Below are positions 1 to 63,928 of a stretch of DNA of 63,928 nucleotides, piece after piece. Under the pieces are notes generated by a model, which did no database searches, was not told the origin of the DNA, and was given only the letters and a program-made list of their open reading frames with translations. The position numbers and the translations under genes are program-made. Position 1 is the first letter of the stretch. Every line of letters begins with the position of its first letter. This DNA is from Pirellulales bacterium (GTDB lineage: Bacteria > Planctomycetota > Planctomycetia > Pirellulales > PALSA-1355), in the NCBI GenBank assembly GCA_022844125.1, contig JALHMI010000023.1:1-63928 (forward strand), read 5' to 3'.

Positions 1-48
1 CTTCACCGCCGATACCTTGAACTCATGCGAATAAACTTTGCGACCCAT
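1..48 (-). CDS. Transposase OrfA, N-terminal 16 residues only (partial)
   Basis: The first sixteen codons read MGRKVYSHEFKVSAVK, which closely resembles the N-terminus of IS3-family OrfA proteins, the helix-turn-helix subunit that binds the IS ends and is fused to the DDE integrase by programmed frameshifting. The ATG is at 48 and is preceded by GAAAGGAG with good spacing, which fixes the start. The gene continues past the left edge. It is transcribed away from the gene the element has cut. Too little is visible to assign a subgroup. Confidence 0.6.
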   Translation of the reverse strand, partial: MGRKVYSHEFKVSAVK

Positions 49-116
49 TCGGCACGCTCCTTTCAACCAGCATTATGCCAGTTCTGTCGCGCGCCCACGA
101 ATCGTGGGGAAGGTCA
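1..116 (-). mobile_element. End of an IS3-family-like insertion sequence, running off the left edge
   Basis: On the minus strand the element appears to begin with TGACCTTCCCCACGATTCGT at position 116, the TG-start terminus typical of IS3-family ends. About 65 bases further in, after a GAAAGGAG ribosome binding site, comes the start of a small basic protein whose opening matches IS3-type OrfA proteins. The first three bases of the element (TGA) give the interrupted gene its stop codon. Only this end lies in the window, so the other terminal repeat, the target duplication and orfB cannot be seen. The family assignment rests on the terminus and 16 residues only. Confidence 0.6.
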
Positions 117-434
117 AACATTCTCAATTGCAGCGTCCCACACACCGGCTGCGAAAGCAACGTCTTCAATCTGCTCTTCCGTCCAATTCTGCTGGGAATT
201 AAATCCAAACCCCGATTCACCTTGATTGTAAAACGTGAAATCGAAGGGACCAAACGTGCGCATCGTTGCCGCAGAGGCAGTACATACTTGAACGACGAGG
301 AGTCCTACCGTCAGGGTCAGGTAAGCAAAACACGACCGCAGCGACTGTTTCCTTTTAAGTCTGATAACGGACGGCAACGCAAAATGGAAGGGGCAATCCG
401 AAGACACAGGCAGCTCTATGGAAGACTGAGTCAT
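114..434 (-). pseudogene. N-terminal remnant of a secreted protein gene cut by the IS element
   Basis: The remnant codes for 106 residues. A hydrophobic segment at about residues 36-54 ending in an ASA-A type cleavage site marks it as exported. The mature part starts FGPFDFTFYN and contains a stretch like the beginning of planctomycete PEP-CTERM proteins of the predicted metallopeptidase type (FAAGVWDAAIEN). The reading frame stops at a TGA formed by the first bases of the insertion element at 116. The downstream half is outside the window or lost. The family assignment is tentative; that it is an exported protein truncated by the IS is well supported. Confidence 0.55.
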
Positions 435-672
435 GAATTAACCCTAGTCGCTAATGATTCGAATTTGCCGACTTTTGTGCGCAAACCAACCAAGTATTGG
501 CTCACGCCCCATAATAGTTGACCGGACTCGCTGACGCCACGGAAGGGGAATTCCGCTTGCATTTATCATTCCTTAGGTAAAGTCGGTGGAAGTGCGGTGC
601 GACCGACGACAAACGAAGGGCGTAAGGCGTTGAGCTGCAAGCGGTAAGATAAATTAATTAAAGAAATTAATT

Positions 673-688
673 AAAGGGGACGGGAGTC
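673..688 (+). repeat. Left copy of the repeat flanking the RAYT gene
   Basis: AAAGGGGACGGGAGTC lies 8 bases beyond the transposase stop codon. Its exact inverted copy is at 1441-1456 on the other side of the gene. Such paired short GC-rich repeats are the usual partners of REP-associated tyrosine transposases. Just upstream, at about 649-675, is an AT-rich inverted stretch made of two TTAATTAA-like units. Confidence 0.65.
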
Positions 689-696
689 ATTTTCGA

Positions 697-1398
697 TCAT
701 CGCGTTTGGCTTTGCTCCTCGACGACCGCTCGCGGACGCCCGCGATCGCGCAGCGTGTGCTCCAGTCCAAGCTGCCTGGCAACTTTGCCCTCCCATGCTT
801 CACTCCCGTACGGTCGGCCGCGGCGGATGCTCGTGGCGATCGCCTGGGCCTCGGCTTCGTGCTGCGGCTCGTTCACATGCTCGACCCACTGCCGGCCCAG
901 CGGCACCGGCGATTCACTCACCAGCGGCGGCGAAGCGGCAATGCCCAGCACGCGGCGCGGGAGACTCCCCCACGGATAATCCTCCGCCCGCTTGACGAGC
1001 TTCGCCCGCAGCGGATTGCGTTCGACGTAGCGGAGCACGGCCAGCAGGTGTTCATCGCTGGCGATCGGGAAGGACTTGAAGCGGCCTTGATAGACGTGCC
1101 CCATGCCGGAAGTGCCGTGATGCGCGTGCCACCGCTGAGCGTGCGTCACAGTGAGCCAGCGGAAGAATTCAGACAACTGTTCCCCTTCTCCGCGCTTCGG
1201 CCAGACGACGAAGTGCCAATGATTGTTCATCACGACGTAGCCCAGGATCCGCAGCGGCACGCGCTGGCAGGCCTCGGTGATGATGGCCTCGAATGCGACG
1301 AAGTCGGCTGGCTTCTTGAATAGCCGTAACCGACCATTCGCGCGGTTCAGCACGTGATAGGCATAGCCACCGATCAGAGTTCGGGCACGTCTAGGCAT
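697..1398 (-). CDS. REP-associated tyrosine transposase (RAYT, Y1/HUH family)
   Basis: A 233-residue protein of the IS200-like Y1 transposase family. These enzymes nick single-stranded DNA next to REP hairpins with one catalytic tyrosine and a histidine pair holding the metal. Visible marks are the HUH-type motif NNHWHFVVWP about 60 residues in, the GHVYQGRFKSFPI segment, and RYVERNPLRA with the expected tyrosine. I chose the ATG at 1398 (MPRRAR) because family members start this way; the frame stays open upstream to 1434, inside the flanking repeat. It is free-standing and bracketed by inverted copies of a 16-base repeat, so it is a domesticated or recently moving RAYT unit. No disruption is seen. 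Confidence 0.88.
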   Translation of the reverse strand: MPRRARTLIGGYAYHVLNRANGRLRLFKKPADFVAFEAIITEACQRVPLRILGYVVMNNHWHFVVWPKRGEGEQLSEFFRWLTVTHAQRWHAHHGTSGMGHVYQGRFKSFPIASDEHLLAVLRYVERNPLRAKLVKRAEDYPWGSLPRRVLGIAASPPLVSESPVPLGRQWVEHVNEPQHEAEAQAIATSIRRGRPYGSEAWEGKVARQLGLEHTLRDRGRPRAVVEEQSQTR

Positions 1399-1430
1399 GA
1401 CAGGTATTGTACGCCCCCTCGAAGGGACCA

Positions 1431-1463
1431 GCAAGAAAAAGACTCCCGTCCCCTTTTTCTTGC
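1431..1463. repeat. Right flanking hairpin of the RAYT unit
   Basis: Perfect 10-base arms (GCAAGAAAAA and TTTTTCTTGC) enclose the 13-base loop GACTCCCGTCCCC. The loop and the following TTT form the inverted copy of the repeat at 673-688. This is the kind of REP-like hairpin that a RAYT recognises. It lies about 33 bases upstream of the transposase start and could also lie in its transcript leader. Confidence 0.65.
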
Positions 1464-1641
1464 ACGGCCAGGGCTGCGCGGGGCCATAAGAAACGGGTGT
1501 GGCGCGACTTTGCCTCCGGGGGCTTTCGCCACCCGGCTAGAACGGCCACCGCTCCGCGACTGAGAACTGCGTGGCCCGGGTTGGGCACACTCCATGAAGC
1601 GTCTTGGCCAAGGATGACGCGGCGCCGGCTATACTTATCGT

Positions 1642-3300
1642 ATGACCGAGCCCAAGGCCACTTCCCATCGCAAGCGCCGCTGGTTGCGGTTCCATCTGCG
1701 AACGCTGCTCGTGTTGGTAACGGTCCTGTGCGTGTGGCTGGCCTTCCGCACCAGCGTTGCCATGCGCCAGCGTGACGTCGTCGACCGGCTGGGCAAGTCG
1801 TTTGAGCAGCACACATCGCACCCCTCACTGCGCGTCGAGTATGACTACGAATGGGACGCAGACTTCAAGCCCACCGGGGCCGACCGACCGCCCGGTCCCG
1901 CATGGCTGCAAGATCTGCTGGGAGTCGATTATTTTCAGACGGTCATCGCGCTCCATTTGCACGGAGCGACGGACCGCGAACTTATTGATTTGCAGGAGTT
2001 GCCCCATTTGCAGCGGCTCGTCCTCGGCGGCCAGTTCAGTGATGCGGAGCTGTATCGTCTGGCCAGCCATCAAAAGCTGACCTTGCTCGACGTGGATTTG
2101 AGCTACGCACCTCGCGTGACGGACCGCGGCCTCGCCTTCCTCGGCAAATTGACGAATCTGACGCTGCTCAGGCTCTCTGTCAGTGATGCGGTTACGGCCG
2201 ACGGGCTAGAGCCACTTCGCCAACTGATCAATCTAGAGGAGTTGGACATCACGTTCGATGGCGCGCAGGGCGAACGTGTGCTGGCCCACATTAGTAAGCT
2301 GCCCAGGCTGCGAAAGTTGCAAATCAGCATCCAACGTGGCGAACAGCAGCTCAACGCGGGACTTGCGCATCTGGCCGCGGCCCGCAATCTGCAAGAACTT
2401 CATATCGGGTTCCTTCACCCAGGCGTTCCCAATGCGCAAGTCGCACCGAGCAATCTAGGCACTATTTCAACTCTCAAGCGTTTGTCACTGGGTTCGTGGA
2501 CCGGCCAATCGCTCGACTATTTGGCAACACTTGGCGAACTCGAAGAGTTGTCGCTGTCAGGTGCTCGGGACTTATCCGCAGTTGGCCTTGCCGGGCTGCA
2601 ATCGATGCCGCGGCTGCGGAGCCTGAATCTGTGGCTGTGCGACACGGTGACCCTGCAGGGAGTCAAAGGCAGCACGAGTTTGCAGGAGCTACGCGTCGAT
2701 GGTTGTCCTTCAATCGCCAGCCGAGGGCTCTCAGACCTCGAAGGTCTGCCAAACCTGCGACTGCTCTCGCTCGTGCATTGCGACGGCATCAGCTTGGCGG
2801 GAGTGAACGCCTGTCCGACTCTTGAGGACCTGACCGTGGACCAGTGCAGCACGACTGGCGACGACCTGCCACACCTTGCCGGTGCTCCGAATCTTCGCAA
2901 ACTGGCTTTGAACGGTACTGGGAACCTCTCGCTCAAGAAGTTCCCCACCATCCCGAACCTTTGTAAGTTGGATATCCAGCGTTGCAGCGGACTACAGGAC
3001 TCGGATATCGCGAGCCTCGTTGCCGGCCTGAACTCTTCACGGTCGCTAAGGAGGTTGCGAATGGATCTTAACGACTCTATGACGGACGCGGCCCTGGCGT
3101 CGATTAGTCAGCTAGGGACACTGGAAGACCTGGAGCTGTTCCTTTCGCCAGCGATGACCGATCAGGGAGCCTCTCAGCTCGCCCAGTTAGTCAATCTAAA
3201 AAGGCTTGAAGTCTCGAACAGCTATTCCAAAGTCACTGCGAAATCGATGGAACAGCTTCGCAAGGCGCTGCCCAATTGCCGGATCGGATACGATCCGTGA
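1642..3300 (+). CDS. Leucine-rich-repeat membrane-anchored protein
   Basis: A 552-residue protein. A basic start (HRKRRWLRFHLRT) leads into one membrane segment at about residues 22-38, the 'LRTLLVLVTV' type common to planctomycete membrane proteins. From about residue 95 to the end it consists of LRR units of about 24 residues, many of the cysteine-containing or bacterial 'L..L..L.L.....T' type (for example LTNLTLLRLS, LRSLNLWLCD). Such proteins usually bind other proteins on the periplasmic face; the partner cannot be told. It stands alone. Downstream, 3318-3331 is a perfect palindrome (ATGCTGCGCAGCAT) that could fold in the 3' end of its transcript. Confidence 0.8.
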   Translation: MTEPKATSHRKRRWLRFHLRTLLVLVTVLCVWLAFRTSVAMRQRDVVDRLGKSFEQHTSHPSLRVEYDYEWDADFKPTGADRPPGPAWLQDLLGVDYFQTVIALHLHGATDRELIDLQELPHLQRLVLGGQFSDAELYRLASHQKLTLLDVDLSYAPRVTDRGLAFLGKLTNLTLLRLSVSDAVTADGLEPLRQLINLEELDITFDGAQGERVLAHISKLPRLRKLQISIQRGEQQLNAGLAHLAAARNLQELHIGFLHPGVPNAQVAPSNLGTISTLKRLSLGSWTGQSLDYLATLGELEELSLSGARDLSAVGLAGLQSMPRLRSLNLWLCDTVTLQGVKGSTSLQELRVDGCPSIASRGLSDLEGLPNLRLLSLVHCDGISLAGVNACPTLEDLTVDQCSTTGDDLPHLAGAPNLRKLALNGTGNLSLKKFPTIPNLCKLDIQRCSGLQDSDIASLVAGLNSSRSLRRLRMDLNDSMTDAALASISQLGTLEDLELFLSPAMTDQGASQLAQLVNLKRLEVSNSYSKVTAKSMEQLRKALPNCRIGYDP

Positions 3301-3471
3301 ACGGTTGGGTGCCACGGATGCTGCGCAGCATTCACCCGTGCGGTCGTATGTGCGATTTGGGCAGTAACATTTCTTAGCATCGAGCGACAAGCAGCTCTGC
3401 CCCGTACTGGAACCCGGATTAGAGTCGCACTGTGGGCAGGCTCTGGCGCGTCGCCGCTCGGCTTACCGCAG
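3301..3471. other. Intergenic stretch before repeat copy A
   Basis: I see no gene here. It holds the 14-base palindrome at 3318-3331, set within CACGG...CCGTG flanks. Short ORFs on either strand have no codon pattern or motif that supports them. Confidence 0.4.
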
Positions 3472-3842
3472 CTGAAAAAATCGCATTCTGATTCGCCCTT
3501 GCCCGCATGTGTGGCGCGCTGCCGGCGCAACTCGTTGGCGATCATTGCTCTCGCGTGCGCACCGCGCACACCGCCCAGGTGTCCACCAACTCTAGAAATG
3601 TGGCCAGGATTTCAGATATGGTACGTTCAGATGAATGTGTACTGGCCGAGCGATGAGCGCGACGATGATTGCGAACTTGGAAAACTGGAGAATTCGCGAT
3701 GCTCATAAAGCCGCTCGCGAGTCCGTGTGTGTGGCGCCGAAACAGCATTTGCGCGCGTTTTTAAATCCACACGGGCGAAAAATCGATCGCCTGGAAACAG
3801 CCGGGCTGAAAAACTTGCCCAGTACCCGCTCTTTGAAAATTC
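3472..3842 (+). repeat. Dispersed ~371-bp repeat, copy A
   Basis: This stretch matches 61808-62179 read on the minus strand. Shared landmarks are CTGAAAAAATCGCA (3472-3485; 62166-62179), a 31-base block starting GTGGCCAG.ATTTCAG (3600-3630; 62020-62050), GTGTGTGG (3727-3734; 61918-61925) and TCTTTGA.AATTC (3830-3842; 61808-61820). The distances between landmarks agree to within one or two bases. GTGTGTGG and a downstream CCACAC can pair around about 36 bases, including a second GAAA/TTT pairing. The two copies share no open frame, so this is probably non-coding. Copy A ends two bases before the purQ stop codon. Confidence 0.7.
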
Positions 3843-3844
3843 GC

Positions 3845-4639
3845 TTACGCAAAAAACTCGACCGCGTTCTGGAACACGCGCAGTCCGTCGCCCGCTTCGC
3901 GCGGCGGCTGCCGTGTCCACTGCGGATGGTGCGTGAAGTCGAGATGCCGCTCGGGATGCGGCATCAGCCCGCACACCCGGCCGGTCGCATCGCAAATGCC
4001 AGCCACGTCGGCCAGCGAGCCGTTGGGGTTCTCGGGATACGCGACCGAGGCTTGCATTCGCGCGGGACTGGTCACGCTCGTGCCGTAGCGCAACACGAGC
4101 TGTCCGTTCTCTTCGAGAGCCTTGAGCACGCCGGCGCTTTGGGGCACGAACTTCCCCTCGGCATGCGCGATCGGCAGGTACATCCGCTCGATGCCGCGGA
4201 AGAACACGCACTTGTCGGCGCCGCTCGTGACCAGCGGCACCCAGCGGTCTTCGAACTTACCGCCGTCGTTCCACGAGAGCGTGGCCGGCGCGGTGAAATC
4301 GTCGGCCAGCGGGAGCAGGATGCCGCTCTTGATCAGGATCTGAAAGCCGTTGCAGATGCCCAGGATCAGCTTGCCGGCGGCATGGAACTCGTGCAGCCAA
4401 TCCTGCAGATGATGGCGAATCTGGTTGCCGAGGATCCGGCCCGCGGCAATGTCATCGCCATAGCTGAACCCGCCCGGCAGGCAGAGGATCTGAAAGTCTG
4501 CCAGTGCTGCCGGCGACTCGAGCAGCCGTTTGACGTGCAGCGACTCGGTCCGGCCGCCGGCCCGCTCAAAGGCGTGCGCAGTCTCCTGGTCGCAGTTGGT
4601 GCCCGGTGCTCGCAGGATCAGAACGCGTGGTTGAGCCAT
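3845..4639 (-). CDS. purQ: Phosphoribosylformylglycinamidine synthase, glutaminase subunit PurQ
   Basis: A 264-residue class I glutamine amidotransferase. It releases ammonia from glutamine for the conversion of FGAR to FGAM, step four of purine synthesis, working with PurL and PurS. The nucleophile Cys96 is in GICNGFQ, the oxyanion region is LPGGFSYGDD (54-63), and the His228/Glu230 pair is in PHPE. The start MAQPRVLILRAPGTNCD is typical. It lies 87 bases downstream of purL on the same strand, as expected for subunits of one enzyme. The length fits the longer, planctomycete/bacteroidete-like PurQ form. Confidence 0.95.
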   Translation of the reverse strand: MAQPRVLILRAPGTNCDQETAHAFERAGGRTESLHVKRLLESPAALADFQILCLPGGFSYGDDIAAGRILGNQIRHHLQDWLHEFHAAGKLILGICNGFQILIKSGILLPLADDFTAPATLSWNDGGKFEDRWVPLVTSGADKCVFFRGIERMYLPIAHAEGKFVPQSAGVLKALEENGQLVLRYGTSVTSPARMQASVAYPENPNGSLADVAGICDATGRVCGLMPHPERHLDFTHHPQWTRQPPREAGDGLRVFQNAVEFFA

Positions 4640-4726
4640 GTCGCTTTGTGCGGCCGCGGTTGCCGGCCCTTCGATGTTACGGACGTTGGTGGGCGTTATG
4701 GACGAGTGTGCTGGTTAAGGGAGGGG

Positions 4727-7672
4727 TTACTTCCAGTTCAGCGGAGCCTGCCAGGCGGCTTTCAGCCGATCAAGCCCGACAACGACGACCGGATGATGCC
4801 CCTGCATGATCTGCAGATCGGCCGAATCGGTGACCGTGCCGAGCTTGCCCAGTGGAACGCCGGCGAGCACCTGGACGAACGCCGGCGCATGTTCGGGCGC
4901 CACCTCGCACAGGAAGCGGGTGTTCGACTCGGAGAACAGCAGCACGGCGGCTTCATGCGGATCAGTGATGTCCGACTGCGGGGCTTGCGCCAGATCGATC
5001 TGGGCTCCGAGTCCGCCGGCGAACGCCATCTCGGCAATCGCCACGGCCAGGCCACCTTCGCTCAGGTCGTGGCAGGATCGGACCAGCCCGGCCGCGATCG
5101 CGCGGTGCAGCGCGGCGAACGTCTGCTTTGCCAGCGGAGCGTCGACGCGCGGAACCTGGCCGCCTTTCAGATGATGCAGGAGCGCGAAATGCGAACCGCC
5201 CAGTTCCTCGTGCGTGGCGCCCACCTGGTAAATCAGGTTGCCGGCGGCTTTGAGGTCCATCGTCACGGCCTGCCGAGCATCGGCAAGCTGGCCGAGGGCG
5301 CTGATGAGCAGCGACGGCGGAATGCTGATGAGCTGCGTCTGGCCGGCGCTGTCGACGTAGCGAAATTCGTTGTTCAGGCTGTCCTTGCCACTGATGAACG
5401 GTGTGCCCAGCTCAACGGCCAAGTCGTGGCAAGCCAGCGCCGCGCGGACCAGCGAGCCGAGCGTTTGCGGTCGATCGGTATTGCCCCAGCAGAAGTTGTC
5501 GAGAATAGCGATTCGCGAAGGATCGGCCCCGACGGCCACGCAGTTGCGGATCGCTTCGTCGATGGCGCTGGCGGCCATGTGATAGGTGTCGAAGTCGCCG
5601 TAGTGCGGGTTCATGCCGCAGGCGACGGCGATTGCCCGACGGCTCCCCGGCACGGGGCAGAGCACCGCGGCATCGCTGGGGCCGTCGTTCATCACGCCCA
5701 CGAGCGGCTTCACGACGCTGCCGCCTTGCACCTCGTGATCGTACTGCCGGATGACCCAATGCTTGCTGGCCACGTTGAGCGAACCGAGGATCCGCGTGAG
5801 AGACTCCGTCGGATTGGCCGCGGCTTCGGCGGTGATCCTAAGCGGTTCTGGCACAGGAGGATCGTAAACGGCGTCTCGCACGACGGGCGGACGGCCGCCG
5901 TGCAAAAACTCCATCGAGAGGTCACCCACCAGATGGTCACCATACCTGAGCTGCAAGCGGCCCGTCGGCACAAACTGGCCGATGATCGTCGCCTCAACGC
6001 CTTCGCTGGCGGCCAGCTTGTTGAAGGCTTCCCAATTGGCTGGCGGCACGGCCAAGACCATTCGTTCCTGGGCTTCGGAGATCCAAATCTCGGTATAGGA
6101 GAGACCTTCGTATTTGAGCGGAGCGCGGTCGAGCCAAACTTCGGCGCCAATCTTCTCGCCCATTTCGCCGACGGCACTGGAGAAACCGCCGGCGCCGCAA
6201 TCGGTCACCGCGCTAAACAGGTTCAGATCGCGCGCGGCCAGCAGCACATCCGCCACCATCTTCTCGGTGATCGCATTGCCGATCTGCACGGCTCCGCCGG
6301 AGAGGCTCTCGCTTTCGTGCGTGAGTTCGGCCGAGCTGAACGTGGCGCCGTGGATGCCGTCGCGACCTGTGCGTCCGCCGAGCGCCACGGCGTAGTCGCC
6401 CGGTTGCACCTTGCCGAAGGACTTGTCGTGCGGAATCAAACCGACGTTGCCGCAGTAAACCAGTGGATTGCCGAGATAGCGACGATCGAAGTAGATCGCC
6501 CCGTTGACGGTGGGAATGCCCATCCGGTTGCCATAATCGCGCACCCCGGAGACGACGCCTTGCATCACACGCTTGGGATTCAGCGCACCGGCGGGCACTT
6601 CGCTCAGCGGAGTATCGGGCGGAGCGAAGCAGAAGACGTCGGTATTGCAGATCGGCTTGGCGCCCAGGCCCGTGCCGAGCGTATCGCGAATCACACCCCC
6701 GACGCCGGTATTCGCGCCGCCATAGGGCTCAAGCGCCGAAGGATGATTATGCGTTTCAACCTTGAAGCAGACGTTGTTCGCTTCGTCGAACCGCACCACG
6801 CCAGCATTATCGGCAAACACGCTGACGCACCAGTCGTCCTTGCCGAGCGACTGGCGAATCTTGTTCGTCGCGGCAAAGATGGTTTCCTTGAGCATGTTCT
6901 GGAACTTACGCTCGCCGTCGGGCCCTCGATAGGCAATGCGGCCGCCGAGCGTTTTGTGGCTGCAGTGCTCGCTCCAGGTTTGGGCGACGGATTCGAGCTC
7001 GATATCAGTCGGGTCGCGATCGAGGGAGCGAAAATGCTGCTGGATCGTCTGCATCTCGACCAGCGACAGATAGAGCTGCCCTTCGCGGCTGAGCCTGGTC
7101 AGCGCGGCATCGTCGAGCAAACGGATCGGTACGGTCACCCGCTGGAACTGGTAGGGCGCGCCGAGTTCCAGGTGATCAAACGGCAGGGGCCCGACCACGA
7201 CCTGTTCGATCGCGTCGTTCGCCAGCACCTTGCCTCGCAGCAGACGCAGTTGCTCGTCACTGATTTCGCCGAGCCAATACTTGCGGAGCGTTCGGACGGC
7301 GTCGGCCTTGAGCTCCAGATCGGCAATCGCCGCGAGTGCGCTCTGAGCGACGGGATCCATCACGCCAGGCTTCGGCAGCACCTGCACGACTTGCCAGTGG
7401 CCAGGGCCTTTCAAGCCTGCCGCGGCCGGGTCGATCAGCTTATGATCGCCGACCTTGGTGATGACCGCTCGCTCGACGACGCTGTCGACCAGCAGTTCAC
7501 GCGCTATGCGCGTGATGTCGGTCTCGCTCAGGTTGCCTTGGATCAGGTAGCCAGTCGCGGCCGACTGCAGAATTCCCGCGGGCAGTCCGAGTTCAGTCGC
7601 GGCGCCGTCGGCGCTGGCGGCTGCTCGATTGGGACAGCCCTCGGCCGGATAAATGTCAACTTCCCACAGCAT
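4727..7672 (-). CDS. purL: Phosphoribosylformylglycinamidine synthase PurL with PurS-like N-terminal region
   Basis: A 981-residue protein, far longer than the ~740 of stand-alone small PurL. Residues about 1-190 contain two PurS-like segments ([13 protein letters not shown], 4-16; [14 protein letters not shown], 94-107). The synthetase core follows: SEHCSHKT (234-241) and the ATP/metal loop [18 protein letters not shown] (306-323). PurL binds FGAR and ATP and uses ammonia delivered from PurQ. With PurQ supplied by the next gene and PurS apparently built in, no separate purS is needed here. The first 17 bases overlap the end of the prephenate dehydrogenase gene, so translation is probably coupled. 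Confidence 0.94.
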
Positions 7673-8513
7673 CGCGAATGCGCTTGGCCTCAGTTAGGAG
7701 TCGTTCCAGTTCGGTTGCATCCTGATTTTCGAGGGCAGCCTGCCACGCCTCGAGTTCGCCGCGAAACTGCGCGAGCGCGGCGAGTACGTTGTCTCGATTC
7801 GAAAGCAGAATCTGTCGCCAAAGGGCAGGGTCGCCGCCGGCAATCCGCGTCGTATCCTGCCATCCGCCCGCCGTAAGCGTAACGTACCGCTCGGGGGTCG
7901 TACCCGCAATGGCCGCCGCCAGGAGGTGAGGCAGATGGCTCGTCACCGCAAGCGCCTGATCATGCTCAGCGGCCGTCATTTCGACGACGCGAGAGCCCAA
8001 CGAAGTCCAGAAATCCTTGAGCCGCGTCAGGTTTGCCTTAGTGCTTTCGGCCGTTGGGGTGATGACCACCACGCGGCCCTCGAACAGATCTGGCCGAGCG
8101 TGCTGGGGCCCTTTTTTCTCATTACCCGCAATTGGATGACTGCCGATGAACTCGACATCCCCCGGCCAAGTGAGGTTCTCTGCCGCCGAGAGCGACTGCG
8201 CGATTCCGAGTTTCGTGCTGCCGGCATCCGTCAGCAAAGTTCCGGCGCGACAGGCTGGCGCCAGCCGTTTCACGACGTCGACGATATGGTCCACTGGAGC
8301 ACAAACGATGATCAGATCGCTGTACGCCACGGCAGCTTCCGCCGTATGAGCAAGCTCAGAGATAGCCCCGATTCGTTTGGCTTCGGCCAGTGTCTCAGGG
8401 CGGGAGCCAAAACCAAGAACCCTGATGTCGGGATTCCGCCGGCGCAGGGCCAATCCGATCGATCCACCGATCAATCCGACCCCAACAATGGTGACACAGC
8501 GAAGAGTGGTCAT
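7656..8513 (-). CDS. tyrA: Prephenate dehydrogenase
   Basis: A 285-residue NAD(P)-dependent enzyme that oxidatively decarboxylates prephenate to 4-hydroxyphenylpyruvate in tyrosine synthesis. The Rossmann motif [10 protein letters not shown] is at 11-20, GSHPIAG with the substrate-binding His126 at 124-130, and the SHLPH catalytic region with His193/His196 at 192-196. There is no chorismate mutase or ACT domain. I chose the ATG at 8513 because the Rossmann strand starts six residues later; the frame remains open to 8795 without family similarity. It is the first gene of a purL-purQ operon, an odd pairing of tyrosine and purine synthesis. Confidence 0.92.
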
Positions 8514-8604
8514 GGACAGCCGCGATTGTAGCAAATCCAACCTCGACTGGGCAGCGGGCGAAAAAGCGGACTCGGCGACCGCGTCGAAGTCCGAGAACGC
8601 CGCC

Positions 8605-9972
8605 CTAAAGCTGGTCTTCATTTGGCGGAGGCGTGAGCAGCGGTCGATTCTTGGCCAGGTACTGGGCCAGGAAATCGCTGATCGCGTAGGCCGGGGCAGC
8701 GCCCACAGTTTCACGGGCGGCCACGTTCTCCACGCCGAGCACATCGGTCTCCGCTTCCAGCTTCTGCCGCCGAGCGGAGGCTTCGTTCTGCGCAATCAGC
8801 GGCAAGTATGCCGACTTGCAGGCTTCGACGCACTGCTGATGGATTTCGGCCGGCAGACGCACGTTTTGCAGCGTGACGTCCAGGATTTCAATCCCATACT
8901 GCGACACCCGTTGACGGAGCGTCTCGAAGATTCGGCTGGCCAGCGTGTCGGTCCCGGAGCGATAACCGCGGTCCGACGGACTGAATTGCGAGTTCTCCGG
9001 GACATTGATTTGCACCTTATTTCGCAACTCAGGTGGCAGATCGGCCGCTACCTGATCAGCGACCAGCAAGCCAGTGCTGATCCTGGAAACCACGGCCCGT
9101 GTCTGTTCCTCGGCCGTCCAGCGAAGCCACTGCACGGCAAGTTCCAGCTTTCGCCGAGAGTCGACTTCGTGGGGTATGGGGGCGGAATCGGACGCGGCGT
9201 GAGTCGGCGAAATCGTCTGCAGATGGTCGGTCGCTCTGTGCAGTTCCGTACTGACCAGCAGATAGAAATGTTCAAGCGACATGATTCGCCATTTCATCGT
9301 GCCGCGCACGGTGATCGGCAGGTATTCGCGAGTCAGCACGTCGTGATCTTCAAACAACAGCGACTGTGGTTCGAGCGGCACGCGAAGCGCGATCTCTTCG
9401 CCGAACATCGGATAAATCAGCTTGATGCCACCACCGTCGTGCAGGTTGTCGTCAACGTAGCTCACGATCTTGTTCCGCAGGATCACGACGCCCTGTGTCG
9501 GATTCCACGCCGTCAGTTTCAACAGTCCGAACAGCAGTGGTTGATCGCCTTGTTGCAAGACTCGCGATTTGGCCGTGAGCAGAATGACGCTGTGGCCGAT
9601 CAACGCTACTGTCAGCACGACGAGGGCCGCCATGGCCGGCAATCCAAGCGGAGGCATAAATGCCAGAAGTGCCACCGACGCAACAAACGCCAGCGCCCAT
9701 ACGACCATGTAAACAATCAGTACTTGGCCAATGCCGGTACTCGTGGGATAACCCCGCTCCGCTTGTGTGAAGCTCTCAATGGGTCCGCTACGGGCGCCAG
9801 GTGGCGCGAGGATCGGCTCAGCAAATGTGCGGGGAGCGTTATCGAGGGTGGCCGGAGTTGGGCCGGGAACGACGATCGGCCGGTTGCACTTGGGGCAACG
9901 AAACCGCTTGCCCGCCTGCTTCGCATCGGCGGAAACTCGCTGCCCGCATTCGCAACGCAGTTCGATGGGCAC
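8605..9972 (-). CDS. SPFH/band 7 protein with N-terminal double-CxxC-like ribbon
   Basis: A 455-residue protein from a GTG start preceded by AGGAG with good spacing; the frame is open much further upstream but that part overlaps the divergent gene. Residues 7-29 carry C-x-C and CPKC, a small zinc-ribbon-like pattern. Two membrane segments follow at about 80-130, then an SPFH/stomatin-like domain with QNVRLPAEIHQQCVEA near the end, the typical position before the coiled-coil region. SPFH proteins oligomerise on membranes and organise proteases or lipid domains. A zinc ribbon at the front is less common. It is divergent from the T2SS-F-like gene. Confidence 0.72.
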   Translation of the reverse strand: MPIELRCECGQRVSADAKQAGKRFRCPKCNRPIVVPGPTPATLDNAPRTFAEPILAPPGARSGPIESFTQAERGYPTSTGIGQVLIVYMVVWALAFVASVALLAFMPPLGLPAMAALVVLTVALIGHSVILLTAKSRVLQQGDQPLLFGLLKLTAWNPTQGVVILRNKIVSYVDDNLHDGGGIKLIYPMFGEEIALRVPLEPQSLLFEDHDVLTREYLPITVRGTMKWRIMSLEHFYLLVSTELHRATDHLQTISPTHAASDSAPIPHEVDSRRKLELAVQWLRWTAEEQTRAVVSRISTGLLVADQVAADLPPELRNKVQINVPENSQFSPSDRGYRSGTDTLASRIFETLRQRVSQYGIEILDVTLQNVRLPAEIHQQCVEACKSAYLPLIAQNEASARRQKLEAETDVLGVENVAARETVGAAPAYAISDFLAQYLAKNRPLLTPPPNEDQL

Positions 9973-10150
9973 CAATTGGCTCCTAAACCTGATCGAGCAG
10001 GTCCCCCGAGATTTGTGGACTACCCCAAATCTATGAGCAGCGAGGAGTGTTTGCAAGTTTGCAGTGCATCCGCCCGCGTTTGAATACGGCTCGTATCGTT
10101 CGTGCTCGATAGTAGTTAAGCTGAAAGCCGGAAAAAGGGGGCCGTTTGAA

Positions 10151-11191
10151 ATGCTCGGTGAATCACGAATCTCTACGAAAGACCTGGCTGCCTTGAGCCG
10201 CCGATTGGGCACTGCCTTGGGGGCTGGCGTCGACATTCGCAATGTGTGGACGCGCGAATCGAAGAATGCACATGGCTCGGCTCGGCGGGTGTTTGGCGAT
10301 GTTCGCGATGCTGTCGCGCGAGGCTCGTCGGTCAGCGAGGCCCTCGACCGAACAGGTAAGTACTTTCCAGAAATGTTTCGTGAACTGGTCCGCGTGGGTG
10401 AAGAGTCCGGGCAGCTTCCCGAGGTCTTTAGGCAGTTGGCCGACAACTACGAGCACCAGCTCCAGATGCGGCGGAATTTCCTGGGCGCGGTCGCCTGGCC
10501 TATGTTCGAACTCGCCTTCGCCCTGGGTGTCGTGGGGATCGTCATTTACGTAATGGGTGCGATCCCGCAGCTGCAAAAATCCGGTGTCGACCTGATTGGG
10601 TTCGGGCTGCGCGGTGGAAGCGGGCTCCTCGTCTACGTGACGATCCTAGGGCTAATTGCTGGTGGGCTATTTGTCATCTATCGCGCGACAACGCGGGGCG
10701 CGATCTGGGTCACGCCGGTACAGCGTTTTCTGATGCGGGTGCCCAAACTCGGAAGCGCGCTTGAGACGTTCTCACTCGCCCGTCTGACCTGGGCGATGTA
10801 CGTCACCTTGAATACGGGAATGGATCCCCGCAAGGCCTTGGCACTTTCACTGGCGAGCACCAGGAATGTGCTTTATACGCAGCATACGGACAGCGTCCTG
10901 CGTTCTATTCGGGCCGGGCGCGACATTCACGGTACGTTGTCCGAAACGGGTGCCTTCCCTCACGCTTTTTTGGACGCCGTCGAGGTCGGTGAAGAAAGCG
11001 GTACGCTTGCCGAAACGATGGCCAATATGTCGAACCTCTATCAGGAAGAGGCTCGCATGGCCATGCGGGTGATCGCCGCCGTGATGGGTTTTCTTGTTTT
11101 CGTGCTAGTCGCCATAATCATCATCTTCTTCATCTTCCGAATCGCGAGCGCCTACATCGGCATCTTGAATGAGGCGGCAAGCCCCATTTAG
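10151..11191 (+). CDS. Type II secretion/type IV pilus inner-membrane platform protein (T2SS-F domain)
   Basis: A 346-residue protein with the duplicated T2SS-F fold. Each half carries the signature VGEESGQLPEVFRQLADNYE (about 106-125) or VGEESGTLAETMANMSNLYQ (about 280-299), and membrane segments follow at about 135-158, 168-190 and near the C-terminus. PilC/PulF/GspF proteins form the cytoplasmic platform on which the assembly ATPase drives pilin insertion. I start at the ATG at 10151, in front of the first conserved helix; the frame is open to 10064. No ATPase, pilin or secretin gene is next to it, so it must work with components encoded elsewhere. Confidence 0.85.
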   Translation: MLGESRISTKDLAALSRRLGTALGAGVDIRNVWTRESKNAHGSARRVFGDVRDAVARGSSVSEALDRTGKYFPEMFRELVRVGEESGQLPEVFRQLADNYEHQLQMRRNFLGAVAWPMFELAFALGVVGIVIYVMGAIPQLQKSGVDLIGFGLRGGSGLLVYVTILGLIAGGLFVIYRATTRGAIWVTPVQRFLMRVPKLGSALETFSLARLTWAMYVTLNTGMDPRKALALSLASTRNVLYTQHTDSVLRSIRAGRDIHGTLSETGAFPHAFLDAVEVGEESGTLAETMANMSNLYQEEARMAMRVIAAVMGFLVFVLVAIIIIFFIFRIASAYIGILNEAASPI

Positions 11192-11206
11192 CACGCAATA
11201 ACGGAT

Positions 11207-12547
11207 TTAGGCGGCGCGAGCAGTCGCAGGTTGTACTGGCTCGCGATCAACTAGCGCGACTTGGTGCCGACGCGGCGGCGTGGCCCATAGCGAAAGAAAG
11301 GCTATTGGCACGGGAATCACTGCGAAAGTCAGCAGTGACAGGCCAAATTCGCCGGTCACGTCGTGTGTCACTCCGGCTACCAGTGGTCCGAGGCTGGACG
11401 AAGCAACGTTCATGGTCGCCAGCACGCCGCGGATCTTGCCGAGATGACGACGACCGAAATAGCGAGCCCACAGCGGTTGGGCCGCGCCGAAGAAAACTCC
11501 TTGGGATGCTCCTAGCAACCCTGTTGCGAAAGTCGCGGTGCTGGCCGAAGTGGTGCTGTTAATTACGAACACGCCAGTCGCCATGCCCGCCAGTCCGACT
11601 GCCAGCAGAAACCGCGAGGGAAGGTGGTCGGCAAGAGTGCCGCCGATGAGTTGCATCACGGCCAGGCTGCCGGCAAATGCGGTGAGGGCGACGGCCGCAT
11701 CCTGATCCGTCAGTCCACGTTCCTGGAAGATTGGCACCACGCAAAAGAAAATCGCGGTATGGACCAAGGAGAAACATGCGCTGCCCGCCGCCACGACCCA
11801 AAAAGAAAAAGTGCTTCCGGCCTGTTCAAGCGTCAGCCCCCACCAGAAGTCCGCCGGAAGGTGATCGTCACTATCGGGGCTGCCACCGTCAAGTCGCTGG
11901 CCGACATCCTCCGGCCGATTGCGATAGTTAAAATAGAAAAGTGGAAAGGCGATACACCAGATCGTTATGCCGAGCAATGCATAGCTGCCGCGCCAGCCGA
12001 ATGCCGAGAGCATCCAAAGATTGATTGTGGGAATGAATAGCATCGCCGCCGCCATCCCAAACAGGCGGATTCCCTCGACCATGCCCAGGCGGCGCTCGAA
12101 CCAGTACGGCAACGTATTGCCGCTCGTGAAACCCAGCGCGCCCGGCCCGAGCATTCGAAGCAGCGTGAATGAGATGGCCAGCGTCACCCAGCCTTGTGCG
12201 AAGGATGTGACCACGCAGGCGATACAAAACAGAGTCAACGTAATGAGGGTCGTCAGCCGGATGCCGTGGCGATCCATGAGCCAACCGACATACGTAATCG
12301 GCAAGGCTCCAATGAGCGTCCCAAGCATGTACGCGGCCGTCAACTCGCCATAGCTGAGTCCCAGCGAAAGCCGCATCGGCTCGTTAAAGATTGAAACGCC
12401 GAACGTCTGGCCCGGTGAGCTGGCAACTAGGGCCGCCATCGATAGCGGCACCATGATCCAACCGTAGAAGATTGAGGGCGCGCGACGTGACGTTTTTGTC
12501 GCGGGAACGGAAAGGCAGCTTTCTGACAGCACGCTCGTCGAGTCCAC
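11207..12547 (-). CDS. Major facilitator superfamily transporter
   Basis: A 446-residue protein with about twelve membrane segments. The loop after the second segment carries the MFS motif DRHGIR, and a similar ADHLPSR loop lies in the second half. The pattern FYGWIMVPLSM at the start matches the oxalate/monocarboxylate-type MFS group (OFA-like). The substrate cannot be read from sequence. The start used is a GTG with no clear ribosome binding site, so the first 20-30 residues are uncertain. It is convergent with the T2SS-F gene, 15 bases away. Confidence 0.85.
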   Translation of the reverse strand: MDSTSVLSESCLSVPATKTSRRAPSIFYGWIMVPLSMAALVASSPGQTFGVSIFNEPMRLSLGLSYGELTAAYMLGTLIGALPITYVGWLMDRHGIRLTTLITLTLFCIACVVTSFAQGWVTLAISFTLLRMLGPGALGFTSGNTLPYWFERRLGMVEGIRLFGMAAAMLFIPTINLWMLSAFGWRGSYALLGITIWCIAFPLFYFNYRNRPEDVGQRLDGGSPDSDDHLPADFWWGLTLEQAGSTFSFWVVAAGSACFSLVHTAIFFCVVPIFQERGLTDQDAAVALTAFAGSLAVMQLIGGTLADHLPSRFLLAVGLAGMATGVFVINSTTSASTATFATGLLGASQGVFFGAAQPLWARYFGRRHLGKIRGVLATMNVASSSLGPLVAGVTHDVTGEFGLSLLTFAVIPVPIAFLSLWATPPRRHQVALVDREPVQPATARAA

Positions 12548-12733
12548 GGTTAACGAAGTCAGGGGGCAGGATCATTCTTGATTGCCCCGATTCCTGCAAG
12601 GGAGATTCCAGAGGGAGCAGATCGTCACGAAAAGGTTCGCGTGCAAAATGCTAGTGCATCTCTGTTACGCCGCAGTTTGCCGCATGTGAGCGTTCCATGG
12701 GCGATGCAAGTTTCTCGCGAATGCGCAAGAGTG

Positions 12734-13645
12734 CTAGCGGTCGGCGTAACGCCGGGCTTGTCCGACGATGTCGAGGCCCACACGCTCGCTCCAAGCCGCA
12801 ATACAAGATGAAAAAGTCGGTCCGGGCTGTCCAGATCCGACCGGCTCACCGTTGACCAAGGTAACCGGCAGCATGCACGGGGAAGTGCTCGTGAGGAAAA
12901 CCTCGTCGGCGCCGACGACATCCTCGATGCGGATGTCGCGATGGAATGCGGGGATCTCCAGATCAGCCGCGATGGATAGCAGTTCAGCCTGGCTAATCCC
13001 TGGCAGCACCTTCTCGGCAGGGGGTAGTACCAGACCGTCTTTGTGACGATAGAGCACGATGTTGGCTGTGGTGGCCTCTACAACAAAGCCTGCATGGTCG
13101 ATCATGATAGCTCGACTACCGGGATGCAGCCGCCGGGCCCGCTGGTCAGCGAGATAATAGTGCATCCGGCTCCGACACTTCAATTCCGGCGGCCAGCAGT
13201 CGTCGGGCACTTGCCGAACGTCTGTGGTGGCGAGAGCTTCGCCATGTTGGTATTTGGCGGCCCATTGGCCGAATCGCAGCGGAAACGAATGCAGGCAAAC
13301 CGTCGCTCGAGGGACTTCTCTGATCATCGCGGCATACGGACCAGGCGTTACGAACATCGCCAGCCCCAGGTCATCGCCCGCCGCGAGCAGCTGATAGTTA
13401 TGATGCACCAGAGTTTCGGCCGCGGCGACGAACTCCGGCCGCGTCATTACCGGGTCGACATCCACGATCGAAAGTGAATGAAATAAGCGATCGATATGAT
13501 CCGTGAGGCGAAAGAGCTGGCCGCTAAACGTTCGTAGTTGTTCGGCGACCGTCGTACCCTGCACGAAACCGCCATCGTAGACTGGCAGCAATGCCTGCGA
13601 TGCGGGGACGAGTTGGCCATTCAGAAACGCAAGTGGCTCAGTCAT
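12734..13645 (-). CDS. Class IV pyridoxal-phosphate aminotransferase
   Basis: A 303-residue fold-type IV PLP enzyme, the family of branched-chain aminotransferase, D-amino acid aminotransferase and aminodeoxychorismate lyase. Lys156 (ELKCRSRMHYYLAD) is the PLP-binding lysine and Glu190 in VVEATTANIVLY is the conserved acid that contacts the pyridine ring. The sequence DGGFVQGTTVAEQLRTF (24-40) is the usual N-terminal family segment. The exact substrate is not clear; the second half (DVVGADEVFLTSTS) fits D-amino acid transaminase or branched-chain type equally. It starts directly at the end of the radical SAM gene, so the two are probably cotranscribed. Confidence 0.85.
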   Translation of the reverse strand: MTEPLAFLNGQLVPASQALLPVYDGGFVQGTTVAEQLRTFSGQLFRLTDHIDRLFHSLSIVDVDPVMTRPEFVAAAETLVHHNYQLLAAGDDLGLAMFVTPGPYAAMIREVPRATVCLHSFPLRFGQWAAKYQHGEALATTDVRQVPDDCWPPELKCRSRMHYYLADQRARRLHPGSRAIMIDHAGFVVEATTANIVLYRHKDGLVLPPAEKVLPGISQAELLSIAADLEIPAFHRDIRIEDVVGADEVFLTSTSPCMLPVTLVNGEPVGSGQPGPTFSSCIAAWSERVGLDIVGQARRYADR

Positions 13646-14629
13646 TCACATGGCGGGGGTAGTAGTTGCTGAAGAGTAAAGTCGCCCCTGAAAAGTGTTT
13701 CGCCGCTCGAGTTCGGCTTCGAAGGCCATACGCACGGCCGCTTTGTCCAGGCACCATGCAGGACCGACAAAGTAATCGGGCGGGGCATCGCCGCTGATGC
13801 GCTCGATCAGCATCGTCGGTGGCAGGACTTCAAGAAAATCAATCAGAGTCGTCAGGTACTCCTCGCGTTCCATGAGTGACACTTCACCGCGGGCAACCTG
13901 GTCGGCGAGCTGCGTATTCCTGACCGCATACAGGTTGTGGATCTTCACCGCATCCAGTCCAAGGCGTGCAGTCTCGCGAGCCGTAGCCATCATCTCGCCA
14001 TGCGACTCGCCAGGCAGGCCGAGCATGATGTGGGCGCAGATCTCAAAGCGGCGGCCACGGCTCCGTGCCATCGCATCAATCATCGCGTCGTGATGATGCC
14101 CGCGGTTCATCCAATCGAGTGACCGATCATGCATCGTTTGCATACCGTATTCCACGGAGAGGTACGTCTTCCGACCGATCTCGTCGAGCAACGCGAGCAC
14201 GTCGTCCGGCACACAATCGGGCCGGGTGCCAATCGCCAGGCCAACGATGGCCGGGTGACCAAGGGCCTCTTCGTAGACCTCTCGCAACCGATCGACCGGC
14301 GCGTAGGTGTTCGTGGCCGGTTGGAAGTATGCAATGAATCGATCGACTTTGTGGTAACGGAGGCGAAGCTGCCTGATGCCTGCCTCAATCTGATCGGCGA
14401 TCTGTCGGCGGGTGATGCGGCGACTGGGGCTGAAGCTGCGATTATCGCAAAACGCACAGCCGCCAGTGGCTACCGTCCCATCCACATTGGGACAAGTAAA
14501 CCGGGCATCGATGCTGACCTTCTGGACCCGTGCGCCAAACCTCAGTCGGAGCTGTTGGTTGTAGCTGAAGTAACGCAGCCCAGCCGCTTGCCAATCGAAC
14601 CGCTCAGGAGTGACCGAAACCGGAGGCAT
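13646..14629 (-). CDS. Radical SAM protein of the TIGR01212/YhcC family
   Basis: About 327 residues. The cysteines of FTCPNVDGTVATGGCAFC match the cluster-binding motif of this family, in which the usual CxxxCxxC spacing is stretched. QPATNTYAPV, GTRPDC and VEYGMQT follow in the expected order for the TIM-barrel. Family members are thought to act in RNA or cofactor modification, but the reaction is not established. I prefer the ATG at 14629; a GTG at 14674 would add 15 residues of poor similarity. The stop codon abuts the start of the aminotransferase gene. Confidence 0.88.
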   Translation of the reverse strand: MPPVSVTPERFDWQAAGLRYFSYNQQLRLRFGARVQKVSIDARFTCPNVDGTVATGGCAFCDNRSFSPSRRITRRQIADQIEAGIRQLRLRYHKVDRFIAYFQPATNTYAPVDRLREVYEEALGHPAIVGLAIGTRPDCVPDDVLALLDEIGRKTYLSVEYGMQTMHDRSLDWMNRGHHHDAMIDAMARSRGRRFEICAHIMLGLPGESHGEMMATARETARLGLDAVKIHNLYAVRNTQLADQVARGEVSLMEREEYLTTLIDFLEVLPPTMLIERISGDAPPDYFVGPAWCLDKAAVRMAFEAELERRNTFQGRLYSSATTTPAM

Positions 14630-14832
14630 AGGACTCTCGAAAAAGCGGCCCCCAGCAGATCGGCAAGTGGCCACAAACCCTTATATTGCGTGGGTTTAAT
14701 ATCGGAAAATGGTTGACCAATCGCCGGTCGCTTCGTAGACTCAAAGATGTTAGACGCGTCTGCGGGCACGGAGTGTCCGTAGGTCGTTTATACGTGTTGC
14801 CCTAAGGTGTCACAAGCTAAAGACGGACGGAC

Positions 14833-15318
14833 ATGCACGGTGAATTAATTCCCGTCGGTGGAGGCGACCCAATTCCGTTGATGAAGAAGAACCTGCTCGT
14901 CGGGCGCCGCGAAAGCTGCGACATCGTGCTTCGGTTCTCCAATGTCTCGGCACATCACTGCCAGCTCTATGTCAATGGCGGCTACTGGTACGTCAAAGAT
15001 TTACAGAGCCGAAACGGGATCAAGGTCAATGGAGTGCGAGTGACTGAGAAACGTCTCGACCCGGGCGATGAAGTTTCCATCGCCAAGCATAAGTACGAGA
15101 TGCAGTACTCGCCCTTTGACAATGGCGCGAGCGGTCCACCCCCGCTCGATGACGACACGCAGAACGTCATGAAGCAATCGCTTCTGGAGCGCGCCGGACT
15201 GGCCTACCGGGCGAACAAGCCAGGTGAGGCCCCGAAGGAACCAAAACGCGTTGGCGGTCGGTACGACATTCTCGACGATGGCGAGGGGCAGATTAAAGAC
15301 CCCAATCGTCCCGTCTAA
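14833..15318 (+). CDS. FHA-domain protein
   Basis: A 161-residue protein. Residues 1-95 form a forkhead-associated domain that binds phosphothreonine peptides: LLVGRRESCDIVL has the GR pair (24-25), SNVSAHHCQL (36-45) the Ser-His region and LQSRNGIKVNG (57-67) the Asn-Gly turn. The rest (about 100-161) is polar and low in structure, with several basic residues. It stands between the divergent radical SAM gene and rsgA. Planctomycetes carry many Ser/Thr kinases, the likely source of its ligand, but no kinase gene is nearby. Confidence 0.88.
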   Translation: MHGELIPVGGGDPIPLMKKNLLVGRRESCDIVLRFSNVSAHHCQLYVNGGYWYVKDLQSRNGIKVNGVRVTEKRLDPGDEVSIAKHKYEMQYSPFDNGASGPPPLDDDTQNVMKQSLLERAGLAYRANKPGEAPKEPKRVGGRYDILDDGEGQIKDPNRPV

Positions 15319-15376
15319 GTCTGGAGTGCAGATGTGCGGAATTCGAAGCATCGAACTCGGCGGATACACTCGCTGA

Positions 15377-16516
15377 ATGGCGGCCAAAAAGAAGCGTAAA
15401 ATCCGCACTGAATTTCGCAAGAACCGTACCGATCGGGCGCGGTCCGACCAGTGGACTCGTCGCTTTCAGGCGGCCGACGCTGAGACCGACGACAGCACGG
15501 ACAAGGGCGAACGGATCGGGAAAAGTGAACAGAGCCGCCGCCGGACTGTGCTCGTCGAAGGCTCCGAAGCCGATGGCTCGCTGCAGCTTGGCGTCGACCT
15601 CGCATCCGTCGAGCTTGGCCGAGTATTGGCAGTACAGGGTCTGCTGAGCACGGTTCAGGATGCTTCTGGCGCGATTCGCAAATGCGCGACGCGACGTTTG
15701 CTCAAGACCATGTCCACGAATGAGCGTCACGTCGTCGCAGCTGGCGATTTTGTGATGTTCCGGCCGGTTGGCACTGATGAAGGCATCATCGAACGAGTTG
15801 AGGCGCGAAGGACTGTTTTGAGTCGTGCGACTCGCGGACGGCAACACATTCTAGTCACTAACGCCGACCAATTGCTGATCGTTGCCAGTGCGGCTGAGCC
15901 ATACATCAAACCGAATCTTATCGATCGGTTCCTGATCAGCGCTCACAAGGCGGGACTGCGCCCTCTTATTTGCATCAACAAAATCGACCTGGTTGACCCA
16001 GCATCGCTTATGCCGCTGGTGGGCACGTACAGCCAGATGGGGTATCGGGTGCTGCTGCTTTCGGCTGCTACCGGCTTCGGAGTAGATCGGTTACGTCGAG
16101 AACTCGCTGATGTGGCCAGCGTAGTCGCGGGGCAAAGCGGCGTTGGCAAGTCGTCGCTACTCAATGCCGTCGATCCGCAACTCTCCTTACGGACGGCTGC
16201 CATCAGCGCTGAGACACAGAAAGGAAAGCACACGACCACCACGGCAAGTTTGTTGCCGCTGTCGAGTGGAGGATACGTGTTCGATACGCCCGGCATCCGA
16301 CAGTTTCAATTGTGGGATGTGATTCCTGGAGAGGTTGCCGCATACTTTCGCGATCTGCGACCATACATCAATCGCTGCCGCTATCCAAATTGCACGCACA
16401 CGCATGAAGTCGATTGCTCAGTGAAAAACGCTGTGTCGGACGGTTGGCTCGATTTGCGGCGCTACGACAGCTACTGCCAGCTGTTCGCCGGGGAGGACTC
16501 CGGAGTCCATGCCTGA
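15377..16516 (+). CDS. rsgA: Ribosome small-subunit biogenesis GTPase RsgA
   Basis: A 379-residue circularly permuted GTPase that matures the 30S subunit. The motifs run G4 NKID (201-204), G1 GQSGVGKSS (252-260), G3 DTPG (303-306), in the order that defines the family. The OB-fold lies before them. The C-terminal zinc knuckle has Cys334, Cys339, His341/His343 and Cys347. The N-terminus (AAKKKRKIRTEFRKNRTDRA) is an unusually long, very basic extension of about 60 residues. It follows the FHA gene by 58 bases. Confidence 0.94.
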   Translation: MAAKKKRKIRTEFRKNRTDRARSDQWTRRFQAADAETDDSTDKGERIGKSEQSRRRTVLVEGSEADGSLQLGVDLASVELGRVLAVQGLLSTVQDASGAIRKCATRRLLKTMSTNERHVVAAGDFVMFRPVGTDEGIIERVEARRTVLSRATRGRQHILVTNADQLLIVASAAEPYIKPNLIDRFLISAHKAGLRPLICINKIDLVDPASLMPLVGTYSQMGYRVLLLSAATGFGVDRLRRELADVASVVAGQSGVGKSSLLNAVDPQLSLRTAAISAETQKGKHTTTTASLLPLSSGGYVFDTPGIRQFQLWDVIPGEVAAYFRDLRPYINRCRYPNCTHTHEVDCSVKNAVSDGWLDLRRYDSYCQLFAGEDSGVHA

Positions 16517-16720
16517 ACCAGTCAGCGGCGAGCAGTGTCTAGACTATTTCCGAAGTGTTTTTCGCAGAAACTATCCACGAATCGAACAAAAGTGCCTATT
16601 TTGAGTAGTATTAGATGGCTAGTTCGGCTAGCAGGACTCATGGAAACCGTGCATCTCTGAAGTCTCTTTAGATCGGGGCAACTCTATACTAGTCCCTTTG
16701 GCACCACGTTAGGAAAAAAT

Positions 16721-18121
16721 TTGCCCGTGACTGAAAAGAACCGGAATGAGAGCGTTGCCAGTGAAGCCACCGTCTTGGTGGGCGTGCTGCTGGCCGATCA
16801 ACCGATCTATGACGAACCCCTCGAGGAACTCGAAGGCCTGGCCACATCGGCCGGTTCCCGGGTCGTGGGTCATTTGACCCAGCGGCGACAGACGCCCGAT
16901 TTCACGACCTATCTCGGCAAAGGCAAAGTGGCCGAACTCAAGTCGCTGGTCGGGGCCACCGATGCTGATATCGTGATCTTCGACAACGATCTTTCTCCGG
17001 CTCAGACGCGAAATCTCGAAGAAGCTGTCGGCGTCAAGGTCCTTGACCGAAGCGAGCTCATCCTCGACATCTTCGCCAGCCGAGCGCAGACCTATCAGGC
17101 CCGCCTCGCGGTCGAACTTGCCCAACTGCAGTATTCGCTGCCACGGCTGAAGCAGATGTGGACCCACTTGTCGCGTATCAAAATGGGCGTCGGTATGCGC
17201 GGTCCTGGTGAGAAACAGCTGGAAACTGACCGCCGACTGGTCGAAAAGCGAATCAGCGAGCTTCGCTCGGAGCTCCGTACGATCGAACAACGCAAGGAAC
17301 GCGAGGTCGCCGCCCGTAGCGAACGGATGACGGTATCGCTAGTGGGCTATACGAATGCTGGTAAGAGCACGCTCCTAAACCGGCTTACTGGGTCTGACGT
17401 GGTCGCGGAGAACCGCCTGTTCGCTACGCTCGACACCCGCACCCGCCGCTGGCAACTTCCCGGTTGGGGGCCCGTGCTGCTAAGCGACACGGTAGGTTTC
17501 ATCCGAGACCTGCCTCACCATTTGATCGCCAGTTTCAAAGCCACGCTGGAGGAAGCCCGTCAGGCGGATCTGCTGTTGCACGTCGCCGACGCTAGTAATC
17601 CAGCGGCGCTCGAGCAGATTGCTGTGGTTTACAAGGTGCTTGAGGAACTCAGCATCAGTGAGAAGGACGCGTTGCTGGTGCTCAATAAGGTTGATCAAGC
17701 CGATCGCGGCCAGCTGGCCTTGATTCGCAATCGATATCCGAACGCCGTGCCGATTAGTGCGTACACGGGCGAAGGAGTTGACAAACTGTCACTGACTGTC
17801 AGCCAGGCGCTGAGCCACAATTTTCTTGACTTGGATGTTGAAACCGGTGTCGAGAACGGTCGCCTCTTGGCGATGTTGTCCAGCCATGGGGAGGTGCTCT
17901 CCAAACGATACACCGATAGCCGCGTGATCGTGCATTGCCGGGTTCCGCAACGTGCCATGGGACACTTCCGTGGCGTTGACGCTCAGATTCGGCCGCATTG
18001 CTTGCCCAGCCCCCAGGGCAATGGGCATTTGCTCGACTCCAACGCCGCGGCAGCGGTCGTGCATGAACCCTCAGACACGCCAGTTCCACACCTGATCAAT
18101 GGCAGTAGCGTGCGAAAGTAG
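16721..18121 (+). CDS. hflX: GTPase HflX
   Basis: A 466-residue ribosome-associated GTPase that splits or rescues stalled ribosomes under stress. The HflX signature GPGEKQLETDRR is present, followed by the P-loop GYTNAGKSTL, the DTVGFIRDLPHHL switch region and NKVD. The N-terminal domain (VAELKSLVGATDADIVIFDN) is the family-specific ATP/ribosome-binding part. The start is a TTG at 16721, nine bases after AGGA; a GTG lies two codons later. The C-terminal 40 residues are a poorly conserved tail. No hfq is adjacent. Confidence 0.93.
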   Translation: MPVTEKNRNESVASEATVLVGVLLADQPIYDEPLEELEGLATSAGSRVVGHLTQRRQTPDFTTYLGKGKVAELKSLVGATDADIVIFDNDLSPAQTRNLEEAVGVKVLDRSELILDIFASRAQTYQARLAVELAQLQYSLPRLKQMWTHLSRIKMGVGMRGPGEKQLETDRRLVEKRISELRSELRTIEQRKEREVAARSERMTVSLVGYTNAGKSTLLNRLTGSDVVAENRLFATLDTRTRRWQLPGWGPVLLSDTVGFIRDLPHHLIASFKATLEEARQADLLLHVADASNPAALEQIAVVYKVLEELSISEKDALLVLNKVDQADRGQLALIRNRYPNAVPISAYTGEGVDKLSLTVSQALSHNFLDLDVETGVENGRLLAMLSSHGEVLSKRYTDSRVIVHCRVPQRAMGHFRGVDAQIRPHCLPSPQGNGHLLDSNAAAAVVHEPSDTPVPHLINGSSVRK

Positions 18122-18169
18122 CTGGGTTCTTCCATTGTTCAAGTGCGTTGGATTGCTATATTTGCGCCC

Positions 18170-18952
18170 ATGGCAAGACGTCGAATTCACGGGCTGCGTG
18201 GAATCCTGACCGGGTCTTCGAGTGGCATCGGATCTGCGCTGGCGGCCAACCTGGTTCGCGATGGTGCTCGATTGGTCGTTGTGGCCCGCCGCGAGCAGCG
18301 ATTACGAGAACTCTGCGACAGCTTGAAAGGCAGTCCGGGCGAGATCATTCCGCTAGTCGGCGACCTTATCGACGCGACGATCCAACAGGAGTCAATTGAT
18401 CACGCGATCGAGATGCTTGGGGGTCTCGATCTCTTGATCAATAACGCCGGAGTTGGCGCTATGGGCCAGTTTGCCGACGCGTCGCCCGAGCGTTTGCGGC
18501 AAGTCATGGAAGTAAACTTCTTCGCCGCAGTCGAGCTGACTCGACGCGCCCTTCCAGCACTACGTAAAGGCGTCAGCCCGATCATCGTGAACGTCAGTAG
18601 TATACTCGGGCACCGCGGTGTTCCCGGTTGCGCCGAATACTGCGCAAGCAAATTCGCACTGGAGGGCTTCAGTCAGTCGATCCGCGCGGAGCTTGCCCGC
18701 GAAGGAATTGACGTCTTGGTGGTAAGCCCGGCTCGCACGAAGACGGAGTTCTTCGATCGGGCCATTGACGCAAACGGAACACCTTGGCCGAGCATTCGCG
18801 GGATGAGCTCCGAAGCTGTCGCGCGGCGCATTGTTCGAGCGATTCGGCGCGGTCAGCACCAGCTCATTATCAGCCTGGGCGGAAAGTCGCTCGTCTGGGT
18901 CAGCAGGCTGTTTCCAGGTATCGTGGACCGGGTGCTTGCGCGGTACCACTAA
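18170..18952 (+). CDS. Short-chain dehydrogenase/reductase
   Basis: A 260-residue classical SDR. The NAD(P) motif TGSSSGIG is at 14-21, NNAG at 91-94, and the active site has Ser143/144, Tyr157 and Lys161 (YCASK), so it should be active. ARREQRLRELC after the second strand (39-49) suggests NADP preference. The C-terminal part with RAIRRGQHQLIIS and a hydrophobic, basic end resembles the membrane-associated DltE/YqjQ-like group. The start chosen is the ATG at 18170; a GTG upstream at 18143 is possible. It follows hflX by 48 bases. The substrate is unknown. Confidence 0.88.
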   Translation: MARRRIHGLRGILTGSSSGIGSALAANLVRDGARLVVVARREQRLRELCDSLKGSPGEIIPLVGDLIDATIQQESIDHAIEMLGGLDLLINNAGVGAMGQFADASPERLRQVMEVNFFAAVELTRRALPALRKGVSPIIVNVSSILGHRGVPGCAEYCASKFALEGFSQSIRAELAREGIDVLVVSPARTKTEFFDRAIDANGTPWPSIRGMSSEAVARRIVRAIRRGQHQLIISLGGKSLVWVSRLFPGIVDRVLARYH

Positions 18953-19094
18953 TCTGGCGATACTTCAGCATTTTCGCGGTCAGTCGGCGGGCTGACACGG
19001 CCATCGGTTTGCGTTATTCTAGATTCAGCGGCACATCCCCACTCTCGTGCTGTCCTCCGACCACCCACCCCAGACTCCCCGAGGAGCTCCTCTG

Positions 19095-20552
19095 ATGTCC
19101 ATGAAGAACAGACGCCAGTTTCTGGAAGATTCGATGCTTGCCGCGGCCGCCGCGGTTGCGGCTGCACCGGCTGCAAGTGCACTGGCTGCGGACGAACAGC
19201 CGTCGAACAGTCCCAGCGAGAAGCTCGGCGTCGCCGTGGTCGGCTGTGGCGGACGCGGTGGCGATCACCTGGAGGCCTTCACTGGACGACCCGATACGGA
19301 AGTTCTCTACGTTGTCGACATCGACGAGAATACAGGTAAGCGCCGCGCGAAGATGGTTGCCGACAAGCAAGGCCGGGAGCCGAAGGTCATCGTCGACATG
19401 CGCGAAGCATTCGATGATCCGGCCGTCAACATTGTCAGCACCGCGACTCCGAATCATTGGCATTCGCTGGTCGCGATCTGGGCCATGCAGGCTGGCAAGG
19501 ATGTGTACGTCGAAAAGCCCGTCAGCCACAACGTGAGCGAAGGTCGACGTTGCGTCGAAGCCGCTCGCAAGTACAACCGTATCTGCCAGACAGGAACGCA
19601 AAGCCGTTCGAATCCTGGCATGCGCGACGCAATGCAATATGTGCACGACGGCAAAATCGGCAAAGTCAGCGTTTCTCGCGGGCTGTGCTATAAGCGTCGC
19701 CCCACGATCGGTCCCAAGGGCGAATACGAGGTTCCCGCGGGAGTCAACTACGATCTGTGGCTGGGCCCTGCGCCGCTGGCGCCCCTCACGCGGCCGCGGT
19801 TTCACTATGACTGGCACTGGCAGTGGCCTTACGGCAATGGAGATCTTGGCAACCAAGGCATCCACCAGATGGACCTCGCCCGCTGGGCGCTGGGAGTTGA
19901 CCGCCTCAGCGACTGGGTGCTCAGCTACGGTGGCCGTGTTGGCTATGAAGACGCCGGCGAAACGGCGAATACGCAGATGATCGTTCACGGCTACGGCGAC
20001 CAGGCACTGGTGTTCGAAGTGCGCGGGCTGCCTACCGAACCTCTCAAAGGAGCTGGTGTTGGCCTGATTGTGGAAGGCGCCGATGGCTACGTTGTGATGA
20101 CCAGCTACTCCGAAGGCGCGGCCTTCGATAAAGACGGCAAAAAGGTGCAGGAATTCAAAGGCGGTGCAAACCACTATGAGAACTTCCTGAAGGCCGTCCG
20201 CAGTCGTAATTACAACGACTTGAACGCTGATATCGAAGAGGGACACCTCTCAAGCGCACTCTGCCATCTTGGCAATATCTCGTATCGAATGGGAGAGCTC
20301 CTCTCGGTCCCCGAGATTGCCGAGCGGCTCCAAGGGGTCGAATCGGCAGAAAATGAAGTCGCCAGCTTTGAGCGCTTCAAAGAGCACCTGGCCCACAACA
20401 AGCTCGATCTGGAGAACGTGAAGCTGAACTATGGGCCGAAGCTGGCATTCGATCCGGCGTCCGAGAAATTCATCGACAATTCACAAGCAGACGTAATGCT
20501 GACCCGCGAATACCGCGCGCCGTTTGTCGTCCCGGCGGCCGGAGCGGTTTAA
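19095..20552 (+). CDS. Gfo/Idh/MocA-family oxidoreductase, Tat-exported
   Basis: A 485-residue protein. A twin-arginine leader (NRRQFLEDS, then an alanine-rich stretch) is followed by the Rossmann motif VVGCGGRGGDH and the family signature VYVEKPVSHN with the conserved Lys. HWHWQWPYGNGD and GNQGIHQMDLARWALG are the features of the large planctomycete branch, which act on sugars or inositols with tightly bound NAD in the periplasm. I start at the ATG at 19095 because GAGGAG lies just upstream and the Tat motif follows at once. It ends 26 bases before a strong terminator. Confidence 0.93.
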   Translation: MSMKNRRQFLEDSMLAAAAAVAAAPAASALAADEQPSNSPSEKLGVAVVGCGGRGGDHLEAFTGRPDTEVLYVVDIDENTGKRRAKMVADKQGREPKVIVDMREAFDDPAVNIVSTATPNHWHSLVAIWAMQAGKDVYVEKPVSHNVSEGRRCVEAARKYNRICQTGTQSRSNPGMRDAMQYVHDGKIGKVSVSRGLCYKRRPTIGPKGEYEVPAGVNYDLWLGPAPLAPLTRPRFHYDWHWQWPYGNGDLGNQGIHQMDLARWALGVDRLSDWVLSYGGRVGYEDAGETANTQMIVHGYGDQALVFEVRGLPTEPLKGAGVGLIVEGADGYVVMTSYSEGAAFDKDGKKVQEFKGGANHYENFLKAVRSRNYNDLNADIEEGHLSSALCHLGNISYRMGELLSVPEIAERLQGVESAENEVASFERFKEHLAHNKLDLENVKLNYGPKLAFDPASEKFIDNSQADVMLTREYRAPFVVPAAGAV

Positions 20553-20578
20553 GCCTTATTCGAATTCATCTTAGGCGG

Positions 20579-20610
20579 AAGGCCGCAGGACGGCGATTTC
20601 CTGCGGCCTT
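20579..20610 (+). terminator. Rho-independent-like hairpin after the oxidoreductase gene
   Basis: Perfect 12-base arms AAGGCCGCAGGA and TCCTGCGGCCTT with an 8-base loop, followed by CTGTTGTTTC. It lies 26 bases past the oxidoreductase stop codon. The T-run is weak. The next gene starts only 11 bases after it. Confidence 0.7.
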
Positions 20611-20620
20611 CTGTTGTTTC

Positions 20621-21337
20621 ATGGCAGCAGCGCGTGGTTTCGGAATCCTGTTCGAGGACGACTCCATTTTGGTGGTGAACAAGCCAGCCGGCATCACCAC
20701 CCAGGCGCCGCGCGCCTTTGAAAGCCTAGAGTCGCGGATTCGCCTCTACTTGGCCACCGCAGACGGCTGTCCGCCCGAGGACCTTTACCTCGGGATTCCC
20801 CATCGCCTCGATCGTCCAGTGACCGGCGTGATCGTGTTTGCAAAGACAAGGCAGGCCGCCCGGCACCTCTCTAAGCAGATCGAGCGTCGGCGCGTACGCA
20901 AGGTTTACTGGTCATGCGTAGAACGTGTTGTCGAGCCGCTCGAAGGTACTTGGACTGACTACCTCCATAAATTCCACGGCCAGCCGAAGACAGCCGTCGT
21001 CGAAGCGACCCATCCGCAGGGACTGGAAGCGATTCTACATTACCGCACCCTGGGTTTTCATCAGGCTGGCTCGTGGCTCGAGATCGAATTGGAGACGGGA
21101 CGCACTCACCAGATTCGCGTGCAGAGTTCCTCGCGTGGGCATCCCGTGATGGGCGACGAAGCATATGGTGCCCAGCTAACTTTCGGTCCACGTGAAGTTG
21201 ACGAGCGACTGCGGCGGATTGCGCTACATGCACGTTCCCTGACGTTTCATCATCCGAAGTCGAAGCAGCTGATGATGATCGAGGCACCGCCAACCGACGC
21301 TTGGGCAGATCTTGCGCTCACTCCGCGCGAAGCATGA
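20621..21337 (+). CDS. RluA-family pseudouridine synthase
   Basis: A 238-residue enzyme that isomerises uridines in rRNA or tRNA. The active-site motif HRLDRPVTG carries the catalytic aspartate; VVNKPAGI near the start and LETGRTHQIRVQ are the other family motifs. There is no S4 domain, so it is like the short RluA/TruC type. The ATG at 20621 has no ribosome binding site and lies 11 bases after a strong hairpin, so it may be leaderless or read from a promoter within the hairpin region. It converges on the next gene with one base between. Confidence 0.9.
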   Translation: MAAARGFGILFEDDSILVVNKPAGITTQAPRAFESLESRIRLYLATADGCPPEDLYLGIPHRLDRPVTGVIVFAKTRQAARHLSKQIERRRVRKVYWSCVERVVEPLEGTWTDYLHKFHGQPKTAVVEATHPQGLEAILHYRTLGFHQAGSWLEIELETGRTHQIRVQSSSRGHPVMGDEAYGAQLTFGPREVDERLRRIALHARSLTFHHPKSKQLMMIEAPPTDAWADLALTPREA

Positions 21338-21338
21338 A

Positions 21339-22760
21339 TCAGCCGCCGACTGCGCCCAGCGAGTGCAAGAGGTTCCACAGCCAAGGGTGCGTCCACGGAT
21401 TCCAGGTCGGATAAGTCGCCGACATGACGCTTACGGCAAGCAGGATCGAGGCGAACATGCGCCCGCCGCGGCAACAGTTAAGGCGGTCGGCCGCCGGCAG
21501 CATTGCCACCAGCCACAACGGCGCGAACCAGAACATCCAGCGAAATCCACTGGTCATTCCGCCGTAGTTCCGATCGATCTCGGGCCTGGCGAGATAGAAC
21601 ACCAGGCAGACAGCAGACAGCAGGGCAATGAAGCCTGCCAATGCCGCCAGGTCGCGTCGCCAGAGGAGCCACATTCCCCACATGCTCAAGCACCAAATTG
21701 GCGTGAGCGTGTAGATACCATGGTGCCCCACTGTTGCGTGGAGCACGTACGTGGCGATGCTCGGTTCGCCACGATCGATGCCCTGCGGGGTTCGCCAATA
21801 GCTGTCGCGCATCTTGCCGCGGAGCATGTACGAGTAATCGTACCAGTTGTCTTCAGGGTTCGTTTCGCTGCGGTGCATGTACGGCGGCCGTAAGCTGTCG
21901 TGCGCGATGTAATTCGTGCCGAACATGGCGATAGCAACCAGCACCGCCGGAGGTGCGAAACCGAGCAAAGTCTCTCGCGGAGCCTTCCAAAACAGCAACG
22001 CACCCGTTAGCGCGGCGAGCGACAAGGCGGGCAGTTCATTTGTTACGGCAAACGCGGCAAAGAAACCCGCCAACGCGAAGGATCGCAACCGCCGTTCGCC
22101 GTCGTACCAGATGCGCACCAGCGACCAGAGCACAATTGCCGCGCAGACTGCTGCCGGAATGTGATTATTGATGCTGACGGCGAACGTCGTCAAGAAAGTG
22201 CCGAAGCATGCCGCCGCGAGTGTAAAAATCCTCCCCCAATCAGTTGTTCCCAGTCTTTCGGCAAGGAGCGTCAGGACCAGGAAGTACACCACCAGAGGCA
22301 CGACGTTATAGAGCACGATCAGGCCGCGCCCGATTTCGTAGGGATGCGTGCCGAGCGTGGCGCCCGTCGTGCGGTTGATGATCCAGTAGGGGCCAGCCAT
22401 CAGCGTGGCAAACAGCGGAGGTTTACTCGAGTATTGATGCAGCTGGCCATCACGACCGCGATGCTGCACCATGTCGATCGTGTCCCACCCGCGCTCCTGG
22501 ATCACGTCGTCGATCACATACGTGCCGTGTTCGACAAGCGCGCGGACGGTCGCCCAGCGGCTGCGGTCGTTCGCGCTCAAAAATGGCCGCTGCCGCTGCC
22601 AGTCTTTCTTGCCCTCACGGTGCAACTGCACTTCCATCGCCTGTACGTCGACGGAGGTGACGGCGAGGATTCGCCCCAGCATGGCGCCTGTCGACATCGC
22701 GATGAGCAGCAGGTAGATGCTCCAGCGCAGCGTACGGGCGTGCTCGGCCGGATCGTTCAT
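21339..22760 (-). CDS. Polytopic membrane protein, probable GT-C glycosyltransferase
   Basis: A 473-residue protein with about ten membrane segments. After the first segment a long extracytoplasmic loop holds acidic and aromatic residues and YSSKPPLFATL, the place where GT-C enzymes of the ArnT/PMT type carry their catalytic acid. GT-C enzymes move sugars from polyprenyl phosphate to lipids or proteins outside the membrane. The start at 22760 overlaps the end of the GT2 gene by four bases (ATGA), so the two genes are translationally coupled: GT2 could make the polyprenyl-linked sugar that this enzyme uses. Confidence 0.65.
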   Translation of the reverse strand: MNDPAEHARTLRWSIYLLLIAMSTGAMLGRILAVTSVDVQAMEVQLHREGKKDWQRQRPFLSANDRSRWATVRALVEHGTYVIDDVIQERGWDTIDMVQHRGRDGQLHQYSSKPPLFATLMAGPYWIINRTTGATLGTHPYEIGRGLIVLYNVVPLVVYFLVLTLLAERLGTTDWGRIFTLAAACFGTFLTTFAVSINNHIPAAVCAAIVLWSLVRIWYDGERRLRSFALAGFFAAFAVTNELPALSLAALTGALLFWKAPRETLLGFAPPAVLVAIAMFGTNYIAHDSLRPPYMHRSETNPEDNWYDYSYMLRGKMRDSYWRTPQGIDRGEPSIATYVLHATVGHHGIYTLTPIWCLSMWGMWLLWRRDLAALAGFIALLSAVCLVFYLARPEIDRNYGGMTSGFRWMFWFAPLWLVAMLPAADRLNCCRGGRMFASILLAVSVMSATYPTWNPWTHPWLWNLLHSLGAVGG

Positions 22761-23737
22761 GAGGGACGGGGGGCATGCTGGTCGGCGTGGTCGGGAGTGC
22801 GCTCCGCGACCGAGTAAGTTTCGGTATCGCGCACTTGGTAGGCCGTAATCAACTCGGCCAGAAAGCCCATCGACATGAGCTGAGCACCGAGCAGCAGGGC
22901 ACCCAGAGAATAGACCACCGCGGGACGCTGATGCAAGGGTGTGATTTCCCACCCGGGGATGGTGTGCCCCAATACCCAACTGCCGGCTAGCGACGCCAGG
23001 CCCGAGAAGCCGAGTGTAAATGAAATCAAGCCGATGGTTCCCATCACATGTTGCGGTCGCTGCCCGAAACCGGTCAGGAACTTGACCGTCAAAAGGTCAA
23101 GAAAGCCCTTCGTCAGCCGCCGGACGCCGTACTTAGAGCGGCCGAACTGCCTTGCTCGATGTTGGATCGTGATCTCGCCAATCGCGAAGCCGCGCGCTGC
23201 CGCCAGCACCGGGACGAAACGATGCAACTCGCCGTAAAGCCGCACCTCGCGAAGCACTTCGCGACGGTAGCACTTCATGCCACAGTTGTGGTCGTGCAGC
23301 TTCACGCCGGTGAGCCAACTGACCATCGCATTAAAGACGCGCGATGGCAGTACCTTGTGCCAGGGATCATGTCGCACTTGTTTCCAGCCGCTCACGACGT
23401 CGAGCTCTTCGGAAATCGCAGCTAGAAAACGTGGGATCTCTTGCGGGTCGTCCTGCAAGTCAGCGTCGAGCGTCATCACCAGGTCGCCGCGTGCCGAACG
23501 AAAACCGGCCGAGAGTGCCGCGGCCTTCCCAAAGTTTCGGCGGAAGCGGATCCCGCGTACCCGCTCATCGGCTGCGGCTAAACGTCGAATCACATGCCAT
23601 GAGCCGTCGCAGGAGCCATCATCGATAAAGATGACATCCAGGTCGTAGCCGTGTTTGCGCGCCACCGCGACGAGCTCCTGATAGAGAGCTTCGAGGCTTT
23701 CTCGCTCGTCGCAGACGGGAATAACGATTGATAGCAT
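22757..23737 (-). CDS. Family 2 glycosyltransferase, polyprenyl-phosphate sugar synthase type
   Basis: A 326-residue protein. The GT-A domain has IVIPVCDERESL at the start, FIDDGSCDGSW, and the metal-binding TLDADLQDDPQEI. CGMKCYRREVL and RQFGRSKYGVRRL follow, as in GtrB/DPM1-like enzymes that load a sugar onto undecaprenyl phosphate. Two membrane segments at about 240-300 anchor it. I start at the ATG at 23737, two residues ahead of the first strand. It lies between the flippase-like gene and the GT-C gene in a three-gene minus-strand operon. Confidence 0.92.
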   Translation of the reverse strand: MLSIVIPVCDERESLEALYQELVAVARKHGYDLDVIFIDDGSCDGSWHVIRRLAAADERVRGIRFRRNFGKAAALSAGFRSARGDLVMTLDADLQDDPQEIPRFLAAISEELDVVSGWKQVRHDPWHKVLPSRVFNAMVSWLTGVKLHDHNCGMKCYRREVLREVRLYGELHRFVPVLAAARGFAIGEITIQHRARQFGRSKYGVRRLTKGFLDLLTVKFLTGFGQRPQHVMGTIGLISFTLGFSGLASLAGSWVLGHTIPGWEITPLHQRPAVVYSLGALLLGAQLMSMGFLAELITAYQVRDTETYSVAERTPDHADQHAPRPS

Positions 23738-23775
23738 CGCGTATCGCAGTGGTAGTTGGCGCGGGAGCCCCGGAA

Positions 23776-24756
23776 CTACTGTTCCGCGGCCATTTCGTCT
23801 TCGACCTCGCGCAACCGAGGCATTCGACGCCAGCCCGCTACATACAGGATAATTGAAATCGCCAGCTCCGACACCACGAGCACCAAACGGTAGAAAATTG
23901 CCGAAACTATGGCAACGCTGGGGCCGTACATTGGCTCGATGAGTTGGGCCGACACCCACTCTCGCACGGCCAGGCCCCCAGGAATCTGCGACAAAAAGCC
24001 GGCCACTACGCTGAGGGCGACCGCGGTGGTGTGCAGCGACAACTCGTGGAACGGGCCACTATCGCAGGCGCCCAACCCGCGAAGCGTCGCCCAGAGGCTC
24101 GCTCCCTGCAATAACCACCCGAAGGCCAGACCAGTCCACCCGGCAAAGAGCATGGGCCACGTGATTTTGCGGAATTTACGTCCGGCGGTGGGGTTGAGCC
24201 GGGTTACGCCCAATTTTCGCAGCAGGAATTCGAATAGGAACGGGGCAGTAGGCGCGCCGAGCAGTACCACCGATCCGGCAGCGGTCGCGATCAGCAGGAG
24301 TTGATTCGGATGCCAGATGATCAGTACGAGCGACGAGATCGCCGCCCCTACCGCCAGGAAAGTGAACGTTTCAAAGAACACGCTGGCGGCGACAACCGTG
24401 TGCTCGACCTTAGGATCGCGCAATAGTACACGCCGCAGCAGAATTACCATCCATTTGCCGGGTACGTACTTACCGAGCTGCGAAATGTAGTAGGCGCGAA
24501 TCGATTCGCTCAGCCTCACGGGCTGATCCGTCGCAAGCAGAATGCGATGCCAGAAAATGGCTGGCGGCAACAGGCTCGTTAGATAGATGACACCGGATGC
24601 GAACAGCCACCAGGGTTCGACCTGCCATTGATGCTGGCTAAGCTGCTCCTGGCCCGAGTCCAGCGCATGGTAGATGGCGTAACATAAAAGGGCGAAGATC
24701 GCCAGTTTCAGCCCAGTCACCAGGTGCCGGGTCCAGCGCTTCGGAGAGTCGCTCAC
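23776..24756 (-). CDS. Lysylphosphatidylglycerol synthase transmembrane-domain-like protein
   Basis: About 326 residues from the GTG at 24756, with seven or eight membrane segments and the family motifs YISQLGKYVPGK and SQIPGGLAVREW. Proteins with this domain alone (UPF0104) move or modify lipids in the membrane; the tRNA-dependent synthetase half of MprF is absent. The frame continues to an ATG at 24867, but that extension shows no family resemblance. It is the first gene of the operon with the GT2 and GT-C genes, which fits a role in glycolipid handling. Confidence 0.8.
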   Translation of the reverse strand: MSDSPKRWTRHLVTGLKLAIFALLCYAIYHALDSGQEQLSQHQWQVEPWWLFASGVIYLTSLLPPAIFWHRILLATDQPVRLSESIRAYYISQLGKYVPGKWMVILLRRVLLRDPKVEHTVVAASVFFETFTFLAVGAAISSLVLIIWHPNQLLLIATAAGSVVLLGAPTAPFLFEFLLRKLGVTRLNPTAGRKFRKITWPMLFAGWTGLAFGWLLQGASLWATLRGLGACDSGPFHELSLHTTAVALSVVAGFLSQIPGGLAVREWVSAQLIEPMYGPSVAIVSAIFYRLVLVVSELAISIILYVAGWRRMPRLREVEDEMAAEQ

Positions 24757-24939
24757 AAGATGGTGTCCAGTCGAGTCGCAAACGTGAATGCTAGGGTCCC
24801 TATTGTTGCCGCCTGGGCAAATAGCGACAAGTCGAGTCGGCACTCGACGAGTTGGCCCTGCAGACATGACTACTGCGGAACGAGGCCGACTGCTACGATT
24901 ACTCCTAGCACGTGAACCGCTCTCCTGAGGATCAAAGAT

Positions 24940-25866
24940 ATGAATGCGCTGATTGTGCTAGTTGCCACGGCGGCCCTGGGCATAGAAGTCGGCTGGGAAC
25001 CTCTCCCTGGCGGTGGTCACGAATACACCCTGCAGCTCGAACCGCAATTGCTTAAAGTGCTTGAGGCGGGGCAGGAGGAGATCTTCAGTGAAGTGCCGGC
25101 AGGAGTCGACGTACGTCGCTACCGAATCGTGGTGGGAGTCGGCAAATTGCGGCGCGACTACGGTCCCCTGGCCGCCGAGATCGAACAACCCCTTGCATCA
25201 GCGCGTGTGACTGCGCCTCCGCAGGCAGTCAATTCTGCTCCCCCAGCGTCGCCTTTCAATCAGCCAATCGGTGAGTCGCCAGACCGTGAGACCGTACCTG
25301 CGGCAGACCCATACAATGCCCAGGGAGCAAAGCCGCCATCAGCAGATCTGGAATCAATCCCTCCTGCAGAGGAACCAACAAGCGCGGCGCCAGACTTTGG
25401 GTTGCCTGCGCCGGGAGCTGTGGAGCCGGCCTTTCCGGCGGCAGAATCTGCCGGAATGAACCCGCCAACCTCATCCTCTGGCGCGACGGCCGACGACCTT
25501 TGGCATAGTAGCGCGGAGCAATCCGTTTCCGCACGCAAAGCCGAGCAGATTAACGTCGAATCCTCAGCCGCGGCCAAGATGGCTCAGGCGCCGGCGAAGT
25601 TGCCCGAGGAAAACGATCCTTCCGCGCCGATTCGCGCCGCGACGTTCGAGGATGGCAAGGGCAGCGTTGCATCGGGAGTGGTCGATACGGGCGAGCCTGA
25701 ACTGCCACTCTCAGAACCAAACTCGCAGCCCTGGGCACCCCTGGTCGTGACAATCGTTTTGCTCGCGTGCTCGCTCGGCGGCAACATTTTTCTGGGTTGG
25801 ATTGCGGCGGACGCGCGCGCTCGTTATCGAAACGCGACAGCTAAGTTACGCGGTGCGGCGGTCTAG
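24940..25866 (+). CDS. Hypothetical C-terminally anchored envelope protein
   Basis: A 308-residue protein that I do not recognise beyond a conserved planctomycete look. Residues 1-16 are hydrophobic, then comes GWEPLPGGGHEYTLQLEPQLL and a folded-looking stretch to about 85. Residues 90-265 are low-complexity, rich in Pro, Ala, Ser and Glu. A membrane segment at about 270-292 is followed by a short basic tail. The Pro/Ala linker suggests a domain held away from the membrane. It is divergent from the flippase-like gene and convergent with the ABC permease gene. Confidence 0.7.
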   Translation: MNALIVLVATAALGIEVGWEPLPGGGHEYTLQLEPQLLKVLEAGQEEIFSEVPAGVDVRRYRIVVGVGKLRRDYGPLAAEIEQPLASARVTAPPQAVNSAPPASPFNQPIGESPDRETVPAADPYNAQGAKPPSADLESIPPAEEPTSAAPDFGLPAPGAVEPAFPAAESAGMNPPTSSSGATADDLWHSSAEQSVSARKAEQINVESSAAAKMAQAPAKLPEENDPSAPIRAATFEDGKGSVASGVVDTGEPELPLSEPNSQPWAPLVVTIVLLACSLGGNIFLGWIAADARARYRNATAKLRGAAV

Positions 25867-25885
25867 TTGCTCATTCTCAGCACTC

Positions 25886-27685
25886 TTAGAACTCGAGAGA
25901 GCGAAACGACTTGAGCCCCAGTCGCATTGGCACAATGGTTGCCGTCAGTCCCGTGACCAGGGCGGCAGCGATTCCAGCGATCAAGTATCTCGAATACCGA
26001 TCGGAATCGGTGTCGGTCTGCGACATTACCAGGTAAAAGTGCATGGGCAGGGCCGTAAACAGCACCACGGCGACAATGTAAATCGCGCTGATCACCAGGT
26101 TCAACGTCCCGCCGAACCCCGCCGCAATCTTCGAAGGCGATTCTTCTCGCAAGTCCGGCATCTTGGCCCCCAGGCCCACAGCAATCCCTGAAAGTCCCAG
26201 GCATAGGAGCAGGCAGGTCAGCTGATGGATCGCCAGAACAAGCGGCGATACTCGCAACATTAAGTCGCTCAACATAATGAGCAGACAGCAAGGCAGTGAC
26301 GATCCAACCACGGCGAACAAAAACTTGCCCCACAACACGGACTCGCGGCGAACCGGCAACATGCAAAGAATCCAGAATCGGCGACCTTCGAGACTTAACA
26401 TCGGATAAATGAACCGCGTGGTAAAAGTCGAGAGAATCAGCCCCACGACCGCCAGGTTCAGAAAGCTGATCATGTTCACCCAGGCCGTGTAGTTCACGTC
26501 GTAGCTGAAGCGCCTGATGTTGGCGAAATAGAGCGCGAGCAACCCGAAGAAGATTAAAAACTGTGTCCACTGCACCGGATCGCGGCGGAAAAGTCGCAGA
26601 TCCTTCACGATCAACAGCCGCATCTGCGGGGTCAGCAGGGGCGCAAATCTCATCACTGCCTGGTCGAGCCAAAAGTTCGCTTTGGGGCGGCGGCGAGCGT
26701 GATCCGTGCGGAGTTCACTATAGCTGGTGCGGTAGATCCGGCCGCCAATCGCGACGGCCAGGACCCGCAAAAACAGCGCGTTTGAGATTAGCAGCGACAG
26801 AAATAGCAAGCTCTCCGCCCAAGGAGCGCTCCCCGGTTGCCCGGCATCATTGCGCGCGGCCTCCAGCAGCCCGGAACTCAGCCACCAACTGGGCAGCAGC
26901 CGATGCTCGCTGTATTGCAGACGGCCGAGCATTTCCTGAAACCAGTTAGCGGTCAGCAAATTACCCTCGGTCTTCGCCAGTAGGGCCCAGATCAGAAGTA
27001 AGATACCGCCGAACAGCACGATTCCGGCGAGCCCCAAAGCCTGTCGGCGCAACCGAGCCAGGTGATGCACAAACAGCATGCACAGAATGGCGCCGATACC
27101 GCCCGGGATGTACACGAACGCCGCCATGAAGGGAAGCAATAGCGCGTAGTAGTACCAGGGCGATTCGACTTGCAACCCATAGGCCACGAGCATCGGACTG
27201 CCAAGGAGCAGAAAGCCCCAACTGCTGAACACGATCGCTTCCTGGAACTTATGCAGCACGACTCGCTCGGGCCGCACCGGGGTCGTCAACAAGAATTCGG
27301 CTTCGCTCGAGCGGTATAGACCGCCGTAGAGAATGATCGCCGAGGACAGCACGAGCATCACCAACAGCGAAGCGAAAAAAACGTTGTAAACCGCCTGCAC
27401 AGTCTGAGCCTGCGTTACGGGATGCGCGATCGTGTGTGCAAGAAAGCGGAAGCCCTCGCCAAACAGCAGGAACAGTCCGTACCAGAAAAACGCGCTCAAC
27501 AGAACGACGAGCGTCACGCGAAGTCTGGCTGTGGTGAGTGCCTGGCGAATCATCGTGCGAACCATCCGCGAGCGCAGTCGCCAGAGCAACCGGGCTTCCG
27601 CGGCCGGCGAAAGCAGTAGCTCTTCGGTCGTCGAGTGGGTTGCGACTCGCTCATCGCCCCAGGTGTCCGCGATGCTTGTCATCAC
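25886..27685 (-). CDS. ABC transporter permease (large ABC-2-like exporter subunit)
   Basis: A 599-residue protein with about twelve membrane segments. It carries YGGLYRSSEAEFLLTTPVRP (141-160) and SLEGRRFWILCMLPV, both typical of putative ABC exporter permeases that fuse two six-segment halves. Its start overlaps the end of the ATPase gene by four bases (27682-27685), so the pair makes one transporter. The substrate is not evident; the ATPase is of the ABC-2 export type, so lipids, drugs or peptides are possible. Confidence 0.85.
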   Translation of the reverse strand: MMTSIADTWGDERVATHSTTEELLLSPAAEARLLWRLRSRMVRTMIRQALTTARLRVTLVVLLSAFFWYGLFLLFGEGFRFLAHTIAHPVTQAQTVQAVYNVFFASLLVMLVLSSAIILYGGLYRSSEAEFLLTTPVRPERVVLHKFQEAIVFSSWGFLLLGSPMLVAYGLQVESPWYYYALLLPFMAAFVYIPGGIGAILCMLFVHHLARLRRQALGLAGIVLFGGILLLIWALLAKTEGNLLTANWFQEMLGRLQYSEHRLLPSWWLSSGLLEAARNDAGQPGSAPWAESLLFLSLLISNALFLRVLAVAIGGRIYRTSYSELRTDHARRRPKANFWLDQAVMRFAPLLTPQMRLLIVKDLRLFRRDPVQWTQFLIFFGLLALYFANIRRFSYDVNYTAWVNMISFLNLAVVGLILSTFTTRFIYPMLSLEGRRFWILCMLPVRRESVLWGKFLFAVVGSSLPCCLLIMLSDLMLRVSPLVLAIHQLTCLLLCLGLSGIAVGLGAKMPDLREESPSKIAAGFGGTLNLVISAIYIVAVVLFTALPMHFYLVMSQTDTDSDRYSRYLIAGIAAALVTGLTATIVPMRLGLKSFRSLEF

Positions 27686-28458
27686 ACGGAATCCTCCGCG
27701 GATGCGGCCGTAGTCTCCGCTTCCTGGCCGTTCGCCTGAGGAGCTGTAAAGCTAAGGTAGAGGTGCTCGAGTGACGACTCATGCGAAGCGACTCTGGCTC
27801 GCAGCTCGTCGATCGTGCCTAAAAACTGCAATCGTCCCTGATCGACGATACCTACTCGATCGGCGATTTCCTGCGCAATCGAAAGCAGATGAGTCGACAT
27901 GAAGATCGTTTGGCCACCACGGGCTTTCTTTTTCAGCAGGTCTTTAATCACGCGAACGCTGCGCGGATCCAGCCCCACCATTGGTTCGTCGATTACCAAA
28001 ACATGCGGATCATGCAACATCGCCGCGGCAAACGCCACCCGCTGTTTCATGCCGTGCGAGTAGCTTTCCGTCAGATCGTCGACAAACTCGTGCAGCTTGA
28101 AAATGCTGATCTGCTCTTTGATCCGCTCGTCAGCTTCGCGGGAATCGATTCCATACATCTCGGCAATGAATCGCAAAAACTCGTTACCCGACAGCTTGTC
28201 GTAAAGGTAGGGCACATCCGGCACATATCCCAGCAGGCGATTCGCTGCGGTCTGCTGCTGTCCGACGTCGTGTCCGCAGAGTCGAATGGTGCCGGAACTG
28301 GGACGAAGCAGGCCGACTAGCATTTTGATGGTGGTCGTTTTGCCGGCCCCATTGGGGCCTAGAAACGCGAACAACTCACCTCGCGGGATATGGAGGTTGA
28401 GATCATCAACGGCGATCTTCGCGCCGTAGCGGCGGGTGACGTGTTCGATTTCAATCAT
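27682..28458 (-). CDS. ABC transporter ATP-binding protein
   Basis: A 258-residue ATPase. The Walker A motif is GPNGAGKTTTIK, the Q-loop lies in LLGYVPDVPYLYD, the signature YSHGMKQRV replaces the usual LSGGQ with SHGM, as in ABC-2 exporters, and Walker B is VLVIDEPMVGLD, followed by the switch His in STHLL. The last 15 residues are an acidic/alanine tail. It is coupled on both sides by four-base overlaps with the gene before it and the permease after it. Confidence 0.93.
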   Translation of the reverse strand: MIEIEHVTRRYGAKIAVDDLNLHIPRGELFAFLGPNGAGKTTTIKMLVGLLRPSSGTIRLCGHDVGQQQTAANRLLGYVPDVPYLYDKLSGNEFLRFIAEMYGIDSREADERIKEQISIFKLHEFVDDLTESYSHGMKQRVAFAAAMLHDPHVLVIDEPMVGLDPRSVRVIKDLLKKKARGGQTIFMSTHLLSIAQEIADRVGIVDQGRLQFLGTIDELRARVASHESSLEHLYLSFTAPQANGQEAETTAASAEDSV

Positions 28459-29504
28459 CGAGCTTGCAGGACGGGGACCTCTTCTGAATTGTTCGCCGAC
28501 GGCTCCGTGCGATGTTCTTCGGTGACGCTATCTTCGCCGACGGACTCAGTGCTTAGCGCGGCTTGCAGGTCATCGAGCAACATGCGACCCGTTCCGCCCG
28601 CCATCGGTTGTCGCCAATTCTCCGGCAACTTGGCACGCAATTCGGTCGCCAAACGATCGGGTACTCGTTCGAATTGAATCGGTGAGCGAAACATCGCGAC
28701 TTCTTGTCGCAGCACCAAACCGCCTTCGTCGACCCACATTCGTCCACGGACCGCGCTGCTTCCACGCCCGCTGCCCGGATCGCCGCGATAGACCACGAGC
28801 AGCACGGGTGTGCGCGTGCCGTCCCAGCGAATACCCTCTTCAGCTTCGACTGTCGCCTGCAGGACGTCCATCGGACTGTGCGGCGAGCGGAACGGCGTAT
28901 ATAGCGGGACCGTCCAAGTTTGGCCCACGCGTAGATTAGGCATCCGCGATTGCGGTGAAAGCTCGTCATTCATCAATGAGTTGGCGGCGAGCGGCTGGTA
29001 GAGAGTCGCCGAAACATCGCCCGAGCGAACCAGCAGTTTGAGTCGAGACCCGTCGACGGTTCCCTGCAGGCGAATCGCATCCGGTATGCCGGCCAGGCGA
29101 ATGCGAGACTCAAAGTCAGAGAGCCTGCCCAGCGGATCGACAATGATCCAGCTTTGCTTATCCACCTCCATCAGGTCCAAGTCTGAGAACACCGGTTTGA
29201 GCACGGTTGTCAGCCAGCCCGGCGCAAGTTCATCCAGGGGCAACTCTGCCAGGTACACTCGGCTGTAGAATTCGCTGATCCCATCAGGCCGCCGAACGTG
29301 CCAGTTTGCCGCCCAGCCGACTGTGCGGCCGCGCATTCGAATCGCCCAACAGGCGGGTAGATCTTTGTCGCTTTCGGCAGAGATCGAAGTGTAGTTGGGG
29401 GGCTCACCCACGCGGAGCGGCGGCAAAATCTTGGCCGCCACCAGCCAGCCCATTGTGGCCAGCCAGAAGAGGACCACGATGACGTTGAATGCTGGATTTC
29501 CCAT
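28455..29504 (-). CDS. Hypothetical membrane-anchored protein of the ABC operon
   Basis: About 349 residues from the ATG at 29504; the frame is open to 29570. One membrane segment at about residues 5-25 is followed by a soluble extracytoplasmic part with mixed alpha/beta composition. I know no family motif in it. It contains repeated hydrophobic beta-like strands (TPVLLVVYRGDPG, LVLRQEVAMF), which resembles lipid- or lipoprotein-handling folds, but that is only an impression. It is the first gene of the operon and overlaps the ATPase gene by four bases, so it is probably an accessory substrate-binding or assembly factor of the exporter. Confidence 0.72.
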   Translation of the reverse strand: MGNPAFNVIVVLFWLATMGWLVAAKILPPLRVGEPPNYTSISAESDKDLPACWAIRMRGRTVGWAANWHVRRPDGISEFYSRVYLAELPLDELAPGWLTTVLKPVFSDLDLMEVDKQSWIIVDPLGRLSDFESRIRLAGIPDAIRLQGTVDGSRLKLLVRSGDVSATLYQPLAANSLMNDELSPQSRMPNLRVGQTWTVPLYTPFRSPHSPMDVLQATVEAEEGIRWDGTRTPVLLVVYRGDPGSGRGSSAVRGRMWVDEGGLVLRQEVAMFRSPIQFERVPDRLATELRAKLPENWRQPMAGGTGRMLLDDLQAALSTESVGEDSVTEEHRTEPSANNSEEVPVLQAR

Positions 29505-29854
29505 ACAACGGGCGTGCCGGAAAGCAGCGGAGGTGAAGCGTGAAGGATTGACATCACTTAGTTTACCCAATCATTGCCGGGCCGGCGAGCGAGCGGAGTT
29601 GGCCGGTCTGGGCGAACCTGATAGGCAGTGGCCGTGTCATCCTTGCAATTCGCGATGTTGGAGCTCAATGGCCCGCCTAGGGGATTCTGACGGTGTCGTA
29701 AGTCGGCTAGCTAGTTTGTGATTTCTTTCACTATTGGCAAGTTCGTTTAACTGCAGTGCAGCAGCAAAGTGGGGTCAACTTGATTGCTCAAAACCGACAA
29801 ATGGTCTACGATGGTGGAGCCTATCAGCACGGGCAAGGTAATGGAGATGCCACC

Positions 29855-30079
29855 ATGTCGCGAGCGACTTACTTCGTGCAGGAATGCCCCACGTGCGGAC
29901 GCAGTCTACAAATTAATGTTGAGCATCTGGGCAGACAGGTAATGTGCCAGCACTGCCACGGCCGATTTGAAGCCAACCAATCGGCCCCGCAGGAGCCACG
30001 CGGCGCGGACCTGTTACGCCGAGCCGAGCAGCTGCTGGAGTCGACTTCGCTCCACCACCGGCAGCCGCCTGCAGCCTAG
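29855..30079 (+). CDS. Small double-CxxC protein, zinc-ribbon-like
   Basis: A 74-residue protein from the ATG at 29855, which has GGAG eight bases ahead. FVQECPTCGRSLQI and VMCQHCHGRF give two CxxC pairs about 20 residues apart, a small zinc ribbon. The C-terminal tail is helical and charged. Such proteins are frequent in planctomycetes; the function is unknown, probably a nucleic-acid- or protein-binding knob. The stop codon overlaps the aroA stop codon (CTAG, 30076-30079). GTG and ATG starts at 29756 and 29801 are in frame but have no ribosome binding site. Confidence 0.75.
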   Translation: MSRATYFVQECPTCGRSLQINVEHLGRQVMCQHCHGRFEANQSAPQEPRGADLLRRAEQLLESTSLHHRQPPAA

Positions 30080-31365
30080 CGGCGTCGTAATTGGGCTAGG
30101 TCGTCCCAGTAGCCGGGATAAGTCTTTCCCACGCATTCGGGATCGTTGATCACGACGCCGGGCAGCCTAAGACCGACCAGGGCCAGGCTCATTGCCATGC
30201 GATGATCGTCGTACGTATCGATCGCTGCCGGTTGTAGCCTGCCCGGTTTAATATGGAGTCCATCGGCCGACTCGTCGACTTGTGCGCCAAGTTTGCGCAG
30301 CTCGGTCGCCAGAGCTCCGATCCGGTCAGTTTCCTTGTGGCGAATGTGCCCCACGTTCCGAATCGTTGTCGGTCCATTCGCAAACAGCGCGACGGCGCCC
30401 AGCGTTTGCACGGTGTCGCTGATCGCGTTCATATCGACGTCGACTCCGTTCAGAGCCCCGCCCTCGACGGTGGTTCCAGCATTATCGGATGTTACACGAC
30501 ATCCCATCCGGGCGAGGACGCCGCAGAAAGCGACGTCGCCTTGCAAGCTTGCCGGTCCAAGGCCTTCCACGCGAACTCGGCCGCCGGTGATCGCCGCGGC
30601 AGCCCAGAAATAGCTGGCCGCCGAAGCATCCGGTTCGATGGCATACTCTTGACCGCGATAGCCAGATGTTGCAATCCGAAACTTCTTGAAATCGGGAGTG
30701 TGTTCCACGACTGCGCCAAATGATCGCATCACCGCCAGCGTCATGGTTACGTAAGGGACCGACACGAGCGGACCAGCGATGTCGATCACAAGTGGCTCGC
30801 TGCAGTCGACCCCGGCACACGGCGCGGCCAACAATACCGCACTGAGGAACTGGCTGGAGATGTCTCCTCGAACTGTCGTTTGGCGAATCGTTAAACCATC
30901 GGCATGCACAATGACCGGCGGACAGCCTGCCCCCAATTCGCTTTCCGCGCGAACGCCGAGTATGGTTAGCGCATCGAGCAGATCTTGAATTGGCCGCTGG
31001 TGCATACGTTTGGTGCCATGCAAGCGGAAGCGGCCATGCGCCAATGCAACCAGCGCCGTCAGGAAGCGGACGCTTGTGCCGCTGTTAGCAATGTAGAGAT
31101 CGGCGCTTTCGGCCGGGATATTGCCGTTGCAGCCGGTGACTTGCACCTCATGGGCCTGATGATCCGCCTGCAGCTCGATGCCGAGCGCCGTGAGCGCATC
31201 GAGCATCACCCGCGTGTCTTCGCTATCGAGCACGCCGGTGAGCGATGATTTGCCGTGCGCCAGGGCAGCACACACCAGCGCACGATTGGTGAGACTCTTA
31301 GAGCCCGGCGGGCGAACGCTTGCGTCAGGCGTAGCGGCAAGGGGCTCGATTTCGATACTCGACAT
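30076..31365 (-). CDS. aroA: 3-phosphoshikimate 1-carboxyvinyltransferase (EPSP synthase)
   Basis: A 429-residue enzyme of the shikimate pathway, joining PEP to shikimate 3-phosphate. PPGSKSLTNRA (19-29) is the substrate-binding N-terminus, NSGTSVRFL is the PEP-binding loop, and DTYDDHRMAMSLALVGL near the C-terminus carries the catalytic acid region. Length and motif order are normal. It is a single gene here, away from the other aromatic genes apart from tyrA in this window. Confidence 0.96.
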   Translation of the reverse strand: MSSIEIEPLAATPDASVRPPGSKSLTNRALVCAALAHGKSSLTGVLDSEDTRVMLDALTALGIELQADHQAHEVQVTGCNGNIPAESADLYIANSGTSVRFLTALVALAHGRFRLHGTKRMHQRPIQDLLDALTILGVRAESELGAGCPPVIVHADGLTIRQTTVRGDISSQFLSAVLLAAPCAGVDCSEPLVIDIAGPLVSVPYVTMTLAVMRSFGAVVEHTPDFKKFRIATSGYRGQEYAIEPDASAASYFWAAAAITGGRVRVEGLGPASLQGDVAFCGVLARMGCRVTSDNAGTTVEGGALNGVDVDMNAISDTVQTLGAVALFANGPTTIRNVGHIRHKETDRIGALATELRKLGAQVDESADGLHIKPGRLQPAAIDTYDDHRMAMSLALVGLRLPGVVINDPECVGKTYPGYWDDLAQLRRR

Positions 31366-31412
31366 GAATGTCAGACCAGACTTCGCTGCGCCCGAGGCAG
31401 TTCAAAAGGGAG

Positions 31413-32651
31413 TTACTCGGCGGCGATCTTCCATAGGTGGGCGTCGCTGCGAATGTAAATAGCTCCATCCGCAACGGCAGGCGAACTCTGTATCTCGCCG
31501 TCAAGTTGTCCGCCACCAGCCAGTTCCCCCTTGCTGCCGTCGGTTGCGATCGCGACTACCAATCCCTTACCGGCCTTGTTAAAGGCGTACATCTTGTCGC
31601 CGACGATGATCGGTGTTCCCCAGAACTCGCCTTCGAGCCGCACTCGCCAGATGGGCTTGCCGTCCGCGGTCGTCGCACAGTTAAGCACGCCCGCGCGATT
31701 GACAATGTACAACCGCTCTCCATCAACGATCGTGCTGGCTGCGCCCGGCTGCAGGTTCTGAGCGTTCCACAGCGTCTCGGGTTCCGGCTTGTCCCCCGGC
31801 TTTAGGGCCGTGAGGCCTTTGGAAGCAACGTAAACTGTGTTGCCAACTGACGTTGGTGACGAGATTGCATCACACGCGACTTCATAGTCCCAAACCTGCT
31901 GGCCGTCGCTTGTGCGATGCGCCGAAAGCCGCTTGGGCGATTGCAGCAATACGATCTCCGCGTTGCCGGACATTTCCACCGGGGAAGCCCAACTGGCCTC
32001 GCGGGGCCGCGCGACCTTCCAGCGAGGTTCCCCTGTGATTTTGTCGATGCCTGTACCGAACGAATCGCCCTGACATTCCACCTGAGCCACCAGCACGTCG
32101 CCAACGACGACGGGCGAACTCGACATGCCCACGTCGTTGCCAGCAGCGGGATAGTCGTGAGCGAGGCCGCGGAACCACTTCAGGTTGCCATTCAGATCGA
32201 GGCATGCCAGATCGTTGGATGAGTAGAACGCGAAGATTAGCTGTCCGTCACTGGCAGGTGTCGGAGCAGCGTTCGCGCTGCTGGGATGGCTCAACGTACG
32301 TCCCGTCGCCCAGAACTGACGTTCCCAAAGTTGGCGACCATCCGCGACATCAAAACACAAGACATGCAGCCGGTCCTGATTGACGCCACTCGAGGCCGTA
32401 ACAATCACCTTGCCGCCGACCACGATCGGACTCGAAGGCCCCTTGCCCGGCAGCTTTACCTTCCACGCGATGTTTTTGCCATCGGCATCGGACCATTCGC
32501 TGGGCGGCTGTTTGCCCCGGGCGACACTATTGGATTGTGCTCCGCGAAACTGCGGCCAGTCTTCGGCCTGCAATGAACTCACGGCAACGCCACACACAAT
32601 CAGCAACGTGGCAAATGCCATCATTCGATGAATCACGAGGGAATGCTCCAT
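31413..32651 (-). CDS. Exported PQQ-repeat beta-propeller protein
   Basis: A 412-residue protein. A signal peptide of about 29 residues ends in SLQA. Repeats of about 40-50 residues follow with GGKVIVTAS, DGRQLWERQF, VGDVLVAQV, TGEPRWKVARP and SDGQQVWDYEV, the W-motif blades of a seven- or eight-bladed propeller like the PQQ-binding beta-repeat proteins (BamB-like). Planctomycete members are often annotated as outer membrane protein assembly-like, but the role is not proven. A second secreted gene lies upstream on the same strand, 16 bases away. Confidence 0.85.
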   Translation of the reverse strand: MEHSLVIHRMMAFATLLIVCGVAVSSLQAEDWPQFRGAQSNSVARGKQPPSEWSDADGKNIAWKVKLPGKGPSSPIVVGGKVIVTASSGVNQDRLHVLCFDVADGRQLWERQFWATGRTLSHPSSANAAPTPASDGQLIFAFYSSNDLACLDLNGNLKWFRGLAHDYPAAGNDVGMSSSPVVVGDVLVAQVECQGDSFGTGIDKITGEPRWKVARPREASWASPVEMSGNAEIVLLQSPKRLSAHRTSDGQQVWDYEVACDAISSPTSVGNTVYVASKGLTALKPGDKPEPETLWNAQNLQPGAASTIVDGERLYIVNRAGVLNCATTADGKPIWRVRLEGEFWGTPIIVGDKMYAFNKAGKGLVVAIATDGSKGELAGGGQLDGEIQSSPAVADGAIYIRSDAHLWKIAAE

Positions 32652-32667
32652 TCATACGAGGTTTAAA

Positions 32668-33861
32668 CTAGCTGGCGTCGGCCGCGGCCGTGGCTTCCAC
32701 TTTTTTGGGCCTGGGATTGGCCGGTTCGCGATCCTTGGCCAAAATCGCCTTGCCGGACGAATCGCAGACGCGGAGCTGAAAGACCCAATTCTGGGCCCAA
32801 TCGACCGTTTGCTCATCCTGGCAGATTTTGACCAGGATGACGTTCTTGCCCTTTTTCAGAGTGCCGCGGCCAACGTACTGATCGATTGCCGAATTCGCAT
32901 GATAAGCTTCCGCTTCGGAAAGCTTCGCGCCGTTGAGCCACACCTTGTTGGCATTCTCCGAACCGATGCGCAGTTCCACAGGCCGTTCGTGGTCGCTTTC
33001 GAACACAGCCAGCGCATAGCCCGCCACACCCATGTGTTTGCCCAGGGCCTTGTTCAGGTCGACTTCGCCATATTCGTGGTCGGTGTGGTGCTGCTTCCAA
33101 CTCACGGTGCCCGCTGAGCCTTCGTAGCTAGCCGCGAGGTCGATCTGTTCCTCTGGAGGATAGATCGCATGGAACCCTTTACCGGCACGATTATCGAACG
33201 GACCGATTAGTTGCCAGTCAACAACGAAACCGTAGTGATGCTGCAGGTCGACCGGTGCATCAAGAGCCGCCAGCGCCTCGGTGATGGCTTTGACCTGGTC
33301 CAAATCGCGGGCTGCAACGAGTGCCTCGCGATAGGTTGCCTTAGCCTGTTCTTTCTCGTTGGCTTTTGCACTCGATTCGGCCGCCGTAACGAGACGTGTC
33401 ACTGCTTCTCGGCGAAGTTCCAGGCTGGGGTCGTTTAGCATGCCTGGTATCAGTCGCTCCGGTGCCCCCTTGTCGACGCGGGCAATCCATTCGTATGCCA
33501 GCCGGCGAGCCTTGGGATTGTGGTTCCTGTGGGCCAGGAATTTTTCTAAACGGTCGACGGGGAGTTTGCCCGTCTGCTGGACTTGCTTTTCAGCCACGGC
33601 GTCTACCGCAGCACGCAGCCAGTTCTCGGCCAGCGGTCCGGCGCCGTCCATGCCAGCCAGAATCGTCGGGAGGGATTCGGCATCCGCTTGTTCCACGAGC
33701 TGTCCCCAAGCGTAGCTCGCCTCACGATGTCCTACGCCCTCCGGCTGCACCCTGCGGAGCGATTGAACGTAAGTATCCAACTCAGCGCCCTGGGCACTCA
33801 GGCGACCCGAAATCGCGGCCGCGAACAGGGCGGCCAGGCAGATGGAATGCAGCGTTCGCAT
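32668..33861 (-). CDS. Hypothetical secreted protein, helical N-half and beta C-half
   Basis: A 397-residue protein with a signal peptide (cleavage near SAQG). Residues about 35-205 look like HEAT-type helical pairs. Residues about 210-380 form a beta-rich part (WQLIGPFDNRAGKG, ELRIGSENANKVWLNGAKLSE, GKNVILVKICQ) like the sugar-binding or PA14-like sandwich domains of planctomycete enzymes. No catalytic residues are evident. It is in one operon with the PQQ-repeat protein, so both probably act together in the envelope. Confidence 0.72.
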   Translation of the reverse strand: MRTLHSICLAALFAAAISGRLSAQGAELDTYVQSLRRVQPEGVGHREASYAWGQLVEQADAESLPTILAGMDGAGPLAENWLRAAVDAVAEKQVQQTGKLPVDRLEKFLAHRNHNPKARRLAYEWIARVDKGAPERLIPGMLNDPSLELRREAVTRLVTAAESSAKANEKEQAKATYREALVAARDLDQVKAITEALAALDAPVDLQHHYGFVVDWQLIGPFDNRAGKGFHAIYPPEEQIDLAASYEGSAGTVSWKQHHTDHEYGEVDLNKALGKHMGVAGYALAVFESDHERPVELRIGSENANKVWLNGAKLSEAEAYHANSAIDQYVGRGTLKKGKNVILVKICQDEQTVDWAQNWVFQLRVCDSSGKAILAKDREPANPRPKKVEATAAADAS

Positions 33862-34025
33862 ATTCGTTGGACTCTCGGCGTCGAGGGCTAAACATTGAGG
33901 CCAATTGTACCCGAACGGGTTGCCCCGCGAAACTTTGAAAACAGGCCACTCGGTTGTCCGGCGTAGTGCGGCATCTGGCCACGGACTAGAATAGACTGCT
34001 GGTCCGATAACGCCGAGAAGTGAAC

Positions 34026-36287
34026 ATGAAAAAGGTCAATCGGGGCGGCGGCTGGCCGGCCGTCTGGTACACGTGGAGCAAAGCCCGGGAAGTGGGCGGC
34101 ATTGTCAAACTTTGGAAGGCGATGCGGAGCAAGAATGCTTGCAAAACGTGTGCGCTTGGGATGGGTGGGCAGGATGGTGGCATGGTCAACGAGGCCGGCC
34201 ACTTTCCGGAGGTCTGCAAGAAGTCCCTCCAGGCCATGGCATCCGACATGCAAGGAGCGATTCGTGGGGACCTGTTCTCCACCTACTCACTCCCCCAAAT
34301 GCAGGCCTTCACGCCGCGCGAGCTTGAGTATTGCGGACGGTTGACCGCGCCGGTGATACGCGAAGCCGGCAGCCAGTACTACCGTCCGATCGGCTGGGAC
34401 GATGCGCTAGGACGTATCGCCGCGAAGCTTAAGCAACTCCCGCCAAACGAGACATTCTGGTACGCCAGCGGCCGCAGCTCAAACGAAGCCGGGTTCCTGC
34501 TGCAGTTGTTGGTTCGCATGTACGGAACCAACAATGTCAACAACTGCAGCTACTACTGCCATCAGGCGAGCGGAGTCGGTCTTGGTTCGTCGGTAGGCGT
34601 GGGAACCGCTACGGTCACGCTGGAGGACGTTGAGCTGGCCGATCTCGTGTTTGTCATCGGCGGAAATCCAGCCAGCAATCATCCGCGACTGATGCGCACC
34701 CTGATGCAAGTCCGCCGCAACGGCGGTGAAGTGATTGTGATCAACCCGGTGGTGGAGACGGGAATGGTCAATTTCAGCGTGCCGAGCGATGTCCGCAGCT
34801 TGCTGTTGGGGTCACCCATCGCGAGCTTGTACGTCCAGCCGCACATCGGCGGCGACTTGGCGCTCCTCGCAGGCATTGCTAAGCGGATCGAAGAGGTCGG
34901 CGCCGCGGACGAGCAGTTTGCAAGCACCCACTGCGAGGGCTGGGACGAATACCGCTCTTTCCTGCACTCGCTGGATTGGAACGATATCACGAGTCGATCG
35001 GGCGTTGATCTGCGGACGATCGACGAGATCGCCAAGCGATACTTTGCCGCCAAGAGCGCTGTGTTCAGTTGGACGATGGGAATCACCCATCATCTGCATG
35101 GCGTGCAGAATGTGCAGGCGATCGCCAATCTGGCGCTGTTGCGCGGGATGGTCGGTAAGCCACATTCCGGCCTCTTGCCGATTCGCGGGCACTCAAACGT
35201 CCAAGGCATGGGCTCGCTTGGCGTTACTCCCGCGTTGAAGGACGCCGTGCTCCGACGGCTCGAAAGTCATTTCGGCGTGCAGCTTCCGACCGAGCCGGGG
35301 CTCGACACGATGGCCTGCATGCAGGCCGCGGACGAAGGGCGGCTCAAGTTCGGCTTCTGCTTGGGCGGTAACTTGTACGGCTCGAACCCCGATGCCAACT
35401 ATGCTCGTGAAGCCCTCGGCAAGCTCGACATGCTGGTCTACCTGAGCACGACGCTCAACACGGGGCACGCTCACGGACTGGCGGCAGGTGATACGATGGT
35501 ACTCCCCGTCCTCGCACGCGATGAGGAGCCGCAGCCCACGACGCAAGAGTCCATGTTCAGCTACATTCGCTATAGCGACGGCGGTCCGCGGCGCCACGAA
35601 GGCCCGCGGAGCGAGGTTGAATTAATTGCCGAGATCGGCCGGCGTGTCTTGGGTAATCGGCAAAGTCCCATCGATTGGCAGCGGCTGGCCAATCACGGTG
35701 AGATTCGCGAGGCAATCGGCGCCATCATTCCCGGTTGGGAAGAGATCAGCGATATGGACCGCACGAAGGCGGAGTTCCATATTGCAGGTCGCCGGTTGAG
35801 TACACCGACCTTTCCGACAACGACGGGCAAGGCCCGGCTCCACGTCCACGAACTTCCTGATTCGCGCCTCGCTGATGGCGAGCTGCGGCTGATGACCGTC
35901 CGCAGCGAAGGGCAGTTCAATACCGTGGTTTATGAGGACTATGATCTTTATCGCGGCCAGGATCGTCGCGACATCGTGCTGATGCATCCTGACGACCTTG
36001 CCGAACGTGGGCTGGCAGCCGATCAACCGGTCACAATTGCAAGCCAGGTGGGGGCGATGCGGGCGATCGTCAGGCCGTACGCGAAGATCAGGCCGGGCAA
36101 CGTATTGATGTACTATCCCGAGGCCAACGTGCTCGTGCCTCGCGATGTCGATCCGGCTTCCCGGACGCCCGCCTTCAAGAATGTGGCCGTCACCATCGAG
36201 CCCGCCGTTGGAACTCCAAATTGTTTGCAAATCGCCCCCGAGTTCGCGGCCGAAGGCTCTTCGAAAGCTCAAATGCGCTCATGCTAG
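34026..36287 (+). CDS. FdhF/YdeP-family molybdopterin oxidoreductase
   Basis: A 753-residue protein. It starts with ACKTCALGMGG (Cys39, Cys42) and EVCKKS (Cys64), a short form of the YdeP-like N-terminus. YYCHQASGVGLG (about 177-188) and GGNPASNHPR belong to the molybdopterin domain. GNLYGSNPDANY and the C-terminal DDLAERGLAADQPVTI/YPEANVLVP parts form the MopB and C-terminal domains. E. coli YdeP helps acid resistance, but the reaction is not known. I chose the ATG two codons into the frame. No partner ferredoxin or membrane subunit is next to it. Confidence 0.88.
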   Translation: MKKVNRGGGWPAVWYTWSKAREVGGIVKLWKAMRSKNACKTCALGMGGQDGGMVNEAGHFPEVCKKSLQAMASDMQGAIRGDLFSTYSLPQMQAFTPRELEYCGRLTAPVIREAGSQYYRPIGWDDALGRIAAKLKQLPPNETFWYASGRSSNEAGFLLQLLVRMYGTNNVNNCSYYCHQASGVGLGSSVGVGTATVTLEDVELADLVFVIGGNPASNHPRLMRTLMQVRRNGGEVIVINPVVETGMVNFSVPSDVRSLLLGSPIASLYVQPHIGGDLALLAGIAKRIEEVGAADEQFASTHCEGWDEYRSFLHSLDWNDITSRSGVDLRTIDEIAKRYFAAKSAVFSWTMGITHHLHGVQNVQAIANLALLRGMVGKPHSGLLPIRGHSNVQGMGSLGVTPALKDAVLRRLESHFGVQLPTEPGLDTMACMQAADEGRLKFGFCLGGNLYGSNPDANYAREALGKLDMLVYLSTTLNTGHAHGLAAGDTMVLPVLARDEEPQPTTQESMFSYIRYSDGGPRRHEGPRSEVELIAEIGRRVLGNRQSPIDWQRLANHGEIREAIGAIIPGWEEISDMDRTKAEFHIAGRRLSTPTFPTTTGKARLHVHELPDSRLADGELRLMTVRSEGQFNTVVYEDYDLYRGQDRRDIVLMHPDDLAERGLAADQPVTIASQVGAMRAIVRPYAKIRPGNVLMYYPEANVLVPRDVDPASRTPAFKNVAVTIEPAVGTPNCLQIAPEFAAEGSSKAQMRSC

Positions 36288-36403
36288 AGCGTATGATTTT
36301 GACTCAGGCTGCAGGGTGCGCAGTTGACCCCCCAAAAAGTCAGGAAATTCACAAGCACCGATCTGTTCAGGGGGGGGTAATCAGGTAAGATGACGCACGC
36401 TCC

Positions 36404-36446
36404 AAGCCCTTGGAGCCGCTTGCAGCCAGGTCCACAGCTGGCGGCT
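36404..36446 (+). promoter_or_regulatory. Structured leader of the cold-shock gene
   Basis: Upstream of the cold-shock ORF are CCAAGCCCTTGG (stem of five) and AGCCGC (36414-36419) pairing with GCGGCT (36441-36446) around an inner CAGC/GCTG. Together these give a possible stem-loop in a long leader that ends about 40 bases before the start codon. Cold-shock genes often carry long, folded leaders that change with temperature; the link here is inference only. Confidence 0.4.
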
Positions 36447-36485
36447 CGCGTCGCGCTCGTGTTGTGTGGAGGGAGAGCTATCGCT

Positions 36486-36698
36486 ATGGCGTCGGGTAAG
36501 ATCAAAAAGCTGGTGCAGGAGAAGGGGTTCGGTTTCATTCAGTCGGAGAACGGACAGGACGTGTTCTTCCATCATTCGACCGTGGCCGACCATGGTTTCG
36601 ACAACCTGTCCGAAGGGCAGAAGGTCGAATACACCGTTGACGACGCTCAGTCGAAGTCGGGCAAGGGACCGCGGGCCGCGTCCGTGGTACCCGCCTGA
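36486..36698 (+). CDS. Cold-shock domain protein
   Basis: A 70-residue single cold-shock domain. GFGFIQSENGQDVFFHHSTV contains both RNP-like motifs (here GFGFI and VFFHH); the protein binds single-stranded RNA or DNA. The ATG at 36486 has GGAGGGAG about 13 bases upstream. The C-terminal KGPRAASVVPA is typical. The frame continues upstream to 36390 without similarity. It is followed by a clear terminator. Confidence 0.95.
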   Translation: MASGKIKKLVQEKGFGFIQSENGQDVFFHHSTVADHGFDNLSEGQKVEYTVDDAQSKSGKGPRAASVVPA

Positions 36699-36749
36699 AT
36701 CGCGCAGCATCCCCCAGGGTTAAGCGCACACAAGAAACTGCACCGAACG

Positions 36750-36790
36750 AGCGAGCCGGGCGACGAATCGTCCGGCTCGCTTTATTTTTT
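36750..36790 (+). terminator. Intrinsic terminator of the cold-shock gene
   Basis: Stem AGCGAGCCGG / CCGGCTCGCT (10 base pairs) with a 12-base loop, followed by TTATTTTTT. It lies about 50 bases past the cold-shock stop codon. Confidence 0.9.
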
Positions 36791-36819
36791 GGGCGGACTG
36801 TCGTGCGATCGCGTTCGGT

Positions 36820-37092
36820 TCACTCCGCCGTCGTTGGGTCGATCATCGTGCGAACCTCGGAAATTCGGTTCGCTGGGAACCCACCCTGGCGGGCGTGCTC
36901 CTCGATCGACGCCTTATTCGGGGCGATGTAAACGCAGTAAATCTTGTCGTCGGTGACATAGCTCTGGACCCATTGAACTTGCGGTCCGAGCTTGCGGAGT
37001 ACGCCGCATGACGTCTGTGATGCCGCCTGCAATTCAGCCGGCGACAAGGAGCCGGCGCCCGGCATTTCTCGCTCAATAACATATTTGGGCAT
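36820..37092 (-). CDS. DUF4242 (nickel-binding-protein-like) small protein
   Basis: A 90-residue protein. MPKYVIEREMPGAG, ASQTSCGVLRKLGP, YVTDDKIYCVYIAP and EEHARQGGFPANRI follow the DUF4242 pattern closely. The family has a ferredoxin-like alpha/beta fold; family members are sometimes called nickel-binding, but the role is not established. The chosen start is the ATG at 37092; the longer frame to 37296 overlaps the promoter of the next gene. It stands alone, convergent with the cold-shock gene and divergent from the sialidase gene. Confidence 0.85.
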   Translation of the reverse strand: MPKYVIEREMPGAGSLSPAELQAASQTSCGVLRKLGPQVQWVQSYVTDDKIYCVYIAPNKASIEEHARQGGFPANRISEVRTMIDPTTAE

Positions 37093-37220
37093 GGTGGTGG
37101 TTCCGAGGGTTTTCACCTGTTGGTTGGGAGTGTAACTGGGGATTGTGACGCGCAGTTGGCGCGGTTGCAATCGCCCGAGGTTCGGTTGAGTCTGACGTCT
37201 CGCGGTGCGATAATGCTGCG

Positions 37221-38366
37221 ATGCGATACCTCCTGCTAGTCCCCGCTTGCTTGTGTCTCCTGATCTCGCTAACGACGGCCCTCGCGGCGGCGCCACAGCA
37301 TGTCGACGTTTATCACGAACCAGGCAGGTTCGGCGGCTGGCCTGCGAATCATGGCATGTGGTCCTGGGGCGATGAGCTGCTGGTCGGCTTCAGCGCCGGA
37401 TACTACCAGGACAATGGCCCCGGCAGGCACGCGATCGATCACGATCGACCCGAAGAACACCTCCTGGCCCGGAGTCTCGACGGGGGGCTGACTTGGACGA
37501 TTGAAAACCCGGCCGTGCAGGGTGCGCTCATTCCGCGCGGCGAATCGCTGCACGGCACGGAACTGCCGGGCGTCAAAGATCGGCCCTGGCTAGAGTGTCC
37601 CGGAGGAATTGACTTCACCCATCCCGACTTTGCGATGACGCTCCGGATGAGCGACGCCAAGGGGGGCACCTCGCGGTTCTATTACTCGCTTGATCGCGGC
37701 CACAACTGGCTGGGGCCATTCAAGTTTCCCGACCTGAAACTGAAAGGAATTGCCGCACGCACGGATTACCTGGTCAAGGGGCCGGCCGAGTGCCTGGTTT
37801 TTCTCACCGCGTCCAAGCAGAACGGCGGCGAGGGGCGCCCCTTCTGCGCGCGTACCATCGACGGCGGAGTCTCCTGGACGTTCGAGGGCTGGATCGGTCC
37901 GGAGCCCCCTGGCTATGCGATCATGCCTTCTACGGTGAGGCTCGACGAGAGCAATCTGCTCTCGGCAGTTCGCGTGAGAAACGGTTCCCCCAGTTGGATC
38001 GAGGCCTACCACTCGCCGGATGATGGTCGTACCTGGGCGAAGCTCAATACCCCCGTGCCGGATGCGGGCGAGGGGAATCCAGCGGCCGCGATTAAGCTGG
38101 GCGATGGCCGGGTCTGCTTGACCTATGGCGTTCGCAAGTCGCCGTATCACATGGCGGCCCGGCTCAGCAGCGATGGTGGACAGAGTTGGAGCGAGGAGAT
38201 TCTGATCCGCGGCGACGGCGGCGGTCGCGATATTGGCTACCCTCGCAGTGCCGTACGTCCGGATGGTAAAGTGGTCACAGTCTATTACTGGCACGATGCT
38301 CCGCACGAAACTCGCTATATCGCCGCGACGATCTGGGATCCACCGGCAGTGGACGCCCAGCCATGA
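37221..38366 (+). CDS. Exported sialidase-like beta-propeller protein
   Basis: A 381-residue protein with a signal peptide ending ALAA. Asp-box motifs appear as SLDGGLTWT, SLDRGHNWLG, TIDGGVSWT, SPDDGRTWAK and SSDGGQSWSE, five of them spaced through the chain: a six-bladed BNR/sialidase propeller. I did not identify the arginine triad with confidence, so it may be a glycan-binding or glycosidase protein. Its end overlaps the YbaK gene by four bases (ATGA), so they form an operon. Confidence 0.85.
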   Translation: MRYLLLVPACLCLLISLTTALAAAPQHVDVYHEPGRFGGWPANHGMWSWGDELLVGFSAGYYQDNGPGRHAIDHDRPEEHLLARSLDGGLTWTIENPAVQGALIPRGESLHGTELPGVKDRPWLECPGGIDFTHPDFAMTLRMSDAKGGTSRFYYSLDRGHNWLGPFKFPDLKLKGIAARTDYLVKGPAECLVFLTASKQNGGEGRPFCARTIDGGVSWTFEGWIGPEPPGYAIMPSTVRLDESNLLSAVRVRNGSPSWIEAYHSPDDGRTWAKLNTPVPDAGEGNPAAAIKLGDGRVCLTYGVRKSPYHMAARLSSDGGQSWSEEILIRGDGGGRDIGYPRSAVRPDGKVVTVYYWHDAPHETRYIAATIWDPPAVDAQP

Positions 38367-38833
38367 GCGAGGTGTTGCAGATGGTGCGGGACATGCTGAC
38401 CATGGCCGGCGTGTGCTTTGCCGAGAAGCATCATGAGCCGACCTTCACTTCCGAGGAGTCGGCCCGAGCACGCGGCGAAGCCTTAGCCCTCGGCGCCAAG
38501 GCGTTGGTCGTGAAGGCTGACGACCGTTTTTTACTGCTGGTGTTGCCTGCCGATCGGAAGCTGGATTCGGCCGCTGTGAAGCGGCATCTCGGCGCAAAGA
38601 AGCTGCGATTCGCGGACAAAGATGAACTCTTGCAACTCACGGGCCTGGTGCCAGGCAGCGTACCTCCGTTCGGCAATCCAATTGTACCGCTGCCGCTCAT
38701 TGCTGATCCGGAGCTGCTAAAGAACGAACGAGTGGCGTTCAACGCGGGATCGCTCACCGATTCGATCATCATGAGTGCGCCGGACTACGAGCGAGTCGCG
38801 AACGCTCAGTGGGTGTCAATCAGTGTGAGCTAG
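38363..38833 (+). CDS. YbaK/EbsC-family aminoacyl-tRNA deacylase-like protein
   Basis: A 156-residue protein of the YbaK/ProX fold, which hydrolyses mis-charged tRNAs. ALALGAKALVVKAD contains the conserved lysine of the family, KKLRFADKDELLQLTGLVPGSVPPFG is the core motif, and FNAGSLTDSIIMSAPDYERV is the C-terminal part. The motifs are complete, so it should be active. It is translationally coupled to the sialidase gene. Confidence 0.88.
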   Translation: MSEVLQMVRDMLTMAGVCFAEKHHEPTFTSEESARARGEALALGAKALVVKADDRFLLLVLPADRKLDSAAVKRHLGAKKLRFADKDELLQLTGLVPGSVPPFGNPIVPLPLIADPELLKNERVAFNAGSLTDSIIMSAPDYERVANAQWVSISVS

Positions 38834-38834
38834 C

Positions 38835-39397
38835 TTAAGCGGCTCGTTTGGCGAACTTCCGGCGCAGCGGCCGTGCCATCAGGCCGTGCCACCTGTATAA
38901 TTTTGAGCTGCCGGCACCAAGGCCATGTCCGGCAAGCTCATTACGACCATGCCGTCGGCCCCCGCGTTCATAACCGCGTCGATGGCCGTCGTGATCCTTC
39001 CGACGACTCTGGTTGCCCAGGTATTAACATTGAGCGTACCCAGAATGATCTGTAGTGCGACCGGCGGCACATCGAGGCCGCCAACCGAAAGGAACGCGAG
39101 GTCGACGTTGCCGGCGGTAACTAGGTTGGCAACCTGAGTATGCTGCCCGTTGGCGAGCAGGTCTGCGGAGTCGTTGCCGCCCAGAGCCCAGTTGTAAGTT
39201 TGTCCGGGGCCGAAGTTCAGGCCACGGTCCAAAGCCAAGTAGGGTACCCAACTGCCGTTGAAAGCGGTTCCCTGAGTCTCGCTCGCACCCATGGCGGCTT
39301 AGCCACTGAATGTGGCCGGCAATGCGCACGGACTGCCTGCGACCTGGAATGCAAGCATGAAAAAAGCGGAGAAGGTCCAAATTGCCACGCGCGCCAT
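38835..39397 (-). pseudogene. Decayed PEP-CTERM SGNH/GDSL-type hydrolase gene
   Basis: Starting at the ATG at 39397 (AAGGAG upstream), a signal-peptide-like opening (MARVAIWTFSAFFMLAFQVAG) reads into an in-frame TAA at 39299-39301, after which the same frame continues with MGASETQGTAFNGSWVPYLA, a typical planctomycete SGNH hydrolase beginning. The frame stops again at 38879. Another frame then ends LRRKFAKRAA at 38835, the basic end of a PEP-CTERM anchor. The sequence GGCACGGCC appears twice at the join, consistent with a deletion between short direct repeats. I see both a nonsense mutation and an internal deletion, so this is a pseudogene. Confidence 0.7.
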
Positions 39398-39705
39398 TAG
39401 CGGACTCCTTCGGAGAGTGAACCAGGATCAGCGGGACCTAGGGGGTGTCGACGCTCTTATTACCCCTAAAGTTGGCGCAAGTTACGCGAAATCGCTTGAA
39501 CGCAGGGATTTTACGTCCGCTTTTTCTGGGTTCAGCATTCTCAGGGTTGAACCGAGTTGTTTTGCGCAATATCGTGCCGGTGATAATTGTCTGGACAATA
39601 GTTGTCGAGATTAGTATCATGCCGTCATGGGTGCGATGAACAGTGCATGTTCGAATCGAATCATGAAAACGAAGCAACCTTTAAACCCTTCTTACGGGTA
39701 ATGCG
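39398..39705. other. Intergenic region between pseudogene and flavoprotein gene
   Basis: No gene is evident. The stretch separates divergent genes and so holds promoters of both. TTGTCTGGACAATAG is a short inverted sequence near 39588. The small ORFs here lack codon bias and motifs. Confidence 0.4.
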
Positions 39706-40956
39706 ATGATTGATGTCCCCCAGGCCGATGTGCTGGTTATTGGTGGCGGTCCGGCCGGCGCGACGGTATCGACCCTTATTGCGCAAAAGGGCTACAAAGT
39801 GCAGCTCTTCGAACGCGAGAAGTTTCCGCGGTTCCATATCGGCGAATCACTGATTCCCGAAACATACTGGGTACTCGAGCGGCTAAATATGCTGCCCAAA
39901 CTTCGCAACAGTCCATTCGTGAAGAAGTACAGCGTGCAGTTTGTGGGTTCGAGCGGGCGGCTTTCAGAACCCTTCTATTTCGACGAGCACAAACCGCACG
40001 AAGCTTCGCAAACCTGGCAGGTACTGCGCAGCGAGTTCGACCTGATGATGCTCGACAACGCCCGCGAACATGGCGTGGAAGTCTTCGAAGAGACTCGGGT
40101 CATTGAGGTGCTTTTTGAAGGCGAGCGGGCAGTGGGACTGCGCGTGTCGGGTTCCGATGGTGCAACCCGAGATGTTCATGCGCGGGTTGTAGTCGACGCC
40201 AGCGGTCAAAGCGCGGTGATTTCCAATCGATTCAAACTTCGGGTGAATGACCCGGAATTGAAGAAAGGGGCCGTCTGGACTTACTTCGAAGGCGCGTACC
40301 GCGATACCGGCAAAGATGAAGGCGCCACAATCGTTCTGTCGACGGAAGGGCGGCGCGGCTGGTTCTGGTATATCCCGCTGCATCGCAATGTCGTGAGTGT
40401 CGGTGTCGTGTCGGAGTTTAGCGAACTGTTCAAGCCGGGCATGTCGCACGAACAGATCTACCAGGAGCAGTTGACCAATTGCCCGGCGGTGAAACATCGC
40501 GTATCGCAAGGCAAACGTGTGGCAGATTACTACGCCACCAAGGACTACTCTTATCGCGCCAAGCAGGCAGCCGGCGATGGCTGGGTTTTGGTCGGTGATG
40601 CTTACGGCTTTCTCGACCCCCTATACTCTTCGGGTGTGCTTCTTGCGCTGAAGTCAGGTCAACTGGCGGCCGACGCCGTATGCGATGCGTTGGCGAAAAA
40701 CGACACGAGCGCGGCCGAACTAAGCAAGTGGACTAGCGAATTCTGCCGGGGAATGGATCGGATGCGGCGCCTGGTTTGCGAGTTCTACAACGGCTTCAGC
40801 TTCGGCCGTTTTGTTAAAGAGTATCCGCAACTCAAAGGTCACCTCACCGACCTATTGATCGGAGATCTGTTTGACGGTCACGTTGACGAAGTCATCGAAC
40901 CGATGGAGTCGACGAAGCGAGATGGCGCCTATGTCTACGCGAGCCTGCCAGAGTAG
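39706..40956 (+). CDS. FAD-dependent oxidoreductase related to flavin halogenases
   Basis: A 416-residue flavoprotein. GGGPAGATVS (13-22) is the FAD dinucleotide motif, FHIGESLIP and the GDAYGFLDPLYSSGV region are typical of the geranylgeranyl-reductase/halogenase branch. The motif WFWYIP matches the WxWxIP mark of flavin-dependent halogenases. Substrate or halide residues cannot be verified by eye. It stands alone between a pseudogene and mutS, with no biosynthetic gene cluster or flavin reductase nearby. It could be a halogenase, a monooxygenase or a lipid reductase. Confidence 0.82.
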   Translation: MIDVPQADVLVIGGGPAGATVSTLIAQKGYKVQLFEREKFPRFHIGESLIPETYWVLERLNMLPKLRNSPFVKKYSVQFVGSSGRLSEPFYFDEHKPHEASQTWQVLRSEFDLMMLDNAREHGVEVFEETRVIEVLFEGERAVGLRVSGSDGATRDVHARVVVDASGQSAVISNRFKLRVNDPELKKGAVWTYFEGAYRDTGKDEGATIVLSTEGRRGWFWYIPLHRNVVSVGVVSEFSELFKPGMSHEQIYQEQLTNCPAVKHRVSQGKRVADYYATKDYSYRAKQAAGDGWVLVGDAYGFLDPLYSSGVLLALKSGQLAADAVCDALAKNDTSAAELSKWTSEFCRGMDRMRRLVCEFYNGFSFGRFVKEYPQLKGHLTDLLIGDLFDGHVDEVIEPMESTKRDGAYVYASLPE

Positions 40957-40981
40957 AAGAAAAGCATGCGCGATCGCCGGA

Positions 40982-43573
40982 CTAATGTTTTAACATAAGC
41001 TTTGCCTTGTGCTCTTCGAGCCAGCGAAGTGCAGCCATGGGCGTCATGTCGTTCAAGTCCAGTATCGAGAGCTCGCGGACGAGTGGATGTTCTTCCGGCG
41101 CGAACAGCGTCAGCTGGAGATCCGCCGTTTTGATCTTTCGTCCACGGGCGGATTTGGCTCGAGAGGTTGACGCAAGTTGCTCGTTTTCGAGCTGCGCCAG
41201 AATCTGTTTGGCTCGCTCCACAACTTCGCCCGGAACTCCAGCCAATCGAGCCACGTGGATGCCATAGCTCTTGTCCGCCGCTCCGGGCAAAATCTTGTGC
41301 AGGAATACGACCTGATCCTGCCATTCGCGCACAGCGACGTTGAGATTCCGAACGCCCGCCAGAGTGTCGGCGAGCGAGGTAAGCTCGTGATAGTGCGTGG
41401 CAAACAGTGTGCGGCAGCCGACATTGTCGTGCAGATGTTCAACAACCGCCCAAGCGAGCGACATGCCATCGTAGGTGCTTGTGCCGCGTCCAATTTCGTC
41501 CAGGATCACCAGGCTGCGCGAAGTCGCGGCATTGAGGATCCGGGCAGTCTCAATCATTTCCACCATGAACGTACTTTGCCCGCGATGCAGTTCGTCGCTG
41601 GCGCCGACACGGGCGAAGATTCGGTCCGCCACGCCAATCGTAGCGCTTTTGGCGGGAACGAAGCTGCCAACCTGAGCCATCAAAGCAATCAATGCGACCT
41701 GGCGAATGTACGTGCTTTTGCCGGCCATGTTGGGACCGGTGATCAACAGCGAGGTGCCATGTTCACCGCCGCACCCAACATCATTTGGGACGAACGTTCC
41801 TTCGGTCAGAATCTCATCGAGAACCGGATGCCGCCCGTCGATGATCTCGATCACCGGCTCGGTGGAGATTCGCGGCCGGCAGTAGCGCCGATGCCGGGCC
41901 AACTCCGCCAGTGCGACCAGGACGTCAACCTCGGCCAACGCCGCGGCCGTCCTCTGTAGTCGCGCCGCTTCTCTGGCCACGAGGTCGCGCAATTCGCTGA
42001 ACAGATTGTATTCCAGGTCTCGCGCCTTCTCGTCGGCCGAAAGCACGCGTTCTTCGTATTCCTTGAGCTCGGGCGTGATGTAGCGCTCCGCGTTCTTGAC
42101 CGTTTGCTTGCGGATGTAGTCGGCCGGAATCTTGTTGCCGTGCGTGTTGGTAATTTCGAGATAGTAGCCGAAGACTTTGTTAAACCCGACTTTGAGATTG
42201 GGAACACCCAGGCGTTCGGCTTGTTCGCTCTGATAGCGGGCGATCCATTTCTTGCCACCGCTCGTCAGGTCTCGCAGGCCATCGAGCTCCGCTGAGAATC
42301 CATCACGAATGAATGCTCCTTCGCGGCTTGAGATCGGGCATTCGTCGGCCAATGACTTATCGAGCCTGGCACGCACGTCCGCACAGAGTTCAGTCTGCGA
42401 CTCCAGTTCCCGCAACCGGCCGCTGGCTCGCGCGGTGAGCTTTGCTTTGATGGCGGGCAACTTGCTCAGTGTGCGCCCAAGGCAACTAAGGTCGCGCGGA
42501 CCGCAGCGGCCAGTTGTCACTCGAGCGAGTAACCGTTCCATGTCGTGAGTGCCGCGAAACTGCTCGGCAAGCCCTGCGCACAAGCCAGTTTCGGCGACCA
42601 ATTCTGCGACCGCATCCAGGCGGGCATCAATTGCCGTGACGTCAACCAGCGGATTGGCCAACCACTGCGCCATGAGCCGGGATCCCATGGAAGTCAGTGT
42701 GCGATCCATAACGCCGAGTAAGGAGCCCTCGCGTTGGCCGTCCCGCAGGGTCGCCGTAATCTCCAGGCTGCGGCGCGTCGCCGCATCAATTTCGAGCGAC
42801 TCGCCCGGCGAGTAGCGAGTCAGCCGGTCGATGTGCGCGAGCGACGCTTTCTGTGTCTCCTGGAGATATGCGAGGACGGCGCCGGCAGCCCTAACGGCCG
42901 GCGCGTCGTTCTCGGTGAAGCCGAAGCCCTCCAGATTGTGCGTAGCGAAGTGCGAAAGCAGCGTCTCCGTGGCCGAGCCGATCGAGAACGCCCAACCGGG
43001 GCGCTGTGTCACCAGCGATGCTGTGCCGTTGAGCCAGTGCCCAATTTCCACATCCTCCGCGACCAGACACTCCGCCGGACCGATGCGGGCGAGCTCGTCT
43101 GCCACGCGATCACGCAAAAAGCACGCCGCATAAAAACGGCCCGTGGAAAGTTCAACCCAGGCGACCCCCGCAGCGTGATCATCGGGAACCACGGCGGCCA
43201 GAAAGTTGCTCGTATGAGGGTCGAGCAAGGCATCGTCCGTCACCGTGCCGGCTGTCACGACGCGAGTGATCGCGCGGCGCACCAGACCCTTTGCTGCGCG
43301 GGCATCTTCGACCTGATCGCAAATGGCAGCCCGATAGCCGGCGGCGATCAGCTTGCCCAGATAGCTTTCCAGCTGATGGTGTGGAAAACCGGCCATCGGG
43401 GTGGCGTTTTCGCCCTTGTCGCGGCTGGTGAGCGCCAGATTCAGAACTCGGGCCACGGTTTTGGCATCTTCGTGGAAGAGCTCGTAGAAGTCACCCATCC
43501 GAAACAGCAATAGTGCATCAGGACATGCCGCCTTGGCGTCCTGATACTGCTTCATCATGGGTGAGAGAGTCAT
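40982..43573 (-). CDS. mutS: DNA mismatch repair protein MutS
   Basis: A 863-residue protein that binds mismatches and starts repair. The mismatch-binding FYE motif is at residues 29-31 (GDFYELF). The ATPase domain has GPNMAGKSTYIR, SELHRGQSTFMVEM-like DELHRGQSTFMVEM, LDEIGRGTSTYDG and TLFATHYHELT, all intact. I start at the ATG at 43573, with GGAG about 12 bases upstream; a TTG six codons earlier is possible. It is convergent with the flavoprotein gene. No mutL is nearby. Confidence 0.97.
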   Translation of the reverse strand: MTLSPMMKQYQDAKAACPDALLLFRMGDFYELFHEDAKTVARVLNLALTSRDKGENATPMAGFPHHQLESYLGKLIAAGYRAAICDQVEDARAAKGLVRRAITRVVTAGTVTDDALLDPHTSNFLAAVVPDDHAAGVAWVELSTGRFYAACFLRDRVADELARIGPAECLVAEDVEIGHWLNGTASLVTQRPGWAFSIGSATETLLSHFATHNLEGFGFTENDAPAVRAAGAVLAYLQETQKASLAHIDRLTRYSPGESLEIDAATRRSLEITATLRDGQREGSLLGVMDRTLTSMGSRLMAQWLANPLVDVTAIDARLDAVAELVAETGLCAGLAEQFRGTHDMERLLARVTTGRCGPRDLSCLGRTLSKLPAIKAKLTARASGRLRELESQTELCADVRARLDKSLADECPISSREGAFIRDGFSAELDGLRDLTSGGKKWIARYQSEQAERLGVPNLKVGFNKVFGYYLEITNTHGNKIPADYIRKQTVKNAERYITPELKEYEERVLSADEKARDLEYNLFSELRDLVAREAARLQRTAAALAEVDVLVALAELARHRRYCRPRISTEPVIEIIDGRHPVLDEILTEGTFVPNDVGCGGEHGTSLLITGPNMAGKSTYIRQVALIALMAQVGSFVPAKSATIGVADRIFARVGASDELHRGQSTFMVEMIETARILNAATSRSLVILDEIGRGTSTYDGMSLAWAVVEHLHDNVGCRTLFATHYHELTSLADTLAGVRNLNVAVREWQDQVVFLHKILPGAADKSYGIHVARLAGVPGEVVERAKQILAQLENEQLASTSRAKSARGRKIKTADLQLTLFAPEEHPLVRELSILDLNDMTPMAALRWLEEHKAKLMLKH

Positions 43574-43649
43574 GTGCGGGCCGAGCTCCAAATTGACCCG
43601 CGCATGCTAGCAAACCGGAGTGAGAAGTGGGAGGGGGCGCTCCTCCGGC

Positions 43650-44074
43650 TGGTGTTTCGTCGCGAAGCAACGAGATCGTATTGGGCGAGTCGCCCCGCGA
43701 CGGTCCTGCTTTCCTTGAGTCCAGCGGCCATCTCCTGGACTTTCTTCTGTTCTTCCCTCGATGTGGGGCGTTCGCGTCCTGGGGTTTGAGAAGCGTGCGG
43801 GCTTGGGCGACCAGCATGTCTCCGTTCGGCAGTACGTACAGCTAGCTGGGATTGTCGATGCGACGCACGAGGGCCGAGGTTCGAAACCCCTTCGGCGCTG
43901 ACGGGGCCTCACGTCCGGTCCAACCAACTACCTTCGGATGGTGGATCGCCGAGTCGCCGAGGACTGGGGGCGGAAGCTGAGCAGCTACTTCTTGCCCGAT
44001 TTGCCCACGGCCGGCCGGCGCATGGCGTGGGCAGTAGAGGCGATCGTGAGTGGTAATAGCAGTACGCGTGACAT
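43650..44074 (-). pseudogene. Remnant of a PQQ-dependent sorbosone/glucose dehydrogenase gene
   Basis: From the ATG at 44074 (GAGG upstream), a secretory start (MSRVLLLPLTIASTAHA) runs to a stop. A shift in frame leads to FRTSALVRRIDNPS, an in-frame TAG where the family has Trp, then LYVLPNGDMLVAQA and later SPNTISLLRDE, the N-terminal order of exported sugar dehydrogenases of the L-sorbosone type. The gene thus has a frameshift and a nonsense codon, and its large C-terminal part is missing next to mutS. The family call rests on the order of these short motifs. Confidence 0.6.
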
Positions 44075-44225
44075 GCAGATCCTCGTGCGCTGTGGGTGAG
44101 TTTAAGCCGGCGTCTGATCGAAGTGTGCTCGACATGCACGCGCAGCGTCCATCCGCAATTCGGCGGCATGACAACTGCCTGTGACCTTAACCTTGGCCGA
44201 ACAGCATGAATCTTGAGAGTAAGCA

Positions 44226-45335
44226 ATGGCGAGCAATCTGTACGTGACCATCGCAGGCAATGCGCATGCCGCGAAGCAAGCCGGACTGCGTTATACGTCG
44301 GACGAACAGGCGGGAATCTATCGTAGGAGACGTGGGGCGAATGGGTTTGCATATCTAAACGATCTAGGGATAGTGGTGCGCGATCGCATCACACTCGGAC
44401 GGATCAAGTCGCTCGTAATTCCGCCGGCCTGGACAGACGTGTGGATCTCACCGCACGAGAACGGCCACCTGCAGGCGACGGGACGTGATGCTCGCGGCCG
44501 CAAGCAATATCGCTACCATCCCGACTGGACTGCAGCCCAACAGCAGAGCAAATACGAACGGGTAGTTTCGTTCGCCAAGGTACTCCCTAAGATTCGCAGA
44601 CGCGTCGCCCGCGATCTGCGAAAGCGCGGGTTGCCGCGCGAGAAAGTGCTGGCAGCGATCGTGCAGCTTCTGGAGAAGTCTCTCGTTCGCGTCGGCAATG
44701 ACGAATATGCCCGGGCCAATGGTTCGTATGGATTGACCACGATGCGCAACAAGCACGTGCGAATTCAAGGATCGTCAATCCGATTTCGCTTTCGAGGCAA
44801 GAGCGGCATTGAGCATCACGTTGAGCTCGAGTCTCCCGTGCTCGCCCGCATCGCGCGCCAGTGTCAGGAACTGCCTGGCCAGGAGCTCTTCCAGTATTTG
44901 GCCGAAGATGGCAACGTCGTCGACGTGGGATCGGCGGACGTCAATGAGTACCTGCGTGAGATCTCAGGCATGGAAATCAGCGCCAAGGACTTCCGCACGT
45001 GGGCGGGAACGAAGCTCGCGGCTAAAGCGCTCGAGGAGTTTGCAGACTTTGAAAGCGATGCGGCGGCCAAGCGAAACATTACGCGGGCCATCGAGCGCGT
45101 TGCCTCGCGACTGGGCAACACCCGAACTGTTTGCCGCAAGTGCTACGTGCATCCGGCCGTGATCGAGGCGTATCTCGATCGGTCGTTGGTTGAATTTCTG
45201 AAGCGGCGAACCGAACAGGAGATTCAGGGACTTTCGCACCTGCCCGCGGAAGAGGCCGCCGTGTTGGGGCTGTTACAAGGAAGGCTCAAACAGCAATCAA
45301 AAGCCAAACGCCGCCGGCCGCGCAAGCACAGGTAG
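44226..45335 (+). CDS. DNA topoisomerase IB
   Basis: A 369-residue type IB enzyme, the poxvirus-like bacterial form that relaxes supercoils by nicking one strand with a tyrosine. GRKQYRYH (91-98) and the KHVRIQGSSIRFRFRGKSG segment provide the arginine and lysine pieces of the active site, DFRTWAGT (255-262) has Arg257, and CRKCYVHP (303-310) has the nucleophile Tyr307. The C-terminal 20 residues are strongly basic. It is a single gene; in bacteria such enzymes are often accessory. Confidence 0.93.
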   Translation: MASNLYVTIAGNAHAAKQAGLRYTSDEQAGIYRRRRGANGFAYLNDLGIVVRDRITLGRIKSLVIPPAWTDVWISPHENGHLQATGRDARGRKQYRYHPDWTAAQQQSKYERVVSFAKVLPKIRRRVARDLRKRGLPREKVLAAIVQLLEKSLVRVGNDEYARANGSYGLTTMRNKHVRIQGSSIRFRFRGKSGIEHHVELESPVLARIARQCQELPGQELFQYLAEDGNVVDVGSADVNEYLREISGMEISAKDFRTWAGTKLAAKALEEFADFESDAAAKRNITRAIERVASRLGNTRTVCRKCYVHPAVIEAYLDRSLVEFLKRRTEQEIQGLSHLPAEEAAVLGLLQGRLKQQSKAKRRRPRKHR

Positions 45336-45361
45336 TGGATGCTACCGCGCGCGAACGCAAA

Positions 45362-45390
45362 CGGCTTTTGCCAGTTGCTGGCAAAAGCCG
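45362..45390 (-). terminator. Hairpin terminator of the tRNA-Ala gene
   Basis: A perfect 12-base stem CGGCTTTTGCCA / TGGCAAAAGCCG with a 5-base loop. On the minus strand it lies just after the tRNA 3' end and is followed by TTTGCGTT. It may serve the topoisomerase transcript as well. Confidence 0.75.
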
Positions 45391-45403
45391 CGGGGACTTC
45401 AAG

Positions 45404-45476
45404 TGGAGCGGAAGGGAGTCGAACCCTCGACCTCTGCATTGCGAACGCAGCGCTCTCCCAACTGAGCTACCGCCCC
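45404..45476 (-). tRNA. tRNA-Ala, anticodon CGC
   Basis: The 73-base cloverleaf folds on the minus strand: acceptor stem GGGGCGG / CCGCTCC with the G3-U70 pair that marks alanine tRNA, D arm TAGCTCAGTTGGGAGAGC, anticodon loop TTCGCAA with CGC at the anticodon position (reads GCG, Ala), and a TTCGA T-loop within the T arm. No CCA is encoded in the reported 73 bases, and the discriminator is A. Confidence 0.96.
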
Positions 45477-45546
45477 TAATCGACCGCCTGAGGGCTCTCA
45501 ATCGCCAACAGGAACGGTGCATTTTAGGGTCCGTCCGGCGAGGTGT

Positions 45547-46743
45547 CTAGGTCGCCTGAGTCGCCACCAACGCCACTGGCTGGTCACCCTCGGGAAGTGG
45601 GCATCCGAGTGGCAGGCGATAGTCCAATTCTTCAGCAATGGGCGATTGCCTCCACTGCCAAGCCGTCAGGGCTGCGCGGCCAAACAAACCGCCGGCAAGC
45701 AGGATTCGACCAACTCGATAGCGATGAGTTGCCCAAGCGGTGGTAGCTTGCGTTATCGGACCAATGTAATCGATCCAGCCGATCGCCTGCTCGGCGAAGA
45801 TCTCTTCCAGCAGCCGAGAGCGCAGCAAGTGCCCCGGAGAAAGGTCGGCTCGGGATTCGTCGAATCCAATCTTCAAGGTCGCGCGCACACCACGCGATTG
45901 CCAGCCATACTCAAACGCGACCAGTTCACCGCGCAGCCGCAAAGTGGCTATGGCTAACTCGCCGGACAGGGCTAGCTCGCGTGCTTGGTTGCGAAAGAAC
46001 TCCCAAGCGAGTGGATGCTGTAGTACGGCAGTGCCCGCGCGAGCCTTCCAACTGGCTGCTTCGAGGCCGAAACACTCGCGCAGTATCGGTTCGACGTCTC
46101 CCGACTGCAAGTGTTCATGTCGTTCGAGTACCACGCGGCCTTGGCGCTCCGCGCGACCGCCAATCATGCGCAATTGCCTGCGATGCTTGCGAGATCGGCT
46201 GCACAAGTACCGTGGCCAGTTTCCATCGACATCGACGAGAGGGACTTGAAATCGCTCGCGAGTAACGTGCGTTACGCCCCCGGACTGGACTACCTGCAGC
46301 AGATTCTGCAGCGTTTGGCTAGTGAGAATTGCCCCGTCGATGGCGATGATTCCGGGCCGGTGCGATTGCAGGCCCCTCAAGAGCTTCTCGCAGACACTCG
46401 GCCCATCTGCGGCCTGATCGACTAGCAATTCGCCCGAGGTCGTCCATTCGTTGCCGGGCGTCTGCCATTCAGCCAGTGGCCAGCGCCGGCGACTGACGAA
46501 GGGCAGTGCCGCCACCAGCCGGTTGTCGGTTTCAACGGTGATCGCCGAGAAACGTTGGTGCGCAGCGAATGTACGAGCCCAGAGCGCCAGATGCTCTGCC
46601 CTGGACGTGGGCCGGAACGACTGACTGCGTCGCCAGAGATCGTTCCAGCGGCCGGCCTGGCGCAGAAGCTCGCCAACGGAATCGATTAGGGAAACGTGAA
46701 ACTGGCCCACGGCTCGACCTGGATGCGTCGTCAAAGAGTGCAA
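45547..46743 (-). CDS. GNAT-type acetyltransferase with BioF2-like/CelD domain
   Basis: A 398-residue protein of the FemAB/CelD-like GNAT group. RKHRRQLR (about 184-191) and the ELALSGELAIATLRLRGELVAFEYG beta-hairpin are the usual signs. LKIGFDESRADLSPGHLLRSRLLEE fits the acyl-CoA binding part. In planctomycetes such proteins often sit in polysaccharide loci, although here the neighbours are unrelated. The frame starts with TTG at 46743, and a GTG at 46710 is also possible; the start is unsure. Confidence 0.75.
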   Translation of the reverse strand: MHSLTTHPGRAVGQFHVSLIDSVGELLRQAGRWNDLWRRSQSFRPTSRAEHLALWARTFAAHQRFSAITVETDNRLVAALPFVSRRRWPLAEWQTPGNEWTTSGELLVDQAADGPSVCEKLLRGLQSHRPGIIAIDGAILTSQTLQNLLQVVQSGGVTHVTRERFQVPLVDVDGNWPRYLCSRSRKHRRQLRMIGGRAERQGRVVLERHEHLQSGDVEPILRECFGLEAASWKARAGTAVLQHPLAWEFFRNQARELALSGELAIATLRLRGELVAFEYGWQSRGVRATLKIGFDESRADLSPGHLLRSRLLEEIFAEQAIGWIDYIGPITQATTAWATHRYRVGRILLAGGLFGRAALTAWQWRQSPIAEELDYRLPLGCPLPEGDQPVALVATQAT

Positions 46744-46750
46744 TCGACCG

Positions 46751-47356
46751 TTACAACTCTAGCTCGCGAACGACAGCCACGAATTCCGCCAGGATCATAC
46801 ATGTGGCCCCCCAGATTCGCTCGGACTGCCACTGGAAGCACGGTGCACGAAATGCCAGCCCGCGCTGCCGCCGCTCGACGTGCCCGACCGATTCCGGGGC
46901 CAACAGATGCGTGAGTGGGATTTCGAGCAGTCGCTCGACCTCTCGTTGACTCGGGCTCCATGTGGGGCGTGTGGAAACGCACCCGACCCAGGGGGAGATC
47001 TGAAAATTACTTGCGAACAGGTAGAGTGGCGTGAGCGGACCTAGCAGTTTTACATGGTCCGGCGGGGCCCCCAGTTCCTCGCTATACTCGCGCAGCGCTG
47101 CCTGCTGGCTGCTTTCGCCCGTCTCGATCATTCCACCAGGCAGGCTGACTTGGCCACCGTGATCGGGCATGTGCAATGGACGCAGCATCAGGGGGACATG
47201 CCAACCGAGTTGTCCCGGGTAGATGAGCAAGAGGACCGCCGCAGGGCGTACCCCAAGTGGTGCTGGCCCACGATGCCGGCCGAAGCTGAGCTCCGGTTGA
47301 AACGGAGCTTGGCCGCGCCAGCCGGGCAGCGGCTGGGCCAGTCGAGTTTCAAGCAT
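46751..47356 (-). CDS. NUDIX hydrolase, CoA pyrophosphatase-like
   Basis: About 201 residues. The NUDIX box follows the GX5EX7REUXEEXGU consensus: GGMIETGE, then REYSEELG. LPLHMPDHGGQVSLPGG matches the UPF0035 mark that precedes the box in enzymes that cleave CoA to phosphopantetheine. The ATG at 47356 begins MLETRLAQP; a TTG start at 47377 is possible. It lies 8 bases upstream of the GNAT gene on the same strand, so cotranscription is likely. Confidence 0.88.
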   Translation of the reverse strand: MLETRLAQPLPGWRGQAPFQPELSFGRHRGPAPLGVRPAAVLLLIYPGQLGWHVPLMLRPLHMPDHGGQVSLPGGMIETGESSQQAALREYSEELGAPPDHVKLLGPLTPLYLFASNFQISPWVGCVSTRPTWSPSQREVERLLEIPLTHLLAPESVGHVERRQRGLAFRAPCFQWQSERIWGATCMILAEFVAVVRELEL

Positions 47357-47421
47357 GCTGGGCAGGTAGTGGTTCAACGCTACTGTTCGATTCGTAAGCG
47401 GGTGAATTGCCTGGCGATTAT

Positions 47422-48990
47422 TCAGCGCGGTTCGTCAGCGGGCAACTGGTAAACCGCGACCGTCTCGGTGTCCGGGCCGACGCGCATCAATCCGAGCGAC
47501 GGATTGGGGCGAGTGACGACGTAGTCTGCACCGTATTTCGCGGCAAGCTCCGAAAGCCTCGCAGAGCCCAGATTGGCGAGGTTGTCTCCGGCCGACGTGG
47601 TGGGATCTTGCCCCTCTAGTTCATTCAGGCGTTCCCACCACTCGACGATTGATGCCGCATCCTGCGGAAGATCCTTTCGCGTAACGACCTCGCCGCGGCC
47701 CGAATACCAGCGAAAAGTCTGCGACAGCCGAGGAACGAGAAACACTGTTCCTGGTGGGGTTTCCTGATTGGCCCAAGCCGCGACCTGACGCCACTCATCC
47801 AGATCGACGCGCGGGAGCGTCCAATCAGCTCGCGGCGCGAGATACTCGAGGCGAAAACGCACTGTGTCTCCCAGATGAATCGTCGCGGCCAATATCGCCG
47901 CGGCCACACCAGTCATGAACCATGGATGATGCTGCGTATGCCACTGCGAAAGTATGGCCACGGAAAATAGACTAACGGCCAGCGGCACCATGACGTCGGC
48001 CAGGCGGAACCAATAGAAGCGCAACAAGCTCGCGGCCCAGGTTGGGTTCCACCAGGCGAGGATCCCCAACGCAAAGCCCGCGGCGGCAATCAAGATCGCC
48101 GCCGCAATGAATGCCCGCAACCGCTGAAGTTCAGCGGTGGCAGGTGCCGACCGCACCAGCCCGACCAAGGCAATGACGAGCAGCAGATGTCGCGCGATGA
48201 ACAAAAGTGGGAAGGACTGAGGGAGCAAATGATGTGTCAGGCGACCGTATACATAAATCTGATTTGCCTTGGCGACAAGTTCAGGGTCGCTGTTCCACGT
48301 TAGTGCCAGCGCCGGCCACAGACCACCGAGCGACAGCAGCCCTCCCACGATTGCAGGCAGGATGAGCGTGACGAGTGGCGGCCGACGCGGGGTGACGAGC
48401 CAGGCGATCGCCGTGGCCAGCACTGCCCAGCCGCCCACGATCACGTGCAGCGCGGCGGCGCCGCCGAAGCAGATCAGTGCGCGTCCCCAACGGTCGCGAA
48501 CAAGTGCCTCCACTCCCAGCAGGACCAGCACATAGGCTAAGCCTTTGGCTTCGAATCCGCCGACAACCCATTCGCCGGCCAGATGGACTCGGCTGTTCAG
48601 GGTGACGAACAACGCCGCCGAGAGGATGCTGAAGTATCGAGCCGGCACGATGGCCACGCTCAACCGCCGCCAAGCCCAGGCAAGCAACAGCCAAGTCACG
48701 GCCCGACCTATCCAGGCTACCGCCGTCAGCGGCAGCCACAGGGTCATCCAGCCGCTGGCGAGATAGAACGACGCGTGAGCATCAGCCGTCCCCAAAAAAA
48801 AATCACCCGCTGCCCAAGAGGGATCCCAGAAGTGTTTGGCCTTTCCGAGGTAGTGCGGTTCGTTGACTTCAGGAGCGGCCCAGCCGGCATGGATGAAGAA
48901 AACCAGAAAGATTAGGGCGACCTCCATGGCGCAATGCCAGCGAGTTTGCCGCGGTTTTTCAGGTTCCGTTTCGGTCGCCAGGGGCACCAT
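47422..48990 (-). CDS. DUF6798-like polytopic membrane protein
   Basis: A 522-residue protein with about ten membrane segments up to residue 345 and a soluble C-terminal part (residues 365-522). The soluble part (DEWRQVAAWANQETPPG, FLVPRLSQTFRWYSGR, KYGADYVV) resembles the DUF6798 domain of planctomycete membrane proteins, which also looks like the end of GT-C type glycosyltransferases. The role is unknown. It is divergent from prpB. Confidence 0.75.
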   Translation of the reverse strand: MVPLATETEPEKPRQTRWHCAMEVALIFLVFFIHAGWAAPEVNEPHYLGKAKHFWDPSWAAGDFFLGTADAHASFYLASGWMTLWLPLTAVAWIGRAVTWLLLAWAWRRLSVAIVPARYFSILSAALFVTLNSRVHLAGEWVVGGFEAKGLAYVLVLLGVEALVRDRWGRALICFGGAAALHVIVGGWAVLATAIAWLVTPRRPPLVTLILPAIVGGLLSLGGLWPALALTWNSDPELVAKANQIYVYGRLTHHLLPQSFPLLFIARHLLLVIALVGLVRSAPATAELQRLRAFIAAAILIAAAGFALGILAWWNPTWAASLLRFYWFRLADVMVPLAVSLFSVAILSQWHTQHHPWFMTGVAAAILAATIHLGDTVRFRLEYLAPRADWTLPRVDLDEWRQVAAWANQETPPGTVFLVPRLSQTFRWYSGRGEVVTRKDLPQDAASIVEWWERLNELEGQDPTTSAGDNLANLGSARLSELAAKYGADYVVTRPNPSLGLMRVGPDTETVAVYQLPADEPR

Positions 48991-49155
48991 AGTCGCTAAA
49001 GCCTACCCTGAAACCCTTACCGTCTACCAGGGTCGGAGTCGCCGCAGTCCGAGGCGCATTGACCGTCTTGCGGCCCTTGCGTGCCCATTCGTCCGAGCCC
49101 TATATTCCGAGTTGCCGCCAGGTGCGGCGAAACCCTCTATTGCAAAGGAAGTCGA

Positions 49156-50043
49156 ATGGCGCGCGAGTCTGCCGGCAAAAAGCTCCGAGAGGCGGTTGCC
49201 GAATCCACGATTCAGGTTCCCGGCGCGTTCAATGCGCTCGTCGCCAGAATGATCGAGCAGGCAGGCTTCGACGCGATGTATCTCTCCGGCGCAGCGTTTT
49301 CAGTTGGCACATTCGGCCTGCCGGACGTGGGACTGTTTACCCTGACAGAACTGGCACAACAAACCGGGTACATCACGCGAAGGGTCCAGGTTCCACTAAT
49401 TGTCGACGCCGATACGGGGTTCGGCGCGGCAGTGAATGTTGAGCGGACGATTGTCGAACTTGAGTCTGCCGGAGCCGCCGGCATCCAGCTCGAAGATCAA
49501 GTGCTTCCCAAGCGGTGCGGGCACCTTTCGGGCAAGGGCTTGGTGGATGTTAACGAAATGTGCGCGAAACTTCGTGCTGCCGCTGCCGCACGTGATGATT
49601 CCGATTTGGTGCTCGTTGCGCGAACCGATGCTCGTGGAGTCGAGGGTTTGGACGAGGCAATCGAGCGGGCCAAGCGTTACTTGGATTCGGGGGCTGATTG
49701 GATTTTCCCCGAGGCGTTGCGCGACGCGGGCGAGTTTGAAAAGTTTGCCGAGGCGATTGAAGCTCCGCTGATTGCGAACATGACCGAGTTTGGTCAGAGT
49801 CCGCTACTGACGCTCGACGAGCTTGCCGACCTGGGATTCGCGGCGGTTTTGTATCCGGTGACGCTTTTCCGCACCGCGATGCGGGCCGTCGAAGCGTCGT
49901 TGGCCGTGATCGCCGCCGAAGGGACTCAGCGGGAGCTGCTGGACCTGATGCAGACCCGTCAAGAGCTCTACGATCTGATAGGATACAGTGACTACGAAGC
50001 CCGCGATCGAGCCTATTTTTCGGGCGAGTCTCCCGGCGAATAG
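49156..50043 (+). CDS. prpB: Methylisocitrate lyase/isocitrate lyase-family PrpB-like
   Basis: A 295-residue PEP-mutase/isocitrate lyase-fold enzyme, splitting 2-methylisocitrate to pyruvate and succinate in the methylcitrate cycle. Cys121 in LPKRCGHLSGK is the catalytic cysteine; DADTGFG (84-90) holds the metal-binding aspartates; SGAAFSVGTFGLPDVGL is the substrate loop region. The start is the ATG at 49156, with AAAGGAA upstream. It is followed after 54 bases by a citrate-synthase-family gene, the usual PrpB-PrpC order. Confidence 0.9.
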   Translation: MARESAGKKLREAVAESTIQVPGAFNALVARMIEQAGFDAMYLSGAAFSVGTFGLPDVGLFTLTELAQQTGYITRRVQVPLIVDADTGFGAAVNVERTIVELESAGAAGIQLEDQVLPKRCGHLSGKGLVDVNEMCAKLRAAAAARDDSDLVLVARTDARGVEGLDEAIERAKRYLDSGADWIFPEALRDAGEFEKFAEAIEAPLIANMTEFGQSPLLTLDELADLGFAAVLYPVTLFRTAMRAVEASLAVIAAEGTQRELLDLMQTRQELYDLIGYSDYEARDRAYFSGESPGE

Positions 50044-50097
50044 TTTCGCAAGAACCAACCTGCCAACTGATGCAATTCCCAAGAAAGGTTCGGACCC

Positions 50098-51216
50098 ATG
50101 GCGGAACCGATTTATAGTCCCGGACTGGAAGGCGTGATCGCGGGCGAGACTGCGATCAGCACGATTGCCGGTGGCCTTCAGTATCGCGGATACTCGATCG
50201 AGGACTTGGCCGCGCACGCGACATTTGAAGAAGTCGCGATGCTGCTACTGCACGGCGAGTTGCCTAAGTCGGATGCCTTGGCCGCCTTCCGCAAACGCCT
50301 CATCGAGCACGCATCGATTCCGCAGCCGCTGGTCGACTTGCTGGCCAAAATTCCAGCCGGCGTAGCGATGATGGACATCATGCGGACCAGTGCGAGTGCG
50401 CTGGCCCATTGGGATTCGGACACACCGAAGAATGACCACGATGCGAATCTGCGGAAGGCGGAGCATCTCTTGGTGCAGCTTCCGATTGCGATGGCTGCCC
50501 GACATCGGCTGGCGCAAGGCAAGCAGCCCGTGCCCTACAATCCCGAACTCTCGCTGGCCGGAAACATCCTTTGGATGCTGTTCGATAAAGCTCCGTCCGA
50601 GCGGCTAATCAAAGCGATGGATGTGTCGCTGATCCTCTATGCTGAGCACGAGTACAACGCTTCGACGTTCGCGGCTCGAGTCGTAAGCTCAACGCTTTCC
50701 GATATGCACTCGGCGGTGACCGCTGCGATTGGAGCGCTCAAAGGGCCGCTGCACGGCGGCGCCAACGAGGCCGTGATGGATGTATTGGCCGAAGTCGGAT
50801 CGGCGGATCGCGCAGAGGCCTGGATCCGCGACGCTCTGGCAAACAAACGCCGCATCATGGGCTTCGGACATCGCGTCTACAAGACCGGCGATCCGCGGGC
50901 GACTTACCTGCGCACACTGTGCCGCGAATTGGCCGAGGAGACCGGCAACCAGGACATGGAAAAGATGGCGGACACGATCGAGACGATCGTAACCACAGAA
51001 AAGAAACTGCCGCCGAATCTGGATTGGCCAAGCGCCAGGCTATATCACTACATGGGACTCGACGTTGACCTGTACACGCCGCTGTTTGTGGTGAGCCGAG
51101 TCGTCGGCTGGAGTGCCCACGTGATCGAACAACTCGACAACAACCGTCTCATTCGTCCTAGAGCGAACTACACCGGACCAGAAGCGCGGGTCTGGGTGCC
51201 GGTGGAAAAGCGATAA
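50098..51216 (+). CDS. prpC: 2-methylcitrate synthase/citrate synthase
   Basis: A 372-residue citrate-synthase-fold enzyme. GPLHGGANE and GFGHRVYK carry the two catalytic histidines and the aspartate region DVDLYTPLFVVSR follows. The length is that of the short type II enzymes that make 2-methylcitrate or citrate. The neighbour prpB suggests methylcitrate, but a role as the ordinary citrate synthase cannot be excluded. No prpD or prpF gene is present in the window. Confidence 0.9.
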   Translation: MAEPIYSPGLEGVIAGETAISTIAGGLQYRGYSIEDLAAHATFEEVAMLLLHGELPKSDALAAFRKRLIEHASIPQPLVDLLAKIPAGVAMMDIMRTSASALAHWDSDTPKNDHDANLRKAEHLLVQLPIAMAARHRLAQGKQPVPYNPELSLAGNILWMLFDKAPSERLIKAMDVSLILYAEHEYNASTFAARVVSSTLSDMHSAVTAAIGALKGPLHGGANEAVMDVLAEVGSADRAEAWIRDALANKRRIMGFGHRVYKTGDPRATYLRTLCRELAEETGNQDMEKMADTIETIVTTEKKLPPNLDWPSARLYHYMGLDVDLYTPLFVVSRVVGWSAHVIEQLDNNRLIRPRANYTGPEARVWVPVEKR

Positions 51217-51318
51217 TTCTCGGCGCAACCGGTTGTAAATTGCTGTTTAGTGGAGCAGAACCTAGACTTGGGAGGCGTTGATCCATTCCCTATCGGCTCC
51301 GAAACGGATCCAGCACCT

Positions 51319-51669
51319 ATGAGCCTGGCAAAGTTCTTTCAATTCTGGACCGAGAGCCTTGAGCGTGGCGCGAGTGTGAAGAACGTGTTTGGCGAGCCCA
51401 TGGAAGTTCAGGGACGAACGCTGGTGCCGGTGGCTCGCGTTGTCTATGGATTCGGAGCAGGTCGCGGTCACGGAAAAGGCGACGAAGCCAAGAAGCACGC
51501 CGATGAACAAGATGGCGGCGAAGGCGGTGGCTTGTCGGCCAAGCCCATCGGCGTATTAGAAGTGAGCGACGAAGGTACACGATTCATTGCCACTGGGGTC
51601 AACAGTCGCCTGTACGCGGGTATTGCCGCCGGATTCTTGGTAGGCATGTGGCTGGCTCGCCGCCGCTAA
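51319..51669 (+). CDS. GerW/YtfJ-like sporulation-family protein
   Basis: About 116 residues from the ATG at 51319; the frame can start earlier at a GTG at 51250. VFGEPMEVQGRTLVPVARVVYGFGAGRG is the family pattern seen in GerW/YtfJ proteins, after which comes a charged Gly-rich loop, GVLEVSDEGTRFI and a C-terminal hydrophobic segment with basic end (LYAGIAAGFLVGMWLARRR). In spore formers the family is linked to germination; here it is more likely a general envelope protein. Confidence 0.75.
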   Translation: MSLAKFFQFWTESLERGASVKNVFGEPMEVQGRTLVPVARVVYGFGAGRGHGKGDEAKKHADEQDGGEGGGLSAKPIGVLEVSDEGTRFIATGVNSRLYAGIAAGFLVGMWLARRR

Positions 51670-51685
51670 CAGCGCTTTGCTATTT

Positions 51686-52639
51686 TCAGAACGGCAGCGC
51701 TTCGCCGGCACCGGCCAGCTTGGCACGTTCAAAAACCTTCGCGCCCAAGGCTATGTCCTCGAGCGCGATTCCGACCGACTTAAATAGTGCGATGCTGTCG
51801 CGAGAATTGCGCGCCGTGGCTCTACCGACGACAACATCAGCAAGTTCAACTGCTCGTTTCCAGTCGAAGACGCCCTTCTCTAGAGAATCGATAAAATCGC
51901 CGGCTTCTTGCTGGCAGGCCTTGATGCTGTCGCACACGATGTTGTCCGCGCGACGCACGACCGTCGTATCGATTTCGGCCCTTCGCAGCCAGTTCGATCC
52001 AACCGCACACACAAGGGTTCCTTCGGCGAGCCAATTACCGTCGAACACCGGCTCGCGACTGGTCGTCGCGGTGACGACAATCGGTAGATCTTCGGCGGCT
52101 TCCTGCGGTCGGTCCACGGGCCGAACCTCGAAACCAAGCTTCTCTGACATCCGATCGGCGAACACCACGCGTTTTTGTTCGTCGCGGCTGTAAACGTAAG
52201 CCACTTTGAGCGGCCGAGCCCTTGAGACGGCGAGTAATTGCGATTCCGCCTGCCAGCCGGCCCCAAACAGGCCGACTTCCGTCGCCTCGGGCCATGCCAT
52301 CAACTCTACGGCGATTGCCGTCGTTGCGCCTGTGCGGAGTTGGCCCAGGCGATCGGCTTCGATCAGGGCCAGCAACATTCCCTCGGAATCGTACAAGCCA
52401 AAGAGAAACTTCGCACCGCTGCGCGTGGTGGTATACGACTTCCAGCCCAGAAGGCCCAGATATCCTGCAGCGCCTGACATGGTGTGAAGGATGACGCCTG
52501 ACGCTTGCACGCGATGCCTGGGAATATGCTCGGCCTCGCCCGCGGCTAAATGGCGAAACATCTCCTTGCAGGATTCAATCGCTACGTCGATGTCGACCAG
52601 TCGCTCGACATCGGCTTCGCGCAAGTAGAGAGCGGGCAT
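51686..52639 (-). CDS. Ornithine cyclodeaminase/mu-crystallin-family dehydrogenase
   Basis: About 317 residues. The NAD(P)-binding Rossmann motif GLFGAGWQAESQL and RTGATTAIAVELMAW, VVTATTSREPVF, CAVGSNWLRRAEI follow the family order. Members act as ornithine cyclodeaminase, alanine dehydrogenase or ketimine reductase; the substrate cannot be read. I prefer the ATG at 52639, with GAGGG nine bases upstream; the next ATG in frame at 52648 is directly at the GAGGG. It is convergent with the GerW-like gene. Confidence 0.88.
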   Translation of the reverse strand: MPALYLREADVERLVDIDVAIESCKEMFRHLAAGEAEHIPRHRVQASGVILHTMSGAAGYLGLLGWKSYTTTRSGAKFLFGLYDSEGMLLALIEADRLGQLRTGATTAIAVELMAWPEATEVGLFGAGWQAESQLLAVSRARPLKVAYVYSRDEQKRVVFADRMSEKLGFEVRPVDRPQEAAEDLPIVVTATTSREPVFDGNWLAEGTLVCAVGSNWLRRAEIDTTVVRRADNIVCDSIKACQQEAGDFIDSLEKGVFDWKRAVELADVVVGRATARNSRDSIALFKSVGIALEDIALGAKVFERAKLAGAGEALPF

Positions 52640-52749
52640 ATTGAGCATCCCTCACGTCTTGACTGCAAGTGAGTATCACCCAGCGAAACCAACTTTCAGG
52701 CGACATTCTGACGGCGCAGCCAGATCCGCTGACTCACCGCAACTGCATT

Positions 52750-54285
52750 CTACCGGTTTTCAAGTGCCGCGATCTGCTTGAATTCCTCTTTCAGGCAGCG
52801 GTACAGATTCTGATATGTCGGAAACGCCGCATCGTGGTATTTCTTGGCGGCTTTGTTGGGCGGCGTTTCTTTAACCACGCGAATCGTCGCGGCGCAGGCC
52901 TCTTCGACATTCTTGTACGCGCCAGCGCCGACCGCGGCCAGCAGCGCCACACCGTAGGCTGGACCCTCTTCAGCGTTGATTGTCGCCACTTTCTGGCCGA
53001 ATACATCCGCCTGTATCTGTCGCCAGAGGAGATTCTTCGAACCCCCGCCCGAACCGCGAATCTGCCGGACAGGTACGTTCAGGTTCTGGATGATCTCCAG
53101 GCTGTCACGCATGGCGTAGCTCACGCCTTCCATAATCGCACGCACCATGTGTCCACGCGTGTGAGCCAGCGTGAGACCGATGAAGCAGGCCCGGGCATCC
53201 GGATCGGCGTGCGGCGTGCGTTCTCCCGAAAGGTAGGGCAGAAAGAACAGCCCCTCGCTGCCCGGTTGAATCTTTCCCGCTTCGGCTGAGAGTGTCTGAT
53301 AGGGATCGACCTTCGTGCGTTTCATGGCCGCAATCTCGGGCCGGCACAGCTGGTTACGGAACCATTGGAAGCAACCACCGCCGGACAGGCTGACGCCCAT
53401 CATGTGCCATTTACCGCGTACGGCATGGCAGAACGTATGCAGGCGTCCTAGTGGATCAACTTCGACCGTATCGCTGTGCACGAACATGATCCCCGACGTA
53501 CCGATCGAGGTACTGAGCGTTCCGCGGCTGACAATACCGTTGCCCACGGCGCCCGCGGCGCAATCGCCTGCTCCGCCAACCACGACGCACTCCGTCGACA
53601 ATCCAAGTTCCTTTGCGGCCTCGCGGGTGAGGTTGCCGGTCACATCTTCCGACTCATAGCACTTGGCAAATAGGTCGCGATCGAGCTCAAGCTTGCTGAG
53701 TAACTCGGTCGACCAATCTCGCTTGGCAACGTCTAGCAGGAGCATGCCGCTGGCATCGCTCACGTCGGTGGCATACTCGCCAGTCATGCGGCGTCGCACG
53801 TCATCCTTGGGCAGCAGAATTCTCACGGTCTTCGCGAAGTTCTTTGGCTCACGGTTGCGAAGCCATAGAATTTTTGGTGCGGTAAAGCCGGTGAGCGCCG
53901 GATTGGCGACCATCCGAATGAGCTCCGCGCGTCCGCCCGCGCGTTTCTCCAATTCATCGCATTCGGCCGCGGTCCGCTGATCGTTCCAGAGCAGAGCCGG
54001 GCGAATGACACGATTCTGCTTGTCAAGAAATACCGAGCCGTGCATTTGGCCTGAGAGGCCGATCGCCTTCACGTCGGCCGGTTTGAGCTTGGCCGTTTTG
54101 ACGACCGCCTTCACGGTTTTCACCGTGGCTTGCCACCAATCGTCCGGATTCTGCTCGCTCCAGAGCGGCTTTGGGTGATACGACGGATAGAGGCTCGTCG
54201 CTTCACCCAGAATCTTGCCGCGCTCGTTGATGGCGAGCGTTTTAGTGCCCGAAGTGCCGATGTCGATTCCCAGGAAAATGCTCAT
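52750..54285 (-). CDS. xylB: Xylulokinase
   Basis: A 511-residue FGGY-family sugar kinase, phosphorylating D-xylulose. [14 protein letters not shown] (6-19) is the phosphate-1 loop, GLSGQMHG (98-105) and WNDQRT (118-123) are the xylulose-binding marks, [20 protein letters not shown] and [11 protein letters not shown] follow, and [19 protein letters not shown] carries the C-terminal FGGY signature. Catalytic Asp lies in [12 protein letters not shown]. It is divergent from the solute-binding protein gene, 225 bases apart; together they could serve a sugar path, though no xylose isomerase is nearby. Confidence 0.94.
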
Positions 54286-54510
54286 TCGTTGCCGTACCGA
54301 TGGGGACGAGGTTGGTATTGTGGAAGCGCGAACCTGGTGGCTTGGCCGGATTGTAGCTTAGCCTCTTGGCGGGTCGCAACCGACCGAGCGGGCCTTCCTG
54401 TGGCGGCATTTGACCTTGCTCACGTGCGGAACCTACGATGCAAGGGTAGCGTATCAGACGTTCGCCTTCGAAGTGCAAGCGGTGGTCTGGAGAAATCGCC
54501 CGCCAAGCTC

Positions 54511-55971
54511 ATGACATGTACGCAATTCACCATCCGTTGCTGCCTCTGCGGGTCGACACTGTTTGCCCTGATCATCCTGGGCTGCGCTGCCGAGAAACCG
54601 TCTGAAGAGCCAGTGGCGATCGCCGCTAACTCTGGTTCTGGACTTAGACTGTTGGTCGTTGATGATCCGCAGATGGCGACAGCGATCGAAGCCTTGCGAG
54701 CCGAATGGGAGGCCCGTACTGGGAGCGAGCTGACGATCACGCAAGCCGCTGTGAGCGAAGCCATTGGCGGTCAGGGACCGCCAACGGCCGATGCGATCGT
54801 TTACCCTTCGCGCCTGCTAGGAACGCTGATCGAAAGTCAAAGCATCACGTCGCTACCTGCAGACTATGCAACGAACCGCGAGCTGGCCTGGAGTGATACT
54901 TTCGAGCTGCTGCAGATCGCCGAGACAACGTGGGCGCGTGAGCCGCATGCTGTGCCTTTCGGCTCACCGGTGCTCACGCTGTACGCTCGCAGTGATCTGT
55001 TGGAAGCCGCACGGAAAGAACTGCCGCGAGATTGGCACGCATATCACGAACTTGCTGCCCTACTCGGTCGACGCGAGAATCTGCATGCCGAGGCCCCGCC
55101 CGCGAGTTCACCTTGGCAGGGCTCGCTGCAGCCGCTGGCCGAAGGCTGGGCCGGCCGAGTTCTCCTGGCTCGCGCCGCCCCGTACGTCAAGCATCGCGAT
55201 CACTTCTCTGCGCTGTTCGATATCGAAACTATGGAACCGCTAATAGCTGGGGAAGGGTTTGTCCGCGCGCTGGAAGAGCTGGTGGCTGACTACAAACTCG
55301 GTACGCCCGATCAAATTGAGATGGATCCCGCCGCGGTCAGAGAGGCGTTTCTCGCAGGGCAGTCGGCTCTGGCGATTGCCTGGCCCGCCCACACTGATGA
55401 ACCTGCGCCGCCGAGTCACGTCGCAACCGTGTTTGCCGAGCTTCCAGGGGCAGACGTAGTCTTTAACTTCGCCGACCGAAGCTGGGAGAGACGCCAGGAT
55501 CAGGAAAGTCCTCACGTAACAACGTTGGGACTTGGTGGTCGTCTGGGATCAGTCACGGCAAAGGCCTCTCATCCGCAGCAAGCTCTGCAATTGTTGGCGT
55601 GGTTGAGCGGTCGCGAGTGGGGCGTGCGGGTGTCGAGCGCAAGCCGTGCCACGACGCTTTATCGCCGTTCGCAGATGCGTACGCCACTTCCCTGGGTCGA
55701 TGCGGGGACAGATGCAACTGCCGCCGCAGCGTATGCCAGCAGCGTTCAGGCCGCACTCAGTCGACAACAGTACCTCACCGTGCCGCGAATCCCGGGCGAA
55801 GCAGAGTACATGACCGCGCTCGACGACGCGACCCGTCAGGTTCTTCGGCAAGAGAAGACCCCCACAGAGGCGCTCGCCGAGGCTGCCGTGACTTGGCGCG
55901 AGATTACCGACCGGCTAGGCCGCGATCGGCAAAAAGCCGCCTATCGTGCGAGTTTGGAGTTCGAACGATGA
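54511..55971 (+). CDS. Extracellular solute-binding lipoprotein
   Basis: A 486-residue protein. A lipobox (LIILGC, Cys25) marks it as a lipoprotein. The chain follows the ABC sugar-binding protein pattern: LLVVDDPQMATAIEALRAEWEARTGSEL, then TADAIVYPSRLLGTLIES, LAWSDTFELLQIAET, PFGSPVLTLYARSDLL and AFLAGQSALAIAWP. No permease or ATPase gene is adjacent. The frame is open to 54130, but the ATG at 54511 immediately precedes the signal peptide. It overlaps the HAD phosphatase gene by four bases. Confidence 0.82.
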   Translation: MTCTQFTIRCCLCGSTLFALIILGCAAEKPSEEPVAIAANSGSGLRLLVVDDPQMATAIEALRAEWEARTGSELTITQAAVSEAIGGQGPPTADAIVYPSRLLGTLIESQSITSLPADYATNRELAWSDTFELLQIAETTWAREPHAVPFGSPVLTLYARSDLLEAARKELPRDWHAYHELAALLGRRENLHAEAPPASSPWQGSLQPLAEGWAGRVLLARAAPYVKHRDHFSALFDIETMEPLIAGEGFVRALEELVADYKLGTPDQIEMDPAAVREAFLAGQSALAIAWPAHTDEPAPPSHVATVFAELPGADVVFNFADRSWERRQDQESPHVTTLGLGGRLGSVTAKASHPQQALQLLAWLSGREWGVRVSSASRATTLYRRSQMRTPLPWVDAGTDATAAAAYASSVQAALSRQQYLTVPRIPGEAEYMTALDDATRQVLRQEKTPTEALAEAAVTWREITDRLGRDRQKAAYRASLEFER

Positions 55972-56654
55972 GTCAAATGCGGCAGACTCGGGCCGTCGTT
56001 TTCGACCTGGATGGCCTGATGTTCAACACGGAGGACCTCTATCAGGACGTTGGCACCGAGATGTTGCGCCGCCGCGGTAAGACCTTCGATGCCGAGTTGC
56101 TCGACGGCATGATGGGACGTCCGGCCAACGCGGCATTGCAACTCATGATCGACTATCACGGTTTGAAGTGCACCGTGAGCGAGCTAATGGCCGAAACGGA
56201 TTCGATTTTCGCCACGCTGTTGGAGGATCGGCTCCAGCAGATGCCGGGGCTTGGCGGACTGTTGATGGCGCTCGAACAAGCAGGGATTCCCAAGGCGATT
56301 GCCACCAGTAGCGGGCCGGCGTTTGTCCGGCGGGTGCTTGACCACTTCCAGCTCGCACATAGATTCGAATTTTTTCTTACCTGCGACGACGTTCGCGATA
56401 GCAAGCCGCACCCCGAGATTTACCTACTAGCTGCCGAGAGATTGGGGATTTCGCCCACGGATATGCTGGTGTTGGAAGACAGCCAGAATGGATGTCGCGC
56501 GGCAGTTGCGGCCGGCGCAGTCGTTGTGGCCGTGCCGAGTGGGCATAGCCTCCGCCATCAGTTTCCTGACGCGGCGCTAATCGCCGAGAGCCTCGCGGAC
56601 CCTCGCTTGTATAAGTTGCTTCGACTTACCCCGCCGCGCGGTTCACCGCCTTAG
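55968..56654 (+). CDS. HAD hydrolase, beta-phosphoglucomutase-like
   Basis: A 228-residue haloacid dehalogenase-fold phosphatase. DLDGLMFNTEDL (13-24) with nucleophile Asp13 and acid Asp15, ATSSGPAFV as motif II, DSKPHPEIYL with the conserved Lys as motif III, and LEDSQNGCRAAVAAG as motif IV are all intact. It resembles phosphoglycolate/sugar phosphatases of the subfamily IA. It is coupled to the upstream lipoprotein gene (ATGA overlap) and converges on the next gene with shared TTAG stop bases. Confidence 0.92.
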   Translation: MSQMRQTRAVVFDLDGLMFNTEDLYQDVGTEMLRRRGKTFDAELLDGMMGRPANAALQLMIDYHGLKCTVSELMAETDSIFATLLEDRLQQMPGLGGLLMALEQAGIPKAIATSSGPAFVRRVLDHFQLAHRFEFFLTCDDVRDSKPHPEIYLLAAERLGISPTDMLVLEDSQNGCRAAVAAGAVVVAVPSGHSLRHQFPDAALIAESLADPRLYKLLRLTPPRGSPP

Positions 56655-57574
56655 GCGGCGACGTCCGCCAACACGCGGGCCGGGCGCACGCACCAGTCGG
56701 GACGGGATTGGCCATCCGCCTGAGCTACGAATCGCTCCAGACCTTCCCGGAGCATAGGCGTAGGGCGGGCCAGTACCCGGCTCGCACGCCGACTGCTTAG
56801 GGAGGTTTCCTCGTGCCATTCTGGATCTGCATTTCCGAACTTTGCCTCGGGACAGTGGACGCCTAGGCAGGCCGCCATTTCCCGCACGAAGCGATACATA
56901 CTCGTGCGTTCTGCGCCGGCCAGGTGGAGCAGACCCTGCAGCCTCGTTTGTTGTGCGTGCCACAGCAGGTCGGCCAAGTCACTGGCTAGTATAGGGGTCG
57001 CATAGCGCCTGCCGTCCAACTTCGGAAGTTGACCGCGGCGGAGCGACTCGTAGGCCTGTTCAGCAAAGCAGCTGGTGGCATGTTCGCCGCTCCAACCATA
57101 GGCGTGCGTACGTATTACGAGTGCGTGGGTATTGGACAGCGCCCTTTCCACGGCCAGGCAAATTCCGGCGGCCGCCGTTGAGTCCAGCGGCGTTGACAAT
57201 TCATCGTGAAACATCCGCGGGCCACTGAACACGGCATCGCTGGTAATTACAGTCAGGGTGCAACCCTGCGCAGCGGCGGCCTCCGCGAGCTTCGTGGCGA
57301 TCACAGGTTCGAACTGCCTCTCGCATGGGAACTGGTCCGCATCCCAACTCGATCCGCCCAACAACGGGCAATGCACAACCCACTGGGGTCGCCAAGACTC
57401 GAGCAATTCGGTGATCGATGTTGCGTCCGCGGGATTCCAAGGAGCCGTGCGCATGGCCGGCGATTCGACTGCCCGATGGCGGTAACCGCCAAGGACTTCG
57501 CACCGACCGGAGAGGGCCCAGGCCAGGTTACTGCCCAGCATGGACTCGACGCCTGTCACAAGCACTCGCTGCAC
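56651..57574 (-). CDS. RmlD-like extended SDR lacking the YxxxK pair
   Basis: A 307-residue protein from the GTG at 57574, which has AAGGAGG six bases upstream. TGVESMLGSNLA (7-18) resembles the GxxGxxG of dTDP-4-dehydrorhamnose reductases, but the middle Gly is Ser11. TSDAVFSG (111-118) matches the STDYVFDG motif. Where family members have Y-x-x-x-K before LxGE, this one has A135...C139 before LAVE143. Both catalytic residues therefore appear absent. The C-terminal part is poorly conserved. It is divergent from the NTP-transferase gene. Either a non-catalytic RmlD-fold protein or a changed enzyme. Confidence 0.75.
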   Translation of the reverse strand: MQRVLVTGVESMLGSNLAWALSGRCEVLGGYRHRAVESPAMRTAPWNPADATSITELLESWRPQWVVHCPLLGGSSWDADQFPCERQFEPVIATKLAEAAAAQGCTLTVITSDAVFSGPRMFHDELSTPLDSTAAAGICLAVERALSNTHALVIRTHAYGWSGEHATSCFAEQAYESLRRGQLPKLDGRRYATPILASDLADLLWHAQQTRLQGLLHLAGAERTSMYRFVREMAACLGVHCPEAKFGNADPEWHEETSLSSRRASRVLARPTPMLREGLERFVAQADGQSRPDWCVRPARVLADVAA

Positions 57575-57866
57575 TTTCGGCCTCCTTGCCAATCGGGGTG
57601 AGGGTGTCCCGGTCTGCGGTGGCCCGTCGGAGCACGCGCGGCAGAACCGAGGGTGGGGGCGGGATTGTAGGGGGAACTTGTCACCAGGCCAAGACGTTCT
57701 GCCAGGCCAAGCAGCAGACGGCGGTGCTGTCATGCTGTGCCTAGTATTGCTTCCTGGCTCGACGGCCCGTCTTGACCTTTGGCGCGCGGTATTGCTAGAC
57801 TCCCGCCCGCTTTTCGGGGCTCTCTCTTGAAGATTGGTGCCTGCCAAGGAAGGAACGGCAGCTGAC
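57575..57866. other. Shared upstream region of the two divergent cluster genes
   Basis: No gene is evident. The stretch holds the ribosome binding sites and, presumably, the promoters of the minus-strand SDR gene and the plus-strand nucleotidyltransferase gene, plus a candidate promoter at 57772-57801. Confidence 0.4.
57772..57801 (+). promoter_or_regulatory. Candidate sigma-70-type promoter of the nucleotidyltransferase operon
   Basis: TTGACC (57772-57777) and TAGACT (57796-57801) are spaced by 18 bases, 65 bases upstream of the start codon. It is only a sequence match to a -35/-10 pattern. Confidence 0.35.
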
Positions 57867-58604
57867 ATGCTGAATACGCTTGGAATCATCGAAGTCCGTC
57901 AGGAAGCACAACGTCACTGGAGCATTGGGCGAAAGCTGGGTGGCAAGTCCATTTTGGAACGCGTCGTGCGCCGCGTGACGGACAGCGAACGCCTGGATCG
58001 GGTTGTCGTGCTTTGTGCCAGCGAGCAACTCGCGAGCGTTCGCGGGCTTGTTCCTTCAGACGTGGAAGTCGTAGCGACCGAGAGCTCCGATTTACTTTCC
58101 ACGGCCATTGCCACTTGCCGACGCTTGAACGTCAAGTCGCTCGTTCACGTTTCGCATGAAAACCCCTTTGTCGATCCCGAGCTGATCGATCGACTGGTGA
58201 ACACCGCTGACGCTCATCCAAACTGCGACTATATCGGCTATTGCCGGGGCGATGGACGTCCCGCCGTGCTGACTCATATGGGCATGCTGGCCGAATGGTG
58301 TTCGGTTGCGGCATTGTGCCAGGCGGCACGCGGCGTCTCGGTCGACCGCCGGCATCTCACGGCTTCACTGTATGCACATCCCGAGCAGTTTAATGTGCGC
58401 CTACTGCCGGTGCCTGTAGAACTCGACCGCGAGGACTTGCGCCTGCGTCTCGATGGCGAGGAAGACTGGGAGCATGCCCATGTCATTTACGAGGCCCTGG
58501 GCCACGATGAGTGGGACTGGCGGCAAGTGGTTGACCTGCTGCACGGTCAGCCCGCTCTGCGTAGCCGCATGGCGCATTTGAATCAGGCAAAACAGTGTGC
58601 GTAG
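57867..58604 (+). CDS. SpsF-like nucleotidyltransferase with altered nucleotide-binding loop
   Basis: A 245-residue protein. The overall run (IIEVRQEAQR, GGKSILERVVRRV, DRVVVLCAS, ENPFVDPELIDRLV) follows the cytidylyltransferase/SpsF pattern, but the loop after the IIxxR (Arg11, Arg16) reads HWSIG instead of the LPGK that contacts the nucleotide, and the metal-binding acid in the GDxP motif is replaced by Glu98 in SHENPF. I therefore doubt ordinary NTP transfer. AAGGAAGG lies upstream of the ATG at 57867. It is followed by the HAD-fold gene after 69 bases. The alternative is a distinct, active branch. Confidence 0.75.
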   Translation: MLNTLGIIEVRQEAQRHWSIGRKLGGKSILERVVRRVTDSERLDRVVVLCASEQLASVRGLVPSDVEVVATESSDLLSTAIATCRRLNVKSLVHVSHENPFVDPELIDRLVNTADAHPNCDYIGYCRGDGRPAVLTHMGMLAEWCSVAALCQAARGVSVDRRHLTASLYAHPEQFNVRLLPVPVELDREDLRLRLDGEEDWEHAHVIYEALGHDEWDWRQVVDLLHGQPALRSRMAHLNQAKQCA

Positions 58605-58673
58605 CATTTGCGGGTAACGAGCGGCCGCGGCCAGGGTCGGCCCGGCCCGGATCACCAAGTGAGAAGGATTCTC

Positions 58674-59489
58674 ATGAGTGTCGTTGCGTCGGACTTGCTG
58701 TCACGGGGCGCCTTCGGCGCGTCGCACGAAACGGTACCTGTCGCAGACCTGGCGGGAATCGTCTTCGACGTGCCCGACGTGTTTTACGATGCCACGCTCT
58801 GGCGCCGTTGGCTGTTTCAGCTGCTGGTAAGAATGCGAACACTGGCCGACTACGTCGAGTTTCACGCGCGGTGGGAGCGCCATTTGAGCGACGTGCACTG
58901 CGGACGCCGAGAGTTTGGCGAGGCGCTGCAGACGTTTCTGCTCAACTACGGCCTGAGTTGGGCGCAAATCGATGAGATCGAAGCAGCCTCGCGGATCCAA
59001 CGGCAGGTGCTCGAGGTCGATGTCAGGGCGCTGCCGGGCGTTGTCAGCACGATTCGAACCCTCAATCAACTCAAAGTCCCACTGGTCGCCTGGGCGGATG
59101 TTCCGCTGACTAGCGCGAAGCTCGCCGAGAGGCTCGACCGAATCGTGCCACGTGCCACGTTTCAGGCCGTAGTGACATCCTTTGAAGTTGAATGTACTCA
59201 GCCGGATGAGCATTGCTATACGGTCATGCGGGAAGCGTTCGCTGCTTCGCCTGGGATGGTGCTTTACGTGGGACATGACCCGGTTCACCTTGCCGCCGCG
59301 CGCCAGGCCGGGTTGCTAACGGCTGCCTTGAGCTACTTGCCTGCAGGTGAAATTGACTTTGCGCTCCCCCGGCTGGAGTATCTCGCGGAAATCGCAACTT
59401 CGCGCCGCCAGGTAGCAACGCGGTGCCCGGTGGTCGTCTCGCAGTCGCCAATCGAAGAAACCTCGCCCTGTTCGGGAGATTGTCGATGA
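58674..59489 (+). CDS. HAD-fold protein lacking the catalytic residues
   Basis: A 271-residue protein. The fold is recognisable from FDVPDVFYDATLW (31-43), LVAWADVPLTSAK (137-149), VVTSFEVECTQPDEH (166-180) and LYVGHDPVHLAAARQAG (197-213). In the HAD motifs the second Asp is Pro34, the motif II Thr/Ser position is Trp140/Ala141, the motif III Lys position appears to be Gln176, and the second acid of motif IV appears as Leu206. The first Asp (Asp32) remains. It overlaps the next gene by four bases. It may be a binding or regulatory pseudophosphatase. Confidence 0.78.
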   Translation: MSVVASDLLSRGAFGASHETVPVADLAGIVFDVPDVFYDATLWRRWLFQLLVRMRTLADYVEFHARWERHLSDVHCGRREFGEALQTFLLNYGLSWAQIDEIEAASRIQRQVLEVDVRALPGVVSTIRTLNQLKVPLVAWADVPLTSAKLAERLDRIVPRATFQAVVTSFEVECTQPDEHCYTVMREAFAASPGMVLYVGHDPVHLAAARQAGLLTAALSYLPAGEIDFALPRLEYLAEIATSRRQVATRCPVVVSQSPIEETSPCSGDCR

Positions 59490-59683
59490 TTGCGCCGATT
59501 CGACCTCAACAGCCCTCGACGCCACGGATGCTCGGGGCTCGCCGCGCGGTGGGTGAATTGTTCCTGCACAGTCGCCCCCACACGACGGAGTCCAGGCGGG
59601 AGCTATCTCGCAGGGCGACGTGGATTCTGTTGGGCTGGGCAGCAGTCGTGGCCATCGCTTACCTGATACGAGGCCGGCGCTAG
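59486..59683 (+). CDS. Small single-pass membrane protein
   Basis: A 65-residue protein whose ATG lies in the ATGA overlap with the HAD-fold gene. A Pro/Arg-rich cytosolic-looking part (residues 1-45) leads to one membrane segment (WILLGWAAVVAIAYLI) and an RGRR end. I recognise no family. Because it is translationally coupled to the HAD-fold gene, it probably works with it, perhaps as a membrane anchor. Confidence 0.6.
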   Translation: MIAPIRPQQPSTPRMLGARRAVGELFLHSRPHTTESRRELSRRATWILLGWAAVVAIAYLIRGRR

Positions 59684-59736
59684 AGACACTCTCTGGTCCT
59701 TATCGCCGCCTGGCATGAAGACGTGAGGCGCGGTGC

Positions 59737-61425
59737 ATGCCCGAACATGGTGACGTCTTCGCCGTGTTTCGCTCCGTCGCGGTAGCGGTCGGGATCGCGA
59801 TATCCGCGTACGGTTTCGGCCGACCCCTGGCTCGTTGGTTCGAATGTGCCCGGCGAGATCGGGTGGAACGCGGAGTGTTCGCCTTGCTCTTGGGGTTTCC
59901 CACTGCCGGGCTGGGCCTTGCAGTCTCGGGACTGCTAGGTGGGCTTGGCACAATTTCCGTGGCTGCTATGACGCTGGTCGGCTTACTCCTGGCAAGCGTG
60001 GAAGTCGCCTGTTCGATCGCACATCTTGACCGTCAGGGCGGGTTCTTTGGCACTCTGCGTACGCTGCGCTTCTCAGCGAGTCACCTGGTATGCAGGAGCG
60101 TTTGTTGCCTGGCAACTGCGGTACTCGCGCTTACCTTGATTTCGGCCCTCGCGCCGCCGACCGATCCATCCGTGCTCGCTCAAACGCTGGATGCTCCCAA
60201 TAACGCACTCTTGGCAGGGACGCTTTGGAACGGCGACCAACACGGCCTACAGTCGCTCTCGCTTTCGCAACTATGGTCGCTGTGGGGCCTGGCCCTCGAC
60301 GGACCGGTGGCTGCTGGCCTGGTGCACTGGCAATTGACGATCGTCCTGGCCCTGGCCGCGACATACCTGGCTCGGCACTGGGTGAAACCCGAACTTGCCT
60401 GGCTGGCTGGGCTGTTGGTTCTCGTGTCGACCGGATACCGGGTTCAGGTCGGCACATTTTCGGCTGGGATCAGCATCGGACTGGCCGGATCGCTCGTTCT
60501 ACTCGCGGCGGCCAGCGTGCGCGAGCATGGCCGTAAAGCCGTCGGGCAGATCAACTTCGCGATGGCGACACTTGTCGCAAGTCTTCCTGCCGAATCAACA
60601 GACTTTGTCGAATTCAATGCCTGGCAATACCCATTCCTGTTGATCGCGCTCAGCGGTCTCATGCTGGGAGGTCCGCGGCAGAGAATGGCCTTCGTCGCTT
60701 GCTTGGGACTGATCATAGCTGCGGCGCTGTTGCCCAACGGAAACGGGCTGATGGCATTCGCTCTGCCCGGCATCGCGGTTACCAGCGCCGCGGGCGCCGC
60801 GGTGCTGCTGCACTTGCCGACGCGGGCTCGGGCAGCGCTCCTGGGGCTGGTGGCATGCCTGGCCGTGGTGCAGGTAGGCGATATGGCTCGTTCGGTCCTC
60901 CCGAAAACTGGCGTTGCTCTGGGTTGTCAGTCGCGCGATGCTTATCTGCTCGCCGCGTGCGGAAGTTATCGCGCCGCCGCGGTGTTCAACCAGATCCGGC
61001 TACCCGAGCAGCGACTATTCAGCACGACCTCCGGGTGTTTGTACTTTGCCTCGTCAACCAAGATGGGAAGCGCGATCGCTGAAGAATCGCAAGTCGCCGC
61101 GGCAGAGGTCGTCGCCCAAGCACGTGAGCAAGGCTGTGACTACTTGCTCCTTGCCGAGCCCCTGAGGCCAGAGACCGGTCGAGCCTTCGACAGCGGTGCT
61201 AGCGACCGTCTTGCGCCGGACGGCGAGTCCCCAGTCCCGGAAAAGTTTGCCGGAGCCGCAGAAGTTATCCCAATTGTTGAGTACGAATTTGCCGATGAAT
61301 ACCAGCGAACCACCCGGTACAGACTGTGGAAACTTCAAAGTCGCCGGGCCGTAGCTTCGCCAACTTTCGAAACCGCGACCAGCGGAGAGGGGGTGAGCTC
61401 GCGGCCGCGACCTCTAACGAGGTGA
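59737..61425 (+). CDS. Large polytopic membrane protein, unknown function
   Basis: A 562-residue protein with about ten or eleven membrane segments and a soluble C-terminal third (from about residue 400). The pattern resembles GT-C type or O-antigen-polymerase-like proteins with an extracytoplasmic acidic loop (APPTDPSVLAQTLDAPNN, about 138-155), but I cannot assign a family. It follows the small membrane protein gene after 53 bases and ends three bases before the start of the lipoprotein gene, so it belongs to the same operon. Confidence 0.65.
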   Translation: MPEHGDVFAVFRSVAVAVGIAISAYGFGRPLARWFECARRDRVERGVFALLLGFPTAGLGLAVSGLLGGLGTISVAAMTLVGLLLASVEVACSIAHLDRQGGFFGTLRTLRFSASHLVCRSVCCLATAVLALTLISALAPPTDPSVLAQTLDAPNNALLAGTLWNGDQHGLQSLSLSQLWSLWGLALDGPVAAGLVHWQLTIVLALAATYLARHWVKPELAWLAGLLVLVSTGYRVQVGTFSAGISIGLAGSLVLLAAASVREHGRKAVGQINFAMATLVASLPAESTDFVEFNAWQYPFLLIALSGLMLGGPRQRMAFVACLGLIIAAALLPNGNGLMAFALPGIAVTSAAGAAVLLHLPTRARAALLGLVACLAVVQVGDMARSVLPKTGVALGCQSRDAYLLAACGSYRAAAVFNQIRLPEQRLFSTTSGCLYFASSTKMGSAIAEESQVAAAEVVAQAREQGCDYLLLAEPLRPETGRAFDSGASDRLAPDGESPVPEKFAGAAEVIPIVEYEFADEYQRTTRYRLWKLQSRRAVASPTFETATSGEGVSSRPRPLTR

Positions 61426-61428
61426 GTC

Positions 61429-61728
61429 GTGACGAGAGCATTTGCCGCACTGGCTGCGATTTTGACCTGCTCCCTGGCCGGCTGCACGGCCATGTGCCAA
61501 TCGCCCTGGGACTACTGTAACGCCGTGCTGGACGGCTGCGGGACCCCGAATTGCAATTTCGGCGCGCGATACAACTCCTCCTTCGCCCCCATGAACGGCA
61601 CTCCAGCCACGACGCCCGTCGAGCCGACTCTGGCCGATGGTGCGCCTACGGACGCCGGAGAGCCCGCCACCGCCGGCGACGAGCCAGGTGAGATCACGGA
61701 CAACTATCTCGAGCCTCTGCCCGAGTAA
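61429..61728 (+). CDS. Small Cys-rich lipoprotein
   Basis: A 99-residue protein. The GTG start at 61429 follows GAGGTGA and comes three bases after the membrane protein's stop codon. The lipobox SLAGC has Cys19. Six more residues are cysteines or aromatic within the next 30 (CQSPWDYCN, CGTPNC), then the chain becomes rich in Pro, Thr and acid. A short secreted lipid-anchored tail of the cluster; no known family. Confidence 0.65.
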   Translation: MTRAFAALAAILTCSLAGCTAMCQSPWDYCNAVLDGCGTPNCNFGARYNSSFAPMNGTPATTPVEPTLADGAPTDAGEPATAGDEPGEITDNYLEPLPE

Positions 61729-61807
61729 GCTCGTGGCCTTCGAGCAACGGGAGTCCGCCGCTCAATTGGTCGGCTGATGGCGTATTGCGTACGCCGCCAG
61801 CTCGTCT

Positions 61808-62179
61808 GAATTGTCAAAGATCCTAACTGGCAGGGCAGATTGCTCGCCCGGCTTTTTCTCGCGCTCCAATTTTCAGGGTGTGTGGATTCTGAAACGCGCG
61901 AAAATGCAGTTTCGCACCCACACACAGGCTCTTTGGAGAGACGATTTTCTTACCCGTGTCCTCCAACACCCCGTGTTGACCGCGTGCTTTCGGATTTGCT
62001 TGGGCGGTGACACAATCCTCTGAATGTACCGTACCTGAAATACTGGCCACAATTCAAATGCTTGTGGACACTTGGTCGAAGTGGGTTGGCGATTAGTGAA
62101 CCCCTTTCAGTAAAACAGGTTGCGAAAACCCCAGGACACACACGCGGGCAAGTCCCGCCAGCCAGTGCGATTTTTTCAG
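61808..62179 (-). repeat. Dispersed ~371-bp repeat, copy B
   Basis: Inverted relative to copy A (3472-3842) and co-linear with it: the blocks at 62166-62179, 62020-62050, 61918-61925 and 61808-61820 match its landmarks with spacing within one or two bases. The inner stem is better here: GTGTGTGG pairs with CCACACAC, and GCGAAA with TTTCGC around a six-base loop. Base differences between copies reach perhaps 30% overall. Open frames differ between copies, so it is probably not coding. Confidence 0.7.
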
Positions 62180-62326
62180 ATGCCGTCTCATCGCTCATCG
62201 TTTTGGCGACCCGGTTCCACTCGATTCGGCCAGGACAAGTCGAACACACGTCCATGCGCAGACCTCCTCGCTGAACCGCGCCATTGCGGCAGCGGAAGGG
62301 CCTGAAAGTCTGCCGAATGATTCAGG
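62180..62326. other. Short intergenic stretch between repeat copy B and the PEP-CTERM remnant
   Basis: No gene is evident. It continues the gene-poor stretch that begins after the lipoprotein gene at 61728 (61729-61807 also holds nothing I recognise). Short frames here run into copy B and share no pattern with copy A. Confidence 0.35.
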
Positions 62327-62527
62327 CTAATGCAGCCCGTGGCCTGACTTCAAGGAGAAAAACGGCCGGGGTGACATCTCGCCGGAATCGGAAGTGGCAA
62401 TAATTGGGAACGTTTGTTCGCCGGGTCCGGCGATGATGTGATGGCCGCCAATGACTGTCGTAACTGCCCACGACGGCGAGGCTGCGAGGAGGGTTAAGGC
62501 GATTGCCACCCAGGTTCTCGTCAACAT
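62327..62527 (-). pseudogene. Truncated paralogue of the downstream PEP-CTERM protein
   Basis: Sixty-six residues with a ribosome binding site (CAGGAGT). A signal peptide-like start leads to AVTTVIGGHHI and EQTFPIIATSDSGE, which match AVTNVAGGNHV and FQTFPIIGSSNSGE in the intact gene at 62642-63217. After the shared stretch the frame continues for about 15 residues and ends, and no PEP-CTERM end is found. It is therefore a decayed tandem copy. Confidence 0.7.
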
Positions 62528-62578
62528 CGGAGTTACTCCTGGGGGTGTGGAGTAGTAACTTCATCGAGCTAAGAGCGC

Positions 62579-62613
62579 AAAAAAAAGCCGCACGCAGTTT
62601 TCTGCGTGCGGCT
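62579..62613 (-). terminator. Intrinsic terminator of the PEP-CTERM gene
   Basis: Twelve-base stem AGCCGCACGCAG / CTGCGTGCGGCT with a TTTT loop. On the minus strand it is followed by TTTTTTTT. It lies about 30 bases past the stop codon of the intact PEP-CTERM gene. Confidence 0.92.
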
Positions 62614-62641
62614 CTGAAATCTGCAACTGTTCGCGTCGAAC

Positions 62642-63217
62642 TTAGGCGTTACGACGACGGCGACGGATAGCGACCGCACCGAGGCCAGCGGCACCGAACA
62701 GAGCGATGATCACGCTGCCCGGCTCGGGGACCAAGGTGACGCTGCCGTTGGTGAAGGTACCGGGCGCACCAACCTGGTTGTACACGGCCGAGGGGCCGAA
62801 GGTTTCGCTTTCCAGGGCGAGCAGGTACTGACCTGCAGCGGCGCTGTTGGTGTCAATCGTGATCAAAGCCACGACACCCGTCGGTACGCTGCCGGCGCTG
62901 GTGGTGGTGAAGTAGGCCGTCTCAAGACCCGGGGCTAGAAATGCCCCGAAGTTGCCCTGACCAACGTTGTTCGGCTCGAACACCGTGCCAGTGATCAGAT
63001 TCACGTTCGTGATGATCGGGCCGAGGGCGTCCATCACCAGGTACAAGTCGATGCCGGCCAGAGTTTCACCGGAATTGGATGAACCGATGATCGGGAAGGT
63101 CTGAAAACCGGTGCCGACCGTGAAGACGTGGTTGCCGCCGGCAACGTTCGTGACGGCGAAAGCCGACGTCGACAGCGAGGCGACCAACGCGATTGCAAAA
63201 AACGCTTTACGAAGCAT
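62642..63217 (-). CDS. PEP-CTERM sorted exported protein
   Basis: A 191-residue protein. A signal peptide ends in SAFA, the mature part is a compact beta-rich domain (GGNHVFTVGTGFQTFPIIGSS, AGIDLYLVMD), and the C-terminus has VPEPGSVI, a membrane segment and IRRRRRNA, the PEP-CTERM anchor recognised by exosortase. I start at the ATG at 63217, with AAGGAG upstream. Its paralogue 100 bases downstream is broken. The function is unknown, probably a surface or extracellular matrix protein. Confidence 0.85.
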   Translation of the reverse strand: MLRKAFFAIALVASLSTSAFAVTNVAGGNHVFTVGTGFQTFPIIGSSNSGETLAGIDLYLVMDALGPIITNVNLITGTVFEPNNVGQGNFGAFLAPGLETAYFTTTSAGSVPTGVVALITIDTNSAAAGQYLLALESETFGPSAVYNQVGAPGTFTNGSVTLVPEPGSVIIALFGAAGLGAVAIRRRRRNA

Positions 63218-63765
63218 GTAGAAGTCTCCTTGAGTCACTCAGTAGTTGGATTTCGTAGTTGATTGGGTCAGTTCTGAAAAACTTCAGTCCTCGACCAGAC
63301 ACACTTTCTGACATCCTTGTCGTTCTGCCACCCAAAACTCGTTGACACCCTTTAAGGGAGCGAACCCCCTGTTGGATTTTGTTGTGCATACCAAGCCATC
63401 TGCATTGGCAAGTGGCACGCTGGAAGAGCCGGAGGTCATGAATCGCGCAAACAAGAACGTTCGAGGAACGTGATTGTTTGCGAGATTTCCGTGGTGCGAG
63501 TTAGCGGGTTTCGCACCAAGGATGCTGAAGTGGCGGACTGGCCGCGTTCGAAACATCCAACGGAAGACCGCCGGGACAGAGCGCCCACGGCGTCGCATGC
63601 TTGGAATGTCGTGAGAGGGATCGCCTTAGGCGATGCAACTTCTCACGTCAGCACACATTAGCTTCCCTTTTTAGATCAGGAGCCGGAATCGGCTTACATG
63701 GCCCTGATTGTAGCTAAAGGTTTAAGGATTGCAACCCAATTCCGAAAAAAATCTAACTAAATTCC
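63218..63765. other. Long gene-poor region with hairpins upstream of the PEP-CTERM gene
   Basis: I see no supported gene. It contains GGTGCGA/TCGCACC arms (63493-63517) and a larger inverted stretch CGTGAGA (63610-63616) with TCTCACG (63641-63647) around ATCGCC/GGCGAT. These could belong to a long leader of the PEP-CTERM transcript or be remains of repeats. Confidence 0.45.
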
Positions 63766-63789
63766 GGCTGCCCCCATTCGGGGGCAGCC
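63766..63789 (-). terminator. Intrinsic terminator of the gene at the right edge
   Basis: Stem GGCTGCCCCC / GGGGGCAGCC with a four-base loop. On the minus strand it is followed after about ten bases by TTTAGTTAGATTTTTTT. It lies 19 bases past the stop codon of the partial gene. Confidence 0.85.
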
Positions 63790-63808
63790 GAAACCTGTTA
63801 CTACATCG

Positions 63809-63928
63809 TTAGTTCAGGCCCGCGATCAGCGATTCCAGCAGCGAATCGTCGAGATCCAGGGCGTTCGTTACTTCATTGGCCGCCAGCAGCAGCGAGCGGG
63901 TCGTGGGCGTATTGGCCTCGGCCAGAGC
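63809..63928 (-). CDS. C-terminal end of an unidentified protein (partial)
   Basis: The last 39 residues plus stop of a gene that continues beyond the right edge. The end reads ALAEANTPTTRSLLLAANEV and later SLLESLIAGLN, alanine- and leucine-rich with aspartates (NALDLDDSLL), helical in look. The stop is followed by a good terminator. I do not recognise the family; the acidic, leucine-rich tail resembles the ends of large planctomycete surface proteins, which is only an impression. Confidence 0.6.
   Translation of the reverse strand, partial: ALAEANTPTTRSLLLAANEVTNALDLDDSLLESLIAGLN

Follow-up and report, generated by a model that had tools for sequence, protein, structure and literature searches.

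How can several proteins that seem to belong to one bacterial pathway persist when they appear to lack the means of catalysis? The question arises from a gene cluster in the DNA analysed here (hereafter the window: 63,928 nucleotides of a Pirellulales bacterium, the full length of one contig from a genome of 6.4 Mb). A preliminary description made from the sequence had assigned three consecutive genes to the RmlD-like SDR, SpsF-like nucleotidyltransferase and HAD families, each apparently without its catalytic residues, and had joined them to a membrane module as a possible scaffold or signalling system. To our knowledge, most of the pseudoenzymes described so far are single proteins, many of them eukaryotic, and a literature search at the level of titles and abstracts found no paper concerning the proteins of this cluster.

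Layout of the locus

The features of the locus are as follows, in positions of the window.

55914-56654, plus strand: HADn, an ordinary HAD phosphatase and conserved flanking gene (HAD_2, E 1.9e-27)
56651-57574, minus strand: SDR, a protein of RmlD fold with the Tyr/Lys pair missing; putative GTG start, C-terminus -AA
56654-56659, minus strand: codons for the C-terminal Ala-Ala of SDR
57664-57692, minus strand: promoter-like site of SDR, TTGGCC-17-TACAAT
57772-57801, plus strand: promoter-like site of the NT operon, TTGACC-18-TAGACT
57867-58604, plus strand: NT, cytidylyltransferase-fold protein (SpsF/NeuA type) with an incomplete CTP loop
57891-57935, plus strand: degenerate loop of NT, EVRQEAQRHWSIGRK (counterpart in G097:C189, QARMRSTRLPGK)
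58674-59489, plus strand: HADx, HAD-fold protein with the nucleophile Asp present and the motif II Ser/Thr, the Lys and the second motif IV acid missing
59486-59683, plus strand: sTM, 65 residues with one predicted span
59737-61425, plus strand: PMT-related polytopic protein, about nine predicted spans by hydropathy
61429-61728, plus strand: LIP, lipoprotein with a GC-x(2,3)-C-xx-P-x-DY motif

The first description was correct in its open reading frames, in the four-base overlap between HADx and sTM (59486-59489) and in the two gaps (53 and 3 bases). The coupling of a three-gene run to a membrane module stands from NT and HADx onward and fails for SDR, which lies on the minus strand. Since SDR is divergent from NT, only the genes from NT to LIP can form one transcript, and a single operon of all six genes is ruled out by the opposite strand of SDR. 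HADn, next to the cluster, is a HAD of the ordinary kind that Pfam matches in full; it is convergent with SDR, and the two gene ends share four bases. It lies within 2.5 kb of 31 of the 78 NT rows in our alignment. A search of positions 54000-63928 against Rfam gave zero matches over threshold. Elsewhere in the window we observed a tRNA-Ala gene (anticodon cgc; 45403-45476, minus strand) and, downstream of the cluster at 62642-63238, a protein with a PEP-CTERM-like end (VPEPGSVIIALFGAAGLGAVAIRRRRRNA) that has relatives of family F17 in G001 and G002.

Folds and residues of the three proteins

The folds first proposed for the three proteins were borne out by profiles and, for NT and SDR, by structural models. 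NT passes the Pfam cut-offs of CTP_transf_3 (E 7e-7; 29.7 bits, cut-off 22.6) and NTP_transf_3 (E 6e-7), a profile search of the PDB returns it as a cytidylyltransferase, and its AF2 model (mean pLDDT 90.8) has the cytidylyltransferase 6oew as best structural match (Z 26.6, rmsd 2.4, 233 residues aligned). We take the loop R-x-x-S-x-R-L-P-G-K, in the form found in G097:C189, to be the holder of the CTP triphosphate. Its two Arg and its Lys occur jointly in only 2 of 78 NT rows, G004 and G097:C189. The loop is incomplete in the other 76, among them the window, where both Arg are present and the Ser and Lys are missing; the G001 loop has three of the residues (Arg, Ser, Lys). The loop positions otherwise vary across the 78 rows, with no substitute conserved set. 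At the two Asp presumed to bind metal, the window has Glu at the first and Asp at the second, and Asp is found in 39/78 and 34/78 rows, respectively. The fold and the half of the protein outside the loop are strongly conserved (D103, D108, E143, D200, W201).

These counts come from 80 rows reduced to 78 by dropping two fragments, and the tree from 77, one further row having been dropped. In the tree the two complete-loop NTs pair (97/90), one of them on a long branch, and the base of the remainder is not resolved, which makes a single, early loss of the loop likely rather than certain. Since the loop is lost almost throughout the order, its loss is probably older than the family of the window. 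A profile scan of genome contigs with a five-row NT alignment gave 29 loci, the 18 strong ones from Planctomycetota records and the weaker ones mostly from other phyla. G097:C189 groups its intact-loop NT with NeuB and with an HADx that has the Lys, and the same genome also contains a degenerate NT.

SDR matches RmlD_sub_bind well over the cut-off (PF04321, E 5.8e-16; 58.8 bits, cut-off 27), and falls under that of the NCBIfam equivalog TIGR01214 (55.4 bits versus 224.05). Its AF2 model (mean pLDDT 84.8) matches RmlD 2ggs (Z 26.0) and MAT-beta 4ktt (Z 25.7), with many RmlD and epimerase entries tied within 1 Z. The Tyr/Lys pair (YxxxK), present in the RmlD outgroup row L107:14830, is missing in all 14 of the SDR rows aligned; in G023 only the Tyr is found, and both positions are variable. 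The middle Gly of TGxxGxxG is found in just 5 of the 14 rows, the window not among them. What does not vary is the C-terminus: all 19 members read (14 and a further five) end in -AA, which follows a stretch that varies in sequence and is modelled with low confidence. The same end occurs in 20 of 452 other ORFs of the families examined, and eight of these 20 are HADx (8/38 HADx), so that SDR is not alone in showing this tail signal. The tmRNA tag of the genome is AEDSFALAA, with ALAA at its end, and the -AA of SDR is consistent with either a degron or a tail used for docking.

For HADx, which passes the cut-off of PF00702 (E 3e-8), the claim that all three genes lack catalytic residues holds only in part. 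It stands for the loop of NT and the Tyr/Lys pair of SDR, whereas the nucleophile Asp of HADx is present in motif I of the window protein (FDVPDV) and it is the other motifs that are deficient: the +2 Asp is replaced by Pro, the motif II Ser/Thr is missing (LVAWADV), the motif III Lys is changed to Gln (CTQPDE), and the second acid of motif IV is missing (GHDPVHL). Alignment restores none of the missing residues in the window proteins. The +2 position is Gly in several relatives whose other motifs are intact, and the Lys is retained in several of the relatives whose motif I reads D-x-G. All three cluster-bearing members of the window's family share the change from Lys to Gln.

The Lys of HADx goes with the neighbouring genes. 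The glycan genes scored here were NeuB, F04 (under the Pfam cut-offs, with weak glycosyltransferase-type matches only), F06 (a Wzx-like flippase) and F10 (just under the CDP-alcohol transferase cut-off). The Lys is present in 12/17 loci with any of these four versus 4/22 without (Fisher p 0.0025, phylogeny ignored), a grouping that was decided on once the table of 39 HADx was known and that G047 and G065 entered through F06/F10. For adjacent NeuB alone, the figures are 6/8 versus 10/31 (p 0.045). Counter-examples occur both ways: HADx lacks the Lys in G004 and G072 despite adjoining NeuB, and four HADx keep it without glycan genes. As a separate observation, His replaces the last motif Asp in 14/14 F10 members (L108:12928-13848, L110:8052-9224 and 12 more), and the Asp is present in 3/3 members of F49.

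The losses in the three neighbours differ in reach: the NT and SDR signatures are missing nearly order-wide, that of HADx chiefly in loci without glycan genes. The order-wide residue tables rule out a single event in this cluster as the source of all three losses.

Could these proteins be changed enzymes, still catalytic through other residues or on other substrates, such as an NT transferase with another loop or a weak HADx phosphatase acting through its remaining Asp? The strongly conserved fold and non-loop half of NT speak for such a reading, as do the HADx nucleophile and those D-x-G relatives that have the Lys. We nevertheless regard it as improbable, because the loop positions of NT are each variable with no conserved set in replacement, the Tyr and Lys positions of SDR vary too, and the window HADx is without both Lys and motif II Ser/Thr.

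The parental locus and its trimmed form

The gene order is conserved as a whole in three of the four genomes of the window's family that were examined. In the fourth, G003, both the cluster and a close HADn match are missing: either the cluster is dispensable or it sits in an assembly gap. Over all NT loci, SDR, NT and HADx stand jointly in 6/78 and SDR with NT in 8/78. Cluster genes stand with NeuB, F04, F06, F10 or further glycosyltransferases in G007, G013, G025 and G004. The order in G007 is SDR | NT - NeuB - HADx - F04 - Wzx-like flippase - F10, and in G004 it is NT - NeuB - HADx - ... - glycosyltransferases - sTM - PMT. Since the SDR of G004 lies on another contig, the full parental order is a composite of genomes. 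The extra genes of these relatives include NeuB (E 1.9e-77), Polysacc_synt_3 and several glycosyltransferases, and what had been sketched as a nucleotide-sugar pathway can be named: a NeuB-type nonulosonate or surface-glycan locus. The three cluster-bearing family genomes are reduced to NT, then HADx with sTM as the next gene, and after these only the PMT-related gene and LIP. That the window cluster is a trimmed form of the nonulosonate surface-glycan locus of other families in the order is well supported.

No NeuB is found within the window cluster; in each of the three family members that carry the cluster, a strong NeuB lies at another place in the genome. The single strong NeuB of the window genome is on contig C3, and two weak matches are on C16 and C2. 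The C3 region (L127:7505-18029) is a separate, apparently complete nonulosonate locus, with dehydratase, NeuB, Epimerase_2 (NeuC-like), NeuA-like, flippase, glycosyltransferase-like and AsnB-like genes. The notion that the organism makes no nonulosonate is thus unsupported.

At about E 1e-25 or better, NT matches occur in 78/296 genomes. These 78, out of 93 NT genomes, served for the comparison with NeuB, which is strong in 37/78 NT genomes versus 38/218 without NT (p 6e-7, phylogeny ignored). The other 41 of the 78, some of them incomplete genomes, have no NeuB match at E 1e-40, so there NT is not simply a partner of NeuB. NT and NeuB are historically linked, yet NT persists without NeuB. At closer range the link thins out: NeuB is within 3 kb of only 6/78 NT rows, and any of NeuB, F04, F06 and F10 is in range of 18/78, some contigs ending too early.

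Unrelated genes might also have come together by accident of position, in a variable chromosomal slot beside HADn and functionally uncoupled. The flanks of the slot are indeed conserved while its content varies (the HADn-F07 flanks recur beside SDR in G043, G047 and G076), and for 23/78 NT rows not one of the nine partners scored lies in range, in some cases because a contig ends. Against such an accident, SDR co-occurs at genome level with NT (11/18 SDR genomes, p 0.0016) and with NeuB (13/18, p 2e-5), both values counting adjacent cases and ignoring phylogeny; the 18 SDR genomes are those at E 6e-80 or better out of 22, and G061 joined the 78 NT genomes for the SDR test. SDR occurs without NT in the remaining 7/18. 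Moreover, the sTM-PMT pairing recurs at other places. We judge mere juxtaposition very unlikely.

The membrane-side genes tell a less uniform story. Small ORFs like sTM lie directly upstream of PMT-type genes in several relatives. The window polytopic protein has zero Pfam matches over cut-off; against PMT (PF02366), its relative in G012 is over the cut-off, that in G001 just under it (22.4 versus 22.7), and that in G002 gives no match. An Asp in the first external loop is a functional residue of PMT / GT-C glycosyltransferases. At this position Asp is found in 4/11 rows, with Ser in the window, Glu in G001 and Ala in G002; an Asp in only four of 11 rows is not a fixed mark, and to call the PMT-related protein dead would be unsafe. 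LIP is near 20/78 NT rows, directly downstream of NT or of NT-HADx in the f15, f16 and f18 genomes, and it follows the PMT-type gene in G023. It is also found away from NT, so that the LIP-NT link is weak and a shared chromosomal slot may explain their adjacency. Many members of the LIP family (61429-61728, L117, L192-L202 and others) also have a GxRxGSxFxP stretch, and the family repeatedly adjoins NT, PMT or GlgC-type genes.

Are the remaining genes, then, slowly decaying relics without present function, left behind after this family had lost most of the glycan locus by deletion? Neutral erosion of this kind would agree with the disappearance of NeuB and the glycan genes from the cluster, with the absence of the cluster from G003, and with the PMT-related protein, which is shorter, fast-evolving and the least conserved of the cluster (34-46% identity). 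However, the ORFs are intact in three genera, and codon positions one and two are more conserved than position three. Across the cluster genes of G000, G001 and G002, third positions are 28-45% identical and first and second positions 50-75%, identities computed on the longest ORFs and so, in the case of SDR, NT and HADx, also covering bases upstream of the likely starts. For NT the three genera share 58-61% of amino acids, with about 69/74/42% at codon positions 1/2/3, a conservation similar to that of the flanking genes F07 (62-65%) and F09 (54-61%). The promoter-like sites are conserved as well: the divergent pair between SDR and NT recurs in three genera with spacers of 17-18, the SDR hexamers being shared by G001 (spacer 17) and G002 (18) and the NT site having the same spacer in G001 (TTGACG) and G002. 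Positions 57500-57900 contain three promoter-like sites versus 0.1 in shuffles, the third overlapping the NT start. Finally, the loss of the NT loop, almost order-wide, probably predates the family. Judged by their sequences, the cluster genes do not look like decaying genes, and erosion seems to us unlikely.

Possible regulatory subunits and the closest known systems

The observation from which we started is therefore confirmed in part: the folds, the layout and the losses in NT and SDR stand, while the placing of SDR in the operon and a total loss in HADx do not. The scaffold or signalling role suggested for the cluster is compatible with the constraint on these sequences and with the conserved promoters. 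We give roughly even chances to the reading that NT, SDR and HADx descend from a nonulosonate glycan locus and now serve as regulatory subunits without catalysis. Where the cluster proteins come from is well supported; how they work we infer. The proteins remaining from that locus, without the catalytic residues of their parents, would now be non-catalytic subunits. NT and SDR would bind a ligand or a partner without turnover, by analogy with GMPPA/GMPPB and MAT-beta/MAT-alpha2, and the invariant -AA of SDR would be a docking tail or a ClpXP-type degron setting the level of SDR. sTM, the PMT-related protein and LIP would form the membrane side of a system that acts on how envelope glycan or lipoproteins are assembled.

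A wider version of this reading is possible, and we put it forward only tentatively. Across the order, sugar-nucleotide pseudoenzymes from a nonulosonate locus (a CMP-sugar synthetase fold that lacks the CTP loop, an RmlD fold with the -AA end and, in part of the families, a HAD fold that is dead) would have become a non-catalytic complex under proteolytic or allosteric control. This complex would steer how envelope glycan or lipoproteins are assembled, and in about half of the NT genomes it would do so independently of nonulosonate synthesis.

Whatever the mechanism, the cluster is a real, ordered case of linked bacterial enzyme-fold proteins without catalytic signatures whose parent locus can be traced. 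The passage from intact locus to trimmed cluster is laid out as a graded series in sequenced genomes, where the order in which catalysis and partners were lost is directly testable, and it points to an unexplored layer of control in the planctomycete envelope.

Among known systems, the CMP-nonulosonate (and CMP-Kdo) cytidylyltransferases NeuA and SpsF resemble NT in fold, length and C-terminal half and, for some NT relatives, in their proximity to NeuB and a HAD; they differ from it in the CTP loop, incomplete in nearly all NT rows, and in the first metal Asp, which is Glu in the window. In the phosphate route to Kdn and sialic acid, NeuB, a HAD and NeuA act in succession (NANS, NANP and CMAS). 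In G097:C189 and other relatives, the neighbouring NT, NeuB and HAD genes correspond to these three steps, in contrast to the window cluster, where NeuB is missing and NT and HADx are without key residues. The dTDP-4-dehydrorhamnose reductase RmlD is like SDR in fold and length; SDR departs from it in lacking the Tyr/Lys pair, in scoring under the equivalog cut-off and in its conserved -AA end.

Two further systems are parallels in manner of working. MAT-beta (MAT2B), the RmlD-fold regulatory subunit of SAM synthetase, matches SDR in sequence (E 4.7e-4) as well as in structure (Z 25.7). MAT-beta contacts its partner by inserting the C-terminal tail into it (PMC4107924), and the conserved C-terminus of SDR may be comparable to this partner-contacting tail; the SDR tail differs in sequence, and the comparison is one of working only. 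GMPPA, in turn, is a non-catalytic nucleotidyltransferase paralogue that inhibits GMPPB (PMC11228364). NT may be like it as an inactive nucleotidyltransferase fold kept alongside a live relative, although NT belongs to a different subfamily.
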